Both the position numbers and the translations under genes were made by a program. Below, in pieces: positions 1 to 64,000 of a stretch of DNA of 64,000 bases; the stretch's first letter is position 1, and each line of letters opens with the position of its first letter. A model generated the notes under the pieces. The model was not told where the DNA came from. It saw only the letters and a program-made list of their open reading frames with translations, and did not search any database. Origin of the DNA: Methanosarcinales archaeon (GTDB taxonomy: Archaea > Halobacteriota > Methanosarcinia > Methanosarcinales > Methanoperedenaceae); NCBI GenBank assembly GCA_905339155.1, contig CAJPFJ010000024.1, positions 1 through 64,000 on the forward strand. The letters are read 5' to 3'.

Positions 1-187
1 TTGTCAGCGTTTTTACAAAAATAGATATTCGGAGGTGTCATTTTTTTGCGTGAGTTGGAAATAGAAGTATTTGATTTAATGTTAAATCGAGTATTTCGGA
101 GATAGCTAGTTCGGAACAAGGCTAAATCGGAAGTACTGTAATCATAGAAAGCATAATACTTATGCAGAATAATTCAATGCAAAGAGT

Positions 188-712
188 ATGGAAGGTAAAG
201 AAATATCCCATAAAAGCCTGCGAATCCTGATACTGATATTATTGATATCAGTTTCTTTTGCAGCCATAATGCCTCTCTCCTCAAATAGTGAATTTAAAAT
301 CAATAAGCCCTGTACGGATATCGATATTAATTCATTGCAGCAACAGCAATCCCATGAAGAAAAAATCCTGGATCAGTTAGAATGCTCATCCGATTTGAAT
401 AAACAACTGATTAAATTATTTATTATGGGAATAATCAATATTGATGAATTGACAATGTGGGTCCTGGGAGTGGAAAGAAGAGTTGTTGTGTTAAAAATGA
501 TGCATGAAAAAAGGATGATACAGGCATCCGAAATAGCAAATTCGACCGATAGATCGTTACAGAATATCAGTTATGCTATGCGGGAACTGGAAGAGCGAGG
601 ACTGATCCAGTCCCTGACTCCAGGAAAAAAAACCTGGAGAAGATTTATTCCCACAGAAAAAGGAACAGAGGTATTTGAAAACCTCAAGAAAAATAATCTG
701 ATCGGTAAATAA
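188..712 (+). CDS. Membrane-anchored winged-helix protein
   Basis: 174 aa, function not known. Residues about 11-31 form a hydrophobic signal-anchor, followed by a polar linker. From about residue 90 the protein reads as a winged helix-turn-helix of the MarR/ArsR type: a helix around VLKMMHEKRMIQASEIAN, a recognition-helix-like stretch ending in MRELEERGLI, then a basic wing and TEKGTEVF. Membrane-tethered wHTH proteins are common in methanogenic archaea and usually act as one-component regulators, so DNA binding at the cytoplasmic face is inferred. It stands alone; no clear Shine-Dalgarno precedes the ATG, so the start is moderately certain. The 187 bases upstream hold no recognisable gene. 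Confidence 0.7.
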   Translation: MEGKEISHKSLRILILILLISVSFAAIMPLSSNSEFKINKPCTDIDINSLQQQQSHEEKILDQLECSSDLNKQLIKLFIMGIINIDELTMWVLGVERRVVVLKMMHEKRMIQASEIANSTDRSLQNISYAMRELEERGLIQSLTPGKKTWRRFIPTEKGTEVFENLKKNNLIGK

Positions 713-719
713 TTGATAA

Positions 720-830
720 TTAACCCCTGCACTTAAGCATTTTAATTCTCAATTCTATTACAAAATAGAATATTCCTGCCAATACAAAAAACATTACTGG
801 TCCAATAAACACTTCTACTGAGTTTTCCAT
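720..830 (-). CDS. Possible 36-aa single-span membrane protein
   Basis: A 36-codon frame with one strongly hydrophobic segment (about residues 8-26) and a short basic tail (RIKMLKCRG), a layout typical of small membrane proteins. It lies in the gap between the wHTH gene and the feo operon and converges on the wHTH gene. There is no clear Shine-Dalgarno and no recognised family, so it may be chance; the hydrophobic-then-basic pattern is the only support. Confidence 0.3.
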   Translation of the reverse strand: MENSVEVFIGPVMFFVLAGIFYFVIELRIKMLKCRG

Positions 831-960
831 ATTATTCTACTAAATAAGATGCCATTTGATGAACAATAATTTGAAGTATTATAAATCTTTCTAATTTGTG
901 ATAACTTGTTATTAATTAAATATAATTTTTTTTTGTTAATATCGTCGTACAAAAGAATTC

Positions 961-993
961 AAAAGATCGACATTTGAAAAGCAGCGATCTTTT
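961..993 (-). terminator. Hairpin at end of feo operon
   Basis: Perfect 9-bp inverted repeat AAAAGATCG / CGATCTTTT around a 15-nt loop, starting at the stop codon of the zinc-ribbon gene. Downstream on the minus strand is only a modest T-rich tract, so termination is probable rather than certain. Confidence 0.5.
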
Positions 994-1127
994 TATCCTT
1001 TCGGGAATTCATGACCGCAATTTGGACACAGTATCAAACTACATTTCATGAAACTCGGACATGCCCTGCATCCTTGATTATCCTTATCATCAAACCTGGC
1101 TCCGCAAAGAGGACACTGTGTTTTCAT
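993..1127 (-). CDS. Small zinc-ribbon protein of the feo operon
   Basis: 44 aa with three CxxC-type pairs (CPLC near the start, CRAC in the middle, CPNC near the end) plus a further Cys, consistent with one or two bound zinc or iron atoms. The start ATG overlaps the feoB stop as ATGA (1124-1127), so it is translationally coupled to FeoB. Tiny Cys-rich proteins often accompany FeoB (FeoC or FeoB-associated Cys-rich proteins), but this one lacks a membrane span; a role in FeoB assembly, iron handling or signalling is inferred from position only. A longer in-frame extension upstream is out-of-frame feoB sequence and was discarded. Confidence 0.7.
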   Translation of the reverse strand: MKTQCPLCGARFDDKDNQGCRACPSFMKCSLILCPNCGHEFPKG

Positions 1128-3130
1128 AAAAGGTGGTAATATCCTATTATCCTGGAAGCTATCCCGCCGATAAGTATTGCAAGCGTAATAGTGAATGCCA
1201 TGATGCCAAATGCCCTTTTCCAGCCAAGCTCCCGCCCAAGTACAGCTATGGTGGCAACACATGGTATATAGATCGTATTCACAAGCGCATAAACGAATAA
1301 TTGCGCCGGGGTCATGAATAGCAGGAGGTTCTTTGCGCCGCCTCCGTACATGACGATTGCAAGGGTAACAAGCAGTTGGAGCGCAAGTTCTTTTCGAAGC
1401 ACCGCGAAGATCAAAGTAAGACCGGCAACAGCAGGAAGACCCAGCCATCCTTCAACTATCGGAGAAAGCGGTAAGGCCAGTTTCCAGAGATATCCTGTTT
1501 CATAAAGCCCGCCAAGTACCATAGATCCTACGAGCACTATTGGAAAAGCCACGAATACGAAGTCTTTGAACCTGTACCAGGTCTTTTTTAATATATTTGA
1601 CATCATCGGCATCCTGAACGGGAACATTTCCATGACAAGCCCGGTTGATTTTCCGGGCATTATTTTGTTAAGTCCTGCTCCTACAAGGAACACAAGAGCA
1701 AATATGATTATATAAATAGCAACAGCAGGTTTCCATCCCACGAACAGGGAGACTGCCCCAAGGATAACGGCTGTTCGCGCGCTGCATGGGATAAGAGTGA
1801 TAAGGGTACTTGCAATCGTTCGCTCCCGCATCGTGGTAAGAACGCGCGTACCGATTATTGCGGGTACATTGCAGCCTGCGCCTGCAACAAGAGGGATGAT
1901 CGCCCGCCCGTGAAGCCCGAATTTATGCATCAGCCTGTCTGTCAGGAATGCCACAGAGTTCAGGTATCCTGAATCCTCAAGGAAAGCTAGCATGAAATAG
2001 AATGTAAGCACATACGGAATACCTACAGCAAGAGCGGCAAGGATACCGGCGTCAAAACCCCATATGAAAATTTTACCGATAATGCCTGTTCCAAAAACGT
2101 AGTAAACAGCGCCATCAATGACAGGCGAAATATATGTTGCCCATTGATTACTGAAAAACGTGGAAAGCCAGTTACCACCATAAAAAAGGAAACCAAAAAT
2201 TATTGCAAGAACTCCAATAAGAAGAGGTATGCCGGTAAGCGGTGAAGTTGTATAAGCCCATATCTTATCCGATGTTATGGGTTTTATGTCGCCCTGTACC
2301 TGCGAGGCTATCGAACCTGCAAGCCCATGTCTCTCACGTGCGATCCTTAACGGGGTTTTCTCACCATGTAATTCTTCTATCTCCCGGCTGATCTTGTTTG
2401 CTTCATGGATTATTGATGTGCCATTTTCATGCTTTCCCACAAGTTCAATAAATTCAGAATCATTTTCAAGAAGCATGATCGAAAGAGCCCTTGGATTTAT
2501 CCCGAATTCATAAGGCAAAAGCAGGCCTTCAAGTTTCTTGATATTGGTTTCAATATCATCTCCATAATGCAATGAATACCTGATCTCTTTCTTATTTTTT
2601 GCAGTATCCACTGCCTCCTGTATCAGGTCATCAAGACCGCTGCCTGTCGTGGCTATCGTTTTCACAATGGGGATACCAAGAAGCCGGGACAATTCCCCTG
2701 AATCGATAATGATATTTCTTTTCTCGGCTTCATCTATCAGGTTCAAAGCAGCCACGATCGGTATGCCAAGATCGATGAACTGGATCAGCATGTAGAGGTT
2801 CCTTGCAAGGTTTGTGGCATCAAGGATCATTATTACCACATCCGGTTTGCAGTCAAGGACTGCTCTACGCGCTACCCACTGGTCTTCCGAGACCGCGCCA
2901 AGTGCGTAGCTGCCTGGAAGGTCGATTATACCGATCCGGAGATTCTTGAAATTCGTGGTCGCTAAATTCAGTTCCACGGTTTTTCCGGGATAGTTGGCAG
3001 TGACCACGCCCATCCCGGTCAGGCGGTTGAATATGCTTGATTTTCCCACATTGGGATTTCCGGCAAGCGCAAATGTGAAATCTGTGCTGCCTTTTATTTC
3101 CTTAAGGGCGCCATGACATGAAAGAGCCAT
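1124..3130 (-). CDS. feoB: Ferrous iron transport protein B
   Basis: Inner-membrane Fe(II) transporter with an N-terminal GTP-binding domain. From the ATG at 3130 (668 aa) the G1 loop GNPNVGKSS is at about 24-32, G3 DLPG at about 70-73 and G4 as NLID (NKxD variant) at about 130-133. The C-terminal half holds two Gate/nucleoside-recognition modules, with the conserved transmembrane stretch GAGCNVPAI and a second Cys motif IPCVAT near the end. An in-frame TTG at 3154 would add 8 residues. No separate feoA is seen; the neighbouring DtxR-type regulator carries a FeoA-like domain. The gene sits between that regulator and the zinc-ribbon gene in one operon. Confidence 0.95.
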   Translation of the reverse strand: MALSCHGALKEIKGSTDFTFALAGNPNVGKSSIFNRLTGMGVVTANYPGKTVELNLATTNFKNLRIGIIDLPGSYALGAVSEDQWVARRAVLDCKPDVVIMILDATNLARNLYMLIQFIDLGIPIVAALNLIDEAEKRNIIIDSGELSRLLGIPIVKTIATTGSGLDDLIQEAVDTAKNKKEIRYSLHYGDDIETNIKKLEGLLLPYEFGINPRALSIMLLENDSEFIELVGKHENGTSIIHEANKISREIEELHGEKTPLRIARERHGLAGSIASQVQGDIKPITSDKIWAYTTSPLTGIPLLIGVLAIIFGFLFYGGNWLSTFFSNQWATYISPVIDGAVYYVFGTGIIGKIFIWGFDAGILAALAVGIPYVLTFYFMLAFLEDSGYLNSVAFLTDRLMHKFGLHGRAIIPLVAGAGCNVPAIIGTRVLTTMRERTIASTLITLIPCSARTAVILGAVSLFVGWKPAVAIYIIIFALVFLVGAGLNKIMPGKSTGLVMEMFPFRMPMMSNILKKTWYRFKDFVFVAFPIVLVGSMVLGGLYETGYLWKLALPLSPIVEGWLGLPAVAGLTLIFAVLRKELALQLLVTLAIVMYGGGAKNLLLFMTPAQLFVYALVNTIYIPCVATIAVLGRELGWKRAFGIMAFTITLAILIGGIASRIIGYYHLL

Positions 3131-3161
3131 AATTTTATCTATCCTACTATCCAATTCTAAC

Positions 3162-3812
3162 TTATTTTACCTTTATTTTTGACGCTACTTCTCTTCCCAG
3201 CGCATATCGTGAGCCTGAAACACAAACTAGCAATGGCCCCCCGAACGGCGCTACTTCCTCGACACGGACACAAACATCAGGGATCAATCCAAGTGATGCA
3301 AGATACTGGAGCATTTTCGGGTCTTCTTCGAACACATTGACAATAATTGCCTTTTCATCTGCTTTTAATTCTGAAAGCGGCCTTACATTTTCTTTTACGA
3401 ACAACCCGTCCTTATCCGGGATGGGATGGCCGTGAGGACATTTTTTTGGATTCCCAAGGCTCTGGGCGATCCTGTCTTCCATTTCAGGGCTTATGGCATG
3501 TTCTAACCTGCATGCTTCCTCGTGAACCTCGTCCCATTTGAAACCCAGGATATCGGTAAGCAGGCGCTCGGAGAGACGATGCCTCCGAACGACTTTTTTG
3601 GCCATCCTTCCACCTTCTTCCGTAAGGCACACACCTTTTCCGGTGTGATTTATGAGACCCTTATTTGCAAGTTTTTTTACCATCTCCGATACTGATGGAG
3701 GGGATAATTTCAGGTGTTCGGCAAGACGCGTTGTGCTTACAGGATGCTGTATCTGCTGCAATTTGTATATCGATTCAAGATATTCTTCAATCCTGGGGGT
3801 ATCTGCTTCCAT
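3162..3812 (-). CDS. DtxR/IdeR-type iron-dependent repressor
   Basis: 216 aa. Residues 1-65 are a winged helix (PPSVSEMVKKLANKGL recognition region), followed by the dimerisation/metal domain and a C-terminal SH3-like FeoA domain (about 141-216). Metal-ligand positions line up with DtxR when shifted by one: H78, E82, H97, C101, E104 and H105 correspond to DtxR H79, E83, H98, C102, E105 and H106. Having Cys rather than Asp/Glu at the 102 position points to an iron-type rather than manganese-type regulator. Its start overlaps the end of the FTR1 gene by 26 bp. It likely autoregulates the operon through the operators at 4667-4722. Confidence 0.9.
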   Translation of the reverse strand: MEADTPRIEEYLESIYKLQQIQHPVSTTRLAEHLKLSPPSVSEMVKKLANKGLINHTGKGVCLTEEGGRMAKKVVRRHRLSERLLTDILGFKWDEVHEEACRLEHAISPEMEDRIAQSLGNPKKCPHGHPIPDKDGLFVKENVRPLSELKADEKAIIVNVFEEDPKMLQYLASLGLIPDVCVRVEEVAPFGGPLLVCVSGSRYALGREVASKIKVK

Positions 3813-4659
3813 CTTTCACCATTGTTCCTAATTTGTAGGTCCTGTATACGAACATTCCGATTATTATCCAGTATCCAATGTATGCAACGACCTCAGTAAG
3901 CGATGGATTGCCATTGTAACCCATGAGGGCTTTTGCGCTTCCCCCGATCAATCCATTTTCATGAAGGAGAGGATACGAACCATCGGAATTAAGAGGCGGG
4001 TTTATGTCCCAGGCATGCTCTACGATTTCTGGTATTACGCCTGCTTCATTGAATTCATGAACCGCTGTTGCCACAAGACCCGCTGAGAATAGTATCAGCA
4101 ATATGCTTGTATATCTGAAGAATTTGCTCACATCAAGCCTGTAAATTCCTTTGAACATTATGAATGACAGGAAGATCACAAGTGCAAGACCAATAATGAA
4201 ACCCAAAATCGTATCAACCGGAGATTGGATGGCAAGTGTTCCAAGGAATAAGACGGTCTCAACACCTTCCCTGAAGACTGCGACAAATGACAGGGCTGCA
4301 ATTCCAAGCTTCTGGCCTTTTGAAATGGACAGGTCTATTTTTTCCTGGACTTCACCTTTTATCTGTTTTGAATTTTGCGCCATCCAGAAGATCATATATG
4401 TAAGTACGATCGCCGCGGTAAGAGCGGCTGCGCCCTCAAAAAGCTGTTCTGCTGTACCCTTAAGTTCGCCGTAAACTACTTTGAATAAAAAAGCCACTGC
4501 TAAACTTGCGACCAGGGCGCTTATTATCCCTATATTTATATAGCGGTTGAGGTCTTTTCTTCCCAGCTTTGCGACATACGCCGCAATTATTCCGATTATC
4601 AGGGCTGCTTCAAGCGCTTCCCTGAATGTTATTAAAAAGCTTGCTAACATAGTTTTCAC
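3787..4659 (-). CDS. FTR1-family iron permease
   Basis: 290 aa, about seven membrane spans. It contains the two REXXE motifs that define iron permeases: REALE at residues 13-17 and REGVE at 130-134. FTR1-type proteins move iron across the membrane, usually paired with an oxidase or periplasmic protein; no such partner is seen here. It is the first gene of the operon FTR1-dtxR-feoB-zinc ribbon, so ferric and ferrous uptake would be under one regulator. The start lies about 8 bp downstream of the inferred operator. Confidence 0.9.
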   Translation of the reverse strand: MKTMLASFLITFREALEAALIIGIIAAYVAKLGRKDLNRYINIGIISALVASLAVAFLFKVVYGELKGTAEQLFEGAAALTAAIVLTYMIFWMAQNSKQIKGEVQEKIDLSISKGQKLGIAALSFVAVFREGVETVLFLGTLAIQSPVDTILGFIIGLALVIFLSFIMFKGIYRLDVSKFFRYTSILLILFSAGLVATAVHEFNEAGVIPEIVEHAWDINPPLNSDGSYPLLHENGLIGGSAKALMGYNGNPSLTEVVAYIGYWIIIGMFVYRTYKLGTMVKDGSRYPQD

Positions 4660-4666
4660 CGTTTTA

Positions 4667-4722
4667 TTAGGTGTACCTAACCCAATGTTATTGTATGCCT
4701 ATAAATGTTTCGGATAACCTAA
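4667..4722 (-). promoter_or_regulatory. Iron operon promoter with two DtxR-like operators
   Basis: TTAGG-N4-CCTAA at 4667-4680 (perfect half-sites, core TTAGGTGTACCTAA) resembles known DtxR/IdeR boxes. A second copy TTCGG-N4-CCTAA at 4709-4722 has one mismatch. Their centres are 42 bp apart, about four helical turns. Between them, on the minus strand, TTTATAGG (about 4700-4707) could be the TATA box, so site 1 would cover the transcription start and site 2 the region upstream of TATA. Confidence 0.6.
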
Positions 4723-5137
4723 TGAAATGATTGGAATAATAAATTTCAATCATAGAAAATTATAATTAATTATTCCAAAAATGCATTGGATTATGCTTTA
4801 TTGTTGTTACATTTGATACCCAATTTTATCCTATTCTTTGATTTCAATACCCGCTATATATAACCGTTCACTTCGAACAAATGTATTAAAATTAATAAAT
4901 AATAGGGTGTGCATCTTATGGTATTTGGAGTGACTGAAAATGATCGGAGTTTCATGGTTTTTATAAAGTAAGAAAAGACCAGAACAGCCCCTTTTAAATT
5001 TAAAAGGCAGGTGCGTATTTAAACTTAAATTATATCGATTAGAAAAGATTAAGAACTTAGTAAAGGATTTACTGTTTGCCTGACTAAGATAGCAATGATT
5101 TAAAATTGGTTTTAAATCCCCAAATAGAATTTAAAAA
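4723..5137. other. AT-rich gap without a supported gene
   Basis: About 415 bp of AT-rich sequence between the iron operon promoter and the HEAT-nitrilase gene. Only very short open frames (17 codons or fewer) and TATA-like stretches are visible; no tRNA, strong hairpin or repeat was recognised. Confidence 0.6.
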
Positions 5138-7216
5138 ATGCTTGGAATAAATATGGTTAAGGAAAGCTTAATTCTTGGAATGTCGAGAAGCCGCAATTTT
5201 AGAGATAAAAAGAAAGTTGCCCAATTTTTAGGAACTTCTTTTTCAAATCTGAAGGATAGAAAAGTCGGATGGGAAGTATTACGCATGTTAGCAAATGATT
5301 CAAATCAATTTGTTAAATCAAGCGCAATCGAAGCAATCCATTCAAGTTATGTTTATATTCCTAATAAAGAAGACGCGTGGCAATATCTATTATATGCGGT
5401 ACAAGACCCCAAAAAAAATATCAGGATAGCTGCTGCCGTTGCAATATCTAAAGTGTTTGATATACTGCCAAACAAAGAAAAAGGTTGGATGGATTTATTG
5501 GAAACAATTACAAAGTCCGCCAAAATAGGAAATCATTATCCTGCATTTACAATGCATGACTGTTTCGATTGCCTTGAGGATAAAGAAAAATATATCGACA
5601 GTTTAAAACAATTAACTGATATCGATGATTTTGTAATTAGAAGCTCTTCAAATAATCTGATCGGAAGAATATATATATCAAAATCGGTTAAAGAGAACGG
5701 TGATGAGTTTAAGAAAACTTACCTCGAAGGACTCACTTACTTAAAGAAAAGCGTCGATGAATTTGATACTCCACGCCATAAATTTTGTTATATTGTTCAC
5801 AATATTTTTAATAAAATTATTGAAGGAGAACTAAAAGATGTCAGTGAGCTTAATAAAGGGATAGAAGAGCTAAAAACTATATCAAAAGAATCAACCGAGA
5901 GACAAAAAATAGTTAAAATTTTAGATGAACTGTATAATGTTCTTGATGAGACATTAGATGCTCAGAAAAAAGGGGAAGATATCTCAAAATTCAAAGATAA
6001 AATAATTCCTATCTGTACTAAGCTTAATATATTAATATCAACATTAAATAATGAAATCATCCGTCAGATAGCACAGAAGGCAAAAGAAAGAATTAATTTT
6101 GCTATTAAAGCACTTAAAATAGTCGATCATTTTATTGAAAGTCCTGATAAACTGACATCTGAGTCCAATTTACTTGTAGAACTTGTGGAATTATTAAAAC
6201 TCTGTTGTGTCTCTATTTCCGAACCTATTTGCAGTTCATATAAATCAAAGCTTGAAGAAATTGAAAAGGAAAGTGTTGCAGATAAAAAGCAAGCTAAATT
6301 GCTACAACTTATTAAAGAAATGAGACCAGTTCTTAAACATGAAACAACCTCTCATCAATATCAAAATAATATTCCCCGCATACAAACGGTTCACATTTGT
6401 GATACTAAGCAAGATGTAGTCCGAGTAGCTGTTATTCAATTCTGTTATAAATTATCAAAATCATTTCCATTTATTATTGAAAATAAGGAAGAGGTAAAAA
6501 GAAAGATTTTTTCTGGACTTGATATAGCAGAAAAAGAGAGAACAAATATCGTTTGCCTTCCTGAACTTTGTTTGAGAGAAGAATGGATAATAGAAATAGA
6601 GAAAAAATATCCAAATATTATCGTCATCGGTGGAGGATTTTATAAAAACGATAGAAACATCTGCCCCGTAATAACTAAATCCGATAAAGAAATATCCCCT
6701 CAGCTAAAGATTACACCAGCTGCTTCCGAGGACATGGAAATGTGGGACAAAGGAATGATTTCTGGAGATAGAATATATAAATATGAAACACAATTTGGAA
6801 AATTTGTAATACTTATATGCAGAGATTTTGAAAGATTTGCTCATTATTTCATTGAAATTGATATTGATTTTATATTTTGCCCAGCCTTCAATGAAGCAAA
6901 TGAAAGGTTTCATATTGAAGCCGACAGCCATGTTACGAAAACTCCCTCCTATATTTTGATAGCAAATACGGGGATTAACGGAGGAAGTTCAATTTTTGCG
7001 CAGATGAATAAAAATCACTTTGATAGATTGATAGGCGAAGGTTTTAAAGATGTAGAAGATCCATCATTTAAATTGTGTGAAGCTAAAAAAGGCAAAGATG
7101 AAATTATAATTGCGGATTTCAATCTAAAAAATAAATCCATTCAGATACCAACCCCATCAGAATCCTCCAAAGAAAAAAGAAGTGTGACATATATTAAGAA
7201 ATTACCAATTCCTTAG
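5138..7216 (+). CDS. HEAT-repeat protein fused to a nitrilase-fold domain
   Basis: 692 aa. The first ~120 residues are HEAT-like helical repeats (NKEDAWQYLLYAVQDPKK and similar units with a PNKE-W pattern), then a long helical region to about 410. Residues about 426-680 form a carbon-nitrogen hydrolase (nitrilase superfamily) domain. A plausible catalytic triad is visible: Glu476 in LPEL, Lys524 in QLKIT and Cys561 in ICRDF. The family cleaves or condenses amides and nitriles; the substrate here is unknown. There is no Shine-Dalgarno, and base composition is more AT-rich than the flanking metabolic genes. HEAT-like proteins with variable C-terminal enzyme domains are frequent in methanogens, and some belong to conflict systems, so a defence or signalling effector is possible but unproven. 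Confidence 0.75.
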   Translation: MLGINMVKESLILGMSRSRNFRDKKKVAQFLGTSFSNLKDRKVGWEVLRMLANDSNQFVKSSAIEAIHSSYVYIPNKEDAWQYLLYAVQDPKKNIRIAAAVAISKVFDILPNKEKGWMDLLETITKSAKIGNHYPAFTMHDCFDCLEDKEKYIDSLKQLTDIDDFVIRSSSNNLIGRIYISKSVKENGDEFKKTYLEGLTYLKKSVDEFDTPRHKFCYIVHNIFNKIIEGELKDVSELNKGIEELKTISKESTERQKIVKILDELYNVLDETLDAQKKGEDISKFKDKIIPICTKLNILISTLNNEIIRQIAQKAKERINFAIKALKIVDHFIESPDKLTSESNLLVELVELLKLCCVSISEPICSSYKSKLEEIEKESVADKKQAKLLQLIKEMRPVLKHETTSHQYQNNIPRIQTVHICDTKQDVVRVAVIQFCYKLSKSFPFIIENKEEVKRKIFSGLDIAEKERTNIVCLPELCLREEWIIEIEKKYPNIIVIGGGFYKNDRNICPVITKSDKEISPQLKITPAASEDMEMWDKGMISGDRIYKYETQFGKFVILICRDFERFAHYFIEIDIDFIFCPAFNEANERFHIEADSHVTKTPSYILIANTGINGGSSIFAQMNKNHFDRLIGEGFKDVEDPSFKLCEAKKGKDEIIIADFNLKNKSIQIPTPSESSKEKRSVTYIKKLPIP

Positions 7217-7292
7217 ATTCATAGCGTGCATACTCTATATGATAATACCATTCATCTGATTTTAGAGTCTCCTTGAGCATTCGAGCTTTCAT

Positions 7293-7816
7293 CTAGTGTC
7301 TTGTCAAGTGTCAATTAGCAGCAAATACTCGAGATAAATTGATCTATAGTATTCCACCAAACTTCTAAAAAATGAAGATTTATGTTTCCTGAAGAAAATG
7401 CATTGGTAACTCTGGAAAAAGATTCTGTTGATTGCTATGGGGTCTGAAGAAAACAAACCGCAGATAGACGCAGATGAACGCAGATTTATAGCATCAAATC
7501 CAGCGCATCTTATCGGTTCGTGGGATTTAGAACTCCTCTTGTTTCTCCAGTTTTTCACTTGGAGTTGCTTCTGCAACGTATCGGCGCGTGGGGTTTTATG
7601 GTTTTGGTGTTACTATTTTTCAAAAACCGTATCATTAAATCTGCGTTTATCCGCGTTCATCTGCGGCTAAATTTTTCAAAAGCCGAATATAGTATTCCTG
7701 CATGCGCTGGATTGCGCCGCATCCTTATACTGTTTATGTTATTTTTTCCATATAATAATCGATCACGATTTTTTCAAATGATTTGCGGAAAATTATAAGC
7801 CTTGACAGGACACTAG
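7293..7816. mobile_element. MITE-like non-autonomous element
   Basis: 524-bp segment bounded by 16-bp terminal inverted repeats with one mismatch: CTAGTGTCTTGTCAAG at 7293-7308 and CTTGACAGGACACTAG at 7801-7816. The outermost CTAG (or TA) at both ends may be the duplicated target. No transposase frame is inside; the interior holds an inverted pair of CGCAGAT repeats and short meaningless frames. It interrupts a recombinase remnant exactly at 7816/7817. Confidence 0.65.
7458..7666. repeat. Inverted CGCAGAT repeat pair
   Basis: Two 31-bp arms, 7458-7488 and 7636-7666, are inverted relative to each other with 27 of 31 matches. Each arm is itself three copies of a ten-base unit around CGCAGAT. 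Together they could form a long stem with a ~147-nt loop. Similar CGCAGAT-rich repeats are widespread between genes in bacteria and archaea; their function is unknown. Confidence 0.6.
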
Positions 7817-8030
7817 TCTACGATCTCTGATTTGCCGTTATCGGTAAAGAATTTCTTCAGGACTATGGCTTAAAGATTCTTTGTGCTGTCTTTTCCATTA
7901 AGATCGTTAAAGAATTTTACCATATCCTCCTTGGTGATCTTTTCCAAGGGCTTGAATCTACGGAGGGCACCCAAGATCATCCGGGACCGATCATCCGATA
8001 TTCTCTTTTATGGTATGAGGGCTTAGTCCA
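7817..8030 (-). pseudogene. Tyrosine recombinase N-terminal remnant
   Basis: Reading the minus strand gives LRRFKPLEKITKEDMVKFF, then NDLNGKDSTKNL and KKFFTDNGKSEIVD, the typical core-binding (SAM-like) N-terminal domain of archaeal XerC/D-type integrases. In-frame stops interrupt it at three places and the sequence ends abruptly at the MITE terminus (7816). The catalytic half is not found on the other side of the element, so this is a decayed fragment. Confidence 0.6.
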
Positions 8031-8123
8031 TTAGCTTTTTGTATGCCTGTATAAGCCTACCGCTTTAAATAATCCACTACATTACGAAAACTATAATTAA
8101 TAATCCTGCCTGTTGTGTGATGC

Positions 8124-9101
8124 ATGGACTTAGATAAAATCGCAAAAGAAATCAGGGAATTCGAGGGCGTGACCAGGAAAAAACCCATAGCAGACCTCAT
8201 AAATATTTTCCAGACCGTCCGGGCGGAATATTCCGATTTAATAGTTGATTTTGGTGACGATGCCGCCGTCATCGATATCGGTGGGGATGATTATATTCTT
8301 TTCGCGGCTGATGGCATCTGGGGGCGTCTTGTGAACGCAAGTCCCTGGTGGGCAGGATATACATCCGTGCTTGTGAATGTCAATGATATCGCTGCCATGG
8401 GGGGAAAACCTGTTGCGATGGTCAATGTCCTCTCTTCGGATAATAAGAACGCATGCAAGGAACTCCTGCGTGGAATAAGGGATGGCATTGCCAAATTCGG
8501 CGTTCCCATGGTCGGAGGGCACATGCATCCTGACACACCTTATACTTCACTATCAGTAGCCATCATTGGTACGGTTAAAAAGGGATGTGAAATAAAAAGC
8601 GGCGCCGCAAGAGCAGGGGATGTTGTAATAGCTGCATACGATATGGATGGGAAAATCGGGCCAAATTCTCCCTATAGTTTTGACACAACGACAGCTAAAG
8701 AACCGGAGGAAGTGCGCGGGAAATACAGGGTAATGCAGGAAATCGGCGAAAAGAAACTTGTCACAGCAGGGAAGGATATCAGCAATCCAGGGCTTATAGG
8801 GACCCTTGGGATGCTCCTTGAGACCAGCAGGAAAGGGGCTCGCATTGATTTGGGGAAAATACATGCGCCTCTGGATATTGATTTCACCCAGTGGTTGAAG
8901 GTTCACCCTGCGATCGGTTTTATAGTCACGGCTTTACCAGAAAATGAAGCGCAGGTCATTGACCTATTTGAAAAAGCAGGATATACGGCATCGAATATCG
9001 GTATAGTGGATAATACCTCAAGACTTGATATTTGTTATGGCGATAAATGCGTGACTGTGTTTGATTTCAAGAAAGATGTGGTGACAGGGATAATCCAATG
9101 A
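8124..9101 (+). CDS. Methanogenesis marker protein 2-like (AIR synthase-related)
   Basis: 325 aa of the PurM/ThiL/SelD ATP-dependent superfamily. The N-terminal half has the glycine/aspartate ATP region (DFGDDAAVIDIG, then NVNDIAAMGGKP and GGHMHPDTPY), and the C-terminal half carries SNPGLIGTLGMLLE. Overall pattern and length match the AIR synthase-related family called methanogenesis marker protein 2, found almost only in methanogens and methane-oxidising archaea and of unknown biochemical role. ThiL or HypE-like function is less likely given the loop sequences. It stands alone; the upstream 90 bases hold its promoter region. Confidence 0.75.
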   Translation: MDLDKIAKEIREFEGVTRKKPIADLINIFQTVRAEYSDLIVDFGDDAAVIDIGGDDYILFAADGIWGRLVNASPWWAGYTSVLVNVNDIAAMGGKPVAMVNVLSSDNKNACKELLRGIRDGIAKFGVPMVGGHMHPDTPYTSLSVAIIGTVKKGCEIKSGAARAGDVVIAAYDMDGKIGPNSPYSFDTTTAKEPEEVRGKYRVMQEIGEKKLVTAGKDISNPGLIGTLGMLLETSRKGARIDLGKIHAPLDIDFTQWLKVHPAIGFIVTALPENEAQVIDLFEKAGYTASNIGIVDNTSRLDICYGDKCVTVFDFKKDVVTGIIQ

Positions 9102-9122
9102 CATAGTTTTTGTTTAATTTGT

Positions 9123-9154
9123 TTCACACTTCTTTCACAACCCTGTTTATATTA
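9123..9154 (+). promoter_or_regulatory. Paired TTCACA box plus TATA, chemoreceptor 1
   Basis: TTCACA at 9123-9128 and 9134-9139 (11-bp period), with the TATA-like TTTATATTA starting at 9146, 12 bp after the start of the second hexamer. It is the same architecture as six sites between 46.8 and 59.8 kb. Confidence 0.75.
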
Positions 9155-9201
9155 AAGTACGTGAATCTTCAATTAGAAGAGAGGAAAACGGGGAACAAAC
9201 A

Positions 9202-11397
9202 ATGATCAATTTCAAAGATATGTCTTTAAGCAAGAAGCTGATAGGCGGGTTCGGTATTATAATTCTCCTGCTTATAATAGTCGCCGCATTGAGCGTGATA
9301 AAATTAAGTTCAATGGAAACAGGAACAAAAAGTTTATTTGATAATGAGGTAAATTTAGGTAAAAAAGTAGATAATATAAGCATCAATCTTCTCCAGGCAA
9401 GACGTGATGAGAAAAATTTCTTGATGCGAAATGACCTTCAGTATATGGATAAGGTTAAGTCTTCAGTAAATGCCATCAAGAATGATGTTGCCGATATCTC
9501 AAACCTCGATATTGGACAGAAAGAAAAGGATAACGCTAATAACATTTTACCCCTGATCGCTGGTTATGAGAATACATTTCTTGAAGTTGTTTCTCTGCAA
9601 AAACAAATTGGTTTGCTGGAAATGGAAGGATTAAATGGAGATTTAATAAACCAGGCACGAGATGCAGAAAGTGATATAAAAAAGATCGGCAGCACAGATG
9701 CTCTGGCGTCGTTACTTGAAGCCAGAAGACATGAGAAAAACTATGTTCTCCGTAAGGATACGCTCTACCAGACAAAGGTGCATGATGCGGTAGATAAAGC
9801 TAAAAAGAGTGTATTATCCTTACAAGTATCGGATTCTGAGAAAAAACAGGTTAATTTGAAACTTGATCTATATTCAGCAACTTTTGATAAATTTGTAACC
9901 ATATCTATTCAAAGAGACAAAAAAGAAGAGGATCTCACAGGTAACGCGCGCCAGATAGATGTCCTTATTGCCAGTATAGTAATAGATTCCCAGACTAACC
10001 TGAACAATCGAATGGAGGCAATGACTGCTTCCAATAATACTTCGAAGATGACTGTTATTATATTGGCTATCATTGCAATTGTAACAGGTATTGGCGCCAG
10101 TATCTATATATCCCGCTCCATTACAGGGCCAGTGGATAATATTCTTGAGGCGTCAAAAAAAGTAGCAAAAGGCGACCTTACTGTGCAGGTGCAAAGCAAT
10201 CACAAGGACGAAGTGGGACAACTCTCCATGGCTATCCAGGACATGACCGGGAACTTAAAGACCGTGATCGGAAAAGTGCAAAAATCTGCGATGAAAGTCT
10301 CAACTACATCCCATGCGCTTTCAGATTCAAGCAAGGAAATGAAAGCGTCCACAGAGCAGGTATCCAACACAATGCAGGATATCTCCAAAGGAGTAAGCCA
10401 GCAGGCGACGGATATGACACAGATCGCAAAAGCCATGCAGGATATGTCGCATACAGTACAGCAAATTGCGACAAGTTCCCAGAAAGCATCGCTGCGGGCA
10501 GATGAAGCCAATAAGACTGCACAGGAAGCGGGCAGGATTTCCGGTAATGTCGCGCAGAAGATGAACGAGATAAAAACAACTGTCGATGGTTCAGCTGTTG
10601 TAATAAAGGAGCTTGAAGGCAAATCCCAGAAGATAGGCGAAATTATCGGCGTTATAACCAATATAGCAGACCAGACAAACCTGCTTGCCCTTAATGCAGC
10701 CATTGAAGCGGCACGGGCCGGAGAGCATGGAAGAGGATTTGCGGTTGTGGCTGACGAAGTTCGAAAACTCGCTGAGGAGTCAAGAATGGCGGCGAATCAG
10801 ATCACTAAACTGATAAAAGAAATCCAGCTGGGAACCAAGAAAGCTGTTGAAAGCATGGAAAACGGCACGAAAACTGTAAGTGAAGGTTCAGCTACTATTG
10901 ATATTGCCTCATCTGCAATTAATAATATCGTATCTAACGCAGGCGAAATTGCCAATATGATCCAGGAGATTGCGGCGACCGCACAAGAACAGTCAGCGTC
11001 TGTAGAAGAAGTCACAGCCGCGGTAGATAGTGTTTCAGCCATAAGCGAGGAATCTGCGGCAGGTACCGAGGAAGCCTCAGCCGCTACTGAAGAACTTACA
11101 GCCTCGATGGAGCAGCTCATGACATCTGCGCAGGAACTTGCGGAACTCTCAGAGGATCTGCAAATGGCTTCATCACACTTTGTGCTTAAGTCTGCTGATG
11201 ATTCCGAGCGCTGCTGGGATATCAAGAACTGCAGCAACGAGGCCAGACAGAAGTGCCCGGCATACAATTCCAAAGAACTTCGCTGCTGGCTGGTCGAAGG
11301 AACATGGTGCGGAGGAGTAAAGCAGGGTGATGCAAAAGCGAAAATCCACAACTGCATGAGCTGTGAAGCATTCAAGAAAAATATTGATGCGGAATGA
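9202..11397 (+). CDS. Chemoreceptor 1 (HBM sensor, two-CW tail)
   Basis: 731 aa methyl-accepting chemotaxis protein. TM1 is about residues 14-34, TM2 about 283-303. Between them lies a helical bimodular (HBM) sensor, marked by the twice-repeated motif [13 protein letters not shown] and [16 protein letters not shown] domains of characterised receptors bind small organic acids. HAMP follows, then the signalling hairpin with the conserved tip ([20 protein letters not shown] near 480-500). After residue 670 comes a Cys-rich module: [21 protein letters not shown] and CMSCEAF, the two-CW domain, also present as a separate protein at 59858. It is far from the other receptors but shares their promoter motif. 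Confidence 0.92.
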
Positions 11398-11420
11398 GAT
11401 AACGCAATAATCTGTTTTTC

Positions 11421-12584
11421 TCATTTTCGAAGATATTTCTCTATCCTGTCCATTCCTTCCCTGATATTCTCAATACTATTAGCATAAGAAAACCGGATAT
11501 ACCCTTTTGCGCCATCCCCAAAATCGATCCCCGGTGTTACTGCCACCCCTGCTTCTTCAAGTATATTGCGGCTTAAGTCCAGGGAATCCGTGCTGAATTC
11601 TTTTGCATTGGCAAGGACATAATAAGCCCCTTCAGGTTCATAGTTTATCCCGAACCCGATCTCTTTTAGCCTCTTGATCATGAATTTACGCCGCATATTA
11701 TATGTAACTACCATTTCTTTTACGTGCTCCTGCGGGCCAATTAGAGCTGCAATGCCTGCATACTGGACAAAGCTGTTGGCACAAATGAAAAAGTTCTGCT
11801 GGAGCTTCTGAAGCGGGCGGATATATTCCAATGGCGCGATAAGGTACCCGAGTCGCCAGCCTGTCATTGCATACAGCTTCGAAAAGCCGTTCAATACGAA
11901 TGCATTGGAAGTAAATTCTAAAATTGAATGATCTTTTCCTTTGTAGATAAGACCCTGGTATATTTCATCTGAAATTACAGGGATTTTCCCTGCGATATTT
12001 GATATGCTCCTCAAATTTCCCGGCGAGATCACATGACCTGTGGGATTGCATGGGGAATTTATCAATATGGCTTTTGTTTTTGATGTGATAGCATAGGCTA
12101 CATCTTCAGGCTCCATCCTGAATCCAGAGGTTTCCCTTGTGTGAACAAAAACAGGTTTCCCGTCCAGATATTCCACAAAATTAGGATAGCATGCATAATA
12201 TGGGTTAGACATTATCACCTCATCTTTTCGTCCCAGGAGGCTCATGAACACAAGAAGGAGGGCTGGACTGGTCCCTGAGGTTACGATTATTTGTTGGGGA
12301 CTCAATTCAAGTTTAAACTTCGCATTGTAATAATTGGCTATCGCTTCCCGAAGCTTTGGAAGTCCCAGGCTGTGGGTATATTTTGTTTCACCTGAAAAGA
12401 GAGCGGATGATGCTGCCTGGCATATGTGGGGCGCGGTTGGAAAATCAGGCTCCCCTATTTCAAGATGTATAATGTTCTTACCAAGACTTTCGAGTTCCTG
12501 CGCCCTTTCGAGGACTTCCATCACATGAAATGGAGAAAGCTTTTTTGCTTTATCTGAGATCAGGCTATGAGGACTATATCTCAT
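11421..12584 (-). CDS. Class I/II PLP-dependent aminotransferase
   Basis: 387 aa, normal length for fold-type I aspartate-type aminotransferases. Visible signatures are NPTG at about 180-183, DEIY (Asp206) contacting the PLP ring, and the Schiff-base lysine K236 in NGFSKLYAMTGWRLGY. N-terminal EIGEPDFPTA and the C-terminal RFSYA stretch fit substrate carboxylate binding. Specificity (aspartate, aromatic or other) cannot be read. The start overlaps the end of the upstream permease gene by 11 bp, so the two are probably cotranscribed. It converges on chemoreceptor 1. Confidence 0.88.
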   Translation of the reverse strand: MRYSPHSLISDKAKKLSPFHVMEVLERAQELESLGKNIIHLEIGEPDFPTAPHICQAASSALFSGETKYTHSLGLPKLREAIANYYNAKFKLELSPQQIIVTSGTSPALLLVFMSLLGRKDEVIMSNPYYACYPNFVEYLDGKPVFVHTRETSGFRMEPEDVAYAITSKTKAILINSPCNPTGHVISPGNLRSISNIAGKIPVISDEIYQGLIYKGKDHSILEFTSNAFVLNGFSKLYAMTGWRLGYLIAPLEYIRPLQKLQQNFFICANSFVQYAGIAALIGPQEHVKEMVVTYNMRRKFMIKRLKEIGFGINYEPEGAYYVLANAKEFSTDSLDLSRNILEEAGVAVTPGIDFGDGAKGYIRFSYANSIENIREGMDRIEKYLRK

Positions 12585-13632
12585 AATTCATAGCATTCTT
12601 TTCGGACTCCGTCCTGAATGAAATATATTCTTGTATAATTGTCTGGACGACAACAAATATTATCGGACCCAGAAGCAATCCTTTTGCTCCGAAAATTATA
12701 GGTCCTGAAAAAAAACCAATGATTATTGCAAGCGGATTAACATCAGCTTGCTTGGATCCAAAATATGGCTGCAAGACCATAGGGATAAAAACACTTAGTA
12801 TAACCACCCCGAAAAACATAATACCTTCTGCTGCAAATGTATTCCCTGTATAATACATATATGCTGCGGTAGGAACATAAACCATCCATGTTCCGAAAAC
12901 AGGGAGAAAACCGAATAACCCTGTAAGAATTGCAAGGAGAAATGCATGTGGCACTCCAAATATATAATATATGATAAAAGAAAATGTTGATAAAATCAAG
13001 GCCATTCCTATATACGCTATAATGAGCACATCAAAGCTTTTTCTTAGACCGTTTATGATACTTGATATAAATTTTTCATCTTCTTCCGGGAGAGTGGATG
13101 CATAGTCTTTAACAGCGCGTATTATTTCATGGCCATTTCGCATGAAATAATAAGTCGCATACAGGAATATTACGATATCAAGGACCAGAAGAGGTATGGA
13201 TGTAACAAAACCCGAAACAAGGCTGATCGCGATTGATGAGAATTTAGCAGTCATCTCCCTGGCTCCAAGAGGTAAATCCGTGTAAGTTCCTAATCCCATT
13301 GATGAAATAGTATCTGAAAACACCGAAATAATATAATTGATCTTACCACTGAGTGCGGTAATATCTCCGAATATCTGGCCAATATTTGTCATTAAGTATG
13401 AGACTGCCAATATGATTGGAATTCCTATAAGGATCGTCAGGATTACAAGGGTTGCATGAGAAAATAGCTTATGTTTCTCCATCTTCTTGATTATCGGCCT
13501 GAGTATGTATGTTGTTATTGCAGCAAGGGTCAGCGAAGTTATGAACGGGTATATCATTATTGCAGCTACGCCTATGGCAACGAGGAAAATAGCAGGATGT
13601 GTCTTTAAATGAAGCCTGGAGGATAAAACCAT
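12574..13632 (-). CDS. AI-2E/PerM family membrane protein
   Basis: 352 aa with about eight membrane spans and the family pattern: N-terminal hydrophobic pair, a long extracytoplasmic/amphipathic region, then the conserved GLFGFLPVFGTW and GSKQADVNPLAIIIGFFSGP segments. Members include TqsA/AI-2 exporters and Na+/H+ antiporter-like proteins; the substrate is unknown, and the AI-2 label is historical. It precedes and overlaps the aminotransferase gene, hinting at export of a metabolite made by it, but this is speculation. Confidence 0.85.
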   Translation of the reverse strand: MVLSSRLHLKTHPAIFLVAIGVAAIMIYPFITSLTLAAITTYILRPIIKKMEKHKLFSHATLVILTILIGIPIILAVSYLMTNIGQIFGDITALSGKINYIISVFSDTISSMGLGTYTDLPLGAREMTAKFSSIAISLVSGFVTSIPLLVLDIVIFLYATYYFMRNGHEIIRAVKDYASTLPEEDEKFISSIINGLRKSFDVLIIAYIGMALILSTFSFIIYYIFGVPHAFLLAILTGLFGFLPVFGTWMVYVPTAAYMYYTGNTFAAEGIMFFGVVILSVFIPMVLQPYFGSKQADVNPLAIIIGFFSGPIIFGAKGLLLGPIIFVVVQTIIQEYISFRTESEKNAMNYEI

Positions 13633-13800
13633 AATACCACAGCACTATTTTGTATATTCGATATATATAAAGGTACCTATAGAAATAGTTCGTATGGACG
13701 CAGACAATATATAGTCTCGAAAAAAAATATCGAGTTATTTCAGGCATATCTTTATATTTGATCATGGTTATGTATTGTATTGACAAAACCATAGGTAATT

Positions 13801-16800
13801 ATGAACTCCAATAACCTTGCATACCTTGAAGAAAAATTCCAAACCCGTGTGACCTTTGACCCTGTCGAACGAATGCTATATGGGCATGATATTTCTGCCA
13901 TTCCTGCACTTGTCAGGCCTTTAATTGGAAATACAACGCCTGACGCAGTAGTGCAGCCTCAGGATGAGAAAGAACTAATTGAACTTGTAAAATGGGCAGT
14001 ATCAAACAATGTGCCGCTTACGCCAAGAGGAAAGGCTACCTCAGGCTATGGGGGAGCAATACCGGTCAATCAAGGCGTAGTTGTAGATTTCTACAGGATG
14101 AAAAAAGTCCTTGCGATCGATGCAAAGAACCTGACTGTCACAGTCCAGCCCGGGATCAGCTGGGAAAAGCTTGATGCAAAATTAAATAAACAAAATCTGA
14201 CGATCAGGTTATATCCCACAAGCTATCCTTCCTCAACTGTCGGGGGATGGCTGGCGCAGGGCGGCGCAGGTATAGGAAGCTTCGAGTACGGCTATTTCCG
14301 TGAAAATGTGGTCAGAGCAAAAGTAGTTTTACCATCAGGCAATGTCAGAAATTTTACCGGTGATGAACTTGAGTTAATAGCTGATGCGGAAGGCATAACA
14401 GGATTAATTTCAGAAGTGACGCTGCGCATACAGCCTTATGAAGATATTGAAGTTGCAGGGCTTGCCTCCCCGGATGCAAATCGCTTGCAGGAACTTGTGA
14501 ATTCTATCATTGGATCAAAGCTTGCGATCTGGTCAATGGTATTTATCAACCCGCAGATGGCTGAAATGAAAAACCGCGCTCCTGTTATGGAACACGGCGG
14601 ACACGCAATACAGGATCGTGTAATGCTTCCTGCTAAATATATCCTTACACTTGCTTTTCGTAAAAAAGACAGTACAACTGTCAGGGCAGAACTTCCCGGT
14701 CTTGCCAGATCATCCGGGGCAGACATCCTGAGTGACAAAATTGCAGAGCATGAATGGGATAACCGCTTCAAACTTATGGTCGTAAAGCGGCTTGGCCCTT
14801 CGCTTGTTCCTGCTGAGGTAATAGTTCCGCTCTCAAGACTTGGAGATGTGATGGGTGAAATCGAGAGCAAGATTTCCCAGCCAATAGTTAAGGAAGGTGT
14901 GATCATCCGTGACGGGATCAACGGGGAACCTGAAGTTGTCATTCTCGGTTTTATCCCGAGCGACCAGCGAAAATTCAGCTATAATTTTGTGTTCGGTCTT
15001 GTGCTTTCAATTATGAAGATCGCTGAAAAACATGGCGGGAGACCCTATGCAACCGGCATGTATTTCTCAAAAAAGGCTGATTCCATATTAGGTAAAGATA
15101 GAGTACAACGATTGCGTGATTTCAAAACCAGGATCGATCCAAAAAATATAATGAATCCCGGGAAGGTCACAAGCATCGGCCTTATGGGAATAGCCCTGGG
15201 CATTGCAGGCGCTTTTGAGCCGGTCATCCGTCCCCTTGGAAATTCCGTTACTACTACTATTGGTGAGAGGCCGCTAAAGCAGGTCAGGGATATTCCGGCA
15301 GATGTTGCATGGTATGCTTACAGCTGCTCCCAGTGCGGCTATTGTATAGATGAATGCGACCAGTTCTACGGGCGCGGCTGGGAAAGCCAGAGCCCCAGGG
15401 GTAAATGGTACTGGCTTCGGGAATACATGGAAGGGCGTGTTGAATGGGACCAGAAGATGGTTGACACGATCATTTCATGCACTACTTGTGAGCTTTGCAA
15501 CTTGCGCTGCTCGGCAGCATTGCCAATCGAACCTTCGTGGATGAAGCTTCGCGGCAAACTGATAAATGAAGACAAAAAGATGACTTTCCCGCCATTTGAG
15601 ATGATGACAGAAGCGCTTAACTCAGAGGGAAATATCTGGGCAGGCTACAGGAAAGACCGCTCAAAATGGTTCCCTGAGGACCTTAAGGAAAAGCACGGGC
15701 CTATGCATAAATCAAAGAATGTTTATTTTGCCGGTTGTACGGCAAGCTTTGTTGAAAAAGATATAGGCATGGCAAGTGTGCGCCTCCTTGATGCGGCAAA
15801 TGTTGATTTTACGTATCTTGGCGAGAAGGAGAACTGCTGCGCTACACCAATGCTTGTGGCAGGCAAATGGGATGCCTTTGCAAAAACCATGAAAACGAAT
15901 ATCAGCGCAGTAAAAGCAGCCGGGGCTGATACTGTAATTACCTCATGCCCGGCATGTGATATGATGTGGCGGCATGTATATCCAGAATGGGCAGATAAAC
16001 TTGATATCGATTACAAGATAAAGACAAAGCATTATAGTGAGGTCGTATCTCAGAAAATTAAATCAGGTGAGTTCAAATTCAAAACTGGCGTGGAAAAACC
16101 CATCACAGTTACATTACATGACTCCTGCCATATTGGACGCGCATCGGGTGTTTATGACCCGCCGCGTGATGTTATTAAGGCCATTCCAGGGGTCAAGTTC
16201 GTTGAGATGAGCTCAAACAGGGAAAAAGCTCATTGCTGCGGCTCTGTGCTGACGCTACTTAAAGAGCCAGGGGTGGCAGCAGATATTGGAAAGATCCGGC
16301 TTGATGAAGCCGTTGAAGCAGGCGCACAAAAGGTTATTGCCCTTTGCCCATGCTGCCAGTTCCAGCTAAGGGTAAGCGCGGATGCAAGAAAGATCCCTAT
16401 TGAAGTGGTTGATCTTGCGGCTTTTGCTTCATCAACCCTGGGATATGATTTCCCGGATCCGAATCCTGAAGTACTGGCACAATGGGCTGTCTTTGAGAAG
16501 ATGATAGCTCTTATGACACCCAGGGGATTTGCAGATCTTTTAGGGACCATGTGGCCTGAGCTTATCGATGCAATGCCTTATGGAATGGGGCATATGATGC
16601 GGATTATGGGCAAAATCCCGGGGGCTCTTACGCTTATGAAGCCCATGTTCCCCGTGCTATTTCCGCTGCTTCTTCCGAAGATGATGCCAGAGGTAATGCC
16701 TTTGATGCTAGAAAAGGTTGGCCAGGCAATCCCAATGCCTGCATATATGTCAGAGCAAATGCCTGAACTCTTGCCAAAAATCATGGAGAACCTGATGCCG

Positions 16801-16869
16801 CATATGATCGATGAGGTCGTGCCGCTTGTTACACAGCCGATGATCGATTATCTCCACATGAAGAAATGA
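13801..16869 (+). CDS. FAD-linked oxidase fused to HdrD-like Fe-S domains
   Basis: 1022 aa. Residues ~30-200 are a VAO/GlcD-type FAD-binding domain (TPRGKATSGYGG, VQPGISWEKLD), ~210-465 the FAD-oxidase C domain. Two [4Fe-4S] motifs follow: C509-C512-C515-C519 and C560-C563-C566-C570. Two CCG domains resemble HdrD/HdrB: C646, C679-C680, C716, C719, and C776, C812-C813, C849, C851, C852. Such fusions oxidise 2-hydroxyacids (lactate or glycolate dehydrogenases) or serve in electron transfer in methanogens and ANME archaea; the substrate is not evident. The last ~120 residues are an unusual Met/Pro-rich tail with repeated MP and LP pairs and no catalytic motif. The gene has its own promoter, divergent from the permease. 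Confidence 0.88.
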   Translation: MNSNNLAYLEEKFQTRVTFDPVERMLYGHDISAIPALVRPLIGNTTPDAVVQPQDEKELIELVKWAVSNNVPLTPRGKATSGYGGAIPVNQGVVVDFYRMKKVLAIDAKNLTVTVQPGISWEKLDAKLNKQNLTIRLYPTSYPSSTVGGWLAQGGAGIGSFEYGYFRENVVRAKVVLPSGNVRNFTGDELELIADAEGITGLISEVTLRIQPYEDIEVAGLASPDANRLQELVNSIIGSKLAIWSMVFINPQMAEMKNRAPVMEHGGHAIQDRVMLPAKYILTLAFRKKDSTTVRAELPGLARSSGADILSDKIAEHEWDNRFKLMVVKRLGPSLVPAEVIVPLSRLGDVMGEIESKISQPIVKEGVIIRDGINGEPEVVILGFIPSDQRKFSYNFVFGLVLSIMKIAEKHGGRPYATGMYFSKKADSILGKDRVQRLRDFKTRIDPKNIMNPGKVTSIGLMGIALGIAGAFEPVIRPLGNSVTTTIGERPLKQVRDIPADVAWYAYSCSQCGYCIDECDQFYGRGWESQSPRGKWYWLREYMEGRVEWDQKMVDTIISCTTCELCNLRCSAALPIEPSWMKLRGKLINEDKKMTFPPFEMMTEALNSEGNIWAGYRKDRSKWFPEDLKEKHGPMHKSKNVYFAGCTASFVEKDIGMASVRLLDAANVDFTYLGEKENCCATPMLVAGKWDAFAKTMKTNISAVKAAGADTVITSCPACDMMWRHVYPEWADKLDIDYKIKTKHYSEVVSQKIKSGEFKFKTGVEKPITVTLHDSCHIGRASGVYDPPRDVIKAIPGVKFVEMSSNREKAHCCGSVLTLLKEPGVAADIGKIRLDEAVEAGAQKVIALCPCCQFQLRVSADARKIPIEVVDLAAFASSTLGYDFPDPNPEVLAQWAVFEKMIALMTPRGFADLLGTMWPELIDAMPYGMGHMMRIMGKIPGALTLMKPMFPVLFPLLLPKMMPEVMPLMLEKVGQAIPMPAYMSEQMPELLPKIMENLMPHMIDEVVPLVTQPMIDYLHMKK

Positions 16870-16873
16870 CATA

Positions 16874-17971
16874 TCATTTTTTATTCTTTCCCGGATATGC
16901 AGAAGCTGATCTGACATTTGATCCCATCCAGACCTTTGAGATTTTTAGAAATGTGTCAGTATACATTTTTGCCATGACCTTTACTGGCTCCATGACCTCT
17001 TTCATAGGTCCCCCGACAGTTGGCATGTCCTCGAAAAAGTCATCAAAAGCTTTTTGATATATCTTTACCCAGAGATTATAAAATTCTTTATATTTCTCTG
17101 GGTCTGAATTTTGTTTGGACAGCTCAAGAGCTTTTTCAGACATTTTCTCAAGCGCTGCTATCCAGGACTTGTACATGCTCAGATAAATCTCAGTGCTCTC
17201 TACAAAATTTTTGAATATTTCACTGGAAGGCTCCGCAGATGTTGCATATTTGCCATACATCTCTTTATATGTATCCATCCACAGATCATAAAATTCCTTA
17301 TATGCTTCAGGACCTGCGTCTGCCCTGGCGAGTTCTGCCATTTTCTCGGAAAGTTTCATCATAGATTCATTTAATGGTTTACAAAATTGTGCATATGATT
17401 TCTTCCAGAGTTTTGACATCTGCAAAAAGCTCCCCGGGTAGATGTCTGGAATTTCAATATAATTCCCAAAGATCTCTTTTGTGTTTTCTTGTGTGGGTAA
17501 TTCTAATATTTCATCGAATATTTTTTCATATGATTTCATCCACATATCATAACATTCTTTATATTTTTCAGTATCTGGTTTACCAGAAAGGATCTCTTTT
17601 GTCTTCTGTGTATTACTTTCTAACTCTTCGATCCACGATTTGTAGAGTTTATTATATTCATCTGCATTTGCAATGAATTTTTCAAGTGTCTCTTTATTTG
17701 ATTCCGGTGTTGGGATCGGATAAAATTTGCCAAAAGTATTTTGATATGTTTTGATCCATTCATCATAAAATTCCCTGTATTTCTGAGGCGCGGCTTCTTT
17801 TGAAAGAATAGTCGTCTTCTCAAACATTTCTTCTGTCGATTCGATCCAGGGCCTGTAAAGCTTAACATATGAATCTTCCCACATTTTTGAAACGGCTGTA
17901 TAACTATCAGCCCAGCTGTTGAAAATTTTCTCTTCTTTAACGTTTTTTTTGCCTTGGGTTTTATTGACCAT
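16874..17971 (-). CDS. Four-repeat helical protein, PhaE-like
   Basis: 365 aa, almost entirely helical and rich in Trp, Tyr and Lys. Four degenerate units start with a YKEFYDLWMKTYQKAF-type block (about residues 63, 138, 222 and 292), each followed by an FxNFVESTEIYxxMYKSW-like block. This Y/W-helix pattern resembles PhaE, the non-catalytic subunit of class III polyhydroxyalkanoate synthase, and phasin-like proteins; no catalytic PhaC is in the window. PHA storage is known in Methanoperedens, so granule association is a reasonable guess. No signal or membrane span is seen. It converges on the HdrD-like gene with only 4 bp between stops and has its own promoter region at 17972-18108. Confidence 0.55.
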   Translation of the reverse strand: MVNKTQGKKNVKEEKIFNSWADSYTAVSKMWEDSYVKLYRPWIESTEEMFEKTTILSKEAAPQKYREFYDEWIKTYQNTFGKFYPIPTPESNKETLEKFIANADEYNKLYKSWIEELESNTQKTKEILSGKPDTEKYKECYDMWMKSYEKIFDEILELPTQENTKEIFGNYIEIPDIYPGSFLQMSKLWKKSYAQFCKPLNESMMKLSEKMAELARADAGPEAYKEFYDLWMDTYKEMYGKYATSAEPSSEIFKNFVESTEIYLSMYKSWIAALEKMSEKALELSKQNSDPEKYKEFYNLWVKIYQKAFDDFFEDMPTVGGPMKEVMEPVKVMAKMYTDTFLKISKVWMGSNVRSASAYPGKNKK

Positions 17972-18108
17972 AATTATTTCCTTCTTTTAAATATTGTATC
18001 ATAAACCGTATTCTGTCACGGTTGGTTTTCCCCCGAACCTATGCCCAGCATCAAAACGATTTAGTAATATACATATTATGTTTCTAATATATATAGATTA
18101 TTTCTAAT

Positions 18109-18885
18109 TCAAAAATCATTCTTCTTGCATTCTCGCAGCATTTCCTCAAAAGTATAATATTCCGGCATAATACCCACTTTTATCCCAAATCCGAGCAATG
18201 TATCACAAGTAGGTTTACCAATAGCTGCTACCGTCTTTTTATTCATTATCCGGATAATCTCATCTTTTACTTCCTTCTCATCTGCAAACGCCATGAAATT
18301 CCTGACCATCATTGTGCTTGTGAATGCAAAAATATCCACTTCACCAGCAAGAGCCCGTTTTAAAAGCGCAACATGTCGCTCATCTCTAGGGCTAATGATC
18401 TGATACACTTGCGTTTCATTAACTACAGCACCTTTTTCAAGAAGACCTCTTACAAGTTCAGGCGCTCCATGGCTGCTCCTTGCGATCTCTATATTTGCCC
18501 CTTCAATTCCGGAAAGCTCTTTAACAAGACCTGAAGAACTGTAAGAACGGGGCATCATAGTGACATGAATTCCGTTTTTCAAAAGCGCTTCTTTTGTCTT
18601 CGGGCCGATCGCTATAACATTGGTTTCATTGAGCCGTTCAATAAATTCATCAGGGTATTTCATCTTCAATAAAGTGAACTCAACCCCGTTAGCGCTTGTG
18701 AAAATAACATAATCCGCCTCTCCCCCCATTATGCGATCCACAAATCCTTTGAAATTTGAATCGGTCTTATCCATTACATCGATCATTGGCGCTGTTATAG
18801 CGGAAAAACCCATTGAAGTCGCAAGCTTGACCGATTCTGCCAGGTAACCGGCAGGTCTCATTATGGCTATTACTTTCATTTCCAT
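18109..18885 (-). CDS. hemD: Uroporphyrinogen-III synthase
   Basis: 258 aa, usual length for HemD, which closes and inverts ring D of hydroxymethylbilane to give uroporphyrinogen III. The family is poorly conserved; support comes from the two-lobed pattern (VIFTSANGVEF, VIAIGPKTKEAL, FAFTSTMMVRNF, VAAIGKPTCDTL) and from its place as last gene of the hemL-hemC-cobA-hemD operon, 3 bp after cobA. Confidence 0.88.
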   Translation of the reverse strand: MEMKVIAIMRPAGYLAESVKLATSMGFSAITAPMIDVMDKTDSNFKGFVDRIMGGEADYVIFTSANGVEFTLLKMKYPDEFIERLNETNVIAIGPKTKEALLKNGIHVTMMPRSYSSSGLVKELSGIEGANIEIARSSHGAPELVRGLLEKGAVVNETQVYQIISPRDERHVALLKRALAGEVDIFAFTSTMMVRNFMAFADEKEVKDEIIRIMNKKTVAAIGKPTCDTLLGFGIKVGIMPEYYTFEEMLRECKKNDF

Positions 18886-18888
18886 CTT

Positions 18889-19626
18889 TCAGGGAGCAAG
18901 CTCATGATGTAATTTTACAACATCACCTATTACAGTTATTGCAGGGGCCTTCACTTTTCGCTGTTTGCAAAGACCCACAATATCAGCAAGAGTTCCAATG
19001 GTGACCCGCTGGTCAGGCCGTGTGCCTCTTTCGATAACAGCTACCGGAGTATCTGCAGATTTACCGTGTTTCATTAATTCTTTTACATTACGCTCAAGCA
19101 TACTGACCCCCATCAGGATAACAAGTGTTCCTTCAAATTTTGCAAGAAGTTCCCAGTCAAGAGCAGTTTCTTCCTTTTCAGGGTCTTCATGCCCTGTGAT
19201 GAAAGTGACCATAGATGCATAATCACGATGCGTAATAGGAATTCCCGCATAAGCCGGGACTGCAATTGCTGAAGTGATCCCCGGTACTACCTCGACCTTA
19301 ATACCTTCTGCTGCAAGAGTCTGGGCTTCTTCGCCGCCGCGGCCGAAAAGATATGGGTCTCCGCCTTTTAAGCGCAGGACTATCTTTCCTTCCTTTGCCC
19401 TTTTGACAAGGAGTTCATTTATCTGCCACTGGGAAAGCTTGTGATTTCCGGCATATTTGCCAACATCGATTTTCTCTGCCGATTCCGGCAGCATGTCAAG
19501 TATCGCTTTACCCGGAAGCTGGTCATAAAGAATGACCTGGGCGCTCTCTATTAGTCTTTTTGCTTTGATCGTCAGAAGCTCCGGGTCACCTGGACCTGAG
19601 CCTACAAGATAAACTTTCCCTTTCAT
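18889..19626 (-). CDS. cobA: Uroporphyrinogen-III C-methyltransferase
   Basis: SAM-dependent enzyme that methylates uroporphyrinogen III at C2 and C7 to precorrin-2, the branch towards cobalamin, F430, sirohaem and (in archaea) haem. Recognisable motifs: LVGSGPGDPELLT near the start, LRLKGGDPYLFGRGGEE, and the VPGITSAIAVPAYAGIPITHR region. I chose the ATG at 19626 (245 aa) because GAGG stands 5 nt upstream and it begins 1 bp after the hemC stop; an ATG at 19647 would add seven residues and overlap hemC. It is a stand-alone methyltransferase, not a CysG-type fusion. Confidence 0.92.
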   Translation of the reverse strand: MKGKVYLVGSGPGDPELLTIKAKRLIESAQVILYDQLPGKAILDMLPESAEKIDVGKYAGNHKLSQWQINELLVKRAKEGKIVLRLKGGDPYLFGRGGEEAQTLAAEGIKVEVVPGITSAIAVPAYAGIPITHRDYASMVTFITGHEDPEKEETALDWELLAKFEGTLVILMGVSMLERNVKELMKHGKSADTPVAVIERGTRPDQRVTIGTLADIVGLCKQRKVKAPAITVIGDVVKLHHELAP

Positions 19627-19627
19627 T

Positions 19628-20569
19628 TTAGCCTCTTTTTTCTGCAAACATTTTTACCGCCTCATCAACAAGCTTACCGCCGCCTTTTTTCTTCAACTCA
19701 TTACCGATTCGCCGAGCTTCTTTTTCATAACCAGCGGGGTTTATAAATTCATCTATTTTTACGCAGCGCTTCCCATCCACTGAGAGAACTTCAGTGCGGA
19801 CATGTATTTCATTACCTTCAGTTCGTGCGAAAGCCCCTATAGGAACCAGGCAGCCACCGCCAAGGATCCCGATTATTATGCGTTCAATACATGTTTCAAG
19901 CCGCGTCTGTTCGTCATTTAAAACAAGGACTGCATTTTGCGCATCTGTTCCTTTCCTGGTAACTATAACCACTGTTCCCTGGTTAGCGGATGGGACAAAA
20001 TCGTCAGGATCAAGGCGTTCTCCGGGCATATCCCATTTCAATCTCTCAAGTCCTGCTTCGGCAAGGAAAATACCGTCATATTGCCCTTCCTTAAGTTTGC
20101 GAAGACGTGTATCAATATTACCGCGTAACTCCTTTATGATAAAACCTGATCTGTATCTGGATAGCTGGGCTCGCCTTCTTAAGCTTGTAGTTCCAATGAT
20201 CGAACCTTCAGGGAGGTCTTTCAATTTGATGTCGTTGCGTGTAAGCAGGAAATCATAAGGAGAGTCGCGTTTCATTACAGCGGCTATCGTAAGTTCCGGC
20301 GGCCTTTCAGTGGGAACATCCTTCATGCTATGCACAGCGATATCTATCTCACCAGCAAGCATCGAGTCGTCGATCTCACGCACAAATACCCCGAAACCCT
20401 GCACTTCATGCAGGGGCCTGTCAATGATCGCATCACCTGATGTTTTGATTATTTTAATTTCTGTTTCTATACCGTTTTTTGCAAGGAGATCTTTCACAAG
20501 GTTTGCCTGGGCAAGAGCAAGTTTGCTGCCCCTTGTTCCTATACGTAATGGTTTTTGGGACTTTTTCAT
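19628..20569 (-). CDS. hemC: Porphobilinogen deaminase (hydroxymethylbilane synthase)
   Basis: 313 aa. It polymerises four porphobilinogens using a covalent dipyrromethane cofactor; the attachment Cys is C240 in [12 protein letters not shown]. Other signatures: RGSKLALAQ near residue 13, HSMKDVPTE at about 80-88, TSLRRRAQL at 128-136 and [11 protein letters not shown] at 149-159. It overlaps hemL by 4 bp (ATGA) and sits immediately before cobA. Confidence 0.95.
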
Positions 20570-21831
20570 ATCAGGTTCCTTTCGTAAGCTTTTAAGGTCG
20601 TTTCTATGTCATCTTTTGAATGTGCAAGGGACAGGAAATTCGTCTCAAACTGCGACGGCGGCAAAAAGATGCCATCGTTTAGCATTTTCTTGAAAAATAC
20701 ATTGAATTTAGCAGTATCACATTTCAGGGCTTCCTGATAATTTGAAGGCATATCCCCGAAGAAGACCTTGAACATGCTCCCCACACCGCTCACGTTGTAA
20801 TCAAGCCCAAGATCGGCTATGATATCAGAGAGCTGTGACCGTAATGAATCCCCGGCATCATTTACTTTTTCATAGACTTTCTCTTTTTTGAGTGTTTTTA
20901 TCATGGCAAGTCCGGCTGTCATCGAAACCGGGCTGCCATTGAATGTCCCTGCCTGGTAAACAGGTCCGGCGGGTGAAATTTTCTCCATTATCTCACGTTT
21001 ACCCCCGATCACTCCAATGTGGAAACCTCCGCCAAGTATCTTTCCCAGGGTGGTCATATCTGGCGTTATACCGTAATACTCCTGCGCGCCTCCAATAGCA
21101 AGACGGAATCCTGTGATCACTTCATCGAAGATCAATACAACATCATTTTCTTTTGTTACTGCGCGAACTTCTTTTAGATATCCTTTTTTTGGTAATATCG
21201 GCCCTATATTTCCAAGTACAGGCTCTATGATCACTGCCGCAACATCATCTTTATAGGCTTCGATAGCTTCTGTCATGGCCTCGATATCGTTATATGGCAC
21301 CTGGAGCGTATTCTTTGTGAAATCCTTCGGTACGCCTGCGGAGTCGGGTGTCCCAAGGGTGGTTGCGCCTGAACCCGCTTTTACGAGCGCCGCATCATGA
21401 GCGCCATGAAAGCCTCCTTCGATCTTGATGAATTTATTCTTCCCGGTGAAACCTCTTGCCGCGCGCAGAGCTCCCATTGTCGCTTCTGTTCCCGTGGAAA
21501 CAAATCGCACCATGTCGATGCTATTGTATAGTTTGATAATTTCATTCGCAAGAGATACTTCAAGTTCTGTCGGGGTTCCGTAAAGCCAGCCGTCATCAAG
21601 CTGTTTGATCACAGCTTCCTTAATTGCAGTATGGTTATGGCCCAGAAGCAATGGCCCGTAACCCATTACGTAATCGATATATTCATTTCCATCAATATCG
21701 GTTAACTTTGAGCCGTTCGCTCTTTTTGTATAAAATGGATATGGTTTTATCGCCCTGACAGGGCTGCTTACGCCCCCGGGGAGTATTTTCTTCGCTTCAT
21801 CGAATAATTTTCTTGATTTCTCTGTTCCCAT
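20566..21831 (-). CDS. hemL: Glutamate-1-semialdehyde 2,1-aminomutase
   Basis: 421 aa, PLP enzyme of the C5 pathway that makes 5-aminolevulinate. Schiff-base lysine K264 lies in [18 protein letters not shown] (Asp236) and the [15 protein letters not shown] segment fit class III aminotransferases, and [10 protein letters not shown] near the start is typical of HemL. First gene of the tetrapyrrole operon; hemA and hemB are not in the window. The 70 bases upstream contain no gene. Confidence 0.95.
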
Positions 21832-21901
21832 GGATTACTCAAATTAGGGGATAAACTAATATAATTTGTGTTTTTTCTTAAAGTTCCTGAATCAACGTTT
21901 C

Positions 21902-23272
21902 TTATCTTATCAGCCGAAATATCCCATCAGTCAATGTTTCAAAAGGTTTTCCCGCAAAAAAGGCATGCTTACCCAATCTCTTCCTCAAACCGAATTGTAT
22001 CTGTCCTTTCAATATTGCTAATTTCATCTTTGTCTCAGAGAACTCGGCGTCAAAGATAAGGACATGATCTGAAAAAAATCTGCCAGGTACTGTCCAGTCT
22101 TTCTTGATTTTGTGTTTTACTCTCTCAAATAATGCGGTTCCTGGAAGTGGATAGGGCACTGTGAATGAAAGGTAATCCAGTGGAAGAGAGGTGGCAAATC
22201 GAATTGTATCAAGTACGGTTTCATCAGTCTCCCCCGGATAACAGAGGATAAAGAATGCGCCTGTCCGGATTCCGGCTGCATGGGCCGAATTAACTGCTTT
22301 TCGTGCTTCTTCGACTGTTATCTTCTTGTTCATAGTCTTAAGTACCCGGTCGTTACCCGATTCAATCCCGAAGAATATCCTGTCACATCCCGCGTTCTTC
22401 ATCGCGATTGCTATATCCCTATCGATTGAATCAACTCTACCCAAACACTCCCATTTGAAAAAAAGCTCTCTTTTCCCGATCTCTTCGCAAAACTTAAGGA
22501 TCCTCTCCCTGTTAAGCGTAAATACGTCATCTGCAAAGTGGATGCGATCATATCCATATGAAAGCGCCTGTTCAACTTCAAGAAGGACATTCTCCGGCGA
22601 CCTCTCCCGATAAGAAATACCAAAGACCGCGTTGCTGCAGAATTCGCATTTGAACGGGCATCCCCTTGTCGTGATAATTGTGGTGGTACTATGGCCGAAC
22701 CTTCTTTTTGAATACTCTATGTATCTGTCATTCTGGAGTAAATCCCTCGCCGGAAACGCTATTTCATCAAGATACGCCTCCAATTTGCGCGAGGCAGTGA
22801 AAACAATTCCGTCCTTACTTGTTTCTCCACTTATCTTTCTCCTGCACACGATTCCCGGTACGGACTCAAAATCGCTACCATTTTCATAAGCGCGGACTAT
22901 CTCCAACATTGCCTTTTCCCCTTCTCCTCTTACCACAATATCGAAATCCTCCATAAAGGAATGGGGATCGCACGATGGTAATGGGCCGCCTGCAACAAGA
23001 AGGTCACATTGTTCCCGTAAGGCTCTTGCAAACCTTATGCACTCATCACGCATGGTCACCATGCAATATATCCCAACAACATCTGCGCCATAAGCAACAG
23101 CATCAGCTATCGCATCCTCCCTGTTCATGAAGGTGCAGTCAAGTATACCAACATCATACCCTGCATTCCTGAGACTTGATGCCACATAACCTACTCCCAG
23201 AGGAGGAAAACGGAAGATAGACCTGTTATTTTGGGGGTTAAAATAGGGGTAAATCAGAAGAACAGATGCCAT
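21902..23272 (-). CDS. B12-binding-domain radical SAM protein
   Basis: 456 aa from the ATG at 23272. Residues 1-130 form a cobalamin-binding-like Rossmann domain (LLIYPYF, PPLGVGYVASSLRNAGYDV, VAGGPLPS, VRGEGEKAM); the radical SAM triad is C205-C209-C212 in TTRGCPFKCEFC, followed by HFADDVFTLN and the glycine-rich FGIESGND. Family members methylate unactivated carbons or modify lipids, antibiotics and pigments; product unknown. The start codon lies 1 bp after the stop of the upstream gene, so they are coupled; a longer frame reaching 23461 overlaps that gene and was rejected. Confidence 0.88.
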   Translation of the reverse strand: MASVLLIYPYFNPQNNRSIFRFPPLGVGYVASSLRNAGYDVGILDCTFMNREDAIADAVAYGADVVGIYCMVTMRDECIRFARALREQCDLLVAGGPLPSCDPHSFMEDFDIVVRGEGEKAMLEIVRAYENGSDFESVPGIVCRRKISGETSKDGIVFTASRKLEAYLDEIAFPARDLLQNDRYIEYSKRRFGHSTTTIITTRGCPFKCEFCSNAVFGISYRERSPENVLLEVEQALSYGYDRIHFADDVFTLNRERILKFCEEIGKRELFFKWECLGRVDSIDRDIAIAMKNAGCDRIFFGIESGNDRVLKTMNKKITVEEARKAVNSAHAAGIRTGAFFILCYPGETDETVLDTIRFATSLPLDYLSFTVPYPLPGTALFERVKHKIKKDWTVPGRFFSDHVLIFDAEFSETKMKLAILKGQIQFGLRKRLGKHAFFAGKPFETLTDGIFRLIR

Positions 23273-23273
23273 A

Positions 23274-24107
23274 TCACTTGCACCCTGTCCGGATATTATA
23301 ATAAAAATTAGATGTACTCTGTGGTATCGAATAGGCAAGCCCGGCCCATGCAAGCCTGCCAGGTACAAGTTCCCTCCCCCGGAATAACTTTGCTCCTGCA
23401 ACCTTCTCCAAGGTAAACTCAAGTTTATGGCTGGCATCCACAAACGATGCCCCGTCCGCAAACGTCTCTTCCCATGTCCCTATCGCATTTCCTTTGAGAG
23501 CTAATCCGCTTGAGTCCTGGTACTCATCAAAATAGTTTGCACCCTGCTCGTTCATGAGCATTAACCAATCATATTTCTTCACCCTGCTTGTATCCACATT
23601 GATATGGATATTCCCTGCATATATTACATAGAGCACACTCACAATTCCAAAAGAAGTTACTTCTTCAAATCGTGTTTCCATACCAAAGTAAAACCTTAAG
23701 GTATTGGATGCCTGCGTTAGCATTTGCCGAATGCAGGGACATTCCCTGTGCAAGCGAGACATATATTCCTTCATCCTGTAAAAAGCCCTGTTATCTATCT
23801 TATTCCCTTTCATCGTCATCCTTTCCACGAGATTAAGGTCATAATCTATTGTAACAGTTGTTTTATTTCCATCTCTGCTGGTGGTTATTCGTGCACTGCC
23901 CGGGAAGATTTCTTTGTCCTTGAACTTGAGTATAGGAACTCCAAAGCCAACACCTTCCTCAGAAAGATCATATTCATCAATGGCAAGCAAAAGCCCTTTT
24001 TGTATCCGGCATGAGGCATACTCATTCTGCTTTAAACGATTATCTCTGATATGAAGAGATGTATTTCCATTAATTTCGATCTTTTCTATTGCAGGCATAC
24101 GGTTCAT
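23274..24107 (-). CDS. Uncharacterised 277-aa protein
   Basis: Not recognised. Soluble, no signal peptide or membrane span, mostly beta-rich in appearance (alternating hydrophobic stretches such as GFGVPILKFKDKEI and TTVTIDYDLNLVERM), with one CPC pair. Coupled to the radical SAM gene (1 bp) and 7 bp downstream of a small membrane protein gene, so it likely works in the same pathway. Confidence 0.75.
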   Translation of the reverse strand: MNRMPAIEKIEINGNTSLHIRDNRLKQNEYASCRIQKGLLLAIDEYDLSEEGVGFGVPILKFKDKEIFPGSARITTSRDGNKTTVTIDYDLNLVERMTMKGNKIDNRAFYRMKEYMSRLHRECPCIRQMLTQASNTLRFYFGMETRFEEVTSFGIVSVLYVIYAGNIHINVDTSRVKKYDWLMLMNEQGANYFDEYQDSSGLALKGNAIGTWEETFADGASFVDASHKLEFTLEKVAGAKLFRGRELVPGRLAWAGLAYSIPQSTSNFYYNIRTGCK

Positions 24108-24114
24108 ACCAGAG

Positions 24115-24522
24115 TCATGTCCATATCCTGATATACATATGCAATCCGAAGAGCAATGATATTATCCATAAGACTAATGCTGACCTCATAACTGCGCGGA
24201 GGTTTCGCGGCATCCATGGTTTGCCAAAAACCAGATTTATGTATATCCACAGTGCGAGGACTGCCAGCCCGAGCGTGTGGTGCAAGAGCATCTCGATATT
24301 GAAAAATGGGATCTGATTCTCATTTTTAAGATAACCAAGCATCGAGGGAAGCATAACAACAGCAATCGTTATGATCTGAACGGGTACCAGTACTCTCATA
24401 AAATTGCAGTGCCTGCCGAATTCGCCTTTTTTAGCAAGGTATGCAGCGGCAGATGCAAGGATAAACAATAATATCTGCAAGGCGAGGCTTGCCATTGCAA
24501 TGGTCTTCACATTGAAAGTCAT
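24115..24522 (-). CDS. Four-span membrane protein (DUF420-like), copy A
   Basis: 135 aa with four membrane spans. Histidines lie in or near helices (MLLHHTLGL and the C-terminal GLHMY), giving a haem- or copper-protein-like pattern reminiscent of DUF420. A close paralogue is at 30026-30436. I chose the ATG at 24522, which has GGAG 8 nt upstream, over one at 24561. Function unknown; position suggests a membrane component of the 22-30 kb cluster. Confidence 0.7.
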   Translation of the reverse strand: MTFNVKTIAMASLALQILLFILASAAAYLAKKGEFGRHCNFMRVLVPVQIITIAVVMLPSMLGYLKNENQIPFFNIEMLLHHTLGLAVLALWIYINLVFGKPWMPRNLRAVMRSALVLWIISLLFGLHMYIRIWT

Positions 24523-24575
24523 ATATTTCTCCTTAAGATGAGGTACCGTGTGTTTTTTCACTGGAATTCATGAGA

Positions 24576-25322
24576 TTATTTAATATTGGATGAGACGCAA
24601 GAATTAAAAAGTTTACTAATATTCATCCTTTTTATTTCACGATAAGTATTCTCACAGAAGAAAATCCCTTTTCGATCTACAGAGTATGAGTCAAGGTCAC
24701 TTTTTAAAAGCAAAAGGTCATCAATCGTATCAACATCATACCATTGTTCAATAAGAGAGACTTTTAAACCTTCCATCTGCGCTTTATTCATAGTCAATTC
24801 TGTTACTCTTGATGTACTCCAGGGAATGTCTCTAAAAAGATGAGGTTGGCTTTCCCTTAGACCGATCAGGTAATATCCTCCATCCTCACAAGGGCCGATA
24901 ACAACATCGCTATTATCGAGTCTCTCTAAGCCGTTTTTTATGTAATCTACAGGTAAGTTCGGGGTATCGCTGTCAAGTATCAAAACTTTTTTAAAACCCT
25001 GTCCAAAGAGACTTCTGGAAATATTAACCAGTCTCTCCCCCAGGTCTGCACCGACCTGTTTGATCAAATTGAATCCGGAAGGTAAGATCATCTGAAAGAA
25101 AGCAAACTCAGTCTCAGGCGTATAGGCAATGAAAGCTTGCGCTTCAATATTTTTCACCTGTTCTATCTTATCGAGTAAAAAGTTATAGTAGAGGTTGGAT
25201 ACTGCCCCCGGGTCAAGCGATGGGGTCATTCTGGTTTTCACCTGATCAGGTACAGGCGCTTTAGCCATTATGACAATAGCGTTCTCCTGGATCAAACCTT
25301 TCTCCCTATCATTCTTCCCCAC
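24576..25322 (-). CDS. TIGR04282/DUF2064-type glycosyltransferase
   Basis: 248 aa. Nucleotidyl/glycosyltransferase-A fold: VIMAKAPVPDQVKTRM at the start (nucleotide-binding), LGERLVN, LILDSDTPNLP with the acidic metal-binding DSD, and GPCEDGGYYLIGL. This combination marks the family annotated as TIGR04282, often paired with TIGR04283 in bacterial arsenosugar and other unknown glycoconjugate clusters; a TIGR04283-like partner is at 27938. Starts inside the end of the upstream methyltransferase gene (31-bp overlap). Confidence 0.8.
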   Translation of the reverse strand: MGKNDREKGLIQENAIVIMAKAPVPDQVKTRMTPSLDPGAVSNLYYNFLLDKIEQVKNIEAQAFIAYTPETEFAFFQMILPSGFNLIKQVGADLGERLVNISRSLFGQGFKKVLILDSDTPNLPVDYIKNGLERLDNSDVVIGPCEDGGYYLIGLRESQPHLFRDIPWSTSRVTELTMNKAQMEGLKVSLIEQWYDVDTIDDLLLLKSDLDSYSVDRKGIFFCENTYREIKRMNISKLFNSCVSSNIK

Positions 25323-26125
25323 CCAACTTTTCCTTCATCAGCTGCTTTGACCCATAATGCAAGTCCATTATCAGCCGCCTTCCACATTTGTGCGCCATAC
25401 TGTGAAATTATCGCACTTTTAAGTTCATTTCTGAGCTTGTCCTGGTAAATATGGCAATATTTTGCAAAATCAGGGCTCCTATCTTCCTTTTCGATGATAA
25501 CAAATCCTGCCTGCTTTAATAATTGTTCATATCCCGCGAATGTCTCCATATAAGGGAAAGCCATAAAACAATTGAGGTCTTCCCACTCCTTATCGGCCAT
25601 ATTACCCGACTGTACCCAGTCAGTAAAAGCAATGATCCCTCCTGTTTTTAAAACCCTGCAGGCTTCCTTTATGAGTCTTTCCTTATCAGTTACATAACAC
25701 CATGCATCCTGCCCCCAGACAATATCAAAAGCGGCAGCTTTAAAAGGCATATCCAGCGCATTCCCCAGTTTATTGGTGACAAGATGCATTAGCCCTTCCT
25801 TTTCAGTTCTCTTTACCGCTTCATCCACCATTTTCATTGTGGCATCAAGACCAGTTACCTTACACCCATATTTTCTCGCCAGGTGCCGCGCCGGGCCGCC
25901 AAGTGCGCTGCATACATCAAGCACGCTGGTATTTTTGTTCACGCCAGCCTTTTGTGCCATGATATCTGTTTGCACATCTGCGCCAACATGGATCTGTTCT
26001 CCCATCAGTATCTCCCATAATACGCCGACAGAGCCTTCGTAAACTTCATTTACGTCTGCTATGCTAAAATCTAATTTTTTTCCTTTTACGATTTTATTCG
26101 TATATATCAGCTCCATTAAATCCAA
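25292..26125 (-). CDS. SAM-dependent methyltransferase (UbiE/GSMT-like)
   Basis: 277 aa. Class I methyltransferase: motif I around VLDVCSALGGPARHLA (about 68-83), the acidic residue in TGLDAT, and DIVWGQDAWCYVTDKERL. The N-terminal YEGSVGVLWEILMGEQIHVG resembles glycine-sarcosine or dimethylglycine methyltransferases and related lipid/amine enzymes. An arsenite methyltransferase role would be attractive beside TIGR04282/4283 but the expected Cys constellation is not evident. Overlaps the radical SAM gene upstream by 10 bp. Confidence 0.82.
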   Translation of the reverse strand: MDLMELIYTNKIVKGKKLDFSIADVNEVYEGSVGVLWEILMGEQIHVGADVQTDIMAQKAGVNKNTSVLDVCSALGGPARHLARKYGCKVTGLDATMKMVDEAVKRTEKEGLMHLVTNKLGNALDMPFKAAAFDIVWGQDAWCYVTDKERLIKEACRVLKTGGIIAFTDWVQSGNMADKEWEDLNCFMAFPYMETFAGYEQLLKQAGFVIIEKEDRSPDFAKYCHIYQDKLRNELKSAIISQYGAQMWKAADNGLALWVKAADEGKVGWGRMIGRKV

Positions 26126-27171
26126 GTTTTTTTATTATAGTTCATCCAGCATTTCGGGTCAGGCGCAAGCATATCCCCGCATTCGTAATATGCCGTGGCC
26201 CTGCATCCCCAGCACACTGAATTATGTTCACAATATCCGCAATGTCCCTGCATTTTCCCCGGATCCCTGATATGGGTAAAGAGCAAATCATCCCTGTATC
26301 GTTCGACAATTTTTTCCAATGATGATATATGAATATTCCCAAAACCTTTCCTGATCACAGAACATGGAGTTACATCACCATCTACGGTCACGCATATCAT
26401 TCCCCCGCAATAAAATTTATTGGTATCCATTGAACTCATAGAAAGTGCAGACCCATGATAATTAACTTTATCCCTTGTATTGCATGCTCCTTTTATCTCC
26501 TCGATCCCCGGTATCCATTCAGGATGTCCCTGTGCAAGTCCGGCTTTGCACATCTGTGTAAGGCATGTTCTTATCCCCAAATCTTCAAAAAAATATTTGA
26601 TAGTTTTATTGATGTCTTCCCCTGCCACAAGTTTAGTGAATGTAATACAATTGATAATGTTATCCTTTCCGAGAGCCCGGATATTATCAAGACCTTTAAG
26701 GATAGAATTTATCTTTCGTTCCGGGTCACCTGTATGCAGCTTTCCATATATTTCCTCATCCAGGCTATCAAGGTGCACAGAGATAAAACCCCCCTGTGAT
26801 ACTTCAACTGCTTTTTTGGCCACATCATAGTTCTCTAATGGCATCCCGCTTGTCCAGATATTATTCGTTAATCCGATATCTGAGGCATATTTCATTAACT
26901 CATACCAGTCCTTTCGCATGAGAGGATCGCCCCCAAGCCAGTCAATAGCCCGGACACCCATATTGGCTGCTGAATCCAGCACTTCAATTATGTTCGGAAG
27001 CTCTTTAAGAAAGGCATCAGAAGATGATGCATAACAGTAGAGGCAGCCCTGGGAACAGGCAAGATTGGACTCTATCTGGACAGAATAAACTTTTCCATCA
27101 TCAAAATATTTGATCGCTTCTTCGTGATCCGGGTGCAGGCAACCACAGCTTATTATAGAATCATTTTTCAT
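26116..27171 (-). CDS. Radical SAM/SPASM protein
   Basis: 351 aa. The SAM cluster motif is C39-C43-C46 (CSQGCLYC), followed by DWLGGDPLMR and SVHLDSLDEEIYG. The C-terminal region is Cys-rich in SPASM style (YCGGMICVTVDGDVTPCSV, CGYCEHNSVCWGC and a last CW), enough for auxiliary Fe-S clusters. SPASM enzymes modify peptides, glycosidic or lipid substrates or mature enzymes. No precursor peptide was recognised nearby. Immediately downstream of a six-span membrane protein gene and upstream of the methyltransferase in the same operon. Confidence 0.85.
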   Translation of the reverse strand: MKNDSIISCGCLHPDHEEAIKYFDDGKVYSVQIESNLACSQGCLYCYASSSDAFLKELPNIIEVLDSAANMGVRAIDWLGGDPLMRKDWYELMKYASDIGLTNNIWTSGMPLENYDVAKKAVEVSQGGFISVHLDSLDEEIYGKLHTGDPERKINSILKGLDNIRALGKDNIINCITFTKLVAGEDINKTIKYFFEDLGIRTCLTQMCKAGLAQGHPEWIPGIEEIKGACNTRDKVNYHGSALSMSSMDTNKFYCGGMICVTVDGDVTPCSVIRKGFGNIHISSLEKIVERYRDDLLFTHIRDPGKMQGHCGYCEHNSVCWGCRATAYYECGDMLAPDPKCWMNYNKKTWI

Positions 27172-27177
27172 AATCTA

Positions 27178-27831
27178 TTACCCCGCCAGATTAATAACAA
27201 CAAGTGGTATTATTATCATCAAAACCGACCAGGCAAAACCTATTTTCGAGACCGCATATCCGCCCAGGGTCTTAACATATCTCTCCATAACCGCCAGCGG
27301 GACAAGTACAAAAAGCATGGCATTGAAAATGGTCGTTGGAATATCATGTTCCACAGGCAGATAAGTTAAAAAAGGGCCAGGATTTGACCACCTGCTGATA
27401 AAAAAGATCAATGGCATATGAAGCATCCCGATATATGAAAAGTTCAAAAGGTGTATCTTGAGCCATACTTTCAGCCCTGGTCCTGGATTAATAATTTCCC
27501 CGGCCTTTCTTTCTGCCAAATAAAGAAATATTTCGATCCCGAAGAATATACATGCAAGGATCAAAGCAGTTTCCCATGACCACAAAGCAAGAAGCGTGGG
27601 GATGGTGACCACAAAAGCTGAGATTACTGCGGTAAGATCACAGGCTGTTGTCCTGATATGAGAAGCTAATCCCACTGTCATGAAAACGATGGGAATGACA
27701 AAATTATGTCCCCACCTGGGATCTTTTTCAAAGAGAAAAAATGCTGGACCAATCCAGAATAATAACCAGGCAATGCCCATTATGAAAATGCCTGTTCCGG
27801 ATGTCATCAACTTATTCATTTCAAGTTTCAT
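27178..27831 (-). CDS. Six-span membrane protein of unknown function
   Basis: 217 aa with about six membrane spans and no recognised family. Charged residues are few; the conserved-looking segments are GIAWLLFWIGPAFFL, GLASHIRTTACDL and a late MERYVKTLGGYA. First gene of the minus-strand operon that includes the SPASM radical SAM protein, methyltransferase and glycosyltransferase, and divergent from the second glycosyltransferase gene across a 106-bp promoter region. Confidence 0.75.
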   Translation of the reverse strand: MKLEMNKLMTSGTGIFIMGIAWLLFWIGPAFFLFEKDPRWGHNFVIPIVFMTVGLASHIRTTACDLTAVISAFVVTIPTLLALWSWETALILACIFFGIEIFLYLAERKAGEIINPGPGLKVWLKIHLLNFSYIGMLHMPLIFFISRWSNPGPFLTYLPVEHDIPTTIFNAMLFVLVPLAVMERYVKTLGGYAVSKIGFAWSVLMIIIPLVVINLAG

Positions 27832-27937
27832 GTTCCCGCCTTAATAACCATATAAATTTTTAAATATATGAAGCTTCTTTTTATCGATCAATAATATTTC
27901 TGACCAATAATAATGAAAAAAATAATATTGGAATTTT

Positions 27938-28627
27938 ATGATATCGATAATCACTCCGATACTTAACGAAGAGGGCTATGTAAGGGCATTTCTCATTCAT
28001 CTTAATAAGATTCATGGCGACTTTGAACTTATACTGGTAGATGGTGGAAGTAAAGATAGGACTTTAAAAGAAGTAGAAAGTTGCAGAAATGAATTTCATG
28101 GAAAAATAAGACTGTTCAGTGCTCCCAGGGGAAGAGCGATCCAGATGAATAAAGGCGCACAGGCGGCCCGTGGTGATATTCTGCTATTCCTTCATGTAGA
28201 TTGTTTCATACAGAAGGATTCCCTGGAACTTATTGAAAAAGAGGTATACAGGAAAGGTATCATTGGCGGGGGTTTCAAACAGGCTTTTTATGATGCTGAC
28301 CTCTTCTTGAAGTTCAACAGCGCCTTCGGGAATTTACGGGTAAGTCTAACTAAGACTTTCTTTGGTGATTATGGGATATTCCTGAGAAAAGATATTTTTG
28401 AGAGAATAGGTTGCTATGATAATATACCCTTTCTTGAAGATGTTGAATTGTGCAATAAGGCAAAGAAATGTGGTAAGCTTGTGCAGATAGACAGGTTTAT
28501 ATTTACCTCTCCAAGGCGATATTTAAGTCAGGGAAGGATCAAGCTGACTATTGTTTTTAATCTTGCCTGTCTTTTTAATATCGTGGGATTCCGACCCCTT
28601 TTCCTTTTAAGATATATCGCTGACTGA
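27938..28627 (+). CDS. TIGR04283-type family 2 glycosyltransferase
   Basis: 229 aa GT-A enzyme: IITPILNEEGYV start, LVDGGSKDRT, SAPRGRAIQMNKGAQAARGD and LFLHVDC, with GGGFK and FGDYGIFLRKDIFERIGCY as in families annotated TIGR04283. Very short N- and C-termini and no clear membrane anchor. It pairs in families with TIGR04282 (24576 here). Its last 100 bp overlap the converging DUF2769 gene. Confidence 0.82.
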   Translation: MISIITPILNEEGYVRAFLIHLNKIHGDFELILVDGGSKDRTLKEVESCRNEFHGKIRLFSAPRGRAIQMNKGAQAARGDILLFLHVDCFIQKDSLELIEKEVYRKGIIGGGFKQAFYDADLFLKFNSAFGNLRVSLTKTFFGDYGIFLRKDIFERIGCYDNIPFLEDVELCNKAKKCGKLVQIDRFIFTSPRRYLSQGRIKLTIVFNLACLFNIVGFRPLFLLRYIAD

Positions 28628-28902
28628 TCTTTTACATTTGCGCGTATACAGTAGTAAACATGTTTAAATCCCATTTTTTCCTGAACAGGACAACCCGGGC
28701 ACAAACATCCTTTTTCTTCTTTAATGCATTTGCTTGTTCCGGTTGTTGAAAGACAAAATGCTATTTCTTCTTTACATTCGATATAACTTTGACATATCCT
28801 GCACCTGCATAGCTCATCGAAAAACTTAGAGAGAAAATCAGTGATCCACTTTAGGCTCAGAAAGTGCTTGACGGCTTCTTTTTTATTCATAATTATATTC
28901 AT
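28528..28902 (-). CDS. DUF2769-type Cys-rich protein, copy A (altered C-terminus)
   Basis: 124 aa with the archaeal DUF2769 Cys pattern (CRCRICQSYIEC, FCLSTTGTSKCIKEEKG, CLCPGCPV and YYC), likely a metal or Fe-S binding module. Compared with the intact 75-aa copy at 29680-29907 it has a longer N-terminus, and after the KDQ near residue 90 it runs into ~30 unrelated residues that are antisense to the glycosyltransferase gene. The normal C-terminus was probably lost, for example in a rearrangement joining the two genes. Confidence 0.65.
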   Translation of the reverse strand: MNIIMNKKEAVKHFLSLKWITDFLSKFFDELCRCRICQSYIECKEEIAFCLSTTGTSKCIKEEKGCLCPGCPVQEKMGFKHVYYCIRANVKDQSAIYLKRKRGRNPTILKRQARLKTIVSLILP

Positions 28903-29693
28903 TCACTGACAGGAAATATTTTATCTTTAAGGTTTGCTTCCAAATCCTGTTTCATTGTTTCAATAACATTGCTGACAATGCCATCGACTTCTTTTTTTAG
29001 TATGTCATCATTTTTAAAAAAATCATCGTCTGTTTTGGCATTATATTGAGCGCCATGCGTTCTATATACAAAACCGAATGGAGCAAGAACATACCCCATT
29101 TGCTGAAAGTAAAGAAAAATGTCCAGTGCCGTTTTCATTCCACCATCCTCATGGCCATTGACTAAAATTCCAACAACTTTCCCGGTAGTTAAACCTTCTT
29201 TTTTCAATAAATAAAGATTTTGGAGGCATGTCAGCCTATCCAGGAAATCCTTTAATCGTGCAGACATATTATTCCAATTTATGGGAGAAGCCACAATCAC
29301 TGCCCTTGAATCAACTATCATCTCATGGAGTGCAGGCGCATCATCAAGTTGATTCCTGCACGGGTATGTGCACGCTGAATCCCTCATACTGTAGCAGCAC
29401 CAGCAATGTTGAATATTCAATTCGTTCAAATTAAACCGTCTATAATTTACATTGTTTTTCTTAAGTACTTCTTCTGCAAAATTCACCATAATACCTGTAT
29501 TATGTGCTCTATGTGAACTTCCATTAATCAATAATATATCAAATTTTTCTCCATTAAACTTGAGTTTCTGTTTATCCCTCTCTTCGGAATATTCTTTCGA
29601 AGAACTACTGCATTGGGGACATTCTTCCGGAGGTTCATTTCCATGATGGATATAACCACACACACTGCATTTCCATGTTTTACTTTTTTGCAT
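28899..29693 (-). CDS. Rubredoxin-NADPH-dependent FMN reductase-like fusion
   Basis: 264 aa from the ATG at 29693. Residues ~7-30 form a rubrerythrin-type rubredoxin knuckle (CSVCGYIHHG then CPQC), followed by a flavodoxin-like NAD(P)H-dependent oxidoreductase domain: LLINGSSHRAHNTGIMVNF (FMN phosphate loop), an inserted Cys-rich piece HCWCCYSMRDSACTYPC, and VASPINWNNMSARLKDFLDR. Iron and flavin in one chain suggest an electron relay or oxygen/peroxide-detoxifying reductase. It starts 14 bp before the end of one DUF2769 gene and ends overlapping the start of the other by 4 bp. A longer N-terminal extension to 29873 would overlap DUF2769 out of frame and was rejected. Confidence 0.78.
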   Translation of the reverse strand: MQKSKTWKCSVCGYIHHGNEPPEECPQCSSSSKEYSEERDKQKLKFNGEKFDILLINGSSHRAHNTGIMVNFAEEVLKKNNVNYRRFNLNELNIQHCWCCYSMRDSACTYPCRNQLDDAPALHEMIVDSRAVIVASPINWNNMSARLKDFLDRLTCLQNLYLLKKEGLTTGKVVGILVNGHEDGGMKTALDIFLYFQQMGYVLAPFGFVYRTHGAQYNAKTDDDFFKNDDILKKEVDGIVSNVIETMKQDLEANLKDKIFPVSE

Positions 29694-29907
29694 ACTGATC
29701 TTTTTCGTTTCCCCGCATGCAATAGTAAACATGTTTAAACCCCATTTTTTCATGAACAGGACAACCCGGGCACAAACATCCTTTTTCCTCTTTAATGCAT
29801 TTGCTTTTTCCGGTTGTTGAAAGACAAAATGCGATTTCTTCTTTACATTCGATATAACTTGGGCATTTACCACACATACATAACTTGACTGCTTCTTTTT
29901 TATCCAT
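29680..29907 (-). CDS. DUF2769-type Cys-rich protein, copy B
   Basis: 75 aa; the Cys set CMCGKCPSYIEC, FCLSTTGKSKC, GCLCPGCPV and YYC fits DUF2769, an archaeal family thought to bind metal. Apart from the ends it is nearly identical to copy A at 28528, so the two derive from a recent duplication around the rubredoxin-flavoprotein gene. Function not established. Confidence 0.75.
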   Translation of the reverse strand: MDKKEAVKLCMCGKCPSYIECKEEIAFCLSTTGKSKCIKEEKGCLCPGCPVHEKMGFKHVYYCMRGNEKDQYAKK

Positions 29908-30025
29908 ATTAAACCTCTTACAACATTTAATAATTACAATTTATTGATTTCATTGCGTTTAATGTATTTAGATATTGGGCTAAAATAATAATCTCTTGTT
30001 CAATTTCAAGATTTCCCCGCCATGC

Positions 30026-30436
30026 TCATATCCATATTATCAGGTACATGTGCAAGCCAATGATGAGTGCCAATATCCATAATGCCAATACCAACCTCAT
30101 GGCCGATACAAGTCTCCCCCATATCCTCATAACTCCCTCAAATGCCAGATTTATATAGATACCTATAACAATGACTGCCAGTCCGAGAGCGTGGTGTGCC
30201 AGCATCTCGATATTGAAGAATACCCCTCGTTGTTCATGTTCAATATAACCGAGCATCGAGGGCAGCATTACGCCAGCTATTGCTATCATCTGTACCAATA
30301 AGGAGATCCTCATAACAGCACAATGTCGTCCAAGATTCCTTTTCTTTACCAGATACACCGCGCCGGATATCGTCATTATTAGCAGAACCTGGATGGTTAG
30401 ATTTACAATAGCTTGTGTCTTCACATCAAATACCAT
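30026..30436 (-). CDS. Four-span membrane protein (DUF420-like), copy B
   Basis: 136 aa, four spans, same pattern as copy A at 24115: GRHC near the second helix, MLPSMLGY, ML-HHALGLA and a terminal LHMYLIIW. It closes the cluster on the other side. The conserved His residues in the membrane could bind haem, but no ligand set can be assigned. Confidence 0.7.
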   Translation of the reverse strand: MVFDVKTQAIVNLTIQVLLIMTISGAVYLVKKRNLGRHCAVMRISLLVQMIAIAGVMLPSMLGYIEHEQRGVFFNIEMLAHHALGLAVIVIGIYINLAFEGVMRIWGRLVSAMRLVLALWILALIIGLHMYLIIWI

Positions 30437-30581
30437 ATGTTTTATCCTTCAGTTATGCCATTCCTGTGGAAAGAAAATCCAGAGTGTTATTATCTTTAAT
30501 TATAAAAAATTTATGAATAAAATAGTCAAATTTTCACTATTTCTGAATATTCACAGACGATCACTTATCATAAAATTTTCT

Positions 30582-31448
30582 TTAGTAGTATCCTCCACTG
30601 CTGGTTTGTGTTGGAACCGGAGATGGTGTACTGGTTGCACGTAAAGGAGCAGCATCAGGTCCTACGATGAACCAGGCTTTATTCACATTCTGGCCATTTG
30701 TATCCCCGCGTTTTGTGTCGTTAATATAGTAGTACAATGGCATTTTTTTATATGTTGTTTGTTTAGACCCTTCGCTATTGGTTATTACGCCAAAATCAGA
30801 AGTATTCATCATAGATGGCGCGACGATATTCTCATTATAGAACACAGGCCAGGCCTGCAGGCAATTTCCTGTGCAATTGCTTACTCCAGGCATATCTTTA
30901 GTAAAATTATAAAGAGTATTTCCCTTTGCGTCGACTATGAATGTCATATTGTCTTTATCTGCGATAAAAACTGTATAGTCCGGTCTGGCGATAAACCATA
31001 ACTTGTTCACTCCTTCTCCTTTATTATCGCCCGGGTTTGCATCACTGGAGAAATAGTATAATGGCCAACCTTTGTAGGTTGTTTGTTTTTTTCCATCATC
31101 TCTTGTAATTGTTCCAAAATCAGAGGAACTGAGTCCGGAAGCGGCAGATATTTTTTCCTGGTAGAAAATAGGCCAGGTATCAAGACAGCCACCTGTGCAT
31201 TTGCTATCTCCTATAACATCCTTTGTAAAGAAATAAAGGGTATTTCCTTTGCTATCCACGATATAATTTCCAGCTGAGAGTTTAACCATTGGTTGTTCTA
31301 TTGTAGGCTGCGCTACAGGTGTTGTTATAGCTGGTGTTATAGCTGGTGTTTGTTGTTCGGGTTGTACAGTTGGTTGTTGAGTGCAACCACTAATGACTAA
31401 TATAGCTAATATTCCAAATATTGCCAAAAATAAATTACCTTTATTCAC
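30582..31448 (-). CDS. Exported lipoprotein with two PF03640-type repeats
   Basis: 288 aa. An N-terminal signal peptide ends in a lipobox (VISGC), followed by a Pro/Thr/Gln-rich linker. Two copies of the secreted-repeat (COG4315/PF03640) follow, each with KGNTLYxFTKD, a C-T-G-x-C pair, W-P-x-F-Y and the KQTTYKGxPLYYF segment. The function of this repeat is unknown; it is frequent in extracellular and redox-associated lipoproteins. A Ser/Thr/Pro-rich tail ends in GGYY. Monocistronic. Confidence 0.85.
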   Translation of the reverse strand: MNKGNLFLAIFGILAILVISGCTQQPTVQPEQQTPAITPAITTPVAQPTIEQPMVKLSAGNYIVDSKGNTLYFFTKDVIGDSKCTGGCLDTWPIFYQEKISAASGLSSSDFGTITRDDGKKQTTYKGWPLYYFSSDANPGDNKGEGVNKLWFIARPDYTVFIADKDNMTFIVDAKGNTLYNFTKDMPGVSNCTGNCLQAWPVFYNENIVAPSMMNTSDFGVITNSEGSKQTTYKKMPLYYYINDTKRGDTNGQNVNKAWFIVGPDAAPLRATSTPSPVPTQTSSGGYY

Positions 31449-31526
31449 TTTATATCACTCCAATAATTAGATAGATAGACCTGCTAATAAGTTTTGCTAT
31501 TCGAAAAGTCTCAGGATGTTCAATAG

Positions 31527-31580
31527 ATCAAAAAAAAGAAAACCTTTTATCCAGCCGGGTAAAATTAGCCTGGCTGGATA
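31527..31580 (-). terminator. Terminator after tRNA-Asp
   Basis: Hairpin with a 9-bp perfect stem (TATCCAGCC at 31548-31556 and GGCTGGATA at 31572-31580). On the minus strand the stem is followed by a T-rich tract (TTTTCTTTTTTT) within 31527-31547. It lies about 25 nt beyond the tRNA 3' end. Confidence 0.65.
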
Positions 31581-31602
31581 GTGCTTCATACTTAACCTTA
31601 GA

Positions 31603-31675
31603 CGTCCGGGCCGGGATTTGAACCCGGGTCGGAGACTCGACAGGCCTCCATGATAGGCCGCTACACTATCCGGAC
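31603..31675 (-). tRNA. tRNA-Asp(GTC)
   Basis: 73-nt cloverleaf read on the minus strand. The anticodon stem GAGGC/GTCTC (one G-U pair) closes the loop CTGTCGA with anticodon GTC. T-arm CCGGG-TTCAAAT-CCCGG is perfect and the acceptor stem pairs except at position 7-66 (A-C). The discriminator base is G, as expected for tRNA-Asp. CCA is not encoded and there is no intron. Confidence 0.9.
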
Positions 31676-31726
31676 TTTGGGGGGATTCTCCCTTATGGTT
31701 TAGATGCATTTAAGTCTTTTGATAAG

Positions 31727-32785
31727 TCATTGCGTCTTTATCTCATACCCATCAAACATCTTTCTCATAATGGTATCCTGGCATGTGCCAAATCCCGGAG
31801 TTGCGATCTTTTGACCATTCAGGCCATCGATCGAAGTAATATCAGAATCTGCCCTGACAACAAGGGAAGTCCCTCCGGAATTCACACCATTTACGATATG
31901 TATCCGCCCATTATCATTTATCTTATATCTTAAAAGAACGGAGGTTCCGGCTATTGCAGCATCAACTTCCTGCTGATTTAAGGCATCTGTTATTGCCCTG
32001 CCACTTCTGTAACCTATTAATTGCAGATTCTTTCCGGAAATAAGTCCGACCTTCTCAAAATAACCTTGTTTCTGCGCTATATATATTGCAAAATAATGTG
32101 AATTTCCCTCAATGTATCCAAACCTGATGCTCTTATTAACACGGGAAGGGATCCAATTCGGGTCCTCATCCAGTTTTTTTCTTACCTCATCGTAATATTT
32201 ATTAATATATAATTTAGAGAGAAAATCATTGACATCCGTATATCCTAAGGAACTAATATTGTTCTTTAAAATACCGGCTTTATCCATAATGTCAATGGCC
32301 GTTTTTGTTTCGTTAAGATCGGGATATTCTATATAAATTGTATTATTGATGACTGCTGAGGTCATATTTTCATCAATTCCTGAGAATTCCTGCCCAAATT
32401 CCAGCACTTTTTCCCGGTTTATCGGATTATTAATGAACCTTGTTCCTTTAACCTGTGCCCATACCAGGGCTATTATCATATCTTCATCCTTCAGGTCTTC
32501 TGATATAGCCAGCACACAAGATGGATGGTTCTCCCAGATGTCCTTAGAATTTGCAAGATACCTGCCATAACCCTCGGAAACCGCTTTTGAAGGATTTGGT
32601 TCCCATGAAATAAAACCTGCGATGGATTCATTCACAAGCGCCTTTGACATCTCATCTGCTGTCATAGACACCACATAAATTGATTTTTGATTATTGGATC
32701 TTGCAGGCATTTCAAATATTTCATAAAACATGAATCCTGAAGCCACTACTAATACGATCGCACCTAAAATAATATAGTTTTTCAT
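31727..32785 (-). CDS. Membrane-anchored NMT1-like binding protein, domain order swapped
   Basis: 352 aa with an N-terminal hydrophobic anchor (residues 3-24). Residues ~40-165 look like the second half of an NMT1/ThiY-type substrate-binding protein (GFISWEPNPSKAV, HPSCVLAISEDLKD, INREKVLEF), while ~215-350 look like the first half (IRFGYIEGNSHYFAIYIAQKQGYFEKVGL, ALNQQEVDAAIAG, KIATPGFGTCQDTIMRKM). The chain stops there, without a following second half. It may be a permuted fold, or a truncated tandem protein. It is 7 bp downstream of the histidine kinase gene, so a ligand-sensing partner role is likely; no ABC permease is nearby. Confidence 0.7.
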   Translation of the reverse strand: MKNYIILGAIVLVVASGFMFYEIFEMPARSNNQKSIYVVSMTADEMSKALVNESIAGFISWEPNPSKAVSEGYGRYLANSKDIWENHPSCVLAISEDLKDEDMIIALVWAQVKGTRFINNPINREKVLEFGQEFSGIDENMTSAVINNTIYIEYPDLNETKTAIDIMDKAGILKNNISSLGYTDVNDFLSKLYINKYYDEVRKKLDEDPNWIPSRVNKSIRFGYIEGNSHYFAIYIAQKQGYFEKVGLISGKNLQLIGYRSGRAITDALNQQEVDAAIAGTSVLLRYKINDNGRIHIVNGVNSGGTSLVVRADSDITSIDGLNGQKIATPGFGTCQDTIMRKMFDGYEIKTQ

Positions 32786-32792
32786 ATCATGA

Positions 32793-34595
32793 TCAACCTT
32801 TTTTCAATTTAAAACTGAAAGTGCAGCCCTTTCCAGGCTCGCTTTCTACATGAATTACACTTCCATGCGCCCTGATAATTCCGCTTGATATAGAAAGGCC
32901 AAGTCCGCATCCGCCAGTTTTTCTCCTTGAAGAACTGTCAACCTGATAAAACTTATCAAATATTTTTTCAAGCTTTTCATTCTCAATCCCTATACCTGTG
33001 TCTTTCATCATGACCTCTATACCGTCCACATTTTCTTTTGCTGAAAGTATAATACTTCCGCCTTCTGGTGTGAATTTTAATGCATTCTCAAAGAGATTAT
33101 TCAGCACAATAATAAGCTTATCCCTGTCAGCCATTACCTGAGAAAGATCATCTGGAAAGTCTATGTTTATAGATATATTTTTATTAAGAGCAACCTGTTT
33201 TATATTCTCATGTGATGCATCTGCTATTTCCCTTATGCTGATAATATCCAATTTGAGTTCTGTCTTGCCTGCTTCGATCTTTGAAAGGTCAAGAATATCG
33301 TTTATGAGCCTGGTCTGCCGATCGATATTCCTCACTATTATCCGGAGTATCTCTTTCTTATCCGGAGCGATATTTGGATCAGATTCCAGATATTCAGCCG
33401 ATATCTTCATAGATGAGAGAGGTGTTTTCAACTCATGGGAAACAAGGGAAAGAAAATCAGATTTCAATTCATCTAATTTTTTCAATTCTTCATTTGCATT
33501 GATCAGTTCTTTATTCTTTTTTTCAAGATCTTTATTTGCCACATCAATTTTCGCTTCGAGCTTTTTCCTTATATCCAGGAGTTCGCTTGCAGTTGAATTG
33601 AATATCTCGGTCAACCGTCCTATCTCATTCCTGGAAGTTACAGGTATTTGCTTGAAATTCCCGCGAAGCATTCCAAAAGCCCCATCTTCAAGATACTTGA
33701 CGGGTCTTGTGATGTTGCCCGAAACAACTAAAGCAAGAAAAACAACCCCTATTACCGCCAACATGGAGATTTCAACCATCACCTTTCCAAGCATCAGGGC
33801 CCCGGCATAGGCTTCATCGATATTCTTTTCTGCTATTAGCCCCCACCTGTAAAGCGGCAGCCAGTAATAAGAGCCTAGAACATTTTCTCCTTTATAATTG
33901 ACATATTCATTGATACCGTTTTTTTCATATGTGACTTCCCTGACTGCGAAATTATTATTTATGTTATTAAAGAGGATAAGTGACCGGTTCTCATGGAATA
34001 TTATGTCTCCCTTCTGGTTAACAATAAATACTTCACCTGATTTTCCAATATCGATATTTTCAATTATCCTGTATAGATTCTCAAGGCTTATTCGTGCTGC
34101 AAAGACTCCTATTATTTTTCCATTATTACGTACAGGATTGGTTATTATGATTTCAGGTGCTCCCGTGATATTTGATTTATAAACATCCGATAAATACATT
34201 TTTCCCTTTGAAGCCTCGATAAAATAAGTTTCCGGTCTTTCATTTCCTGTTCGATAAATATTAGAGAAGATTATATTTCCATCAAGGTCAAGTGTATAAA
34301 ATTCCCTGTATACGCCCTTGTGTTCACGTTCAAAGGTGTCCAGGAACTCTATGAAATATTCCTTTTGCATTGTTAAGGTGACCCTGGATTGGGATATTAC
34401 ACGAATATCATCTTTTCTTGCATCCATCCAGTTATTGATCACATTTCCGGTATTATCAGTTGCCCCAAGCAGGTTGGACATCACCGATTCACGGATAGCT
34501 AACTTACTGAAATCATAGGATATGTAAACAACCGAGGATAAAGGTACTACTGATATTATCAAAAAAAAGATTATCAGTTCTGACCGTAATCTCAC
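32793..34595 (-). CDS. Sensor histidine kinase (Cache-HAMP-HisKA-HATPase)
   Basis: 600 aa. TM1 about 8-26, an extracytoplasmic double-Cache-like sensor (~35-262, including FAARISLENLYRIIENIDIGKSGEVFIV split over its core), TM2 about 270-292, HAMP ~293-345, a coiled coil, then HisKA with phospho-acceptor H387 in VSHELKTPL, and HATPase_c with N box LFENALKFTPEG, G1 DTGIGI and G2 GGCGLGLSIS. Full-length and apparently active. Operon partners are a response regulator and wHTH upstream and the binding protein downstream. Confidence 0.92.
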   Translation of the reverse strand: MRLRSELIIFFLIISVVPLSSVVYISYDFSKLAIRESVMSNLLGATDNTGNVINNWMDARKDDIRVISQSRVTLTMQKEYFIEFLDTFEREHKGVYREFYTLDLDGNIIFSNIYRTGNERPETYFIEASKGKMYLSDVYKSNITGAPEIIITNPVRNNGKIIGVFAARISLENLYRIIENIDIGKSGEVFIVNQKGDIIFHENRSLILFNNINNNFAVREVTYEKNGINEYVNYKGENVLGSYYWLPLYRWGLIAEKNIDEAYAGALMLGKVMVEISMLAVIGVVFLALVVSGNITRPVKYLEDGAFGMLRGNFKQIPVTSRNEIGRLTEIFNSTASELLDIRKKLEAKIDVANKDLEKKNKELINANEELKKLDELKSDFLSLVSHELKTPLSSMKISAEYLESDPNIAPDKKEILRIIVRNIDRQTRLINDILDLSKIEAGKTELKLDIISIREIADASHENIKQVALNKNISINIDFPDDLSQVMADRDKLIIVLNNLFENALKFTPEGGSIILSAKENVDGIEVMMKDTGIGIENEKLEKIFDKFYQVDSSSRRKTGGCGLGLSISSGIIRAHGSVIHVESEPGKGCTFSFKLKKG

Positions 34596-34610
34596 ACATC
34601 CCTCGCATGC

Positions 34611-35123
34611 TTAATTTTTTGCCCTCCGAAGAGCGCTTTTTATGCGGGCTTTCAATTCTTTAAGGTTGAAAGGTTTTGTTACATAATCATCAGCCCCAAT
34701 ATCCAGTCCTTTAACTTTATCCCTTACTGCATCTTTCGCAGTAAGTATAATAACGGGAATATTTTTTGTCAGGGGATCTTTTTTTAATTTTTCGCACACT
34801 TCATAACCATCCATTTCAGGCATCATGAGATCAAGAATTATCAGGTCGGGTATCTCTGTTTTAGCTTTAATGAGCGCCTCTGGGCCATTGCTTGCTCCAA
34901 CAATAAGGTAATCTTCGACTTCAAGAGATTTCTGTAAAGGCAGAAGTGTATCAATCTCATCATCAACTATCAAGATCTTTGACCTCGTATCTGAAAACTT
35001 TTCAATCCTTTGTGCCACTTCATCTTCAGGAATTCCAAGTATAATGGAAATCTCGGAATTAGATATCTTTTCATTATTCTTTATTAATTCAATTATTTTA
35101 ATATCAATAGCATCACTATTCAT
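34611..35123 (-). CDS. Response regulator with short N-terminal HTH
   Basis: About 170 aa. A short helix-turn-helix-like stretch (IKIIELIKNNEKISNSEISIILGIPEDEV in the N-terminal 45 residues, resembling Lrp/AsnC HTH) precedes a receiver domain with acidic pair DDE, phospho-acceptor Asp (in LDLMMPEMDG), Thr in ILTAKD and Lys in TKPF. HTH before REC is the reverse of the common bacterial order. I prefer the ATG at 35123, preceded by GGTGGTGA; an ATG at 35138 would add five residues. It overlaps the wHTH gene upstream by 8 bp. Confidence 0.85.
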   Translation of the reverse strand: MNSDAIDIKIIELIKNNEKISNSEISIILGIPEDEVAQRIEKFSDTRSKILIVDDEIDTLLPLQKSLEVEDYLIVGASNGPEALIKAKTEIPDLIILDLMMPEMDGYEVCEKLKKDPLTKNIPVIILTAKDAVRDKVKGLDIGADDYVTKPFNLKELKARIKSALRRAKN

Positions 35124-35424
35124 TGCTTTCACCACCATTCATCATTTGTTTCAGATCTTCATTGATCTTTAGCAGGTATTTTGTCAGTTCGCTATCCATG
35201 TTCAACCTGAAAACCCGAATCTGTTTACCAAGCGGTTTTTCTATAATTACATTAATATCAAGAAGCGGCCCTATTACTCTGGATACTGTGGAATGGGATA
35301 AGCCAGTAACTGCAGCGATCCCTGATAGGTACGTGTCATTGTCCTTATTGTCAAGCAAATGCTCAAGGACTACTAGTTGTGCGGTTTTGCCAAAGATTTT
35401 TTCGAGAGAATTAGGATTTTGCAT
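35116..35424 (-). CDS. Winged-helix transcriptional regulator
   Basis: 102 aa. ArsR/MarR-like wHTH: VLEHLLDNKDNDTYLSGI then AVTGLSHSTVSRVIGPLLD as recognition helix and a KQIRVFRLN wing; the last helix ELTKYLLKINEDLKQMM suggests dimerisation. First gene of the signalling operon wHTH-response regulator-histidine kinase-binding protein, so it may be the DNA-binding output of the pathway or its autoregulator. Confidence 0.82.
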   Translation of the reverse strand: MQNPNSLEKIFGKTAQLVVLEHLLDNKDNDTYLSGIAAVTGLSHSTVSRVIGPLLDINVIIEKPLGKQIRVFRLNMDSELTKYLLKINEDLKQMMNGGESNE

Positions 35425-35599
35425 AAATAAGATTAAGATTACTATATTGTTATATAATCATATCCTTTTTTTAGCAGGCATATATTTCAATGTTTAATAG
35501 GTGGCTTAAACTTAAATTCATCATTATATTATATAATCCTTGAATTGAATACGAATAGCTTAACCGCAAATATTAAATACTAGATAATATATGTATAGA

Positions 35600-35763
35600 C
35601 TTGTCGATGAATAGTCGAGAAATGTAATTGGGTGGCTATCGACAGGTTGGGAAGTGGTGGTTTTAATAACCCTCAACTTTAAAAGATCAATATCGACAGA
35701 TTTACCAATCTGCTAAAAGGTCTTGGGGTTTGGGATTATTACCTCCATCTCAACCCCAATTTT
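35600..35763 (+). ncRNA. Candidate structured RNA upstream of uvrC
   Basis: A gene-free stretch with several strong helices. A TATA-like region (about 35585-35597) precedes it. TGTCGAT (35602-35608) can pair with ATCGACA at 35638-35644 or with a second copy at 35692-35698. AGGTTGGG near 35644 pairs with CCCTCAACT near 35670-35678. It ends with a perfect 8-bp stem TTGGGGTT/AACCCCAA (35723-35730 and 35752-35759) followed by TTTT, like a terminator. It may be a small RNA or a leader of uvrC (90 bp downstream). No known family was recognised. The rest of 35425-35852 holds only the wHTH promoter region. Confidence 0.4.
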
Positions 35764-35852
35764 GATGCGATATTAGGAAATAATCATAACCCTTAAAGAG
35801 GTAACTTTTTGTTCACTAAGAATAATTGTAGCTCTGTGTGCTTTTTGCAGAT

Positions 35853-37607
35853 ATGAGAAAAAATATTGACTATGTAAAGAAACTCCCTGTTTCCCCTGGC
35901 GTGTATATCATGAAAGACGGTGAAAACAAGGTGATCTATATCGGAAAAGCAAATTCACTTCGCGGCAGGGTAAGCCAGTATTTCAGGGAGCAGGAATCGC
36001 CTAAAAACCGCCTCCTCATGAAAAATTTTTGGGATTTAGACTATATTACAACTGGCAACGAGATAGAAGCGCTGGTTCTTGAATCAAACCTGATTAAAGA
36101 ACACAGGCCCCGCTATAACGTAAAGCTGCGGGATGATAAAAATTATCCTTTTATAAGGATAACCAACGATATATTCCCGCGCATATGCATTTCCCGGAGA
36201 CGTTTTAGGGATGGGGCACAGTATTTCGGGCCGTATCCGGGTTCAAAATCGGTAAGGGCGATGATCAAAATGGCTTCAAGTCTTGGTATCAGGAGATGCA
36301 AGAAGAAACTACCCTGCCCCCCGTGCCTTAATTATCATATTAAGCAATGTGCTGCACCCTGTCTTGGTAATATTACGAAAGAGGAGTATCATGAAATAAT
36401 AAATAATGTTACAACGTTCCTTAAAGGAAAACACGATCAGTTAATCCAATCACTCAATGCGGAAATGGACAGGCTTTCGCAAATACAGGATTATGAAAAA
36501 GCTGCGCGAATTCGCGACCAGATCAATGCCTTACTTGAACTTTCTGAAAAGCAGCGGGTAAATATTCCAGGCAGGAAAGAACAGGATATTATTGCTTATG
36601 CAGTTAAAGGAAGTTCTGGTAGTGTGCAGGTATTCCATGTAGACGAAGGAATACTCAAAGGGAGGGAGACTTTTTCACTGGACACTGGCGGATCCGAAGA
36701 GAAAGAGATCCTTGCAAGCTTTGTCAAACAATATTACCAGGATGCCAAACCTCCTGAAGAAATAATAATTCCTGTAGAAATAATAGATGAATCAATATCC
36801 CTCTGGCTTTCAGGAAAGGGTTCAAAGGTCAAGACACCAAAAACCAAAGTTGAGAAAGGATTATTGGATCTTGCCATGGAAAATGCCGGAATGCTCCTTA
36901 AACAGGAAATACTTTCACAAAGTCCAGGGGCAAATGAAGAGCTTTCTATTCTTAAGGATGCTTTATCACTTCCCATTCTACCTTCATTAATAGAAGCCTT
37001 TGATATTTCCAACATCAGTGGAACGAATGCAACAGGCTCTCTTGTTTCATTTGAGAATGGTGTCCCGGATAAAAAGAATTACCGAAGGTTCAAGATAAAG
37101 ACTGTTGAAGGTGCGGATGATTATGCTATGATCGGGGAAGTTGTGGGAAGAGCATATTCGAGGCGGATAAAGGAAGGAAAGCGGATGCCTGACCTGATCT
37201 TGATAGATGGTGGAAAGGGTCAGTTAAATGCAGCTCATGATGCTATTTCAAGACTTGGACTGAAATTGAATATTGCAGGCATCGCCAAGGAATTTGAATA
37301 TATTTTTATTCCGGATATGGAATCCCCGGTTATCTTGCCTCGTGATTCACCGGGCCTTAAGTTGCTGCAAAGGATACGGGATGAAGCTCACAGGTTCGCA
37401 CTTGCATATCACAGGAAACTGCGTGGTAAAAAACTCAGCGAGTCTTTGCTGGACAGCATACAGGGAATTGGTGCCCGGAAGAAGCAGGCGCTTTTAAAAT
37501 ATTTCCGGTCAGTCGATGAATTAAGGAAAGCAGATGTCACCGAGATAAAAAAAGTCCCTGGTATAACAGGAAAAGATGCCGAAAATATTCAAAAGTTTTT
37601 ACGATAG
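35853..37607 (+). CDS. uvrC: Excinuclease ABC subunit C
   Basis: 584 aa. Nucleotide excision repair nuclease that makes both incisions after UvrAB. GIY-YIG domain at the start (GVYIMKDG, IYIGKA), Cys-rich segment CKKKLPCPPC...QCAAPC, a UVR helix pair (DYEKAARIRDQINALLE), the RNase H-like C-terminal nuclease (EAFDISNISG, LILIDGGKGQLNAA with catalytic Asp, DEAHRFA) and terminal helix-hairpin-helix motifs. I chose ATG at 35853; an in-frame GTG at 35838 would add five residues. uvrA and uvrB are not in the window. Confidence 0.95.
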   Translation: MRKNIDYVKKLPVSPGVYIMKDGENKVIYIGKANSLRGRVSQYFREQESPKNRLLMKNFWDLDYITTGNEIEALVLESNLIKEHRPRYNVKLRDDKNYPFIRITNDIFPRICISRRRFRDGAQYFGPYPGSKSVRAMIKMASSLGIRRCKKKLPCPPCLNYHIKQCAAPCLGNITKEEYHEIINNVTTFLKGKHDQLIQSLNAEMDRLSQIQDYEKAARIRDQINALLELSEKQRVNIPGRKEQDIIAYAVKGSSGSVQVFHVDEGILKGRETFSLDTGGSEEKEILASFVKQYYQDAKPPEEIIIPVEIIDESISLWLSGKGSKVKTPKTKVEKGLLDLAMENAGMLLKQEILSQSPGANEELSILKDALSLPILPSLIEAFDISNISGTNATGSLVSFENGVPDKKNYRRFKIKTVEGADDYAMIGEVVGRAYSRRIKEGKRMPDLILIDGGKGQLNAAHDAISRLGLKLNIAGIAKEFEYIFIPDMESPVILPRDSPGLKLLQRIRDEAHRFALAYHRKLRGKKLSESLLDSIQGIGARKKQALLKYFRSVDELRKADVTEIKKVPGITGKDAENIQKFLR

Positions 37608-37764
37608 AAATACGAGTCAAAATTGTAGTGGTTGCCACACTCCAGTAACAAAAGACCTGTCCATAAGGATACATAGTTTCACAAAAAATCGTATGAATTT
37701 TTATCATGAACAATCATGACAAGTTTTAAATACAATGAATAATCATTATGTATTGGTGATTAAA

Positions 37765-37899
37765 ATGGAGACTTTAATTCAACCAGAATTTGTAATGAAG
37801 AGGAAGATATGCGAGAATTGCGGTGAAGGCACTTTTGAATTTGGCGATGAACCAAGATTGGAGAAATATTTCTGCACGGATTGCTTGACACCACGATAA
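37765..37899 (+). CDS. 44-aa zinc-finger miniprotein
   Basis: A short frame coding CENCGEG near the middle and CTDC near the end, a CxxC-x(20)-CxxC zinc-ribbon layout, with acidic and aromatic residues between (FEFGDEPRLEKYF). The upstream ~100 bp contain a near-palindrome (AATACA/TGTATT around ATGA-TCAT, about 37728-37753) beside a TATA-like TTTAAATAC, so regulated transcription is likely. Function unknown. Confidence 0.55.
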   Translation: METLIQPEFVMKRKICENCGEGTFEFGDEPRLEKYFCTDCLTPR

Positions 37900-37938
37900 T
37901 AATACCGATTCCTGCAATAAATGCTATGGAGGTATTCT

Positions 37939-38097
37939 ATGGGATGCCAGCACTTTAAAAACACACGTTGCATGCTTGATCCAAAGTTTCATAAACCATC
38001 ACAAACCGAGATTGCCAGCTTCTGTGATACTGAAAATTATTCCGACTGTCCGGTTGTCAATAAATTCAGCGGGCTTGAATGCATGTCTTGCAGTTAA
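37939..38097 (+). CDS. 52-aa Cys-rich miniprotein
   Basis: Starts with ATG preceded at 6 nt by GGAGG (37928-37932), a strong ribosome site. Six Cys: GCQHF, RCML, FCDT, DCPV, ECMSC at the end. Lacks a signal peptide. It follows the zinc-finger miniprotein by 39 bp and converges on the V4R regulator gene 3 bp away. Metal or Fe-S binding is inferred; no family recognised. Confidence 0.6.
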   Translation: MGCQHFKNTRCMLDPKFHKPSQTEIASFCDTENYSDCPVVNKFSGLECMSCS

Positions 38098-38100
38098 TGA

Positions 38101-38844
38101 TCATTCGACTTTTACTTTTTCAATAACGAATTTGCAATTATCATTCCCTGTACCATAACATTCTGTTTCCCTTACACTAAATTCTGATTTCAATTTACTG
38201 GTTAAGACTCCTTCAATGATCCCCTCATCCATGGAACACAATGTTTTTCCCACATCTGGCATTTTACCGCAATGATAACAATCAATAACCGAAATTACTA
38301 TTTGATCGCCCTTTAATAAGGTCATTTCCCCCAGTTCATGTTCCCCCCAAAAAACAGATAGTTCTTCAAGTATGGCTCTTAAACTGCGGGATTTTAGTTC
38401 CGGACCGATCCTAGCTCCAATATTGTACCCGATGGTTTTCAAAATAGGTTTCGGTTCTATTCCATACGCTTCCATTCCATATCGAAGTGCGCAGAAAAGC
38501 TTTTCTTTGAATGAATCCCCGTTCAATATTGAAATGCAATCCATTTGTGTATTATAATGGTTGTTTAAAGGGGTCTGTGAATATGCAAGATAAATCGCAT
38601 TCAAAACAAAAAATTTTTTCCGCTTATCTTTCGGAAATGTTTTTTCCCGGATTAGATCAAGATCCTTAAGATCGTTCAGGTGCACCGAAATCGTGGATTT
38701 TGCCTTCATAGATTTTTCCACAAGTTCATCAAATGATGCAGTCCCGTTTTCCAGGATTTCCAGGATCTTTAATTTTACCGGGCTGTCCAGCGCTATCATA
38801 CCATGATCGGTAGATAAAATAGCTGTAGTCCGGCCGTTTACCAT
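38101..38844 (-). CDS. ArsR-like regulator with V4R sensor domain
   Basis: 247 aa. N-terminal winged helix (LKILEILENGTASFDELVEKS, then KSTISVHLNDLKDLDLI), middle linker, and C-terminal V4R (4-vinyl reductase) domain from about 125: CYHCGKMPDVGKTLC, EGIIEGVL and ECYGTGNDNCKF. The four Cys of V4R domains bind zinc or another ligand and the fold senses small hydrocarbons or porphyrin-like molecules in other proteins. The likely operator is at 38853-38879, just before its start, so autoregulation is probable; neighbours are Cys-rich miniproteins and a methyltransferase. Confidence 0.8.
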   Translation of the reverse strand: MVNGRTTAILSTDHGMIALDSPVKLKILEILENGTASFDELVEKSMKAKSTISVHLNDLKDLDLIREKTFPKDKRKKFFVLNAIYLAYSQTPLNNHYNTQMDCISILNGDSFKEKLFCALRYGMEAYGIEPKPILKTIGYNIGARIGPELKSRSLRAILEELSVFWGEHELGEMTLLKGDQIVISVIDCYHCGKMPDVGKTLCSMDEGIIEGVLTSKLKSEFSVRETECYGTGNDNCKFVIEKVKVE

Positions 38845-38852
38845 AGAGTCTA

Positions 38853-38879
38853 AACAGTTTTAGTAATATAAATACTGTT
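38853..38879 (-). promoter_or_regulatory. Inverted-repeat operator of the V4R regulator
   Basis: AACAGT (38853-38858) and ACTGTT (38874-38879) are perfect inverted half-sites 15 bp apart that flank TATA-like sequence on the minus strand, 9 bp upstream of the V4R start. A second palindrome, TTCGT-N6-ACGAA (38879-38894), lies next to it. Suggests repression by dimer binding; the binder is probably the V4R protein itself. Confidence 0.4.
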
Positions 38880-38987
38880 CGTTTATGTACGAAAGTATAT
38901 ATTTCCTTATCATGCAAAATTATATTTGCGGGATTCAATGAAATGCAGGTAACATAAAATATGAGACTATCGATATTATGACACATC

Positions 38988-40007
38988 ATGACCCGTGATA
39001 AACATACCATTAAATTCACAAAACCCATCCTTTCAAATAAAGAAGGTTTGCAGCTTTCAACACCTGAAATAGTTGCAAAATATATAGCGCGAAGGCTAAA
39101 AACGGATATAATCGCAGACCTTGGTTGCGGGATCGGTGGGCAGGTTATATTTTTTGCCAGAGAGTGTAAGAAAGTCTATGCAGTAGAAAGAAACCCTGAA
39201 AAGCTTGAGTATGCAAAAGAAAATTGCAGGCTATATGATGTTGATAATGTTGAATTCATACTCGGAGATGCGCTATCTCCGGAAATAAAAGAAAAAGTAT
39301 CTGATGCTGACATCATTTTTTCCGATCCTGCCAGGCCACTCTCGGAAAAAGAAAGGAGCCTTGAGAATCTTGAGCCATCAATTCCCGAAATAATAAAAAT
39401 ATATTCTGATGTCACACCCGAACTGGCATTCCATGCACCGCCCCAGATGCCGCCTGAGCGGATCGTTCTTGGTTGCGAGCGCGAATATCTTTCTTTGAAC
39501 GGGCAGTTGAACAGGCTGACATTATATTTGGGCTCGCTAAAATCATGTGATAGAAGTGCAGTTGTGCTACCCGGCGGTGAAAGGCTGGGTTCATTAGATG
39601 CCCCCGGGATCAGGAAAAGTCCAATTTGTGATTATCTTTATGAACCCGAGCCTTCTGTTGTTAAAGCAAAGCTCTTGAATGAATTATCGCATAATTTGGC
39701 TAAAGAAAATAAGGATGTGTTTTTCTATAAAGGTGATGACCGGCGGACTCTTTTGACTTCATCAACTCTTATTGATTCAGATTTTTTTAAGGATAGTTAC
39801 AGGGCTATTGCCAATACAGAAAATGACATGACAAAATTAAAAGAGATTTTAAAATCCCAGAAGGCAAAGAATGTTGTCCTGCGTTTTGATATTGATCCTA
39901 AACAATACTGGGAGATAAGGACAAGGCTCGAGGAAGGATTGGCAGGCACACGGACGCTTCATGTATTTGGGTTCGGGAATGAGCTGATCGTGTGCGAAAA
40001 GATATGA
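38988..40007 (+). CDS. Class I SAM methyltransferase (THUMP-like)
   Basis: 339 aa. Motif I ADLGCGIGGQVIFFA at about 45-59, acidic AVERNP for ribose binding, and IIFSDPARP in the position of the catalytic [DN]PP[FY]-like motif. The C-terminal part (~210-339) resembles the THUMP-like domain seen in predicted RNA methyltransferases. Target unknown, probably RNA. Divergent from the V4R regulator. Confidence 0.75.
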   Translation: MTRDKHTIKFTKPILSNKEGLQLSTPEIVAKYIARRLKTDIIADLGCGIGGQVIFFARECKKVYAVERNPEKLEYAKENCRLYDVDNVEFILGDALSPEIKEKVSDADIIFSDPARPLSEKERSLENLEPSIPEIIKIYSDVTPELAFHAPPQMPPERIVLGCEREYLSLNGQLNRLTLYLGSLKSCDRSAVVLPGGERLGSLDAPGIRKSPICDYLYEPEPSVVKAKLLNELSHNLAKENKDVFFYKGDDRRTLLTSSTLIDSDFFKDSYRAIANTENDMTKLKEILKSQKAKNVVLRFDIDPKQYWEIRTRLEEGLAGTRTLHVFGFGNELIVCEKI

Positions 40008-40127
40008 GCGGAAGATAAGACAGATAACATGAGAGGAACTCACCCATTCACTGGGTGCACAATCAGGTATACGGCTGGAAACAGCACCGAAAGGGCACGC
40101 CGGGTGAATGTTTCACATAAATAAACT

Positions 40128-40328
40128 CTAAAAGTTCTTTGTAGTGTAGATTTTTATATGATTTTGTTTTTGAAATCCTTTATCCTCGCTCCATATCCCA
40201 TCAACCCTGGTTTTCATAGCAAGCGCTAGAAAAGGTGTATCATCAGGATCAATATCTTTCATGATATCTTTAGCCTGAACATAGCAATCGGCATATTCAT
40301 CTTTTGGATAAATGGTCTGATTCATCCC
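40128..40328 (-). pseudogene. PIN-domain nuclease remnant
   Basis: Codes only the C-terminal half of a PIN domain: DIDPDDTPFLALAM (second acidic motif) and GIWSEDKGF (third acidic motif), ending in an IKIYTTKNF tail. The N-terminal half with the first catalytic Asp is absent upstream, and no antitoxin gene is adjacent. Likely a truncated VapC-like toxin. Confidence 0.5.
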
Positions 40329-40485
40329 CCACCTGTCGGAAGGTCTTCTCAACCCTTTGAACCATGGAGATAAAGTAACAAGATGCCCCCTGATGACAGC
40401 TTGTAGCTATACCCATATTGCTCAAAACTTTTCGATAAGATTTATGCCTTCATTATCACATAGTTATCAAATAGGAGTGAAAAAT

Positions 40486-40878
40486 ATGAGTTCAGGAAAA
40501 AATACAGAACAAACTAAAGACAAGCATAAAAAAATTGAAATGGGATTAAAATGTCTCAGGGATTTGAACCTTCTTGATAATTTTTTTGATGAGACATGGA
40601 AAGAGGGGACAGAGAAGTTCCTGGATAAATATGAAGACAAAAAATCATTCTATGATATGCCCCTGGAAGAGACTGATAAAGTTTTAGACCAGGTAACTGA
40701 ATGGTTCGGAGACGATTATGGGCTGGCTGTAATCGATGAAGAATTCTGGATGGTTGCTGTGGGCAGCGTAGAAGAAGGGGGCAACAAATGGTGGTTCAAA
40801 ATGAGACTCAAAACGGATGACATAGAGACCGCCAGAAAAGTCATTTTGCTGGATAAGTGCCGGCCCAGCAGATACTAA
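40486..40878 (+). CDS. Small uncharacterised acidic protein
   Basis: 130 aa, soluble, rich in charged residues, no recognised domain. Contains W-rich stretches (TEWFGDDYGLA, FWMVAVGSVEEGGNKWWFKM). Start ATG at 40486 has GGAG about 9 nt upstream; the longer frame back to 40357 lacks signals and was rejected. Its end overlaps the converging hdrB-like gene by 4 bp. Confidence 0.6.
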   Translation: MSSGKNTEQTKDKHKKIEMGLKCLRDLNLLDNFFDETWKEGTEKFLDKYEDKKSFYDMPLEETDKVLDQVTEWFGDDYGLAVIDEEFWMVAVGSVEEGGNKWWFKMRLKTDDIETARKVILLDKCRPSRY

Positions 40879-41789
40879 ACTCTTGAGACAGATATATTTT
40901 TATTCTGTATCTGTGCGATCTTTCTTTCAAATTCAGGGCTCCTGACAGTATTGAGATGCAGCCCGACCTCTTCAGGTGTATAGCCGAATGCCAGCCCAAG
41001 AAGCTGGCTATAATGAACAACCGGGATATTGTAGGTTTTCCCGGCTTTTTCAAGCTCTTCCTGCCCGCCGTCATATTGCAGATGACAAAATGGACATGCT
41101 TCTACAATGCAGTCAACACCAGCTTTTTTCATCCTATCTAATTTATATTCTGTCATCTTAAATGAAGTTTCAAGCATTGCTGAACGCACACCTCCACCAG
41201 CGCCGCAGCAACTGGTTTTTCCTTCATACGGAACACTTACAGCGCCTGTTGCTTCAACAAGGTCATCAAAAAACACCGGGCATTCTGCGCTACCCAGTAA
41301 TCTGTCTTTTGTCGGTTTCAGAAGATGGCATCCGTAATGCACAGCGACTCTTAGTTCAAGTGGTTTCTCAATTAATTTATTCAGGTTTTTTGCGCCGATT
41401 TCTTTATGCAGGAATTCGATTATATGCCTCACCTCTATAGTGCCTTTATACTCCTTATTGATCTTTTTAAGATGTAAATTCACTTCATTTCGAAGAGCTG
41501 CGTCGTTCTTTAAGATATTGTTGGCATCCATGAGTGAACTGAAGCAGCCGTTGCATATAGTTATTATATCTGTGTTATTTTCTTCGGCCAGCACGATATT
41601 TCTTGAGGCGATCGTGAGCCATGTTACTTTATCAAAAGAACGGAATATCCCGGGCGCGGGACAGCATGATGCTTCTTTTAGCTCTTTCCATTTTATCCCC
41701 AGCCTGTCAAGGATCAGCCGTGTGGCTTTTTCAATGCCAGGATAACGGTTCGGGATTACACATCCCAGGAAAAGAGATAAATCCTTCAT
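40875..41789 (-). CDS. Heterodisulfide reductase subunit B-like
   Basis: 304 aa with two CCG (cysteine-rich) domains: SCCPAPG and CNGCFSSL in the first, HYGCHLLKP, CCGAGGGVRS and CPFCHLQYD in the second. In HdrB these Cys hold noncubane [4Fe-4S] clusters that reduce the CoM-S-S-CoB disulfide. Overlaps the HdrC-like gene by 1 bp. HdrA is missing nearby, so it may belong to an alternative Hdr-like complex or share HdrA from elsewhere. Confidence 0.85.
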   Translation of the reverse strand: MKDLSLFLGCVIPNRYPGIEKATRLILDRLGIKWKELKEASCCPAPGIFRSFDKVTWLTIASRNIVLAEENNTDIITICNGCFSSLMDANNILKNDAALRNEVNLHLKKINKEYKGTIEVRHIIEFLHKEIGAKNLNKLIEKPLELRVAVHYGCHLLKPTKDRLLGSAECPVFFDDLVEATGAVSVPYEGKTSCCGAGGGVRSAMLETSFKMTEYKLDRMKKAGVDCIVEACPFCHLQYDGGQEELEKAGKTYNIPVVHYSQLLGLAFGYTPEEVGLHLNTVRSPEFERKIAQIQNKNISVSRV

Positions 41790-42229
41790 TATTTTACCAG
41801 CTCATTAAAACCGCATGATTCAAGAAGTGTTTTTACATCCTTTAGCGCCTGCGGATACTTACGTACAGTTTCAGGCTCCGAAAGCCCGATTTTTTCCCTG
41901 ATGGTTATGTGAATATCATCAATTGGGACGGCATGTCCTGTCTCAATAAGGAATTTGCATACAGCCCTGTGAGCAGGCAAAATACTACCTTTTTTCACGG
42001 CCTGGGCGCGAAGGGAAAGGATGGCATCTGTTACTTTTATACCGCGCGGGCATCTCTCCTGGCAATTGTAGCAGGTCGTGCACATCCACAGATCGAGCTG
42101 GTCTGAGATGTCTTTCTTTATTGAATCTTTAATGATCCTTCTCACATTGAGGCTGGTGTACTTGCCAGAGGGGCAGCTTCCCGTACAGGTGCCGCACTGG
42201 AAACATGTGAGGATTTCGGAGTTTTTCAT
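41789..42229 (-). CDS. Heterodisulfide reductase subunit C-like
   Basis: 146 aa with two [4Fe-4S] motifs: CFQCGTCTGSCP near the start and CTTCYNCQERCP near residues 50-61, the hallmark of HdrC electron-transfer subunits. Forms an hdrC-hdrB pair with the 1-bp-overlapping gene downstream. The 300 bp upstream hold its promoter and a TnpB remnant on the other strand. Confidence 0.88.
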   Translation of the reverse strand: MKNSEILTCFQCGTCTGSCPSGKYTSLNVRRIIKDSIKKDISDQLDLWMCTTCYNCQERCPRGIKVTDAILSLRAQAVKKGSILPAHRAVCKFLIETGHAVPIDDIHITIREKIGLSEPETVRKYPQALKDVKTLLESCGFNELVK

Positions 42230-42405
42230 TGCAGGAATTATGTGAATGCTTGTATTTAAAACTTTGAGAGATCATGAAATGCAGGACATTTCCCATACTT
42301 CAACAAATCAATTCCGTTTTGTATATTTTACATTTTTCATGCAAGCATATAAGGGATAGGCATAACGATAAATAGTTTCAAAACAATACAAAGGTGTTGC
42401 GCAAA

Positions 42406-42519
42406 ATGAGAAAAGCATACACCGCAGGAACTGCGGAATTCAAAGCCTGTCCGAGTAGTCTTACAACTGACACAATGACGCAGGAAGCTCACAGCCTTAC
42501 ATTCACAGATATTCGGTGA
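42406..42519 (+). pseudogene. IS605/IS1341-type TnpB C-terminal remnant
   Basis: 37 codons reading AGTAEFKACPSSLTT and MTQEAHSLTF, a pattern typical of the end of archaeal TnpB (AGT, AC(G), then a QEA tail). The rest of the gene is missing. The region downstream towards 42525 is short and no terminal hairpin could be recognised. Confidence 0.4.
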
Positions 42520-42525
42520 AAATTC

Positions 42526-43257
42526 ATGAAACAGATACAGATCACACTTACACCCCCTGAATCGAAAAGGATCATAGCCATAGGAGTAAAAAATCTCCCT
42601 ATCATCCAGAACGCCCTGGAAAAAGGAAGAATATTGATAACCCTGGGCACAACCAATGCCTATGTCGCAGAAGAACTCACAGGAAAGAAAATAGACCATT
42701 CCAGGTATGCAGCAGGATACATTGGCGAAACAGCCTCTGTTGTCCCGAACGATAAGCGTCTGCCTGCAATTGCCCTTAAAGATGGGAAGGAAGTAAATGC
42801 AGAAACTATCCTGAATGAAATGACATCCAGTGATGTTGTTATTAAGGGAGCAAATGCACTTGATCCTGATGGGATTGCGGGTGTCATGATGGCACATCCG
42901 GTTGGCGGAACTACCGGGGGTTTCATGGGAATTGTAATGGCAAGAGGCATTAATCTTGTAATCCCTGTCGGCCTTGAAAAATCAATTCCCTATTCCGTAA
43001 TAGAGATATCAAAAACCATCGGCATCCAGCGATGCAGTAAAGCTACCGGGCTTCCTGTGGGAATGATGCCTCTGTTCGGTGAAGTTATTACCGAAGTGGA
43101 AGCGCTGATGCTCCTTGGCGCCGAGGATGCTTTTGCAATAGGAGCGGGAGGGATAAACGGCGGTGAAGGCTCGATCACCCTGTGCGTTGTCGGGGAAAAT
43201 GTTGATGAGATATTTGACCTTGTGCAGAAGGTAAAAGAGAAAAAAGGAGAGATGTAA
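42526..43257 (+). CDS. Uncharacterised 243-aa glycine-rich protein
   Basis: Family not recognised. Alternating hydrophobic strands and glycine turns (ILITLGTTNAYVAEEL, GVMMAHPVGGTTGGFMGIVMARG, INGGEGSITLCVVGE) suggest a Rossmann-like, nucleotide-binding fold. No Cys clusters or membrane spans. Begins 6 bp after the TnpB remnant and is followed by a cupin gene 25 bp away on the same strand, so the two may be cotranscribed. Confidence 0.7.
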   Translation: MKQIQITLTPPESKRIIAIGVKNLPIIQNALEKGRILITLGTTNAYVAEELTGKKIDHSRYAAGYIGETASVVPNDKRLPAIALKDGKEVNAETILNEMTSSDVVIKGANALDPDGIAGVMMAHPVGGTTGGFMGIVMARGINLVIPVGLEKSIPYSVIEISKTIGIQRCSKATGLPVGMMPLFGEVITEVEALMLLGAEDAFAIGAGGINGGEGSITLCVVGENVDEIFDLVQKVKEKKGEM

Positions 43258-43282
43258 AAAATACATTACAACCATTTATACT

Positions 43283-43576
43283 ATGTTCATAAAACAGATG
43301 GAGAACGGATTTGACCTTACTAATGAGGCAGAAAACATAGAAGCGGTATATGATACTTCACTTGAGCCTGGACAGGGAATCGAATTACATTTTCATCCCG
43401 ATCTTGAAGAAATATATTATGTCCTCTCAGGGTATGGCACAATGACAATAGGTGATGAAAAACAGGAAATATCACGCAATGATGTCGTGTATATCCCGAA
43501 GCTTGCGCCGCATACACTTCTAAATTCAGGGAATGTGCCGATGCGGTTCATAACGCTGTCAGTGAAAGTGAATTGA
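43283..43576 (+). CDS. Cupin-domain protein
   Basis: 97 aa single cupin. Metal ligands are visible as H36, H38 and E42 or E43 in LHFHPDLEEIYYVLSG and H77 in PKLAPHTLL, the two conserved cupin motifs. Small stand-alone cupins bind metal and may be dioxygenases, isomerases or sensors; substrate unknown. Confidence 0.85.
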   Translation: MFIKQMENGFDLTNEAENIEAVYDTSLEPGQGIELHFHPDLEEIYYVLSGYGTMTIGDEKQEISRNDVVYIPKLAPHTLLNSGNVPMRFITLSVKVN

Positions 43577-43677
43577 AGAAAGTCTTTTAACAACGAAAAG
43601 TCAATATAGATATCCACGATATTGGCAATCGCCAATTTTAATTAGATGCAAACATACAAATTATTATGGAGGTTACT

Positions 43678-44565
43678 ATGAAAAAATGGTACAGAGATTA
43701 CGGGCTTCAGGCTCGCATGTTATTGACAATGTTCCTGCTTGCGGTATTATATCTTGTCTTTCTTGCAGTGATATTGGTTTATGGGGGAGCATGGACAAAT
43801 ATCCTGCTTATTTTTATGATGATAATGCTGTTTGCCCAGTTCTTCTTTTCAGATAAGCTGGTACTATGGAGCACTGGAGGACGAGTTGTCACGGAACAGG
43901 AGGAACCGCGCCTTCATGAAACAGTATCAAGGCTCTGTGCTATTGCCGATCTGCCAAAACCCAAGATCGCTATTGTAGAAAGTAATGTCCCCAATGCTTT
44001 TGCAACAGGCCGCAGCAAGAAAAGTTCGCTTGTGGCTGTTACAACAGCCCTGAAACAAAGATTAAGCCAGCCTGAACTTGAAGCAGTTCTTGCCCATGAG
44101 TTAAGCCATGTAAAGAACCGTGACATGCTTGTGATCACTATTGCAAGTTTCCTGTCCACAGTTGCAGCTTTACTGGTGAGAAACATGCTGTTTTTCGGAA
44201 TGGGTGGAAGGGACGACCGGAAAAATGGCGGCGCTGCTGTGATCATTTTTGTTGTATCGATCATCGTATGGATCGTGAGTTTCCTTCTAATACGAGCACT
44301 TTCCAGATACAGGGAGTTCGCTGCTGACAGGGGCTCGGCAATAATAACAGGCCAGCCAAAAAATCTTGCTTCAGCCCTTATGACCATAAGTGGCGTCATG
44401 GAACGCGTGCCTTCACGTGATCTGCGGGAAGTTGAATCTATGAATGCATTCTTTATCATACCGGCGGTTTCAGGTGATTCCATTATGAACCTCCTATCCA
44501 CGCATCCATCTGTTGAAGCACGCATTCGCGCACTATCTGAAATGGAGCAAAGGATGGAGTTTTAA
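43678..44565 (+). CDS. htpX: Membrane zinc metalloprotease HtpX (M48)
   Basis: 295 aa. Two N-terminal spans (~14-37 and ~40-60), zinc motif HELSH at H140-E141-H144, later spans, and EFAADRGSA carrying the third ligand Glu. Degrades misfolded membrane proteins. The ATG at 43678 is preferred because GGAGG sits 6 nt upstream; an ATG at 43666 would place that site inside the gene. Forms an operon with pspAB and an RNase H gene (1-bp and 4-bp overlaps). Confidence 0.93.
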   Translation: MKKWYRDYGLQARMLLTMFLLAVLYLVFLAVILVYGGAWTNILLIFMMIMLFAQFFFSDKLVLWSTGGRVVTEQEEPRLHETVSRLCAIADLPKPKIAIVESNVPNAFATGRSKKSSLVAVTTALKQRLSQPELEAVLAHELSHVKNRDMLVITIASFLSTVAALLVRNMLFFGMGGRDDRKNGGAAVIIFVVSIIVWIVSFLLIRALSRYREFAADRGSAIITGQPKNLASALMTISGVMERVPSRDLREVESMNAFFIIPAVSGDSIMNLLSTHPSVEARIRALSEMEQRMEF

Positions 44566-45122
44566 TGGGTTTTCTTGATACGCTTCTTGGCAAAAGCAAA
44601 CTTCCAAAGCCAAAACCAGATAAACTTTTTGCAATGTCAACAGCTTACGTCACCCTCAGTTCCAACCTCGGCCTGACATCTAAAGGCGCCGGTATTTGCT
44701 TTAAGCCGCTTGAAGCCTCAGGATTCCAGAATGCAGAACTTGAAATAAATCAATTGCTGCAGCAAAGCTGCAAAGAGACAAATACTCTTCATAATATGAA
44801 AAAAGATTCCTATGGGTATCTGTGGATCACCCTTTCCGACCCGGATTTTGAAGATCTTGTAAGCACGATCTATATGGTCAGTGAGACCCTGACAGACCAC
44901 GGTTTTGGCGAACAGTTGCTCTGCGCGGTCTTTAAATTCAAGGCAGAAAAAGAAGTTTTCTGGATATATAACTTCAAACAGGGAAATTATTATCCATTTG
45001 TGGCTGACGGGAAAAAAAGAGACGCATCATATGAATTCAGGCTTCGCTCCATTATGGAAAAAGAACTGCCGATCGAAAAAGAAACCGAGCGCTGGTACCC
45101 GTTATGGGATATTCCGATATGA
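44565..45122 (+). CDS. pspAB: PspA-associated protein PspAB
   Basis: 185 aa. MGFLDTLLGKSK start, then a mixed fold with FEDLVSTIYMVSETL and the ending YPLWDIPI, the pattern of PspAB proteins which are regularly encoded directly after HtpX in archaea and actinobacteria and take part in membrane-stress responses. Coupled to htpX by a TAATG junction. pspA itself is not in view. Confidence 0.8.
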   Translation: MGFLDTLLGKSKLPKPKPDKLFAMSTAYVTLSSNLGLTSKGAGICFKPLEASGFQNAELEINQLLQQSCKETNTLHNMKKDSYGYLWITLSDPDFEDLVSTIYMVSETLTDHGFGEQLLCAVFKFKAEKEVFWIYNFKQGNYYPFVADGKKRDASYEFRLRSIMEKELPIEKETERWYPLWDIPI

Positions 45123-45517
45123 GCTGCACATTGTTTTTTGACGGGGGATGCCGGGGGAACCCCGGGCCGATGGCGATAGGGGCAGTCTTATTGGAAAACG
45201 GAAGGAAAGTGATTGAGATTTCAAAAAATATCGGTATCGGGACAAACAATATTGCTGAATGGAAGGCGCTTATTGAAGGATTAAAGCTCGCGCAAGCCCA
45301 TGCATGCAAAGAGCTTGAAGTGTGCGGGGACAGCCAGCTTATAATAAGGCAGATATCAGGTCGGTACAAGGTTAAAAGTGATAATCTCATCCCTTTATTC
45401 AATGAAGCCATGAAATTATGCGGGACTTTTAAAAAAATTGATTTCAAATGGATCAAAAGGGATGAAAATAGCTATACTGATAGCATGGTGAATAAAGCCC
45501 TGGATAGGGAATTATGA
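45119..45517 (+). CDS. Ribonuclease HI-family protein
   Basis: 132 aa. Catalytic acids visible: D8 in FFDGGCRGNPGP, E47 in NNIAEWKAL, D71 in CGDSQLI and D121 in YTDSMVN, as in archaeal/bacterial type I RNases H that cleave RNA in RNA-DNA hybrids. No hybrid-binding N-terminal domain. Start at 45119 overlaps the pspAB stop as ATGA; a longer frame from 45104 was rejected. Confidence 0.88.
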   Translation: MSCTLFFDGGCRGNPGPMAIGAVLLENGRKVIEISKNIGIGTNNIAEWKALIEGLKLAQAHACKELEVCGDSQLIIRQISGRYKVKSDNLIPLFNEAMKLCGTFKKIDFKWIKRDENSYTDSMVNKALDREL

Positions 45518-45561
45518 TATTGATGGCTAGCTTATTGCTAATAAATAGCTGTATTTAGCTA

Positions 45562-46713
45562 TCATGAAACATAAACTTCATTCGTTCTGATGACTTTCTC
45601 AACATCCCTTTCGAGTTTTAATAGCATGGACTTATCGAGTTTCTTCCCCTTTAGCTGTTCGATGAACATCAGGGATCTTGTATGGTCATCCGGAAGCAGT
45701 TTCCATGTGGGCCTTTCCACATAATAATCTATACCGTTAGCATATGCTATCATTTTTTCACATACTTCTTCGCTTATCCATCCTATGTCAATATAATACT
45801 CAAGGACTTCTGAAAGGTTGTTCCTTCCTACCTTTTCCAATAAGAATTCAATCCAATTCAACAGTATTATTGAAGTTTCTGCTTTATTATCCAGATATTG
45901 CAATTTAACATTCTCATCATGATATCGTGAACCCGGGGATATTTTACCTGTAGTGCCTCCATTGTCTGGCGAAATGGGCAATGATGATGATAGTGCAGCA
46001 GTCTGTTGAAGTTGTTGTTCGATCATTGGTTTTATTTGTTCTATCATGGGTTTTATTCTTTCCATTACCTGTTCTGCAACGTTCTTGATCATATCTTCAT
46101 TATTTAATGGGGTTGAATCCATCAACTGGGTTAATTCTTCCAGGCTCCCTTCAAGCGCTTTGAATTTAATATCATATTCTTCTTTGATATTTGTGGGGAT
46201 TTCAGACGGTTTCTGGCTTATTATATCAATTCTTTTTTCGAGTTGATCTAATTTCTCATTGGGAACCATACCCTTATCACCTACAAAAGGATTTACCGTA
46301 CTTGAAACAACTTCATATAATGATAATAATTCCAGAAGACTTTCATCTATTTTATCCAGCCGGTCTTTAAATTCACCAACTGAAGTTTTAGTGCTCGAAA
46401 CCGCACCCTCCAGTTTATTTATTTTAGTATCATATTCCTTGATAGCTTCAATACTTGTATTGAATTGGTCTGTTTTGGATTTTACAATTTCTTCGATCTT
46501 CCGGGTCATTTCCTCCTGGGCATTCTTGACCTGCTCTGAAATATCGAGCGCACTTGGTGCTGCAGAAGCAGAACCGGTATCAGAGGGAGAAACCGAAGGA
46601 GTAGTTGATGAAATTCCGGCATCTGGAGTCTTCTTGATGCGCTCGATCTTCTTTATGAGGGACTCTTCAGGCATCTTAAATTTTTTTAATTTTTCTGAAA
46701 TATCCTCAAACAT
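45562..46713 (-). CDS. FlaD/E-like archaellum accessory protein
   Basis: 383 aa. Residues ~50-230 are low-complexity and coiled coil (long Glu/Lys/Leu heptads); the C-terminal ~100 residues (SIILLNWIEFLLEKVG, LEYYIDIGWISEEV, GIDYYVERPTWKLLPDDH) match the FlaD/FlaE domain of archaellum accessory proteins, which link the motor to chemotaxis via CheF in euryarchaea. Divergent from the KaiC-like gene; other archaellum genes are not in the window, so it may be an adapter between receptor arrays and the motor. Confidence 0.75.
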   Translation of the reverse strand: MFEDISEKLKKFKMPEESLIKKIERIKKTPDAGISSTTPSVSPSDTGSASAAPSALDISEQVKNAQEEMTRKIEEIVKSKTDQFNTSIEAIKEYDTKINKLEGAVSSTKTSVGEFKDRLDKIDESLLELLSLYEVVSSTVNPFVGDKGMVPNEKLDQLEKRIDIISQKPSEIPTNIKEEYDIKFKALEGSLEELTQLMDSTPLNNEDMIKNVAEQVMERIKPMIEQIKPMIEQQLQQTAALSSSLPISPDNGGTTGKISPGSRYHDENVKLQYLDNKAETSIILLNWIEFLLEKVGRNNLSEVLEYYIDIGWISEEVCEKMIAYANGIDYYVERPTWKLLPDDHTRSLMFIEQLKGKKLDKSMLLKLERDVEKVIRTNEVYVS

Positions 46714-46802
46714 TTTTCACCCTGTAATTATTTTTTTATTAATATTATAATGAATATAATTATATTTAGTATAGTTTTGATAGTACAGGTTATTAAGAGT
46801 AA

Positions 46803-46833
46803 TTCACACACTTTTCACAACTGCGTTTATATA
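46803..46833 (+). promoter_or_regulatory. Paired TTCACA box plus TATA, KaiC-like gene
   Basis: TTCACA at 46803-46808 and 46814-46819, TATA-like TTTATATA starting at 46826, 12 bp after the start of the second hexamer. The only copy of this motif before a non-receptor ATPase gene. Confidence 0.75.
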
Positions 46834-46877
46834 CAGAAAAAATTAAACACATATACTTAGCTATTACGAGGTTCATT

Positions 46878-47630
46878 ATGAGAATAAAATCAGGAATTGA
46901 AGGATTTGATGCATTGGTTGAAGGAGGATTGCTGCAAGGCAGGCAGTACCTGGTGAGCGGCTCTCCCGGTAGCGGCAAGACTACTTTTGGCGTCCAATTT
47001 CTCACGGCAGGGGCGCTTGAAGGCGAAGCAGGAGCATACATTGCATTATCCGAGAGTATCGGAACAATTGAAGATGATATGTCCAGATATAATACTCAGA
47101 TCGGGGATCTTATCAAGAATAACAAATTGATCTTTATTGATCTTGGTCCTTCTGTAAATTATGGGGAATATGATGAGGTCTCAAATCTTATAACTCCCGA
47201 TTATCGCCAGCAATCCGGGGACTCACCTGCAAATCAAGCGCCTACTCCATTTTCCGTATTCAAAGATGTAGAAAAACATGTAAAGCAGTCCGGCATTAAG
47301 AGATTGGTTATTGACTCATTATCTTCGATCAGGTTCACAACACAGAATCCGGCATCAGAGGAGCGTTCTATCGGCAGGTTCATCCGAAACCTGAAAACCC
47401 TGGGCTGCACAACTATCCTGTTATCCGAGCTTACAAAGCCCGATGCTTATACAATAGAACAATTCGCATCTCACGGCGTGATATTCCTGCATAATTTCAT
47501 GGATAAACAGGGAAGTATGGTCCGGGCTTTACAGATCATTAAAATGCGCGGGACAAAACATGACTGTGAAATGCGATCCATTGAGTTTTCTGATAAAGGT
47601 TTAAAAGTTGGAAAAATGCTTAAAAAGTAA
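46878..47630 (+). CDS. KaiC-like RecA-superfamily ATPase
   Basis: 250 aa, one KaiC domain. Walker A GSPGSGKT at 28-35, Walker B-like RLVIDSLSS near 140, and FLTAGALEGEAGAYIALSE typical of the family. Single-domain KaiC/FlaH-like proteins in archaea act as regulatory ATPases in archaellum assembly or signalling. It lies between the FlaD/E-like gene and the chemoreceptors and shares their promoter motif, so a role in the chemotaxis/motility circuit is a strong inference. Followed in the same frame by a small gene. Confidence 0.85.
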   Translation: MRIKSGIEGFDALVEGGLLQGRQYLVSGSPGSGKTTFGVQFLTAGALEGEAGAYIALSESIGTIEDDMSRYNTQIGDLIKNNKLIFIDLGPSVNYGEYDEVSNLITPDYRQQSGDSPANQAPTPFSVFKDVEKHVKQSGIKRLVIDSLSSIRFTTQNPASEERSIGRFIRNLKTLGCTTILLSELTKPDAYTIEQFASHGVIFLHNFMDKQGSMVRALQIIKMRGTKHDCEMRSIEFSDKGLKVGKMLKK

Positions 47631-47648
47631 ATAAAGGGGGTTTTTCGT

Positions 47649-48083
47649 ATTACCAGTGATAGAGCGGAAAAGGAAAAGGCAGAGCTCATAAAGAAAATAT
47701 CCGATCTTGGCTTTGAGGTCGGGCTTAAGAACCATTCTGAAATTGGCTGGGTTTTAAGAGAGTATAACGGCCTCGTGGCAAAAGCTTACGCATCAGGAAT
47801 CAAAGCGCCTGATTCTTATTATGCTGACGGTAAGATCAAAGGCAAAACAAGCAGGGATAAAAATATTGAGGGACAAAAAATCCCTGAAAAAGAAACTCGA
47901 AAAGTCAGGAAGATCATTGTTAACGATCCGGTAGTTGACACCTCTATTCAAAAAGAGGAATCCGGATTTGATCATCGCCTGGAAAAACCCTCATTTAACG
48001 AGCTACCTAAATTTGTAGAGAAAAGCAGCGCTACAGAAATTCCAAGTTTTCTGGAAGGATTCAGGCCACATAAAAAAAAATGA
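47649..48083 (+). CDS. Small basic protein, probable non-canonical start
   Basis: About 144 aa if translation starts at ATT 47649. The reading frame is clearly protein-like upstream of the first canonical start (GTG 47775): TSDRAEKEKAELIKKISDL then GFEVGLKNHSEIGWVLREY. There is no ATG, GTG or TTG before 47775 after the KaiC stop (47628-47630), but AAGGGGG at 47634-47640 stands 8 nt before the ATT, a good ribosome site. Rich in Lys and Glu, C-terminal tail FLEGFRPHKKK. Cotranscribed with the KaiC-like gene, same frame. Function unknown. Confidence 0.6.
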   Translation: MTSDRAEKEKAELIKKISDLGFEVGLKNHSEIGWVLREYNGLVAKAYASGIKAPDSYYADGKIKGKTSRDKNIEGQKIPEKETRKVRKIIVNDPVVDTSIQKEESGFDHRLEKPSFNELPKFVEKSSATEIPSFLEGFRPHKKK

Positions 48084-48106
48084 AGGATTTTTTTTAACAG
48101 CAATAA

Positions 48107-48137
48107 TTCACACCTTTTTCACAAATCCGTTTATAAA
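48107..48137 (+). promoter_or_regulatory. Paired TTCACA box plus TATA, chemoreceptor 2
   Basis: TTCACA at 48107-48112 and 48118-48123, TATA box TTTATAAA at 48130-48137, 12 bp after the second hexamer start. An oligo-T run (48089-48096) just upstream could terminate the previous operon. Confidence 0.8.
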
Positions 48138-48223
48138 CTGGTGGATTTCTCTTTATATTCAGTAATAAATCTGAATGGGCGTTCTTTCAGATCGAATCCT
48201 AATCAAGGGAGGAATAAATTAAA

Positions 48224-50350
48224 ATGGTAAGTATAAAAGATATCTCATTAAGCAAGAAGCTGCTGGGCGGATTCGGCATCGTCAGCCTTATTCTTATAAT
48301 ATTGGCTGTGGTCAGTATAACCACACTTGGTACAGTTGACCAGGAAACTAATAAAGTAATCGCAAACCAGATCGCAGCAAAAGAAAAAGCTCTTGCTATG
48401 GATGTAAGTATGCTTGAAGCAAGACGTTCTGAGAAAGACTTTTTTGCACGTAAAGATCTGTCGTATGTCGATAAAGTAAAAACTTCTGCAGAGCTTGTAA
48501 AAAAAGACGCGCAAGATATTCAAAATTATGATATCCTTCAGGAAAGAAAGGATATGGCAGCAAAAATTATAACTGCAACAGATAGTTATGAAATCGCATT
48601 TCTTGAGACTGTTGAACTCGTTAAGACAAAAGGCCTTGATGAAACCCAGGGACTTCAGTTTGAAATGAGAAGTGCAGTGCAAGCTGTTGAAGCAGATATC
48701 ACAAATCAGAATAATGACCAGCTTATGGCTGATATGTTGACACTGAGGAGAAATGAAAAGGATTACATAATGAGACAGGATGTCTCGTATCAAAAAAAAA
48801 TGCACGACAATCAAATTATCCTTAAAAATCACCTGGCTGCAAGCAAACTGCCCGATAATGTGAAAGCAGATATCAATGCCAAGCTCGTTACATATATATC
48901 AGCTTTTGATAAGATCGTGGATATCGATGCTAAGATCGCATCTAAAACGGCAGAATTCACAACTTTCGTTCATGAGATAGAGCCTTTAACTGCCGAATTC
49001 CTGACGGATGCAGAGGCAGATGAAACTGCAGCACTTGCCGGAATAGCCAGTACGAATTCAACCGCCAGGACTACGATCATAATAATATCTATCGTAGCTA
49101 TAGTGACCGGTCTTGGTATCGGGATATATATCTCCCGTGCTATCACCAAACCAATGGATGCAATGCTTGCAGCTACCAACAAGGTTGCTGCAGGTGACCT
49201 GACAGTACAGCTTGTTAACGACTCCAGAGATGAAGTCGGTCAGCTTTCTAATGCCATACAGACAATGGCCGATAGCTTAAAAGGAGTGCTTGGAAAAGTG
49301 CAGCAATCAGCAATGAACGTGTCATCAACTGCCCAGGAACTCTCGGCATCAAGCGAACAGATGAAAGCCTCAACTGACCAGATATCAAGCACCACGCAGG
49401 ATATTTCCACAGGGGTAAGCTCGCAGGCGACTAAGATGGCTGAGATCACACGGGCCATGAAGGAAATGTCAGAAACCGTACAGCAAGTTGCTACGAACTC
49501 CCAGAAAGCGGCTGATAGCGCAACAAATGCCAATAAAACCGCCCAGGAAGTCCAGGTGAATGTGACAAAATCATCTACTTTGATAAAAGACCTTGATAAT
49601 AAATCCCAGCAGATAGGGAAGATCATTGGCGTAATAACAAATATCGCAGACCAGACAAACCTTCTTGCATTGAACGCCGCCATAGAAGCTGCGCGTGCGG
49701 GAGAACATGGCAGGGGTTTTGCCGTTGTTGCTGACGAGGTCAGGAAACTTGCCGAAGAATCAAGGGGCGCGGCAAGTCAGATCACAGATTTGATAAAAGG
49801 CATACAGCAGGGTACAAAACAGGCTGTGGACAGCATGGAGAAAGAATCAGTGACTGGAATCAACCTTATCGTCGAATCTGCCAGAAACGTTGCCACAATG
49901 GTACAGGAAATAGCTGCGGCTGCAGAAGAACAGTCTGCATCTGTTGAAGAAATAACCTCTTCAGTTGAAGATGTGGCAGCCATAAGCGAACAATCAGCGG
50001 CAGGCACACAGGAGACATCAGCGGCCGCAGAAGAGCAGACAGCTACAATGGACCAGCTTGTGGGTGCGGCTCAGAATATGGCAAAATTGGCAACTGATCT
50101 TCAGCTAGAAGTTGCCAAGTTCAATATCGGTGAATCTGCAGCAGAACAAGTGTATGAACCAGCAAGGACCGAGTACAAACCTGCTCCTGAACGCAAAACT
50201 GTAGAACACAAGACTGAGAAACACAAACCTGAAAGCAACCATAAGAAAATGAAGGAACACAGTGCAGCGGACAGTATGTCAAGGAAGGATGAAAGAGCTG
50301 ATGTCGGAGGCAATCCTCCGGGTTCAAGCCTTGAAGACCTGACAAGATAG
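48224..50350 (+). CDS. Chemoreceptor 2 (HBM sensor, shortened signalling arms)
   Basis: 708 aa. TM1 about 14-34, TM2 about 283-303. Periplasmic-side helical bimodular sensor with the twice-seen [13 protein letters not shown] and [11 protein letters not shown] motif. HAMP and MA domain follow, tip [20 protein letters not shown] near 480. Relative to receptors 3-5 the signalling hairpin is shorter by 14 residues on the ascending arm and 13 on the descending arm, suggesting another length class. A Lys/His-rich tail ends in SSLEDLTR, similar to receptor 3. Followed by cheW1 9 bp later (GGAGG ribosome site between). Confidence 0.92.
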
Positions 50351-50359
50351 GAGGACACA

Positions 50360-50878
50360 ATGGCTGAAATACAACCACAGGACGCAAAAGCAAAATCCGG
50401 CGATGAGCTCCAGCTCGTCGTTTTTAATATCGGCACTGAAGAGTTCGGCGTCGAGATCATGAACGTGCAGGAGATCATCCGCATGACAAATATCACAAAG
50501 ATACCACAGGCGTCAGGCTATGTGAAGGGAATTATCAACCTTCGCGGCAGGATAATCGTGGTGATCAATCTCAATGTGATAATGGGCATGGAAAGCAAAG
50601 AACAGAATGAGAATACCCGCATCATTGTCGCGGATATAGGCGAGACCGTGATGGGTTTTGTCGTTGATTCCGTAAGCGAGGTCATCCGCCTCCCCGAAAG
50701 CAGCGTTGAGCCGGCGCCGGCTGTCATTGCCAATAAGATCGGCACTGAATATGTGCGCGGCGTGGGCAAGATGGAAGACAGGCTGTTGATCCTGCTTGAT
50801 CTTGATAAGATCCTCAGCGCCAACGAACTTCATAATGTAAACAGCATTGCAGCAGAAGCTGTAGCAGCGACCACATAA
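50360..50878 (+). CDS. cheW: Chemotaxis coupling protein CheW, copy 1
   Basis: 172 aa CheW fold (two SH3-like beta barrels): LVVFNIGTEEFGVEIMNVQEI, IRMTNITKIPQASGYVKGIINLRG and VDSVSEVIRLPESSVEP. Links receptors to CheA. Follows receptor 2 in one operon. Very similar to copy 2 at 53395; the main differences are a few codons. Confidence 0.95.
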   Translation: MAEIQPQDAKAKSGDELQLVVFNIGTEEFGVEIMNVQEIIRMTNITKIPQASGYVKGIINLRGRIIVVINLNVIMGMESKEQNENTRIIVADIGETVMGFVVDSVSEVIRLPESSVEPAPAVIANKIGTEYVRGVGKMEDRLLILLDLDKILSANELHNVNSIAAEAVAATT

Positions 50879-50907
50879 GGAAGCTGCACCTGGAGAAAGA
50901 AAGAATT

Positions 50908-51290
50908 ATGAATAATAAATCAATTTGATATTTAAAAGGATAATACCTTTTCTATTGGTACTTCTTATTATTGGAGCAATGGCTGGAACGGCAGTTGAAT
51001 CCACAAGAACGGCTAATATCAGGCCGAATGTAGCAGGCATCGGTCATTGGCAATGTAGAAATCGGATACATGGTATACGTAGCGCCTTTTGCATCCATCA
51101 GGGGTGATGAAGGAACACGGGCCGGCAATAGTAGATGATGGCACATTTATTGGCATGCAGGCCCTGGTCTTCAAGGCGCAAGTTGGCAAGAACGTTGTCG
51201 TTGAGCTGGGAGCAATTTTGTGGAATGGCGTAAAGATAGCCGACGGCCGCTATGTCCCGGCAGGAATGGTAGTAGGAAAGAACAATTGCA
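50908..51290 (+). pseudogene. Decayed gamma-class carbonic anhydrase (Cam-like)
   Basis: Three frames together give a broken Cam: a signal peptide-like start (KRIIPFLLVLLIIGAMAGT), IGNVEIGYMVYVAPFASIRGDEG, and EHGPAIVDDGTFIGMQALVFKAQVGKN...ADGRYVPAGMVV. These match M. thermophila Cam in order. A frameshift after the opening ATG (50908), another near 51040, and a deletion of ~60 residues between RGDEG and HGPAIV remove two of the three zinc histidines (the HGPA His remains). The reading then runs into the receptor 3 promoter. It fills most of the gap between cheW1 and that promoter. Confidence 0.7.
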
Positions 51291-51329
51291 AAAGAGAAGG
51301 TGAGCGTTCACCTTCCAATTTTTCTTTTT

Positions 51330-51360
51330 TTCACACCTTTTTCACAAATCCGTTTATAAA
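51330..51360 (+). promoter_or_regulatory. Paired TTCACA box plus TATA, chemoreceptor 3
   Basis: TTCACA at 51330-51335 and 51341-51346, TATA box TTTATAAA at 51353-51360 (12 bp after second hexamer start), oligo-T immediately upstream. Confidence 0.8.
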
Positions 51361-51444
51361 GGCGTGGATTTCTCTTTGTTATTTAATAATCATCTGAAGG
51401 GTGTATCTTTCAGGTTGAATCCTAATAATGGAGGAATAACATAA

Positions 51445-53385
51445 ATGGTAAGCATAAAAGATATGTCTTTAAGCAAGAAAATGATCGGAGGATTTGCTCT
51501 CGTTGTAATACTTCTCGCTGTAGTAGGAATTGTAGGATATAATGGTGTCGTTTCTGTAAATAGTGACCTTGAAAGTGTACTCGGTTCAGAAGTTGTTATG
51601 TTGGATCTGGTGCAAAGCATGCAGTATTCAGTTGTCTCCATGGGTGATTCAGTTAATTCTTATGCCATCGGAGAAAAAAACGCAAAAGAAGATTATGAAG
51701 CTGCAAAAAAGGATATTAGTAAAGCTCATGAAAAATTGGCTGGCATGGATTTGACTGTTGATGAAAAGCAGACAATAGCAGAAATAGCAACTCTTGAATC
51801 CGCTTTTGAGGAATCCGGAGGTAAGTTCTTTGCGGCAATCGATGCAGCAAAGCTTGATAAGAATGTTGATTTAATAGCTCCAATGACCAATTTCGATGCC
51901 CAGAGGAAGAAACTGGGTGAAGTCCTCGGAAAATTTGAAAATATTCAAAATACACAAATGCAAGAAAGTGAAAGGGAAGCTAAGGCGACAGTAAACAATT
52001 CCATTTTGATGATAGTCTCAATAAGTATTATTGCAGCGATCATTGGTTTTGGCACCGGATGGTATATCTCCCGCTCAATAACAAAACCTGTGGACGCAAT
52101 GCTTATTGCTTCCAACAAAGTTGCCCAGGGCGATCTTACGGTACAAATCACGAACGATTCAAAAGACGAAGTGGGACAGCTATCACAGGCTATCAATATA
52201 ATGACCGGGAACTTAAAGGGCGTCCTTGGAAAGGTGCAGCAATCAGCAATGAATGTGGCATCAACCGCCCAGGAACTCTCTGCTTCAAGTGAGCAGATGA
52301 AGGCCTCAACCGACCAGATATCAAGCACCACACAGGACATTGCCACTGGTGTGGGCTCGCAGGCCTCCAAAATGTCTGAGATAAGCCGCGCCATGAAGGA
52401 AATGTCAGAAAGCGTCCAGCAGGTCGCCATGAACTCCCAGAAGGCCGCAGAAGGCGCAAATTCAGCCAGCACGACAGCCCAAAAAGTAGGCAAGATGTCA
52501 GACGATGTGGCGAAAAAGATGACCGAGATCCAGTCAACTGTGGATAATTCAGCAACAGTTATAAAACAGCTTGACGGAAAATCGCAGCAGATCGGCGAGA
52601 TAATTGGCGTCATCACAAATATCGCAGACCAGACCAACCTCCTTGCGCTCAATGCCGCCATAGAAGCGGCGCGTGCAGGAGAACATGGCCGGGGTTTTGC
52701 GGTAGTTGCTGACGAAGTAAGGAAACTTGCTGAGGAATCCCGTGGCGCTGCCAACCAGATCACAGGATTGATCAAAGATATACAGCAGGGCACAAAACAG
52801 GCTGTGACTACCATGGAACAGGGCACAAAGACGGTGGGAGAAGGCGCAAAGAACATAGCAGATACGGTGACCGCTATAGACGAGATCGTAAAAGCAGCCG
52901 CGGATGTTGCCACAATGGTACAGGAAATCGCGGCAGCAGCCGAAGAGCAGTCTGCTTCGGTTGAAGAAGTAACAGCTTCTGTTGAGGATGTATCAGCAAT
53001 AAGCGAGGAATCCGCAGCAGGCACACAGGAAACATCAGCAGCCGCAGAAGAACAGGCAGCTACAATGGATCAGCTTGTGAATGCATCCCAGGAAATGGCA
53101 AGATTGTCAAATGAATTGCAGGCCGAAGTTTCTAAATTCAATATCGGTGAAGCGGTTTCAACTTCAAAACAGGCATATGATCCATCAAAGATCGAGCATA
53201 AACCTGTTCCTGAACATAAGAATGTTCCTGAACACAAACCTGAAAATAAGACAGGGAAAAACAAACCCCAGGGCGGCCAGAAGAAAGGGAATGAACATAG
53301 TACTTCTGGCGGGATGGGAAAAGACGAAATAGCCCAGGGCGGGCACAGTCTAACGGGTTCAAGCCTTGAAGACCTGACAAAATAG
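51445..53385 (+). CDS. Chemoreceptor 3 (four-helix-bundle-like sensor)
   Basis: 646 aa. TM1 about 13-33, short helical extracytoplasmic sensor (~35-185) without HBM motif, TM2 about 190-210, HAMP, and full-length signalling hairpin with the [20 protein letters not shown] tip. The C-terminal Lys/Pro/His-rich tail ([15 protein letters not shown] repeats) ends in SSLEDLTK. cheW2 follows 9 bp downstream. The signalling half is nearly identical to receptor 4, the sensor halves are not, implying domain shuffling. Confidence 0.92.
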
Positions 53386-53394
53386 GAGGACACA

Positions 53395-53913
53395 ATGGCT
53401 GAAAAACAACCACAGGACGCAAAAGCAAAATCTGGCGACGAGCTCCAGCTCGTCGTTTTTAATATCGGCACTGAAGAGTTCGGTGTCGAGATCATGAATG
53501 TGCAGGAGATCATCCGCATGACCAATATCACAAAGATACCACAGGCATCAGGCTATGTGAAGGGAATTATCAACCTTCGCGGCAGGATAATCGTGGTGAT
53601 CAATCTTGATGTGATAATGGGTATGCAGAGCAAGGAACAGGACGAGAACACACGTATCATAGTTGCGGATATCGGTGAGACCGTGATGGGTTTCATTGTT
53701 GATTCCGTGAGCGAGGTCATACGCCTCCCTGAAAGCAGCGTCGAGCCGGCGCCCGCTGTCATTGCCAATAAGATCGGCACTGAATATGTGCGGGGCGTGG
53801 GCAAAATGGAAGACAGGCTGCTGATCCTGCTTGATCTTGACAGGATACTCAGCGCCAACGAACTTCATAATGTAAACAACATAGCAGCAGAAGCTGTAGC
53901 AGTGACCACATAA
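53395..53913 (+). CDS. cheW: Chemotaxis coupling protein CheW, copy 2
   Basis: 172 aa, nearly identical to copy 1 (differences such as AEKQP for AEIQP, NLDVIM for NLNVIM, QSKEQD for ESKEQN). CheW couples receptor to CheA. Same ribosome site and operon position as copy 1. A T-rich stretch follows the stop (53920-53932), probably the operon end. Confidence 0.95.
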   Translation: MAEKQPQDAKAKSGDELQLVVFNIGTEEFGVEIMNVQEIIRMTNITKIPQASGYVKGIINLRGRIIVVINLDVIMGMQSKEQDENTRIIVADIGETVMGFIVDSVSEVIRLPESSVEPAPAVIANKIGTEYVRGVGKMEDRLLILLDLDRILSANELHNVNNIAAEAVAVTT

Positions 53914-53933
53914 GCTGCTTTTTTTCTTTTTCG

Positions 53934-53964
53934 TTCACACCTTTTTCACAAATCGGTTTATAAA
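53934..53964 (+). promoter_or_regulatory. Paired TTCACA box plus TATA, chemoreceptor 4
   Basis: TTCACA at 53934-53939 and 53945-53950, TATA box TTTATAAA at 53957-53964, 12 bp after second hexamer start. Confidence 0.8.
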
Positions 53965-54015
53965 TAGGTAAATTCGTTTATAATTAATTGCAAATTTTTG
54001 GAATGAGCGAATTTT

Positions 54016-56070
54016 ATGAAAATCAAAGATATCAGCATAAAATACAAAATTATAATTTTTGCATTGATTCTCTCTATAATACCAGTGACGATCATAGGTT
54101 TATACGCCTATAATGAAACACAAAGCTCATTAAACTCAGAGATACAGAATAAATTAGAAGAGCAAGTAAATCTGGAAAAAGATACCGTAGATATGACTTT
54201 TTCTCTTGCGCAGAATAATGTCAACAGTTCACTCGGAGTTGCAAAAGCCCAATTCTATTCCAGGGGAAAACCAGGTATCGTAAATGGCAAGATGCAACTG
54301 GGCGACAATTATGTACTGAATGGGAACTTTGAGATAGTGGACTCAGTTAAAAATATGGTAGGTGGTACAGCAACGGTATTCCAGGTGATAGGGGATGAAG
54401 CTGTTCGAATTTCCACAAATGTTGTCAATACAGATGGTTCGCGCGCAGTAGGAACAACAGTTTCAAAACCAGTGTATGATGCTGTTATAATGCGCGGTGA
54501 GACATATTACGGCAGGGCATGGGTAGTTAATGCCTGGTATCTGTCAGCCTATGAACCTATTAAGGATGGATCGGGGAAGATAATCGGTATTTTGTATGTT
54601 GGTATTCCTGAGGATACGTTCGTAAATCAAATCAAAGAGAAGATGAAAAACATAGTAGTGGGAAAAACAGGTTATCTTTATGTTATTGACTCAAAAGGCA
54701 ACCTGATCATACATCCAAACAGGGAAGGGGAGAATATCTATGAGTATGATTTTATCAAAGAAATAACACAAACAAAGGAAGGCTACATCCAGTATCCATG
54801 GGAAGGGAAGGATAAAGTTGTTGCATATACTTATTATGAGCCAAGGGATTGGATAATAGCTTCAGGAAGTTATCTTGAAGATTTCAGCGATCCGATTTAT
54901 GCAATAAGGAATGGCCTGATAATAGTAATCTTATTTTTTTCAGTATTGGGTTCAATTCTTGGAATATGGTTTTCAAGATATCTCACTCGACCGATTGGCA
55001 GAATGCTTCGTATTTCCAATAAGATTGCAGCAGGCGACCTGACAGTCAGGGTGAAAAGCCTGTCAAAAGATGAGATAGGGCAGTTATTCGGTGCCCTGGG
55101 TACCATGACCGAGAACCTGAGATCAGTTATCGGAAAAGTGCAAAGCTCGGCATTGAAAGTAGCCTCTACGGCAAGTGACCTTTCCGCATCAAGCGAAGAG
55201 ATGAAAGCTTCATGTGAACAGATAACAGGAACTACACAGGAGATTGCCACAGGCGTAAGCTCACAGGCATCCAAGATGGCAGAAATTAGCCGAGCCATGA
55301 AGGAGATGTCAGAAAGCGTCCAGCAGGTTGCCACAAACTCCCAGAAAGCTGCAGAAGGCGCGAGTGCAGCCAGCACGACTGCCCAGAAAGTGGGCAAGAT
55401 GTCAGATGATGTGGCTAAAAAGATGACAGAAATCCAGTCCACAGTAGACGGTTCAGCAACAGTTATAAAACAGCTGGATGGTAAATCGCAGCAAATTGGC
55501 GAAATTATCGGTGTTATCACAAATATTGCAGACCAGACTAATCTCCTTGCCCTGAATGCTGCGATAGAAGCGGCACGTGCAGGAGAGCATGGAAGAGGCT
55601 TTGCCGTAGTTGCTGATGAAGTAAGAAAACTTGCTGAAGAATCCCGTGGCGCTGCCAACCAGATCACAGGATTGATCAAAGATATACAGCAGGGCACAAA
55701 ACAGGCTGTAACAACGATGGAACAGGGCACAAAGACGGTGGGAGAAGGCGCAAAGAACATAGCAGATACTGTGACTGCCATAGATGAGATCGTAAAAGCA
55801 GCCGCAGACGTTGCCACAATGGTACAGGAAATCGCGGCAGCAGCACAAGAACAATCCGCGTCTGTTGAAGAAGTAACAGCATCTGTTGAGGATGTATCAG
55901 CAATAAGCGAGCAATCAGCAGCAGGCACACAGGAAACATCAGCAGCTGCAGAAGAACAGGCAGCTACAATGGACCAGCTTGTGAATGCAGCCCAGGAAAT
56001 GGCAAAATTGTCAAATGAATTGCAGGCCGAGGTTGCAAAGTTCAAAATTGGAGAAGAAAAGAATACATAA
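54016..56070 (+). CDS. Chemoreceptor 4 (Cache_3-Cache_2 type sensor)
   Basis: 684 aa. TM1 about 11-31; a large extracytoplasmic Cache sensor (~40-295) with [41 protein letters not shown] and a second half ([29 protein letters not shown]), typical of tandem single-Cache domains that bind small ligands; TM2 about 297-318; HAMP; signalling hairpin almost identical to receptor 3. No C-terminal tail and no cheW follows; ends with FKIGEEKNT. The stop overlaps the start of a 50-codon frame (TAATG). Confidence 0.92.
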
Positions 56071-56222
56071 TGAGTGAAAAAAAGATAATGTTCGTTGGGT
56101 GTATCAAGGATAATAACAATTTCGGTTTGCTCAAATATATTATCAAAAGAGAAGACATGAGACAACTATTAACAAAAAAGGAGACTATATGTTATCATTT
56201 ATCCCATATTCTCATCAAATGA
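56070..56222 (+). CDS. Possible 50-aa protein coupled to receptor 4
   Basis: Frame begins with ATG overlapping the receptor 4 stop (TAATG) and runs 50 codons (KIMFVGCIKDNNNFGLLKYI and so on). Lys- and Ile-rich with no recognised domain. Weak evidence: could be a remnant of a downstream gene or chance. Confidence 0.25.
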   Translation: MSEKKIMFVGCIKDNNNFGLLKYIIKREDMRQLLTKKETICYHLSHILIK

Positions 56223-56301
56223 GCAACTGTTTCACTTTTGCACATGTTTATATGTTTGAACATCGTAATGATACTTTAACAATATTTAAAGGAGAAAAAA
56301 T

Positions 56302-57633
56302 ATGGGTATCATAAAAATAATCGATATAGCAAATGAAGTGACCATTGATAAATTCAATATCGGGATGAAAATCATTTACAGCTTCGTTGTGGTTGATGCA
56401 TTGATATTAATTATAGGATTTATAGGTTTATATGAGGAGAGAGTAAGCGTTTTTATTGATCCGAAACAGGCGATCATACTGTGTATAATTTTCGCCATAT
56501 TTTCATCAATACTCATGTGTATGGGGCTGATCCGTTCTATAATGAAACCGTTAAATGAATTTATAAATGCCGCTGACAAGATCGCTGATGGGGATCTAAC
56601 CGTGGAAGTAAATGTCTCCTCAAAGGACGAACTCGGACAGCTTGCGGAATATTTCAAGAGAATGACTTTGAACCTGCGAACTTTAACTGGCAAAGTCCGG
56701 AATGTCTCATTAAAAGTAGGCAATACCGCCCAGGAACTTTCCGCATCAAGCGAAGAAATGAAAGCCATATGTGATCAGATAACAGGAAATACACATGATA
56801 TTGCCACAGGTGTAAGCTCACAGGCATCCAAAATGAATGAAGTCAGCCGTGCAATGAAGGAAATGTCACAGAGCGTCCAGCAAGTCGCCGCAAACTCACA
56901 GAAAGCAGCCGAAGGCGCAACGGCTGCCAGCACGACTGCTTCGAATGTTGGTAAGATGTCAGGCGATGTGACGCATAAGATGACCGAGATCCAATCATCT
57001 GTGGATAATTCAGCAACAGTAATAAAACAGCTTGAAGGCAAATCACAGCAAATAGGCGAGATCATAGGCGTGATAACAAATATCGCAGACCAAACAAACC
57101 TTCTTGCCCTGAACGCTGCCATAGAAGCGGCACGTGCAGGAGAGCATGGAAGAGGCTTTGCCGTAGTTGCTGATGAAGTAAGAAAACTCGCAGAGGAATC
57201 AAGAAATGCCGCAAACCAGATAACAGGATTGATAAAAGAGATACAGCAGGGTACAAATCAGGCTGTTGTGGCCATGGAACAGGGTACAAAGACCGTTGGT
57301 GACGGAACTAAGATCATGGATGGCACAGTATCAGCAATCAACCAGATAGTCAAGGCTTCAGCAGATGTATCCACAATGATTAATGAAATTGCAGCAGCCA
57401 CAGAACAACAATCTGCCTCTGTTGAAGAGATAACAGCTTCAGTAGAAGATGTGTCATCTATATGTGAAGAATCAGCCGCAGGCACACAGGAAACATCAGC
57501 GGCAACGAAAGAGCAGGCAGTGTCAATGGATGTGCTTGTTAATGCAGCACAGGAACTGGCAAAATTATCAAATGAATTGCAGGCTGAGATTGCCAAATTC
57601 AATATTGGTGAATTAGGAGGACATAATGGCTGA
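56302..57633 (+). CDS. Chemoreceptor 5 (two spans, no sensor domain)
   Basis: 443 aa. Two spans (about 24-45 and 58-80) joined by a loop of about 15 residues, so no extracytoplasmic ligand domain; HAMP, then full-length signalling hairpin with [20 protein letters not shown]. Such receptors may sense membrane or energy state. RBS GGAG upstream. The TTCACA promoter is absent here; a vaguer TTCAC/TATATG region (56231-56254) lies upstream. The end overlaps the start of cheW3 remnant by 8 bp. Confidence 0.9.
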
Positions 57634-57745
57634 AAAACAACCACAGGACGCAAAAGCAAAATCCGGCGATGAGCTTCAGCTGGTCGTTTTTAATATCGGC
57701 ACTGCAAAAGCTATTAGTACCCGAATGCAAATAATACCTCAATGA
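57626..57745 (+). pseudogene. cheW: cheW copy 3, 5' remnant
   Basis: The first 26 codons equal cheW1/2 ([17 protein letters not shown], ending FNIGT at 57703) with the same ribosome site, then the reading diverges and stops at 57743-57745. The stop overlaps the ATG of the acylphosphatase-like gene (ATGA). The missing middle is replaced; the last codons reappear at 58328. Confidence 0.8.
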
Positions 57746-58263
57746 AGATTAAGACGAAAATAACAGGGAATAAGGTACATGATGTAGGTTATTGTGTTTT
57801 TTTGCTTCGAAAAGCCCTTGAGCTTGGAGTAGAGAGGTTCAATGCCTATAACACAAAGGAGAATGGAGTCCAGACGCTCATTTCTTTCCTGGAATGCGAC
57901 AGCGATCAAATATTGACATTCCAGGATTATGTTCAGAATAATAAACCGGAAAATGCGCAAGTATCAGATATCATTTTTGAAGATCATACGGGTTATATAA
58001 TAGGAATTGTCGACTATATGCACTTTATCCAGGTCGAGCAACTCAGCAAGGGAATACCTGCTATTTTAAGTATTGACAGAAAACAGGATAAAATGCTGGG
58101 AAAGCAAGATCAGATGCTGGAAAAGCAAGATCAAACTAAGAATGAGATTAGCGGCGAGATAAGAGAACTCCGGCGGGATTTAAGATCATGCCTTGATGAA
58201 AAACTTCTCAAAATAGAAAGTGATATTTTACAGATCAAAGCAAAAATCGGGCTTAAGGCATAA
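57742..58263 (+). CDS. Acylphosphatase-like protein with C-terminal coiled coil
   Basis: 173 aa. Residues 1-~85 resemble the acylphosphatase fold (KITGNKVHDVGY, LGVERFNAYNT, NGVQTLISF), but the motif Arg after VGY/F is Cys here (VGYCVF), so the hydrolase activity is probably lost. A linker with repeated KQDQMLEKQDQ units leads into a charged coiled coil (EIRELRRDLRSCLDEKLL). It replaces the central part of cheW3 and is coupled to its remnant. Function may be binding rather than catalysis. Confidence 0.65.
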   Translation: MKIKTKITGNKVHDVGYCVFLLRKALELGVERFNAYNTKENGVQTLISFLECDSDQILTFQDYVQNNKPENAQVSDIIFEDHTGYIIGIVDYMHFIQVEQLSKGIPAILSIDRKQDKMLGKQDQMLEKQDQTKNEISGEIRELRRDLRSCLDEKLLKIESDILQIKAKIGLKA

Positions 58264-58327
58264 CCTTAACCATTCAATTTGATAGCATAAAAATAGCTTT
58301 CAATAGCTTTTTTATAGCATCTTGATA

Positions 58328-58354
58328 TCAGAAGCTGTAGCAGCGACCACATAA
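58328..58354 (+). pseudogene. cheW: cheW copy 3, 3' remnant
   Basis: TCA followed by codons for EAVAATT and TAA, identical in sequence to the last codons of cheW1, and followed by the same flanking AGAAGCT. With the 5' remnant it shows that 57704-58327 replaced the centre of a third cheW. Confidence 0.75.
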
Positions 58355-58375
58355 AGAAGCTCCTTTTTTTCTTTT

Positions 58376-58405
58376 TTCACACGTTTTTCACAAATTGATA
58401 TATAA
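58376..58405 (+). promoter_or_regulatory. Paired TTCACA box plus TATA, chemoreceptor 6
   Basis: TTCACA at 58376-58381 and 58387-58392, TATA-like TATATAA at 58399-58405, 12 bp after second hexamer start. Oligo-T upstream. Confidence 0.75.
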
Positions 58406-58478
58406 GAAAGCATGTTCAATTTTCAAGTATTGATGAAATTTGGAGAGGGTTTTAGACAAAAAATTTAAAGGCAATATT

Positions 58479-59792
58479 ATGGGCTCAATGAAAATTATGG
58501 ATCAGATCAATAAGTTAACCCTTAATAGGTTAAATATTGGAAAGAAAATCGCTTATGGTTTCATTGTAGTCAATATATTGTGGTTGATCGTGGTGTATTT
58601 TGTTTATTATCATGAGAGAATTATTACAATTTTTGACACTGATGAGGCAATCATGATTTTAATTTTTTTCGCGATCATGTCATCTATACTCATGTGCATT
58701 GGATTGACACGTTCCATTATGAAACCCTTAAATGAATTTGATATCGCCGCTAATCGAATAGCGCAAGGAGACCTCACAGTAGATATTGAGGTTACATCCA
58801 GGGACGAACTCGGAGGACTTGCAGGATACTTCATAAAAATGACATCTACACTCAGGCGCATAACCGGGAAGGTACAGGATATCTCTTTAAAAATGGCAAT
58901 TAAAGCAAATGAGCTTTCTGTATCAAGCTCGGAGTTGAAATCTTCAATTGACAATATATCAAATAATACACAGGGTATAGCAGAAGGATCAAGCCAGCAA
59001 TCAAAAAAAATAGAGAATATCAATAAGATCGTAAATGAGATGTCACTCATCAAGCAGCAGGTTACAGTCGGATCGGAAAGGACGGCGCAGGCTACAAAAG
59101 ATTCCAATAATACAGCAAAGGAATTACTCCAGAAATCAAATGACTTGATGAACAAAATAAAGGATATTCAGAACTCAGTAAATAAATCCGCCCTTGTCAT
59201 AAAGAATCTTGATAGTAATTCTGAAAAAATAGGTGAAATAGTAGGAGTAATAACTAATATTGCAGACCAGACAAACCTGCTTGCCCTGAACGCTGCAATT
59301 GAAGCGGCCCGCGCCGGGGAGCACGGAAGAGGATTTGCTGTCGTGGCAAATGAAGTAAAGAAACTTGCAGAAGAATCAAGGAATTCGGCAAATAAGATCA
59401 CAGAACTGATAAGAGAGATACAACAGGAAACGAAAAAGGCTGTGGATAACATGGATCTTGGGACAAAGACCGTTATTGAAGGCACAAAAACGATCGATTC
59501 CACTATATCTTCTATAAATAGTATAGTTGAGGCGTCTGAAAATGCTGCTAACATGTTCAGTGAAATAATTGAAATGGCAAAAATGGAGGCAATTTCAATG
59601 GAAAAAGTAAAATCCTCAGTTGATGACATTTCTATACTAGCTAAAAAATTTAATGCGGCTATTGAGGAAGCAGATGCACAAGTCCATGAACAGGCGACAT
59701 CTATTAGCATGTTCACAGATATCGCCAGGGAATTAGCAGAATTGTCGGGTGAATTGAAAAATGAAATTTCTTTATTCAAACAAAAAGATTGA
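58479..59792 (+). CDS. Chemoreceptor 6 (two spans, divergent hairpin)
   Basis: 437 aa from the ATG at 58479 (AAAGG ribosome site; the frame is open from a TTG at 58440). Two spans with a short extracytoplasmic loop as in receptor 5, HAMP, and a signalling hairpin with intact [20 protein letters not shown] tip but otherwise divergent arms (Lys/Asn-rich; lacks the A-A-E-E-Q-S-A-S stretch). Possibly a receptor of another array. No tail or cheW follows. Confidence 0.88.
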
Positions 59793-59803
59793 ATAAATAT
59801 TTG

Positions 59804-59833
59804 TTCACATATTTTTCACAATTATGTATATAA
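59804..59833 (+). promoter_or_regulatory. Paired TTCACA box plus TATA, two-CW protein
   Basis: TTCACA at 59804-59809 and 59815-59820, TATA-like TATATAA at 59827-59833, 12 bp after second hexamer start. Shows the regulon extends beyond receptors. Confidence 0.75.
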
Positions 59834-59857
59834 TGATATGTAGTATTAACAAGTATT

Positions 59858-60076
59858 ATGGCACCAAATAATTGCTGGGAATTAAAAAATTGCGGAAGAG
59901 AGAAAGCCGGAAAAAAAGTAAACGAATTGGGAATATGTCCTGCATCACCTTCTCATGGCAGGGATTGCTGGATGGTAGCCGGGACTTTCTGTGGCGGCAA
60001 GGTTCAAGGATCCTTTGCTCAAAAAAAAGCAAGTTGTTTGACATGTGATTGGTATAAAACAGTAAGCTCAACCTGA
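59858..60076 (+). CDS. Stand-alone two-CW domain protein
   Basis: 72 aa. Pattern NCWELKNCGRE, CPAS, RDCWMVAGTFCGG and SCLTCDWY matches the two-CW domain, also fused to receptor 1. Six to seven Cys and two CW pairs suggest metal or redox binding. Same promoter type as the receptors, so it may modulate or sense redox state for the chemotaxis system; this is inferred. Confidence 0.8.
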   Translation: MAPNNCWELKNCGREKAGKKVNELGICPASPSHGRDCWMVAGTFCGGKVQGSFAQKKASCLTCDWYKTVSST

Positions 60077-60213
60077 AAATCTTAATTCTTTAGAGTTTTT
60101 CATTTTTTCTCCAAATCATCCGCAAGTTTTAATATCATATATCGCTAATAAAGAATAAACTTGTCTTTTTTTAGACAACGTTGAAATAATTTAGAGTAAG
60201 GAGGTTAAATTAA

Positions 60214-61467
60214 ATGAATAAATTTACAGGTATCCTGGCTTTTATGCTTGTGCTTGCAATGTTTGCAGGTACCGCTTCAAGCGAACAGGTTGTTGCTATG
60301 CAAGAAATTATGCCTACGGTTAGTATGCCGGTGCCAGAACAGGCATTTAATTTCACGAAGATCGAAATTTCTCCCCAATATACCAATTTCAGGTTAAAGC
60401 CGGGAGAAAACAAAGAAACGACAGTCACAATCAGGAATAAAGAGACAAAATCAGTTAGCGTCAAACCAAATATAGTATTAGCGCCATATGGCGGATATAA
60501 TGTGGATCCAAAATGGATCACAATCACTCCTGAAAGTGCAGATATACCGGCAGAAGGCAGCCAAAAATTCACGATCAAGGTTGTTGTGCCAGGCGATGCT
60601 TCAATAGGTAATTCAGGTGTTCAGGTAGCATTCACGGATGAAATAATGCCAACACCATATCCCAGTCCGGTCCCTAATTATATTCATGCTTTACAACTGT
60701 CAATTGAAGTCTGGAATGAACCAAAGATACAAATAATGACACCATATCTGAATGATATGCTTGAAGCCGGGAAGGCATATGACTATGAGATAAAACTCAA
60801 GAACATCGGGAATGAAGCAATAAATATTGACCCGAAAATAAGTAACGATAATATGTTCTACGGAGGACCAGGGCAGATGTCGCCAGCTTTTACTGATGAT
60901 GCAATAACAATAACTTCTCCGGCTAATGTTCCTGCTGGCGGGACTGAAACCGTAAAGATCCATGTGGTTGTCCCCGCAGATGCAAAAGGTTCCTACAACG
61001 GAGCCATTAAATTGAATATCGATGACCCGTCTGTCCAGGAATGGAACGGAATGGTCCAGATGAGCTTCAACGTGTGGAGGCAACCCACAGAACCTTTTGT
61101 CAAGAGTTTCATTATGAATGAGACAAAACCCATTACTATTGAGATAAGCTCCGGTGCTAATAACTATTATGGGTATCCATATGGGATGGCAACGGGAAAA
61201 AATAAGAAAGAGCCATCTTTCGAAACAACACTTATTGGGCCTGGTGGCCCGGCTGACCTTAAAGTCACAAAGACAGTTATTAAAGGAATGGTGAATATGG
61301 GCGGTCAGGTCGCGCCATGGGAACTTGACAGCAAGGGAATATACCAGGAAAATGGAGCCCAGCTTATTGAAACATATAAGACGAGCGGTTTGACTGGTGA
61401 ATGGACACTGAAAGTGCTGCCAAAGAACACAGAGAGTTTTGAATACTCTATAATAACAGGAGAGTAA
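60214..61467 (+). CDS. Exported NEW3/Ig-like protein
   Basis: 417 aa with a signal peptide (residues 1-25, ending GTASSEQ). Two beta-sandwich repeats: ~48-150 (RLKPGENKETTVTIRN, TPESADIPAEGSQKFTIKVVVPGDA) and ~175-290 (GNEAINIDPKI, ITSPANVPAGGTETVKIHVVVPADA), typical of COG1361/NEW3-like archaeal surface proteins; the third part is less clear. Probably cell-surface associated, perhaps handled by the ABC genes downstream in the same operon. Confidence 0.75.
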   Translation: MNKFTGILAFMLVLAMFAGTASSEQVVAMQEIMPTVSMPVPEQAFNFTKIEISPQYTNFRLKPGENKETTVTIRNKETKSVSVKPNIVLAPYGGYNVDPKWITITPESADIPAEGSQKFTIKVVVPGDASIGNSGVQVAFTDEIMPTPYPSPVPNYIHALQLSIEVWNEPKIQIMTPYLNDMLEAGKAYDYEIKLKNIGNEAINIDPKISNDNMFYGGPGQMSPAFTDDAITITSPANVPAGGTETVKIHVVVPADAKGSYNGAIKLNIDDPSVQEWNGMVQMSFNVWRQPTEPFVKSFIMNETKPITIEISSGANNYYGYPYGMATGKNKKEPSFETTLIGPGGPADLKVTKTVIKGMVNMGGQVAPWELDSKGIYQENGAQLIETYKTSGLTGEWTLKVLPKNTESFEYSIITGE

Positions 61468-61495
61468 TCCTCTCCTATTTATTTTCCTGGAGAGG
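61458..61495 (+). promoter_or_regulatory. Alternative hairpins around the 61503 ribosome site
   Basis: AGGAGAG (61458-61464) can pair with CTCTCCT (61470-61476), or CCTCTCC (61469-61475) can pair with GGAGAGG (61489-61495), the ribosome site of the gene at 61503. The first helix covers the stop codon of the upstream gene, so ribosome passage could decide which forms. Confidence 0.4.
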
Positions 61496-61502
61496 TTAGA
61501 TA

Positions 61503-62075
61503 ATGGATAAAAAAATATTAATCACCATTATATTGCTAATTATCGGGCTGGGTATCGGGCTTGCTCTTGACCGGGGGAACTCGAATGCAAGCCCGGATCT
61601 GGTACATAATGTCCTATGGCCGGGTGACCGACCGGATAACAGTGCAAAGATCGAAGAATTGATTATGCTGGAAATAGCTCCATATAAGACAGAGTATGAA
61701 ATGGTGAATATCAGTACAAAAGGTGAAACGAATGACATCCGTGTACGGGTAACAGCCACTACTCTTGATTCGGATATTCCTGATTTATATGATTTTGTAT
61801 ATGAAAACAATGAATTGTTGATGACAGGCTATCTCCTTGAAGCTATACCTGCGATGTACAGGAACGATGCTATCGGGATCGCGCTAACTGACAGGGATTT
61901 GGCCACATCGGTTCTCAACCTGGGCGTCCCTTCTGTGAAAAGGATTTTACCAAGGACATCTGAAAAATTCTATGCGCCAAAAACGCTACTCAGTGTTTCA
62001 TGGAAAGGTATTTCCGCACTTATTGACCCTGATGAAAGAAAAGTTGTCCAGATCTGGAAAGAAAACGCAAAATGA
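61503..62075 (+). CDS. Membrane-anchored protein of unknown function
   Basis: 190 aa. One N-terminal span (about 5-22) then a mostly soluble extracytoplasmic domain (LMLEIAPYKTEYEMVN, DIRVRVTATTL, PSVKRILPRTSEKFYAPKTLL). Family not recognised. Ribosome site GGAGAGG 7 nt upstream. Its stop overlaps the next gene (ATGA). Confidence 0.65.
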   Translation: MDKKILITIILLIIGLGIGLALDRGNSNASPDLVHNVLWPGDRPDNSAKIEELIMLEIAPYKTEYEMVNISTKGETNDIRVRVTATTLDSDIPDLYDFVYENNELLMTGYLLEAIPAMYRNDAIGIALTDRDLATSVLNLGVPSVKRILPRTSEKFYAPKTLLSVSWKGISALIDPDERKVVQIWKENAK

Positions 62076-62722
62076 GCTTTATAGAAAATATAGTGGGAAC
62101 GATAACAAATCCGAAGAATGAAACGGAAAAAATAGCAGAACATCCCATGATCGAGGAAGCTGTAATGTTAATAGGGGTCTATGGGATCCTTACTGCAATC
62201 GCAGCCTATATATTATCAAATAAGATCACATATATTATCCCGGGATTTGATAATACATCATCAATGCGATCCCTGATGATTCTCTCCTCTATTGTTGTAG
62301 CATTGATCGTACCGATAATTATCTGGTTAATTGGTACCGGAGTAATTCATCTGCTGTCTATGGCTGCAGGTGGAGAGGGTAAGTTTTACCCGCAGATGTT
62401 GACAGTAGTCGGATTCAGCTTTCTCCCCATGATCCTCAATGGAATTATCAATATAGGGATTTATTCAATGATCGAACCCCAGGTGATAGATATCTCACCT
62501 TCTAATCCAATGGCGATGAAAGAATTATATTCAAGTCCATCTTTTATTGCTTTAGCGCTTATTGGTATCATAATTCAGATATGGTCTACAATTATTTTAT
62601 ATTTTGGCATACGGAACGCTCATAAGATATCCTCTGCTTTATCAGCGATAATTGCTGCAATTCCATTAGTCTTGAGTGTGATTTCAACGGCCTGGAGCTT
62701 CAGGGGAATCGGCATCCTATGA
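62072..62722 (+). CDS. Yip1-family membrane protein
   Basis: 216 aa, five or so membrane spans, with the family feel of Yip1 proteins (GVYGILTAIAAYILS, WLIGTGVIHLLSMAAGGEGKFYPQMLTVVGFSFLPMIL split across the core). Such proteins often accompany ABC transporters in archaea; role unknown. Both ends overlap neighbours by 4 bp. Confidence 0.75.
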   Translation: MSFIENIVGTITNPKNETEKIAEHPMIEEAVMLIGVYGILTAIAAYILSNKITYIIPGFDNTSSMRSLMILSSIVVALIVPIIIWLIGTGVIHLLSMAAGGEGKFYPQMLTVVGFSFLPMILNGIINIGIYSMIEPQVIDISPSNPMAMKELYSSPSFIALALIGIIIQIWSTIILYFGIRNAHKISSALSAIIAAIPLVLSVISTAWSFRGIGIL

Positions 62723-63396
62723 AGGCGGTATTGCATATTGAAAATGTCTCAAAATCATACGTTCTTGGCAAAATCGAAGTGCCGGTATTGAACGATATCA
62801 ATCTCACAATCAATGAAGGCGAGTTTGCGGCAATAATGGGTCCATCCGGAAGCGGAAAAAGTACACTTATGAATATTATCGGCTGCCTTGACAGGCCTAC
62901 ATCCGGAAAAATCGTCATTGCAGACATGGACATTTCAAAGCTGTCTGAAATCGAACTTGCCCGGATACGTGGGAAAAAGATAGGTTTTGTTTTCCAGACT
63001 TTCAATCTTATCTCGCGTCTTACTGCACAAAAAAATGTGGAACTGCCTATGGTCTACCAGGATGTTCCCGGAAAGATGAGGGATAAAAGAGCAAAAGCCC
63101 TGCTTGAATTGCTGGGGCTGGGGGAAAGAACTGCCCATAAACCTGCGGAACTCTCAGGCGGCCAACGCCAGAGAGTTGCGATCGCAAGGGCTCTTGCAAA
63201 TGAGCCTGAAATTATTCTTGCTGATGAGCCAACAGGGAATCTTGATTCAAAAACAGGACAGGAAATAATGCAAATATTTGATAAACTCCATAGCGAGGGA
63301 AGAACCATTCTCATGGTCACCCACGACCGGGAGCTTGCAGATAATTGCGATAGGATTATCAGGTTAAAGGATGGAAAGATTAATCTGAAGACTTAA
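62719..63396 (+). CDS. ABC transporter ATPase, MacB/LolD type
   Basis: 225 aa. Walker A GPSGSGKS at 41-48, Q loop FVFQTFNL, signature LSGGQRQRVAIARAL, Walker B IILADEPTGNLDS and H switch VTHD. The NLIS... LIGLGE-like style fits the MacB/LolD/FtsE group that drives mechanotransmission export or lipoprotein release. Its permease is probably beyond the window or downstream. Confidence 0.93.
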   Translation: MKAVLHIENVSKSYVLGKIEVPVLNDINLTINEGEFAAIMGPSGSGKSTLMNIIGCLDRPTSGKIVIADMDISKLSEIELARIRGKKIGFVFQTFNLISRLTAQKNVELPMVYQDVPGKMRDKRAKALLELLGLGERTAHKPAELSGGQRQRVAIARALANEPEIILADEPTGNLDSKTGQEIMQIFDKLHSEGRTILMVTHDRELADNCDRIIRLKDGKINLKT

Positions 63397-63397
63397 G

Positions 63398-64000
63398 ATG
63401 GGAAGTAAAATGGAAAGTAAAATGGAGAATCCGGTAAAAGTCCTGAACCTTTCTAAATCATTCAACGGGCAAAATGTTGTCAGGGACATATCATTTGATA
63501 TCACAAAAGGAGAGGTCTTCGGGCTTATAGGCCCGAATGGCGCTGGAAAGACCACAATAATACGAATGCTTCTTGATATAATAAGGCCGGATTCAGGAGA
63601 AATAAGGATATTGAATGACAGGCTATCCGAGGAAACAAAAAACCTGATCGGTTATTTACCGGAAGAACGGGGACTCTATAAAAAACTAACGGTTTTTGAG
63701 ACCCTGAAGTATCTTGGCGCCCTGAAAGAAATAGATGCAAAAGAAAGAGCAGGAGTGCTTCTTGAAAAGATGGGGATGATAGAGCAAAAAGGTAAAAAAA
63801 TTTCTGAACTTAGCAAAGGGATGCAGCAGAAAATACAGATAATAGCGGCCATCATCCATGATCCCGAGTTCATAATCCTTGATGAGCCTTTCAGCGGACT
63901 TGATCCTGTTAATATGAAACTCGTGAAAGACCTCATAATGGAACTTGGAAAAGAAGGAAAAACAATTCTTATCAGCACACACATGATGGACCAGGTGGAA
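63398..64000 (+). CDS. ABC-2-type ATPase, cut by window end
   Basis: Partial: 201 codons to the edge, frame still open. Walker A GPNGAGKT, signature LSKGMQQKIQI, Walker B FIILDEPFSGLDP and STHMMDQ at the end, as in NatA-like ABC-2 exporters of drugs, ions or polysaccharides. Several ATG choices near the start (63398, 63410, 63422); I kept the first. Last gene of the operon in view. Confidence 0.88.
   Translation, partial: MGSKMESKMENPVKVLNLSKSFNGQNVVRDISFDITKGEVFGLIGPNGAGKTTIIRMLLDIIRPDSGEIRILNDRLSEETKNLIGYLPEERGLYKKLTVFETLKYLGALKEIDAKERAGVLLEKMGMIEQKGKKISELSKGMQQKIQIIAAIIHDPEFIILDEPFSGLDPVNMKLVKDLIMELGKEGKTILISTHMMDQVE

Follow-up and report, generated by a model that had tools for sequence, protein, structure and literature searches.

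To our knowledge, the regulators described for motility in Euryarchaeota are few (EarA and CsmR). In Methanococcus maripaludis and Pyrococcus furiosus, EarA acts at repeated hexamer sites just upstream of a poor BRE in archaellum promoters, and recruitment of TFB has been proposed (PMC5512572, PMC10665913). CsmR of Haloferax volcanii is described as a winged-helix protein that reads the semi-palindrome TATCA-N4-TGATA and whose targets go up in the deletion strain (PMC13286277). The tandem TTCACA element described here resembles the EarA sites in that repeated sequences lie directly upstream of the BRE, with 6 bp between the second hexamer and the box, and it resembles the CsmR system in local regulation of motility genes from sites beside the TATA box. 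EarA is described as binding TACATA, whereas the 72 sites aligned here carry TTCACA at a fixed distance of 11 bp, and the element also precedes receptor genes, che genes and a candidate regulator; unlike the CsmR operator, it is a direct repeat. EarA is a winged helix-turn-helix protein (PMC13286277), whereas the N-terminus of the candidate regulator, here called REG, matches a ribbon-helix-helix (RHH) profile. Sequence comparison suggests that archaellum genes are here under BRE-proximal control by a protein of another DNA-binding fold, through another operator and within a wider regulon, distinct from both EarA and CsmR. No report of the element was found in the titles and abstract openings of open papers on Methanoperedens/ANME-2d, the archaellum and archaeal promoter motifs. 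We propose, with a probability of roughly 0.6, that tandem TTCACA is the operator of a dispersed Methanoperedens motility and chemotaxis regulon, bound cooperatively by an RHH factor, most likely REG, that would recruit TFB/TBP as an activator.

The stretch of DNA analysed, referred to as the window, is the first 64 kb of one contig (C24:1-64000) of a 3.34-Mb, 79-contig assembly that is 97% complete with 5.4% contamination. It contains seven exact copies of TTCACA-N5-TTCACA, and not one of 100 dinucleotide-preserving shuffles contains any. All seven are on the + strand, each followed by a box (TTTATA in five, TATATA in two, i.e. T(T/A)TATA) that begins 12 bp past the start of the second hexamer, leaving a 6-bp gap, and the start codons lie 54-117 bp past the motif start. 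The seven promoters with their coordinates and 11-bp pairing, and the 12-bp distance to a TATA-like box, had been claimed in the earlier note and proved exact. Element and box at 9123..9150 precede receptor 1 (9202..11397, +, 731 aa; 4HB-HAMP-MCPsignal by Pfam), with the ATG 79 bp past the motif start. The copy at 46803..46830 precedes a KaiC-family ATPase (46878..47630, +, 250 aa; Pfam PF06745), and divergent from this promoter is a FlaD/E gene (45562-46713, minus strand; Pfam). Three copies then serve receptors assigned by Pfam: 48107..48134 before receptor 2 (48224..50350, +, 708 aa; HAMP-MCPsignal), after which a CheW gene comes next (50360-50878); 51330..51357 before receptor 3 (51445..53385, +, 646 aa; 4HB-HAMP-MCPsignal), likewise followed by a second CheW gene (53395-53913); and 53934..53961 before receptor 4 (54016..56070, +, 684 aa; Cache-HAMP-MCPsignal). 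The island receptor 5 (56302..57633, +; Pfam) had been said to lack the element, and there is indeed no match at up to three mismatches upstream of 56302. The two remaining copies, at 58376..58403 and 59804..59831, precede receptor 6 (58440..59792, +; HAMP-MCPsignal by Pfam), which starts at TTG 58440 or ATG 58479, and a 72-aa protein known from its translation (59858..60076, +). The latter has no Pfam match, and its label 'two-CW' comes from the earlier sequence note; tblastn places homologs of 69-94% identity behind the element in three relatives (G021, G017, G019). The predicted targets, namely receptors, KaiC-like ATPase and two-CW protein, were confirmed at all seven sites.

When the TATA box is included and up to three mismatches are allowed, the window yields 8 matches (shuffle mean 1.12, maximum 4), of which the eighth (17876, three mismatches) is probably noise. 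Up to two mismatches without the box give 9 matches where 8.2 are expected, which is the chance level, and therefore the exact hexamers matter. Across the whole genome 34 pairs of TTCACA lie 0-25 bp apart; 11 have the N5 spacing, any other spacing occurs at most three times, and in 9 of the 11 the box is exactly 6 bp beyond the second hexamer. Loose matching was rejected as evidence, both for the genome at three mismatches plus box (82 matches vs 36 for the reversed pattern) and for a longer spacer consensus at two mismatches, which matched 30 of 31 genomes but whose reversed control also matched in most. Only sites with 0-1 mismatch, plus that of the che operon described below, were counted. 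Alignment of the 72 sites whose gene was recognised gives the consensus TTCACAC-N-TTTTTCACAA-(A/C)TCCG-TTTATAT, or in unbroken form TTCACACNTTTTTCACAA(A/C)TCCGTTTATAT; hexamer and box letters were selection criteria in this alignment, and the promoters are related and hence not independent. Three further features are conserved in it without having been selected: a C that follows the first hexamer, the T-run, and an A that follows the second. Of the N5 spacer originally described, the rigid length of 5 bp stands, and the implied freedom of sequence does not, since the C and the T-run are conserved.

Nine perfect sites with a box occur genome-wide, the seven in the window together with C17:18600 and C36:26744, and the genes behind all nine are for motility, signalling or a candidate regulator: five receptors, KaiC, two-CW, an archaellin operon and REG. 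The scan thereby supports the motility regulon that had been postulated from the window. The site at C17:18600 heads an operon of three archaellin-like genes, ArlF-/ArlG-like genes whose calls fall short of the NCBIfam cut-offs, and genes for ArlH, ArlI and ArlJ, which exceed theirs; the site at C36:26744 precedes the gene for REG (342 aa). Elements are found at five of the seven receptor genes in the genome (eight profile matches, two of them within one gene), those without being receptor 5 and a receptor on C10. A two-mismatch copy at C17:25480 precedes the cheY-cheB-cheA operon. Five further sites have one mismatch: before a HAMP-PAS histidine kinase (C7), before a secreted protein leading a type IV pilus-like operon and before a cupredoxin-like gene (both on C16, with the box 1-2 bp further away), before an uncharacterised 164-aa membrane protein (C53), and on C22, where the gene is unassigned. 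The reversed pattern at up to one mismatch occurs 0 times in this genome.

Sites with at most one mismatch are present in 20 of 40 genomes, comprising 19 of 24 within the genus and 1 of 16 outside it, the latter a single one-mismatch site (G024). The reversed pattern at the same stringency is found in 0 of the 40, and a chance origin of the element is ruled out by the shuffles together with the reversed-pattern controls (0 in 40 genomes; 12 vs 45; 11 vs 34). Seven genomes from outside the genus have ArlJ over cut-off, six of them also receptors over cut-off, with 0 sites and 0 REG orthologs. All sites with up to one mismatch were surveyed for their genes in the host genome and six relatives (G021, G017, G019, G007, G014, G010), with assignment by best blastp match to host-genome genes, six by hand and one duplicate place removed. 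The 53 perfect sites precede 22 receptors, 7 archaellins, 5 KaiC, 3 REG, 5 histidine kinases, 3 two-CW genes, 2 members of a 120-aa membrane family and 1 of the 164-aa family, and 5 are unassigned. Fifteen of the 46 one-mismatch sites are unassigned, and the rest include 7 receptors, 3 archaellins, 3 REG and 2 KaiC. Two one-mismatch sites precede che operons (G019, G014), and two more in that class precede receiver-domain proteins only; at two sites assigned to CheB the first gene reached encodes 118 aa, the length of CheY. The expectation that the motif is not equally common before unrelated genes is upheld by the strong link in relatives and is qualified by the 5 of 53 perfect sites that have no assigned motility gene. 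G007 and G014 account for four of these five, so the regulon may include other targets in some relatives.

The site on C36 points to a possible reader of the element. The REG gene (C36:25670-26698, minus strand) is one of seven family members in the host genome, where it stands alone on its contig, apart from motility genes; orthologs of 94% identity occur in Candidatus Methanoperedens sp. BLZ2 and an uncultured archaeon isolate. Among 20 loci with a REG ortholog, one (L077) begins inside the gene, and in all 19 that include the gene start the REG promoter carries the element, with T, A or C allowed at the first position of each hexamer. Extra half-sites within 80 bp upstream accompany 15 of 19 REG promoters vs 7 of 67 other regulon promoters, and in the host REG promoter the extra copy belongs to an inverted GTGTGAA/TTCACAC pair. 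In six loci (L068, L069, L070, L072, L075, L076) the genes after REG encode a 223-aa RHH-like protein, a response regulator and archaellins; in L073 and L074 FlaD/E and KaiC genes are upstream of REG and the 223-aa gene is downstream. Taken with these features of sequence and gene order, REG is the best candidate reader of the element and gives a concrete candidate for the proposed activator.

Orthologs of REG (>380 bits, that of G002 counted as two pieces) are present in 17 of the 24 genus genomes, each with 5-22 sites, and the seven genomes without it (G001, G010, G012, G013, G016, G022 and G023) have 0, 3, 0, 0, 0, 0 and 1 sites, with ArlJ over cut-off in six of the seven. Presence and absence were rejected as proof of REG. 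In the five congeners that have 0 sites, there is at most one receptor and the archaellum locus is of another kind, with two ArlI copies in four of the five, and no tandem at up to one mismatch occurs in the loci examined from them. Because they differ in archaellum and receptors, REG cannot be picked out by co-occurrence; what the motif follows is the entire cluster, REG included. The same cluster contains the 223-aa protein (C17:17091-17762), encoded together with a response regulator upstream of the archaellins in the host archaellum locus, and this protein might read the element instead, either by itself or in a mixed pair with REG. It shares with REG the motif RKN(I/V)S in a predicted strand, its gene is beside REG in the six loci named above, and orthologs (>270 bits) occur in 17 of 24 genus genomes, including the two that have sites and no REG (G010 and G023, 87% and 74% complete). 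However, its host promoter lacks the element, unlike that of REG, and G018 (84% complete, with 9 sites) yielded no ortholog and G009 only a fragment. We consider it unlikely that the 223-aa protein, by itself or paired with REG, is the reader.

REG is likely an RHH protein, as judged from profile comparison. A profile of the REG-family N-terminus (first 47 columns of 14 family members) aligned by hhalign to an RHH_1 profile of 30 segments from these genomes, many of them near-identical and NikR-like so that the profile is redundant, with 90.4% probability and a score of 29.2. None of 60 column-shuffled profiles scored as well (at most 15.4), and the reversed profile reached 0.6% probability; a second family profile from 22 N-termini gave 61.7%. 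REG itself has no RHH match in Pfam or NCBIfam and no winged-helix match in Pfam, and searches of Pfam, NCBIfam, PADLOC and PDB sequences returned nothing that names it. The N-terminus is modelled with an extended start at low confidence and helices at 11-23 and 28-44, with no strand; the full-length model is weak, with a mean pLDDT of 62. A fold search with the N-terminus gave nothing significant, the best relevant match being NikR at E 9.6, and the fold matches of the full-length model (homing endonucleases, H-NOX, TRAPP-like; best E 0.0017) were rejected as too poor to identify the C-terminal part. At the position of the RKN(I/V)S motif in the predicted strand, four of five further host paralogs have xRHIS or TKHIS and one (C3) has RKNIS. 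Omega (ParB of pSM19035), a plasmid RHH protein, reads WATCACW with one dimer per copy; its sites are similar in being direct repeats, and their TCAC core is near the TTCACA core here (PMC9499535). The omega repeats differ in being contiguous and 7 bp long and in serving bacterial plasmid partition and repression, with no link to motility (PMC9499535). CdrS is likewise described as an archaeal RHH transcription regulator, of ftsZ2, with a role in cell division in haloarchaea that is unlike the one proposed for REG (PMC7439475).

The mechanism that we propose starts from the observed element, its rigid geometry, its placement across genome and genus, its presence before REG and the gene neighbourhood of REG. 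One RHH dimer of REG would bind each TTCACA cooperatively, and because the copies are 11 bp apart both dimers would occupy one helical face. The pair would then sit directly upstream of a poor BRE and box and recruit TFB or TBP, switching on the archaellins, the che operon, most receptors, the KaiC-like ATPase and REG itself. We infer all three parts of this scheme that concern the protein, namely that REG binds the element, activates and recruits TFB. BRE positions -4 to -2 are pyrimidine-rich, with purines at 13%, 14% and 25% over the 72 sites, which suggests a poor BRE and speaks against the element being a repressor operator at which an RHH protein turns the genes off. Autoregulation, as it would apply to REG, is common among repressors and counts for such an operator. 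So does CsmR, a repressor with its site next to the TATA box (PMC13286277). However, the tandem stops 6 bp short of the box, which is the layout described for EarA and other BRE-proximal activators (PMC5512572, PMC10665913). By this analogy activation is the likelier sense, and repression appears improbable. The fixed distance to the box might also mean that the hexamers extend the promoter and are recognised by a special TFB in place of an activator. We regard that as very improbable, since the element extends 23 bp upstream of the box, past a BRE described as 6-7 bp long (PMC5512572), and third copies of TTCACA 11 bp upstream occur at 3 of 73 sites.

In sum, much of the motility system in these archaea seems to be under a single switch, with activation by REG through the tandem TTCACA as the preferred reading. 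More tentatively, and with the balance somewhat against it, REG might be the founder of a new type of master regulator for archaeal motility. Such a protein would join an RHH domain to a large, unclassified C-terminal part, bind tandem TTCACA next to a poor BRE, recruit TFB and activate 10-20 scattered promoters, its own among them; other family members near multihaem cytochrome-like genes would then link the control of motility with that of electron transfer. For a methane-oxidising lineage, the analysis supplies an operator together with a candidate regulator and a list of targets, and the motif points to uncharacterised small proteins (two-CW and the 164-aa and 120-aa membrane proteins) as candidates for a role in motility.

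A third hexamer, 11 bp further upstream of the TTCACA-N5-TTCACA tandem, occurs at 3 of 73 motif sites, namely at position 12777 of locus L146 (the archaellin promoter of relative G019), at 429 of L139 and at 9106 of L145. The 11-bp placement is consistent with stacking of additional dimers. On contig C16, two almost identical tandem TTCACA promoters lie on the minus strand at C16:75510 and C16:76074 (9511 and 10075 of L031), and in both the box is offset from the tandem by an extra 1-2 bp. The promoters stand before an operon resembling those for type IV pili and before a gene for a cupredoxin-like protein, and they perhaps serve a sister regulon.

Three paralogs of REG, the candidate RHH reader of the motif, are clustered on contig C63 (L053-L055) and are longer than REG itself; L053 and L054 also hold CxxCH-motif genes that by eye resemble multihaem cytochromes. 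Within the window, CheW genes follow receptor 2 (50360-50878) and receptor 3 (53395-53913), and their common length of 172 aa and nearly equal Pfam scores point to a probable duplication.

Genus members lacking the motif carry another kind of archaellum locus, and comparison of L161-L164 (G022, G012, G001 and G016) and L165 (G013) revealed two successive ArlI copies in four of these five congeners. Where present, the motif repeatedly precedes uncharacterised small membrane proteins of ~160 and ~120 aa in several genomes (L045 3258-3752, minus strand; L114 438; L118; L136; L144; L150), and both families are candidate motility genes.
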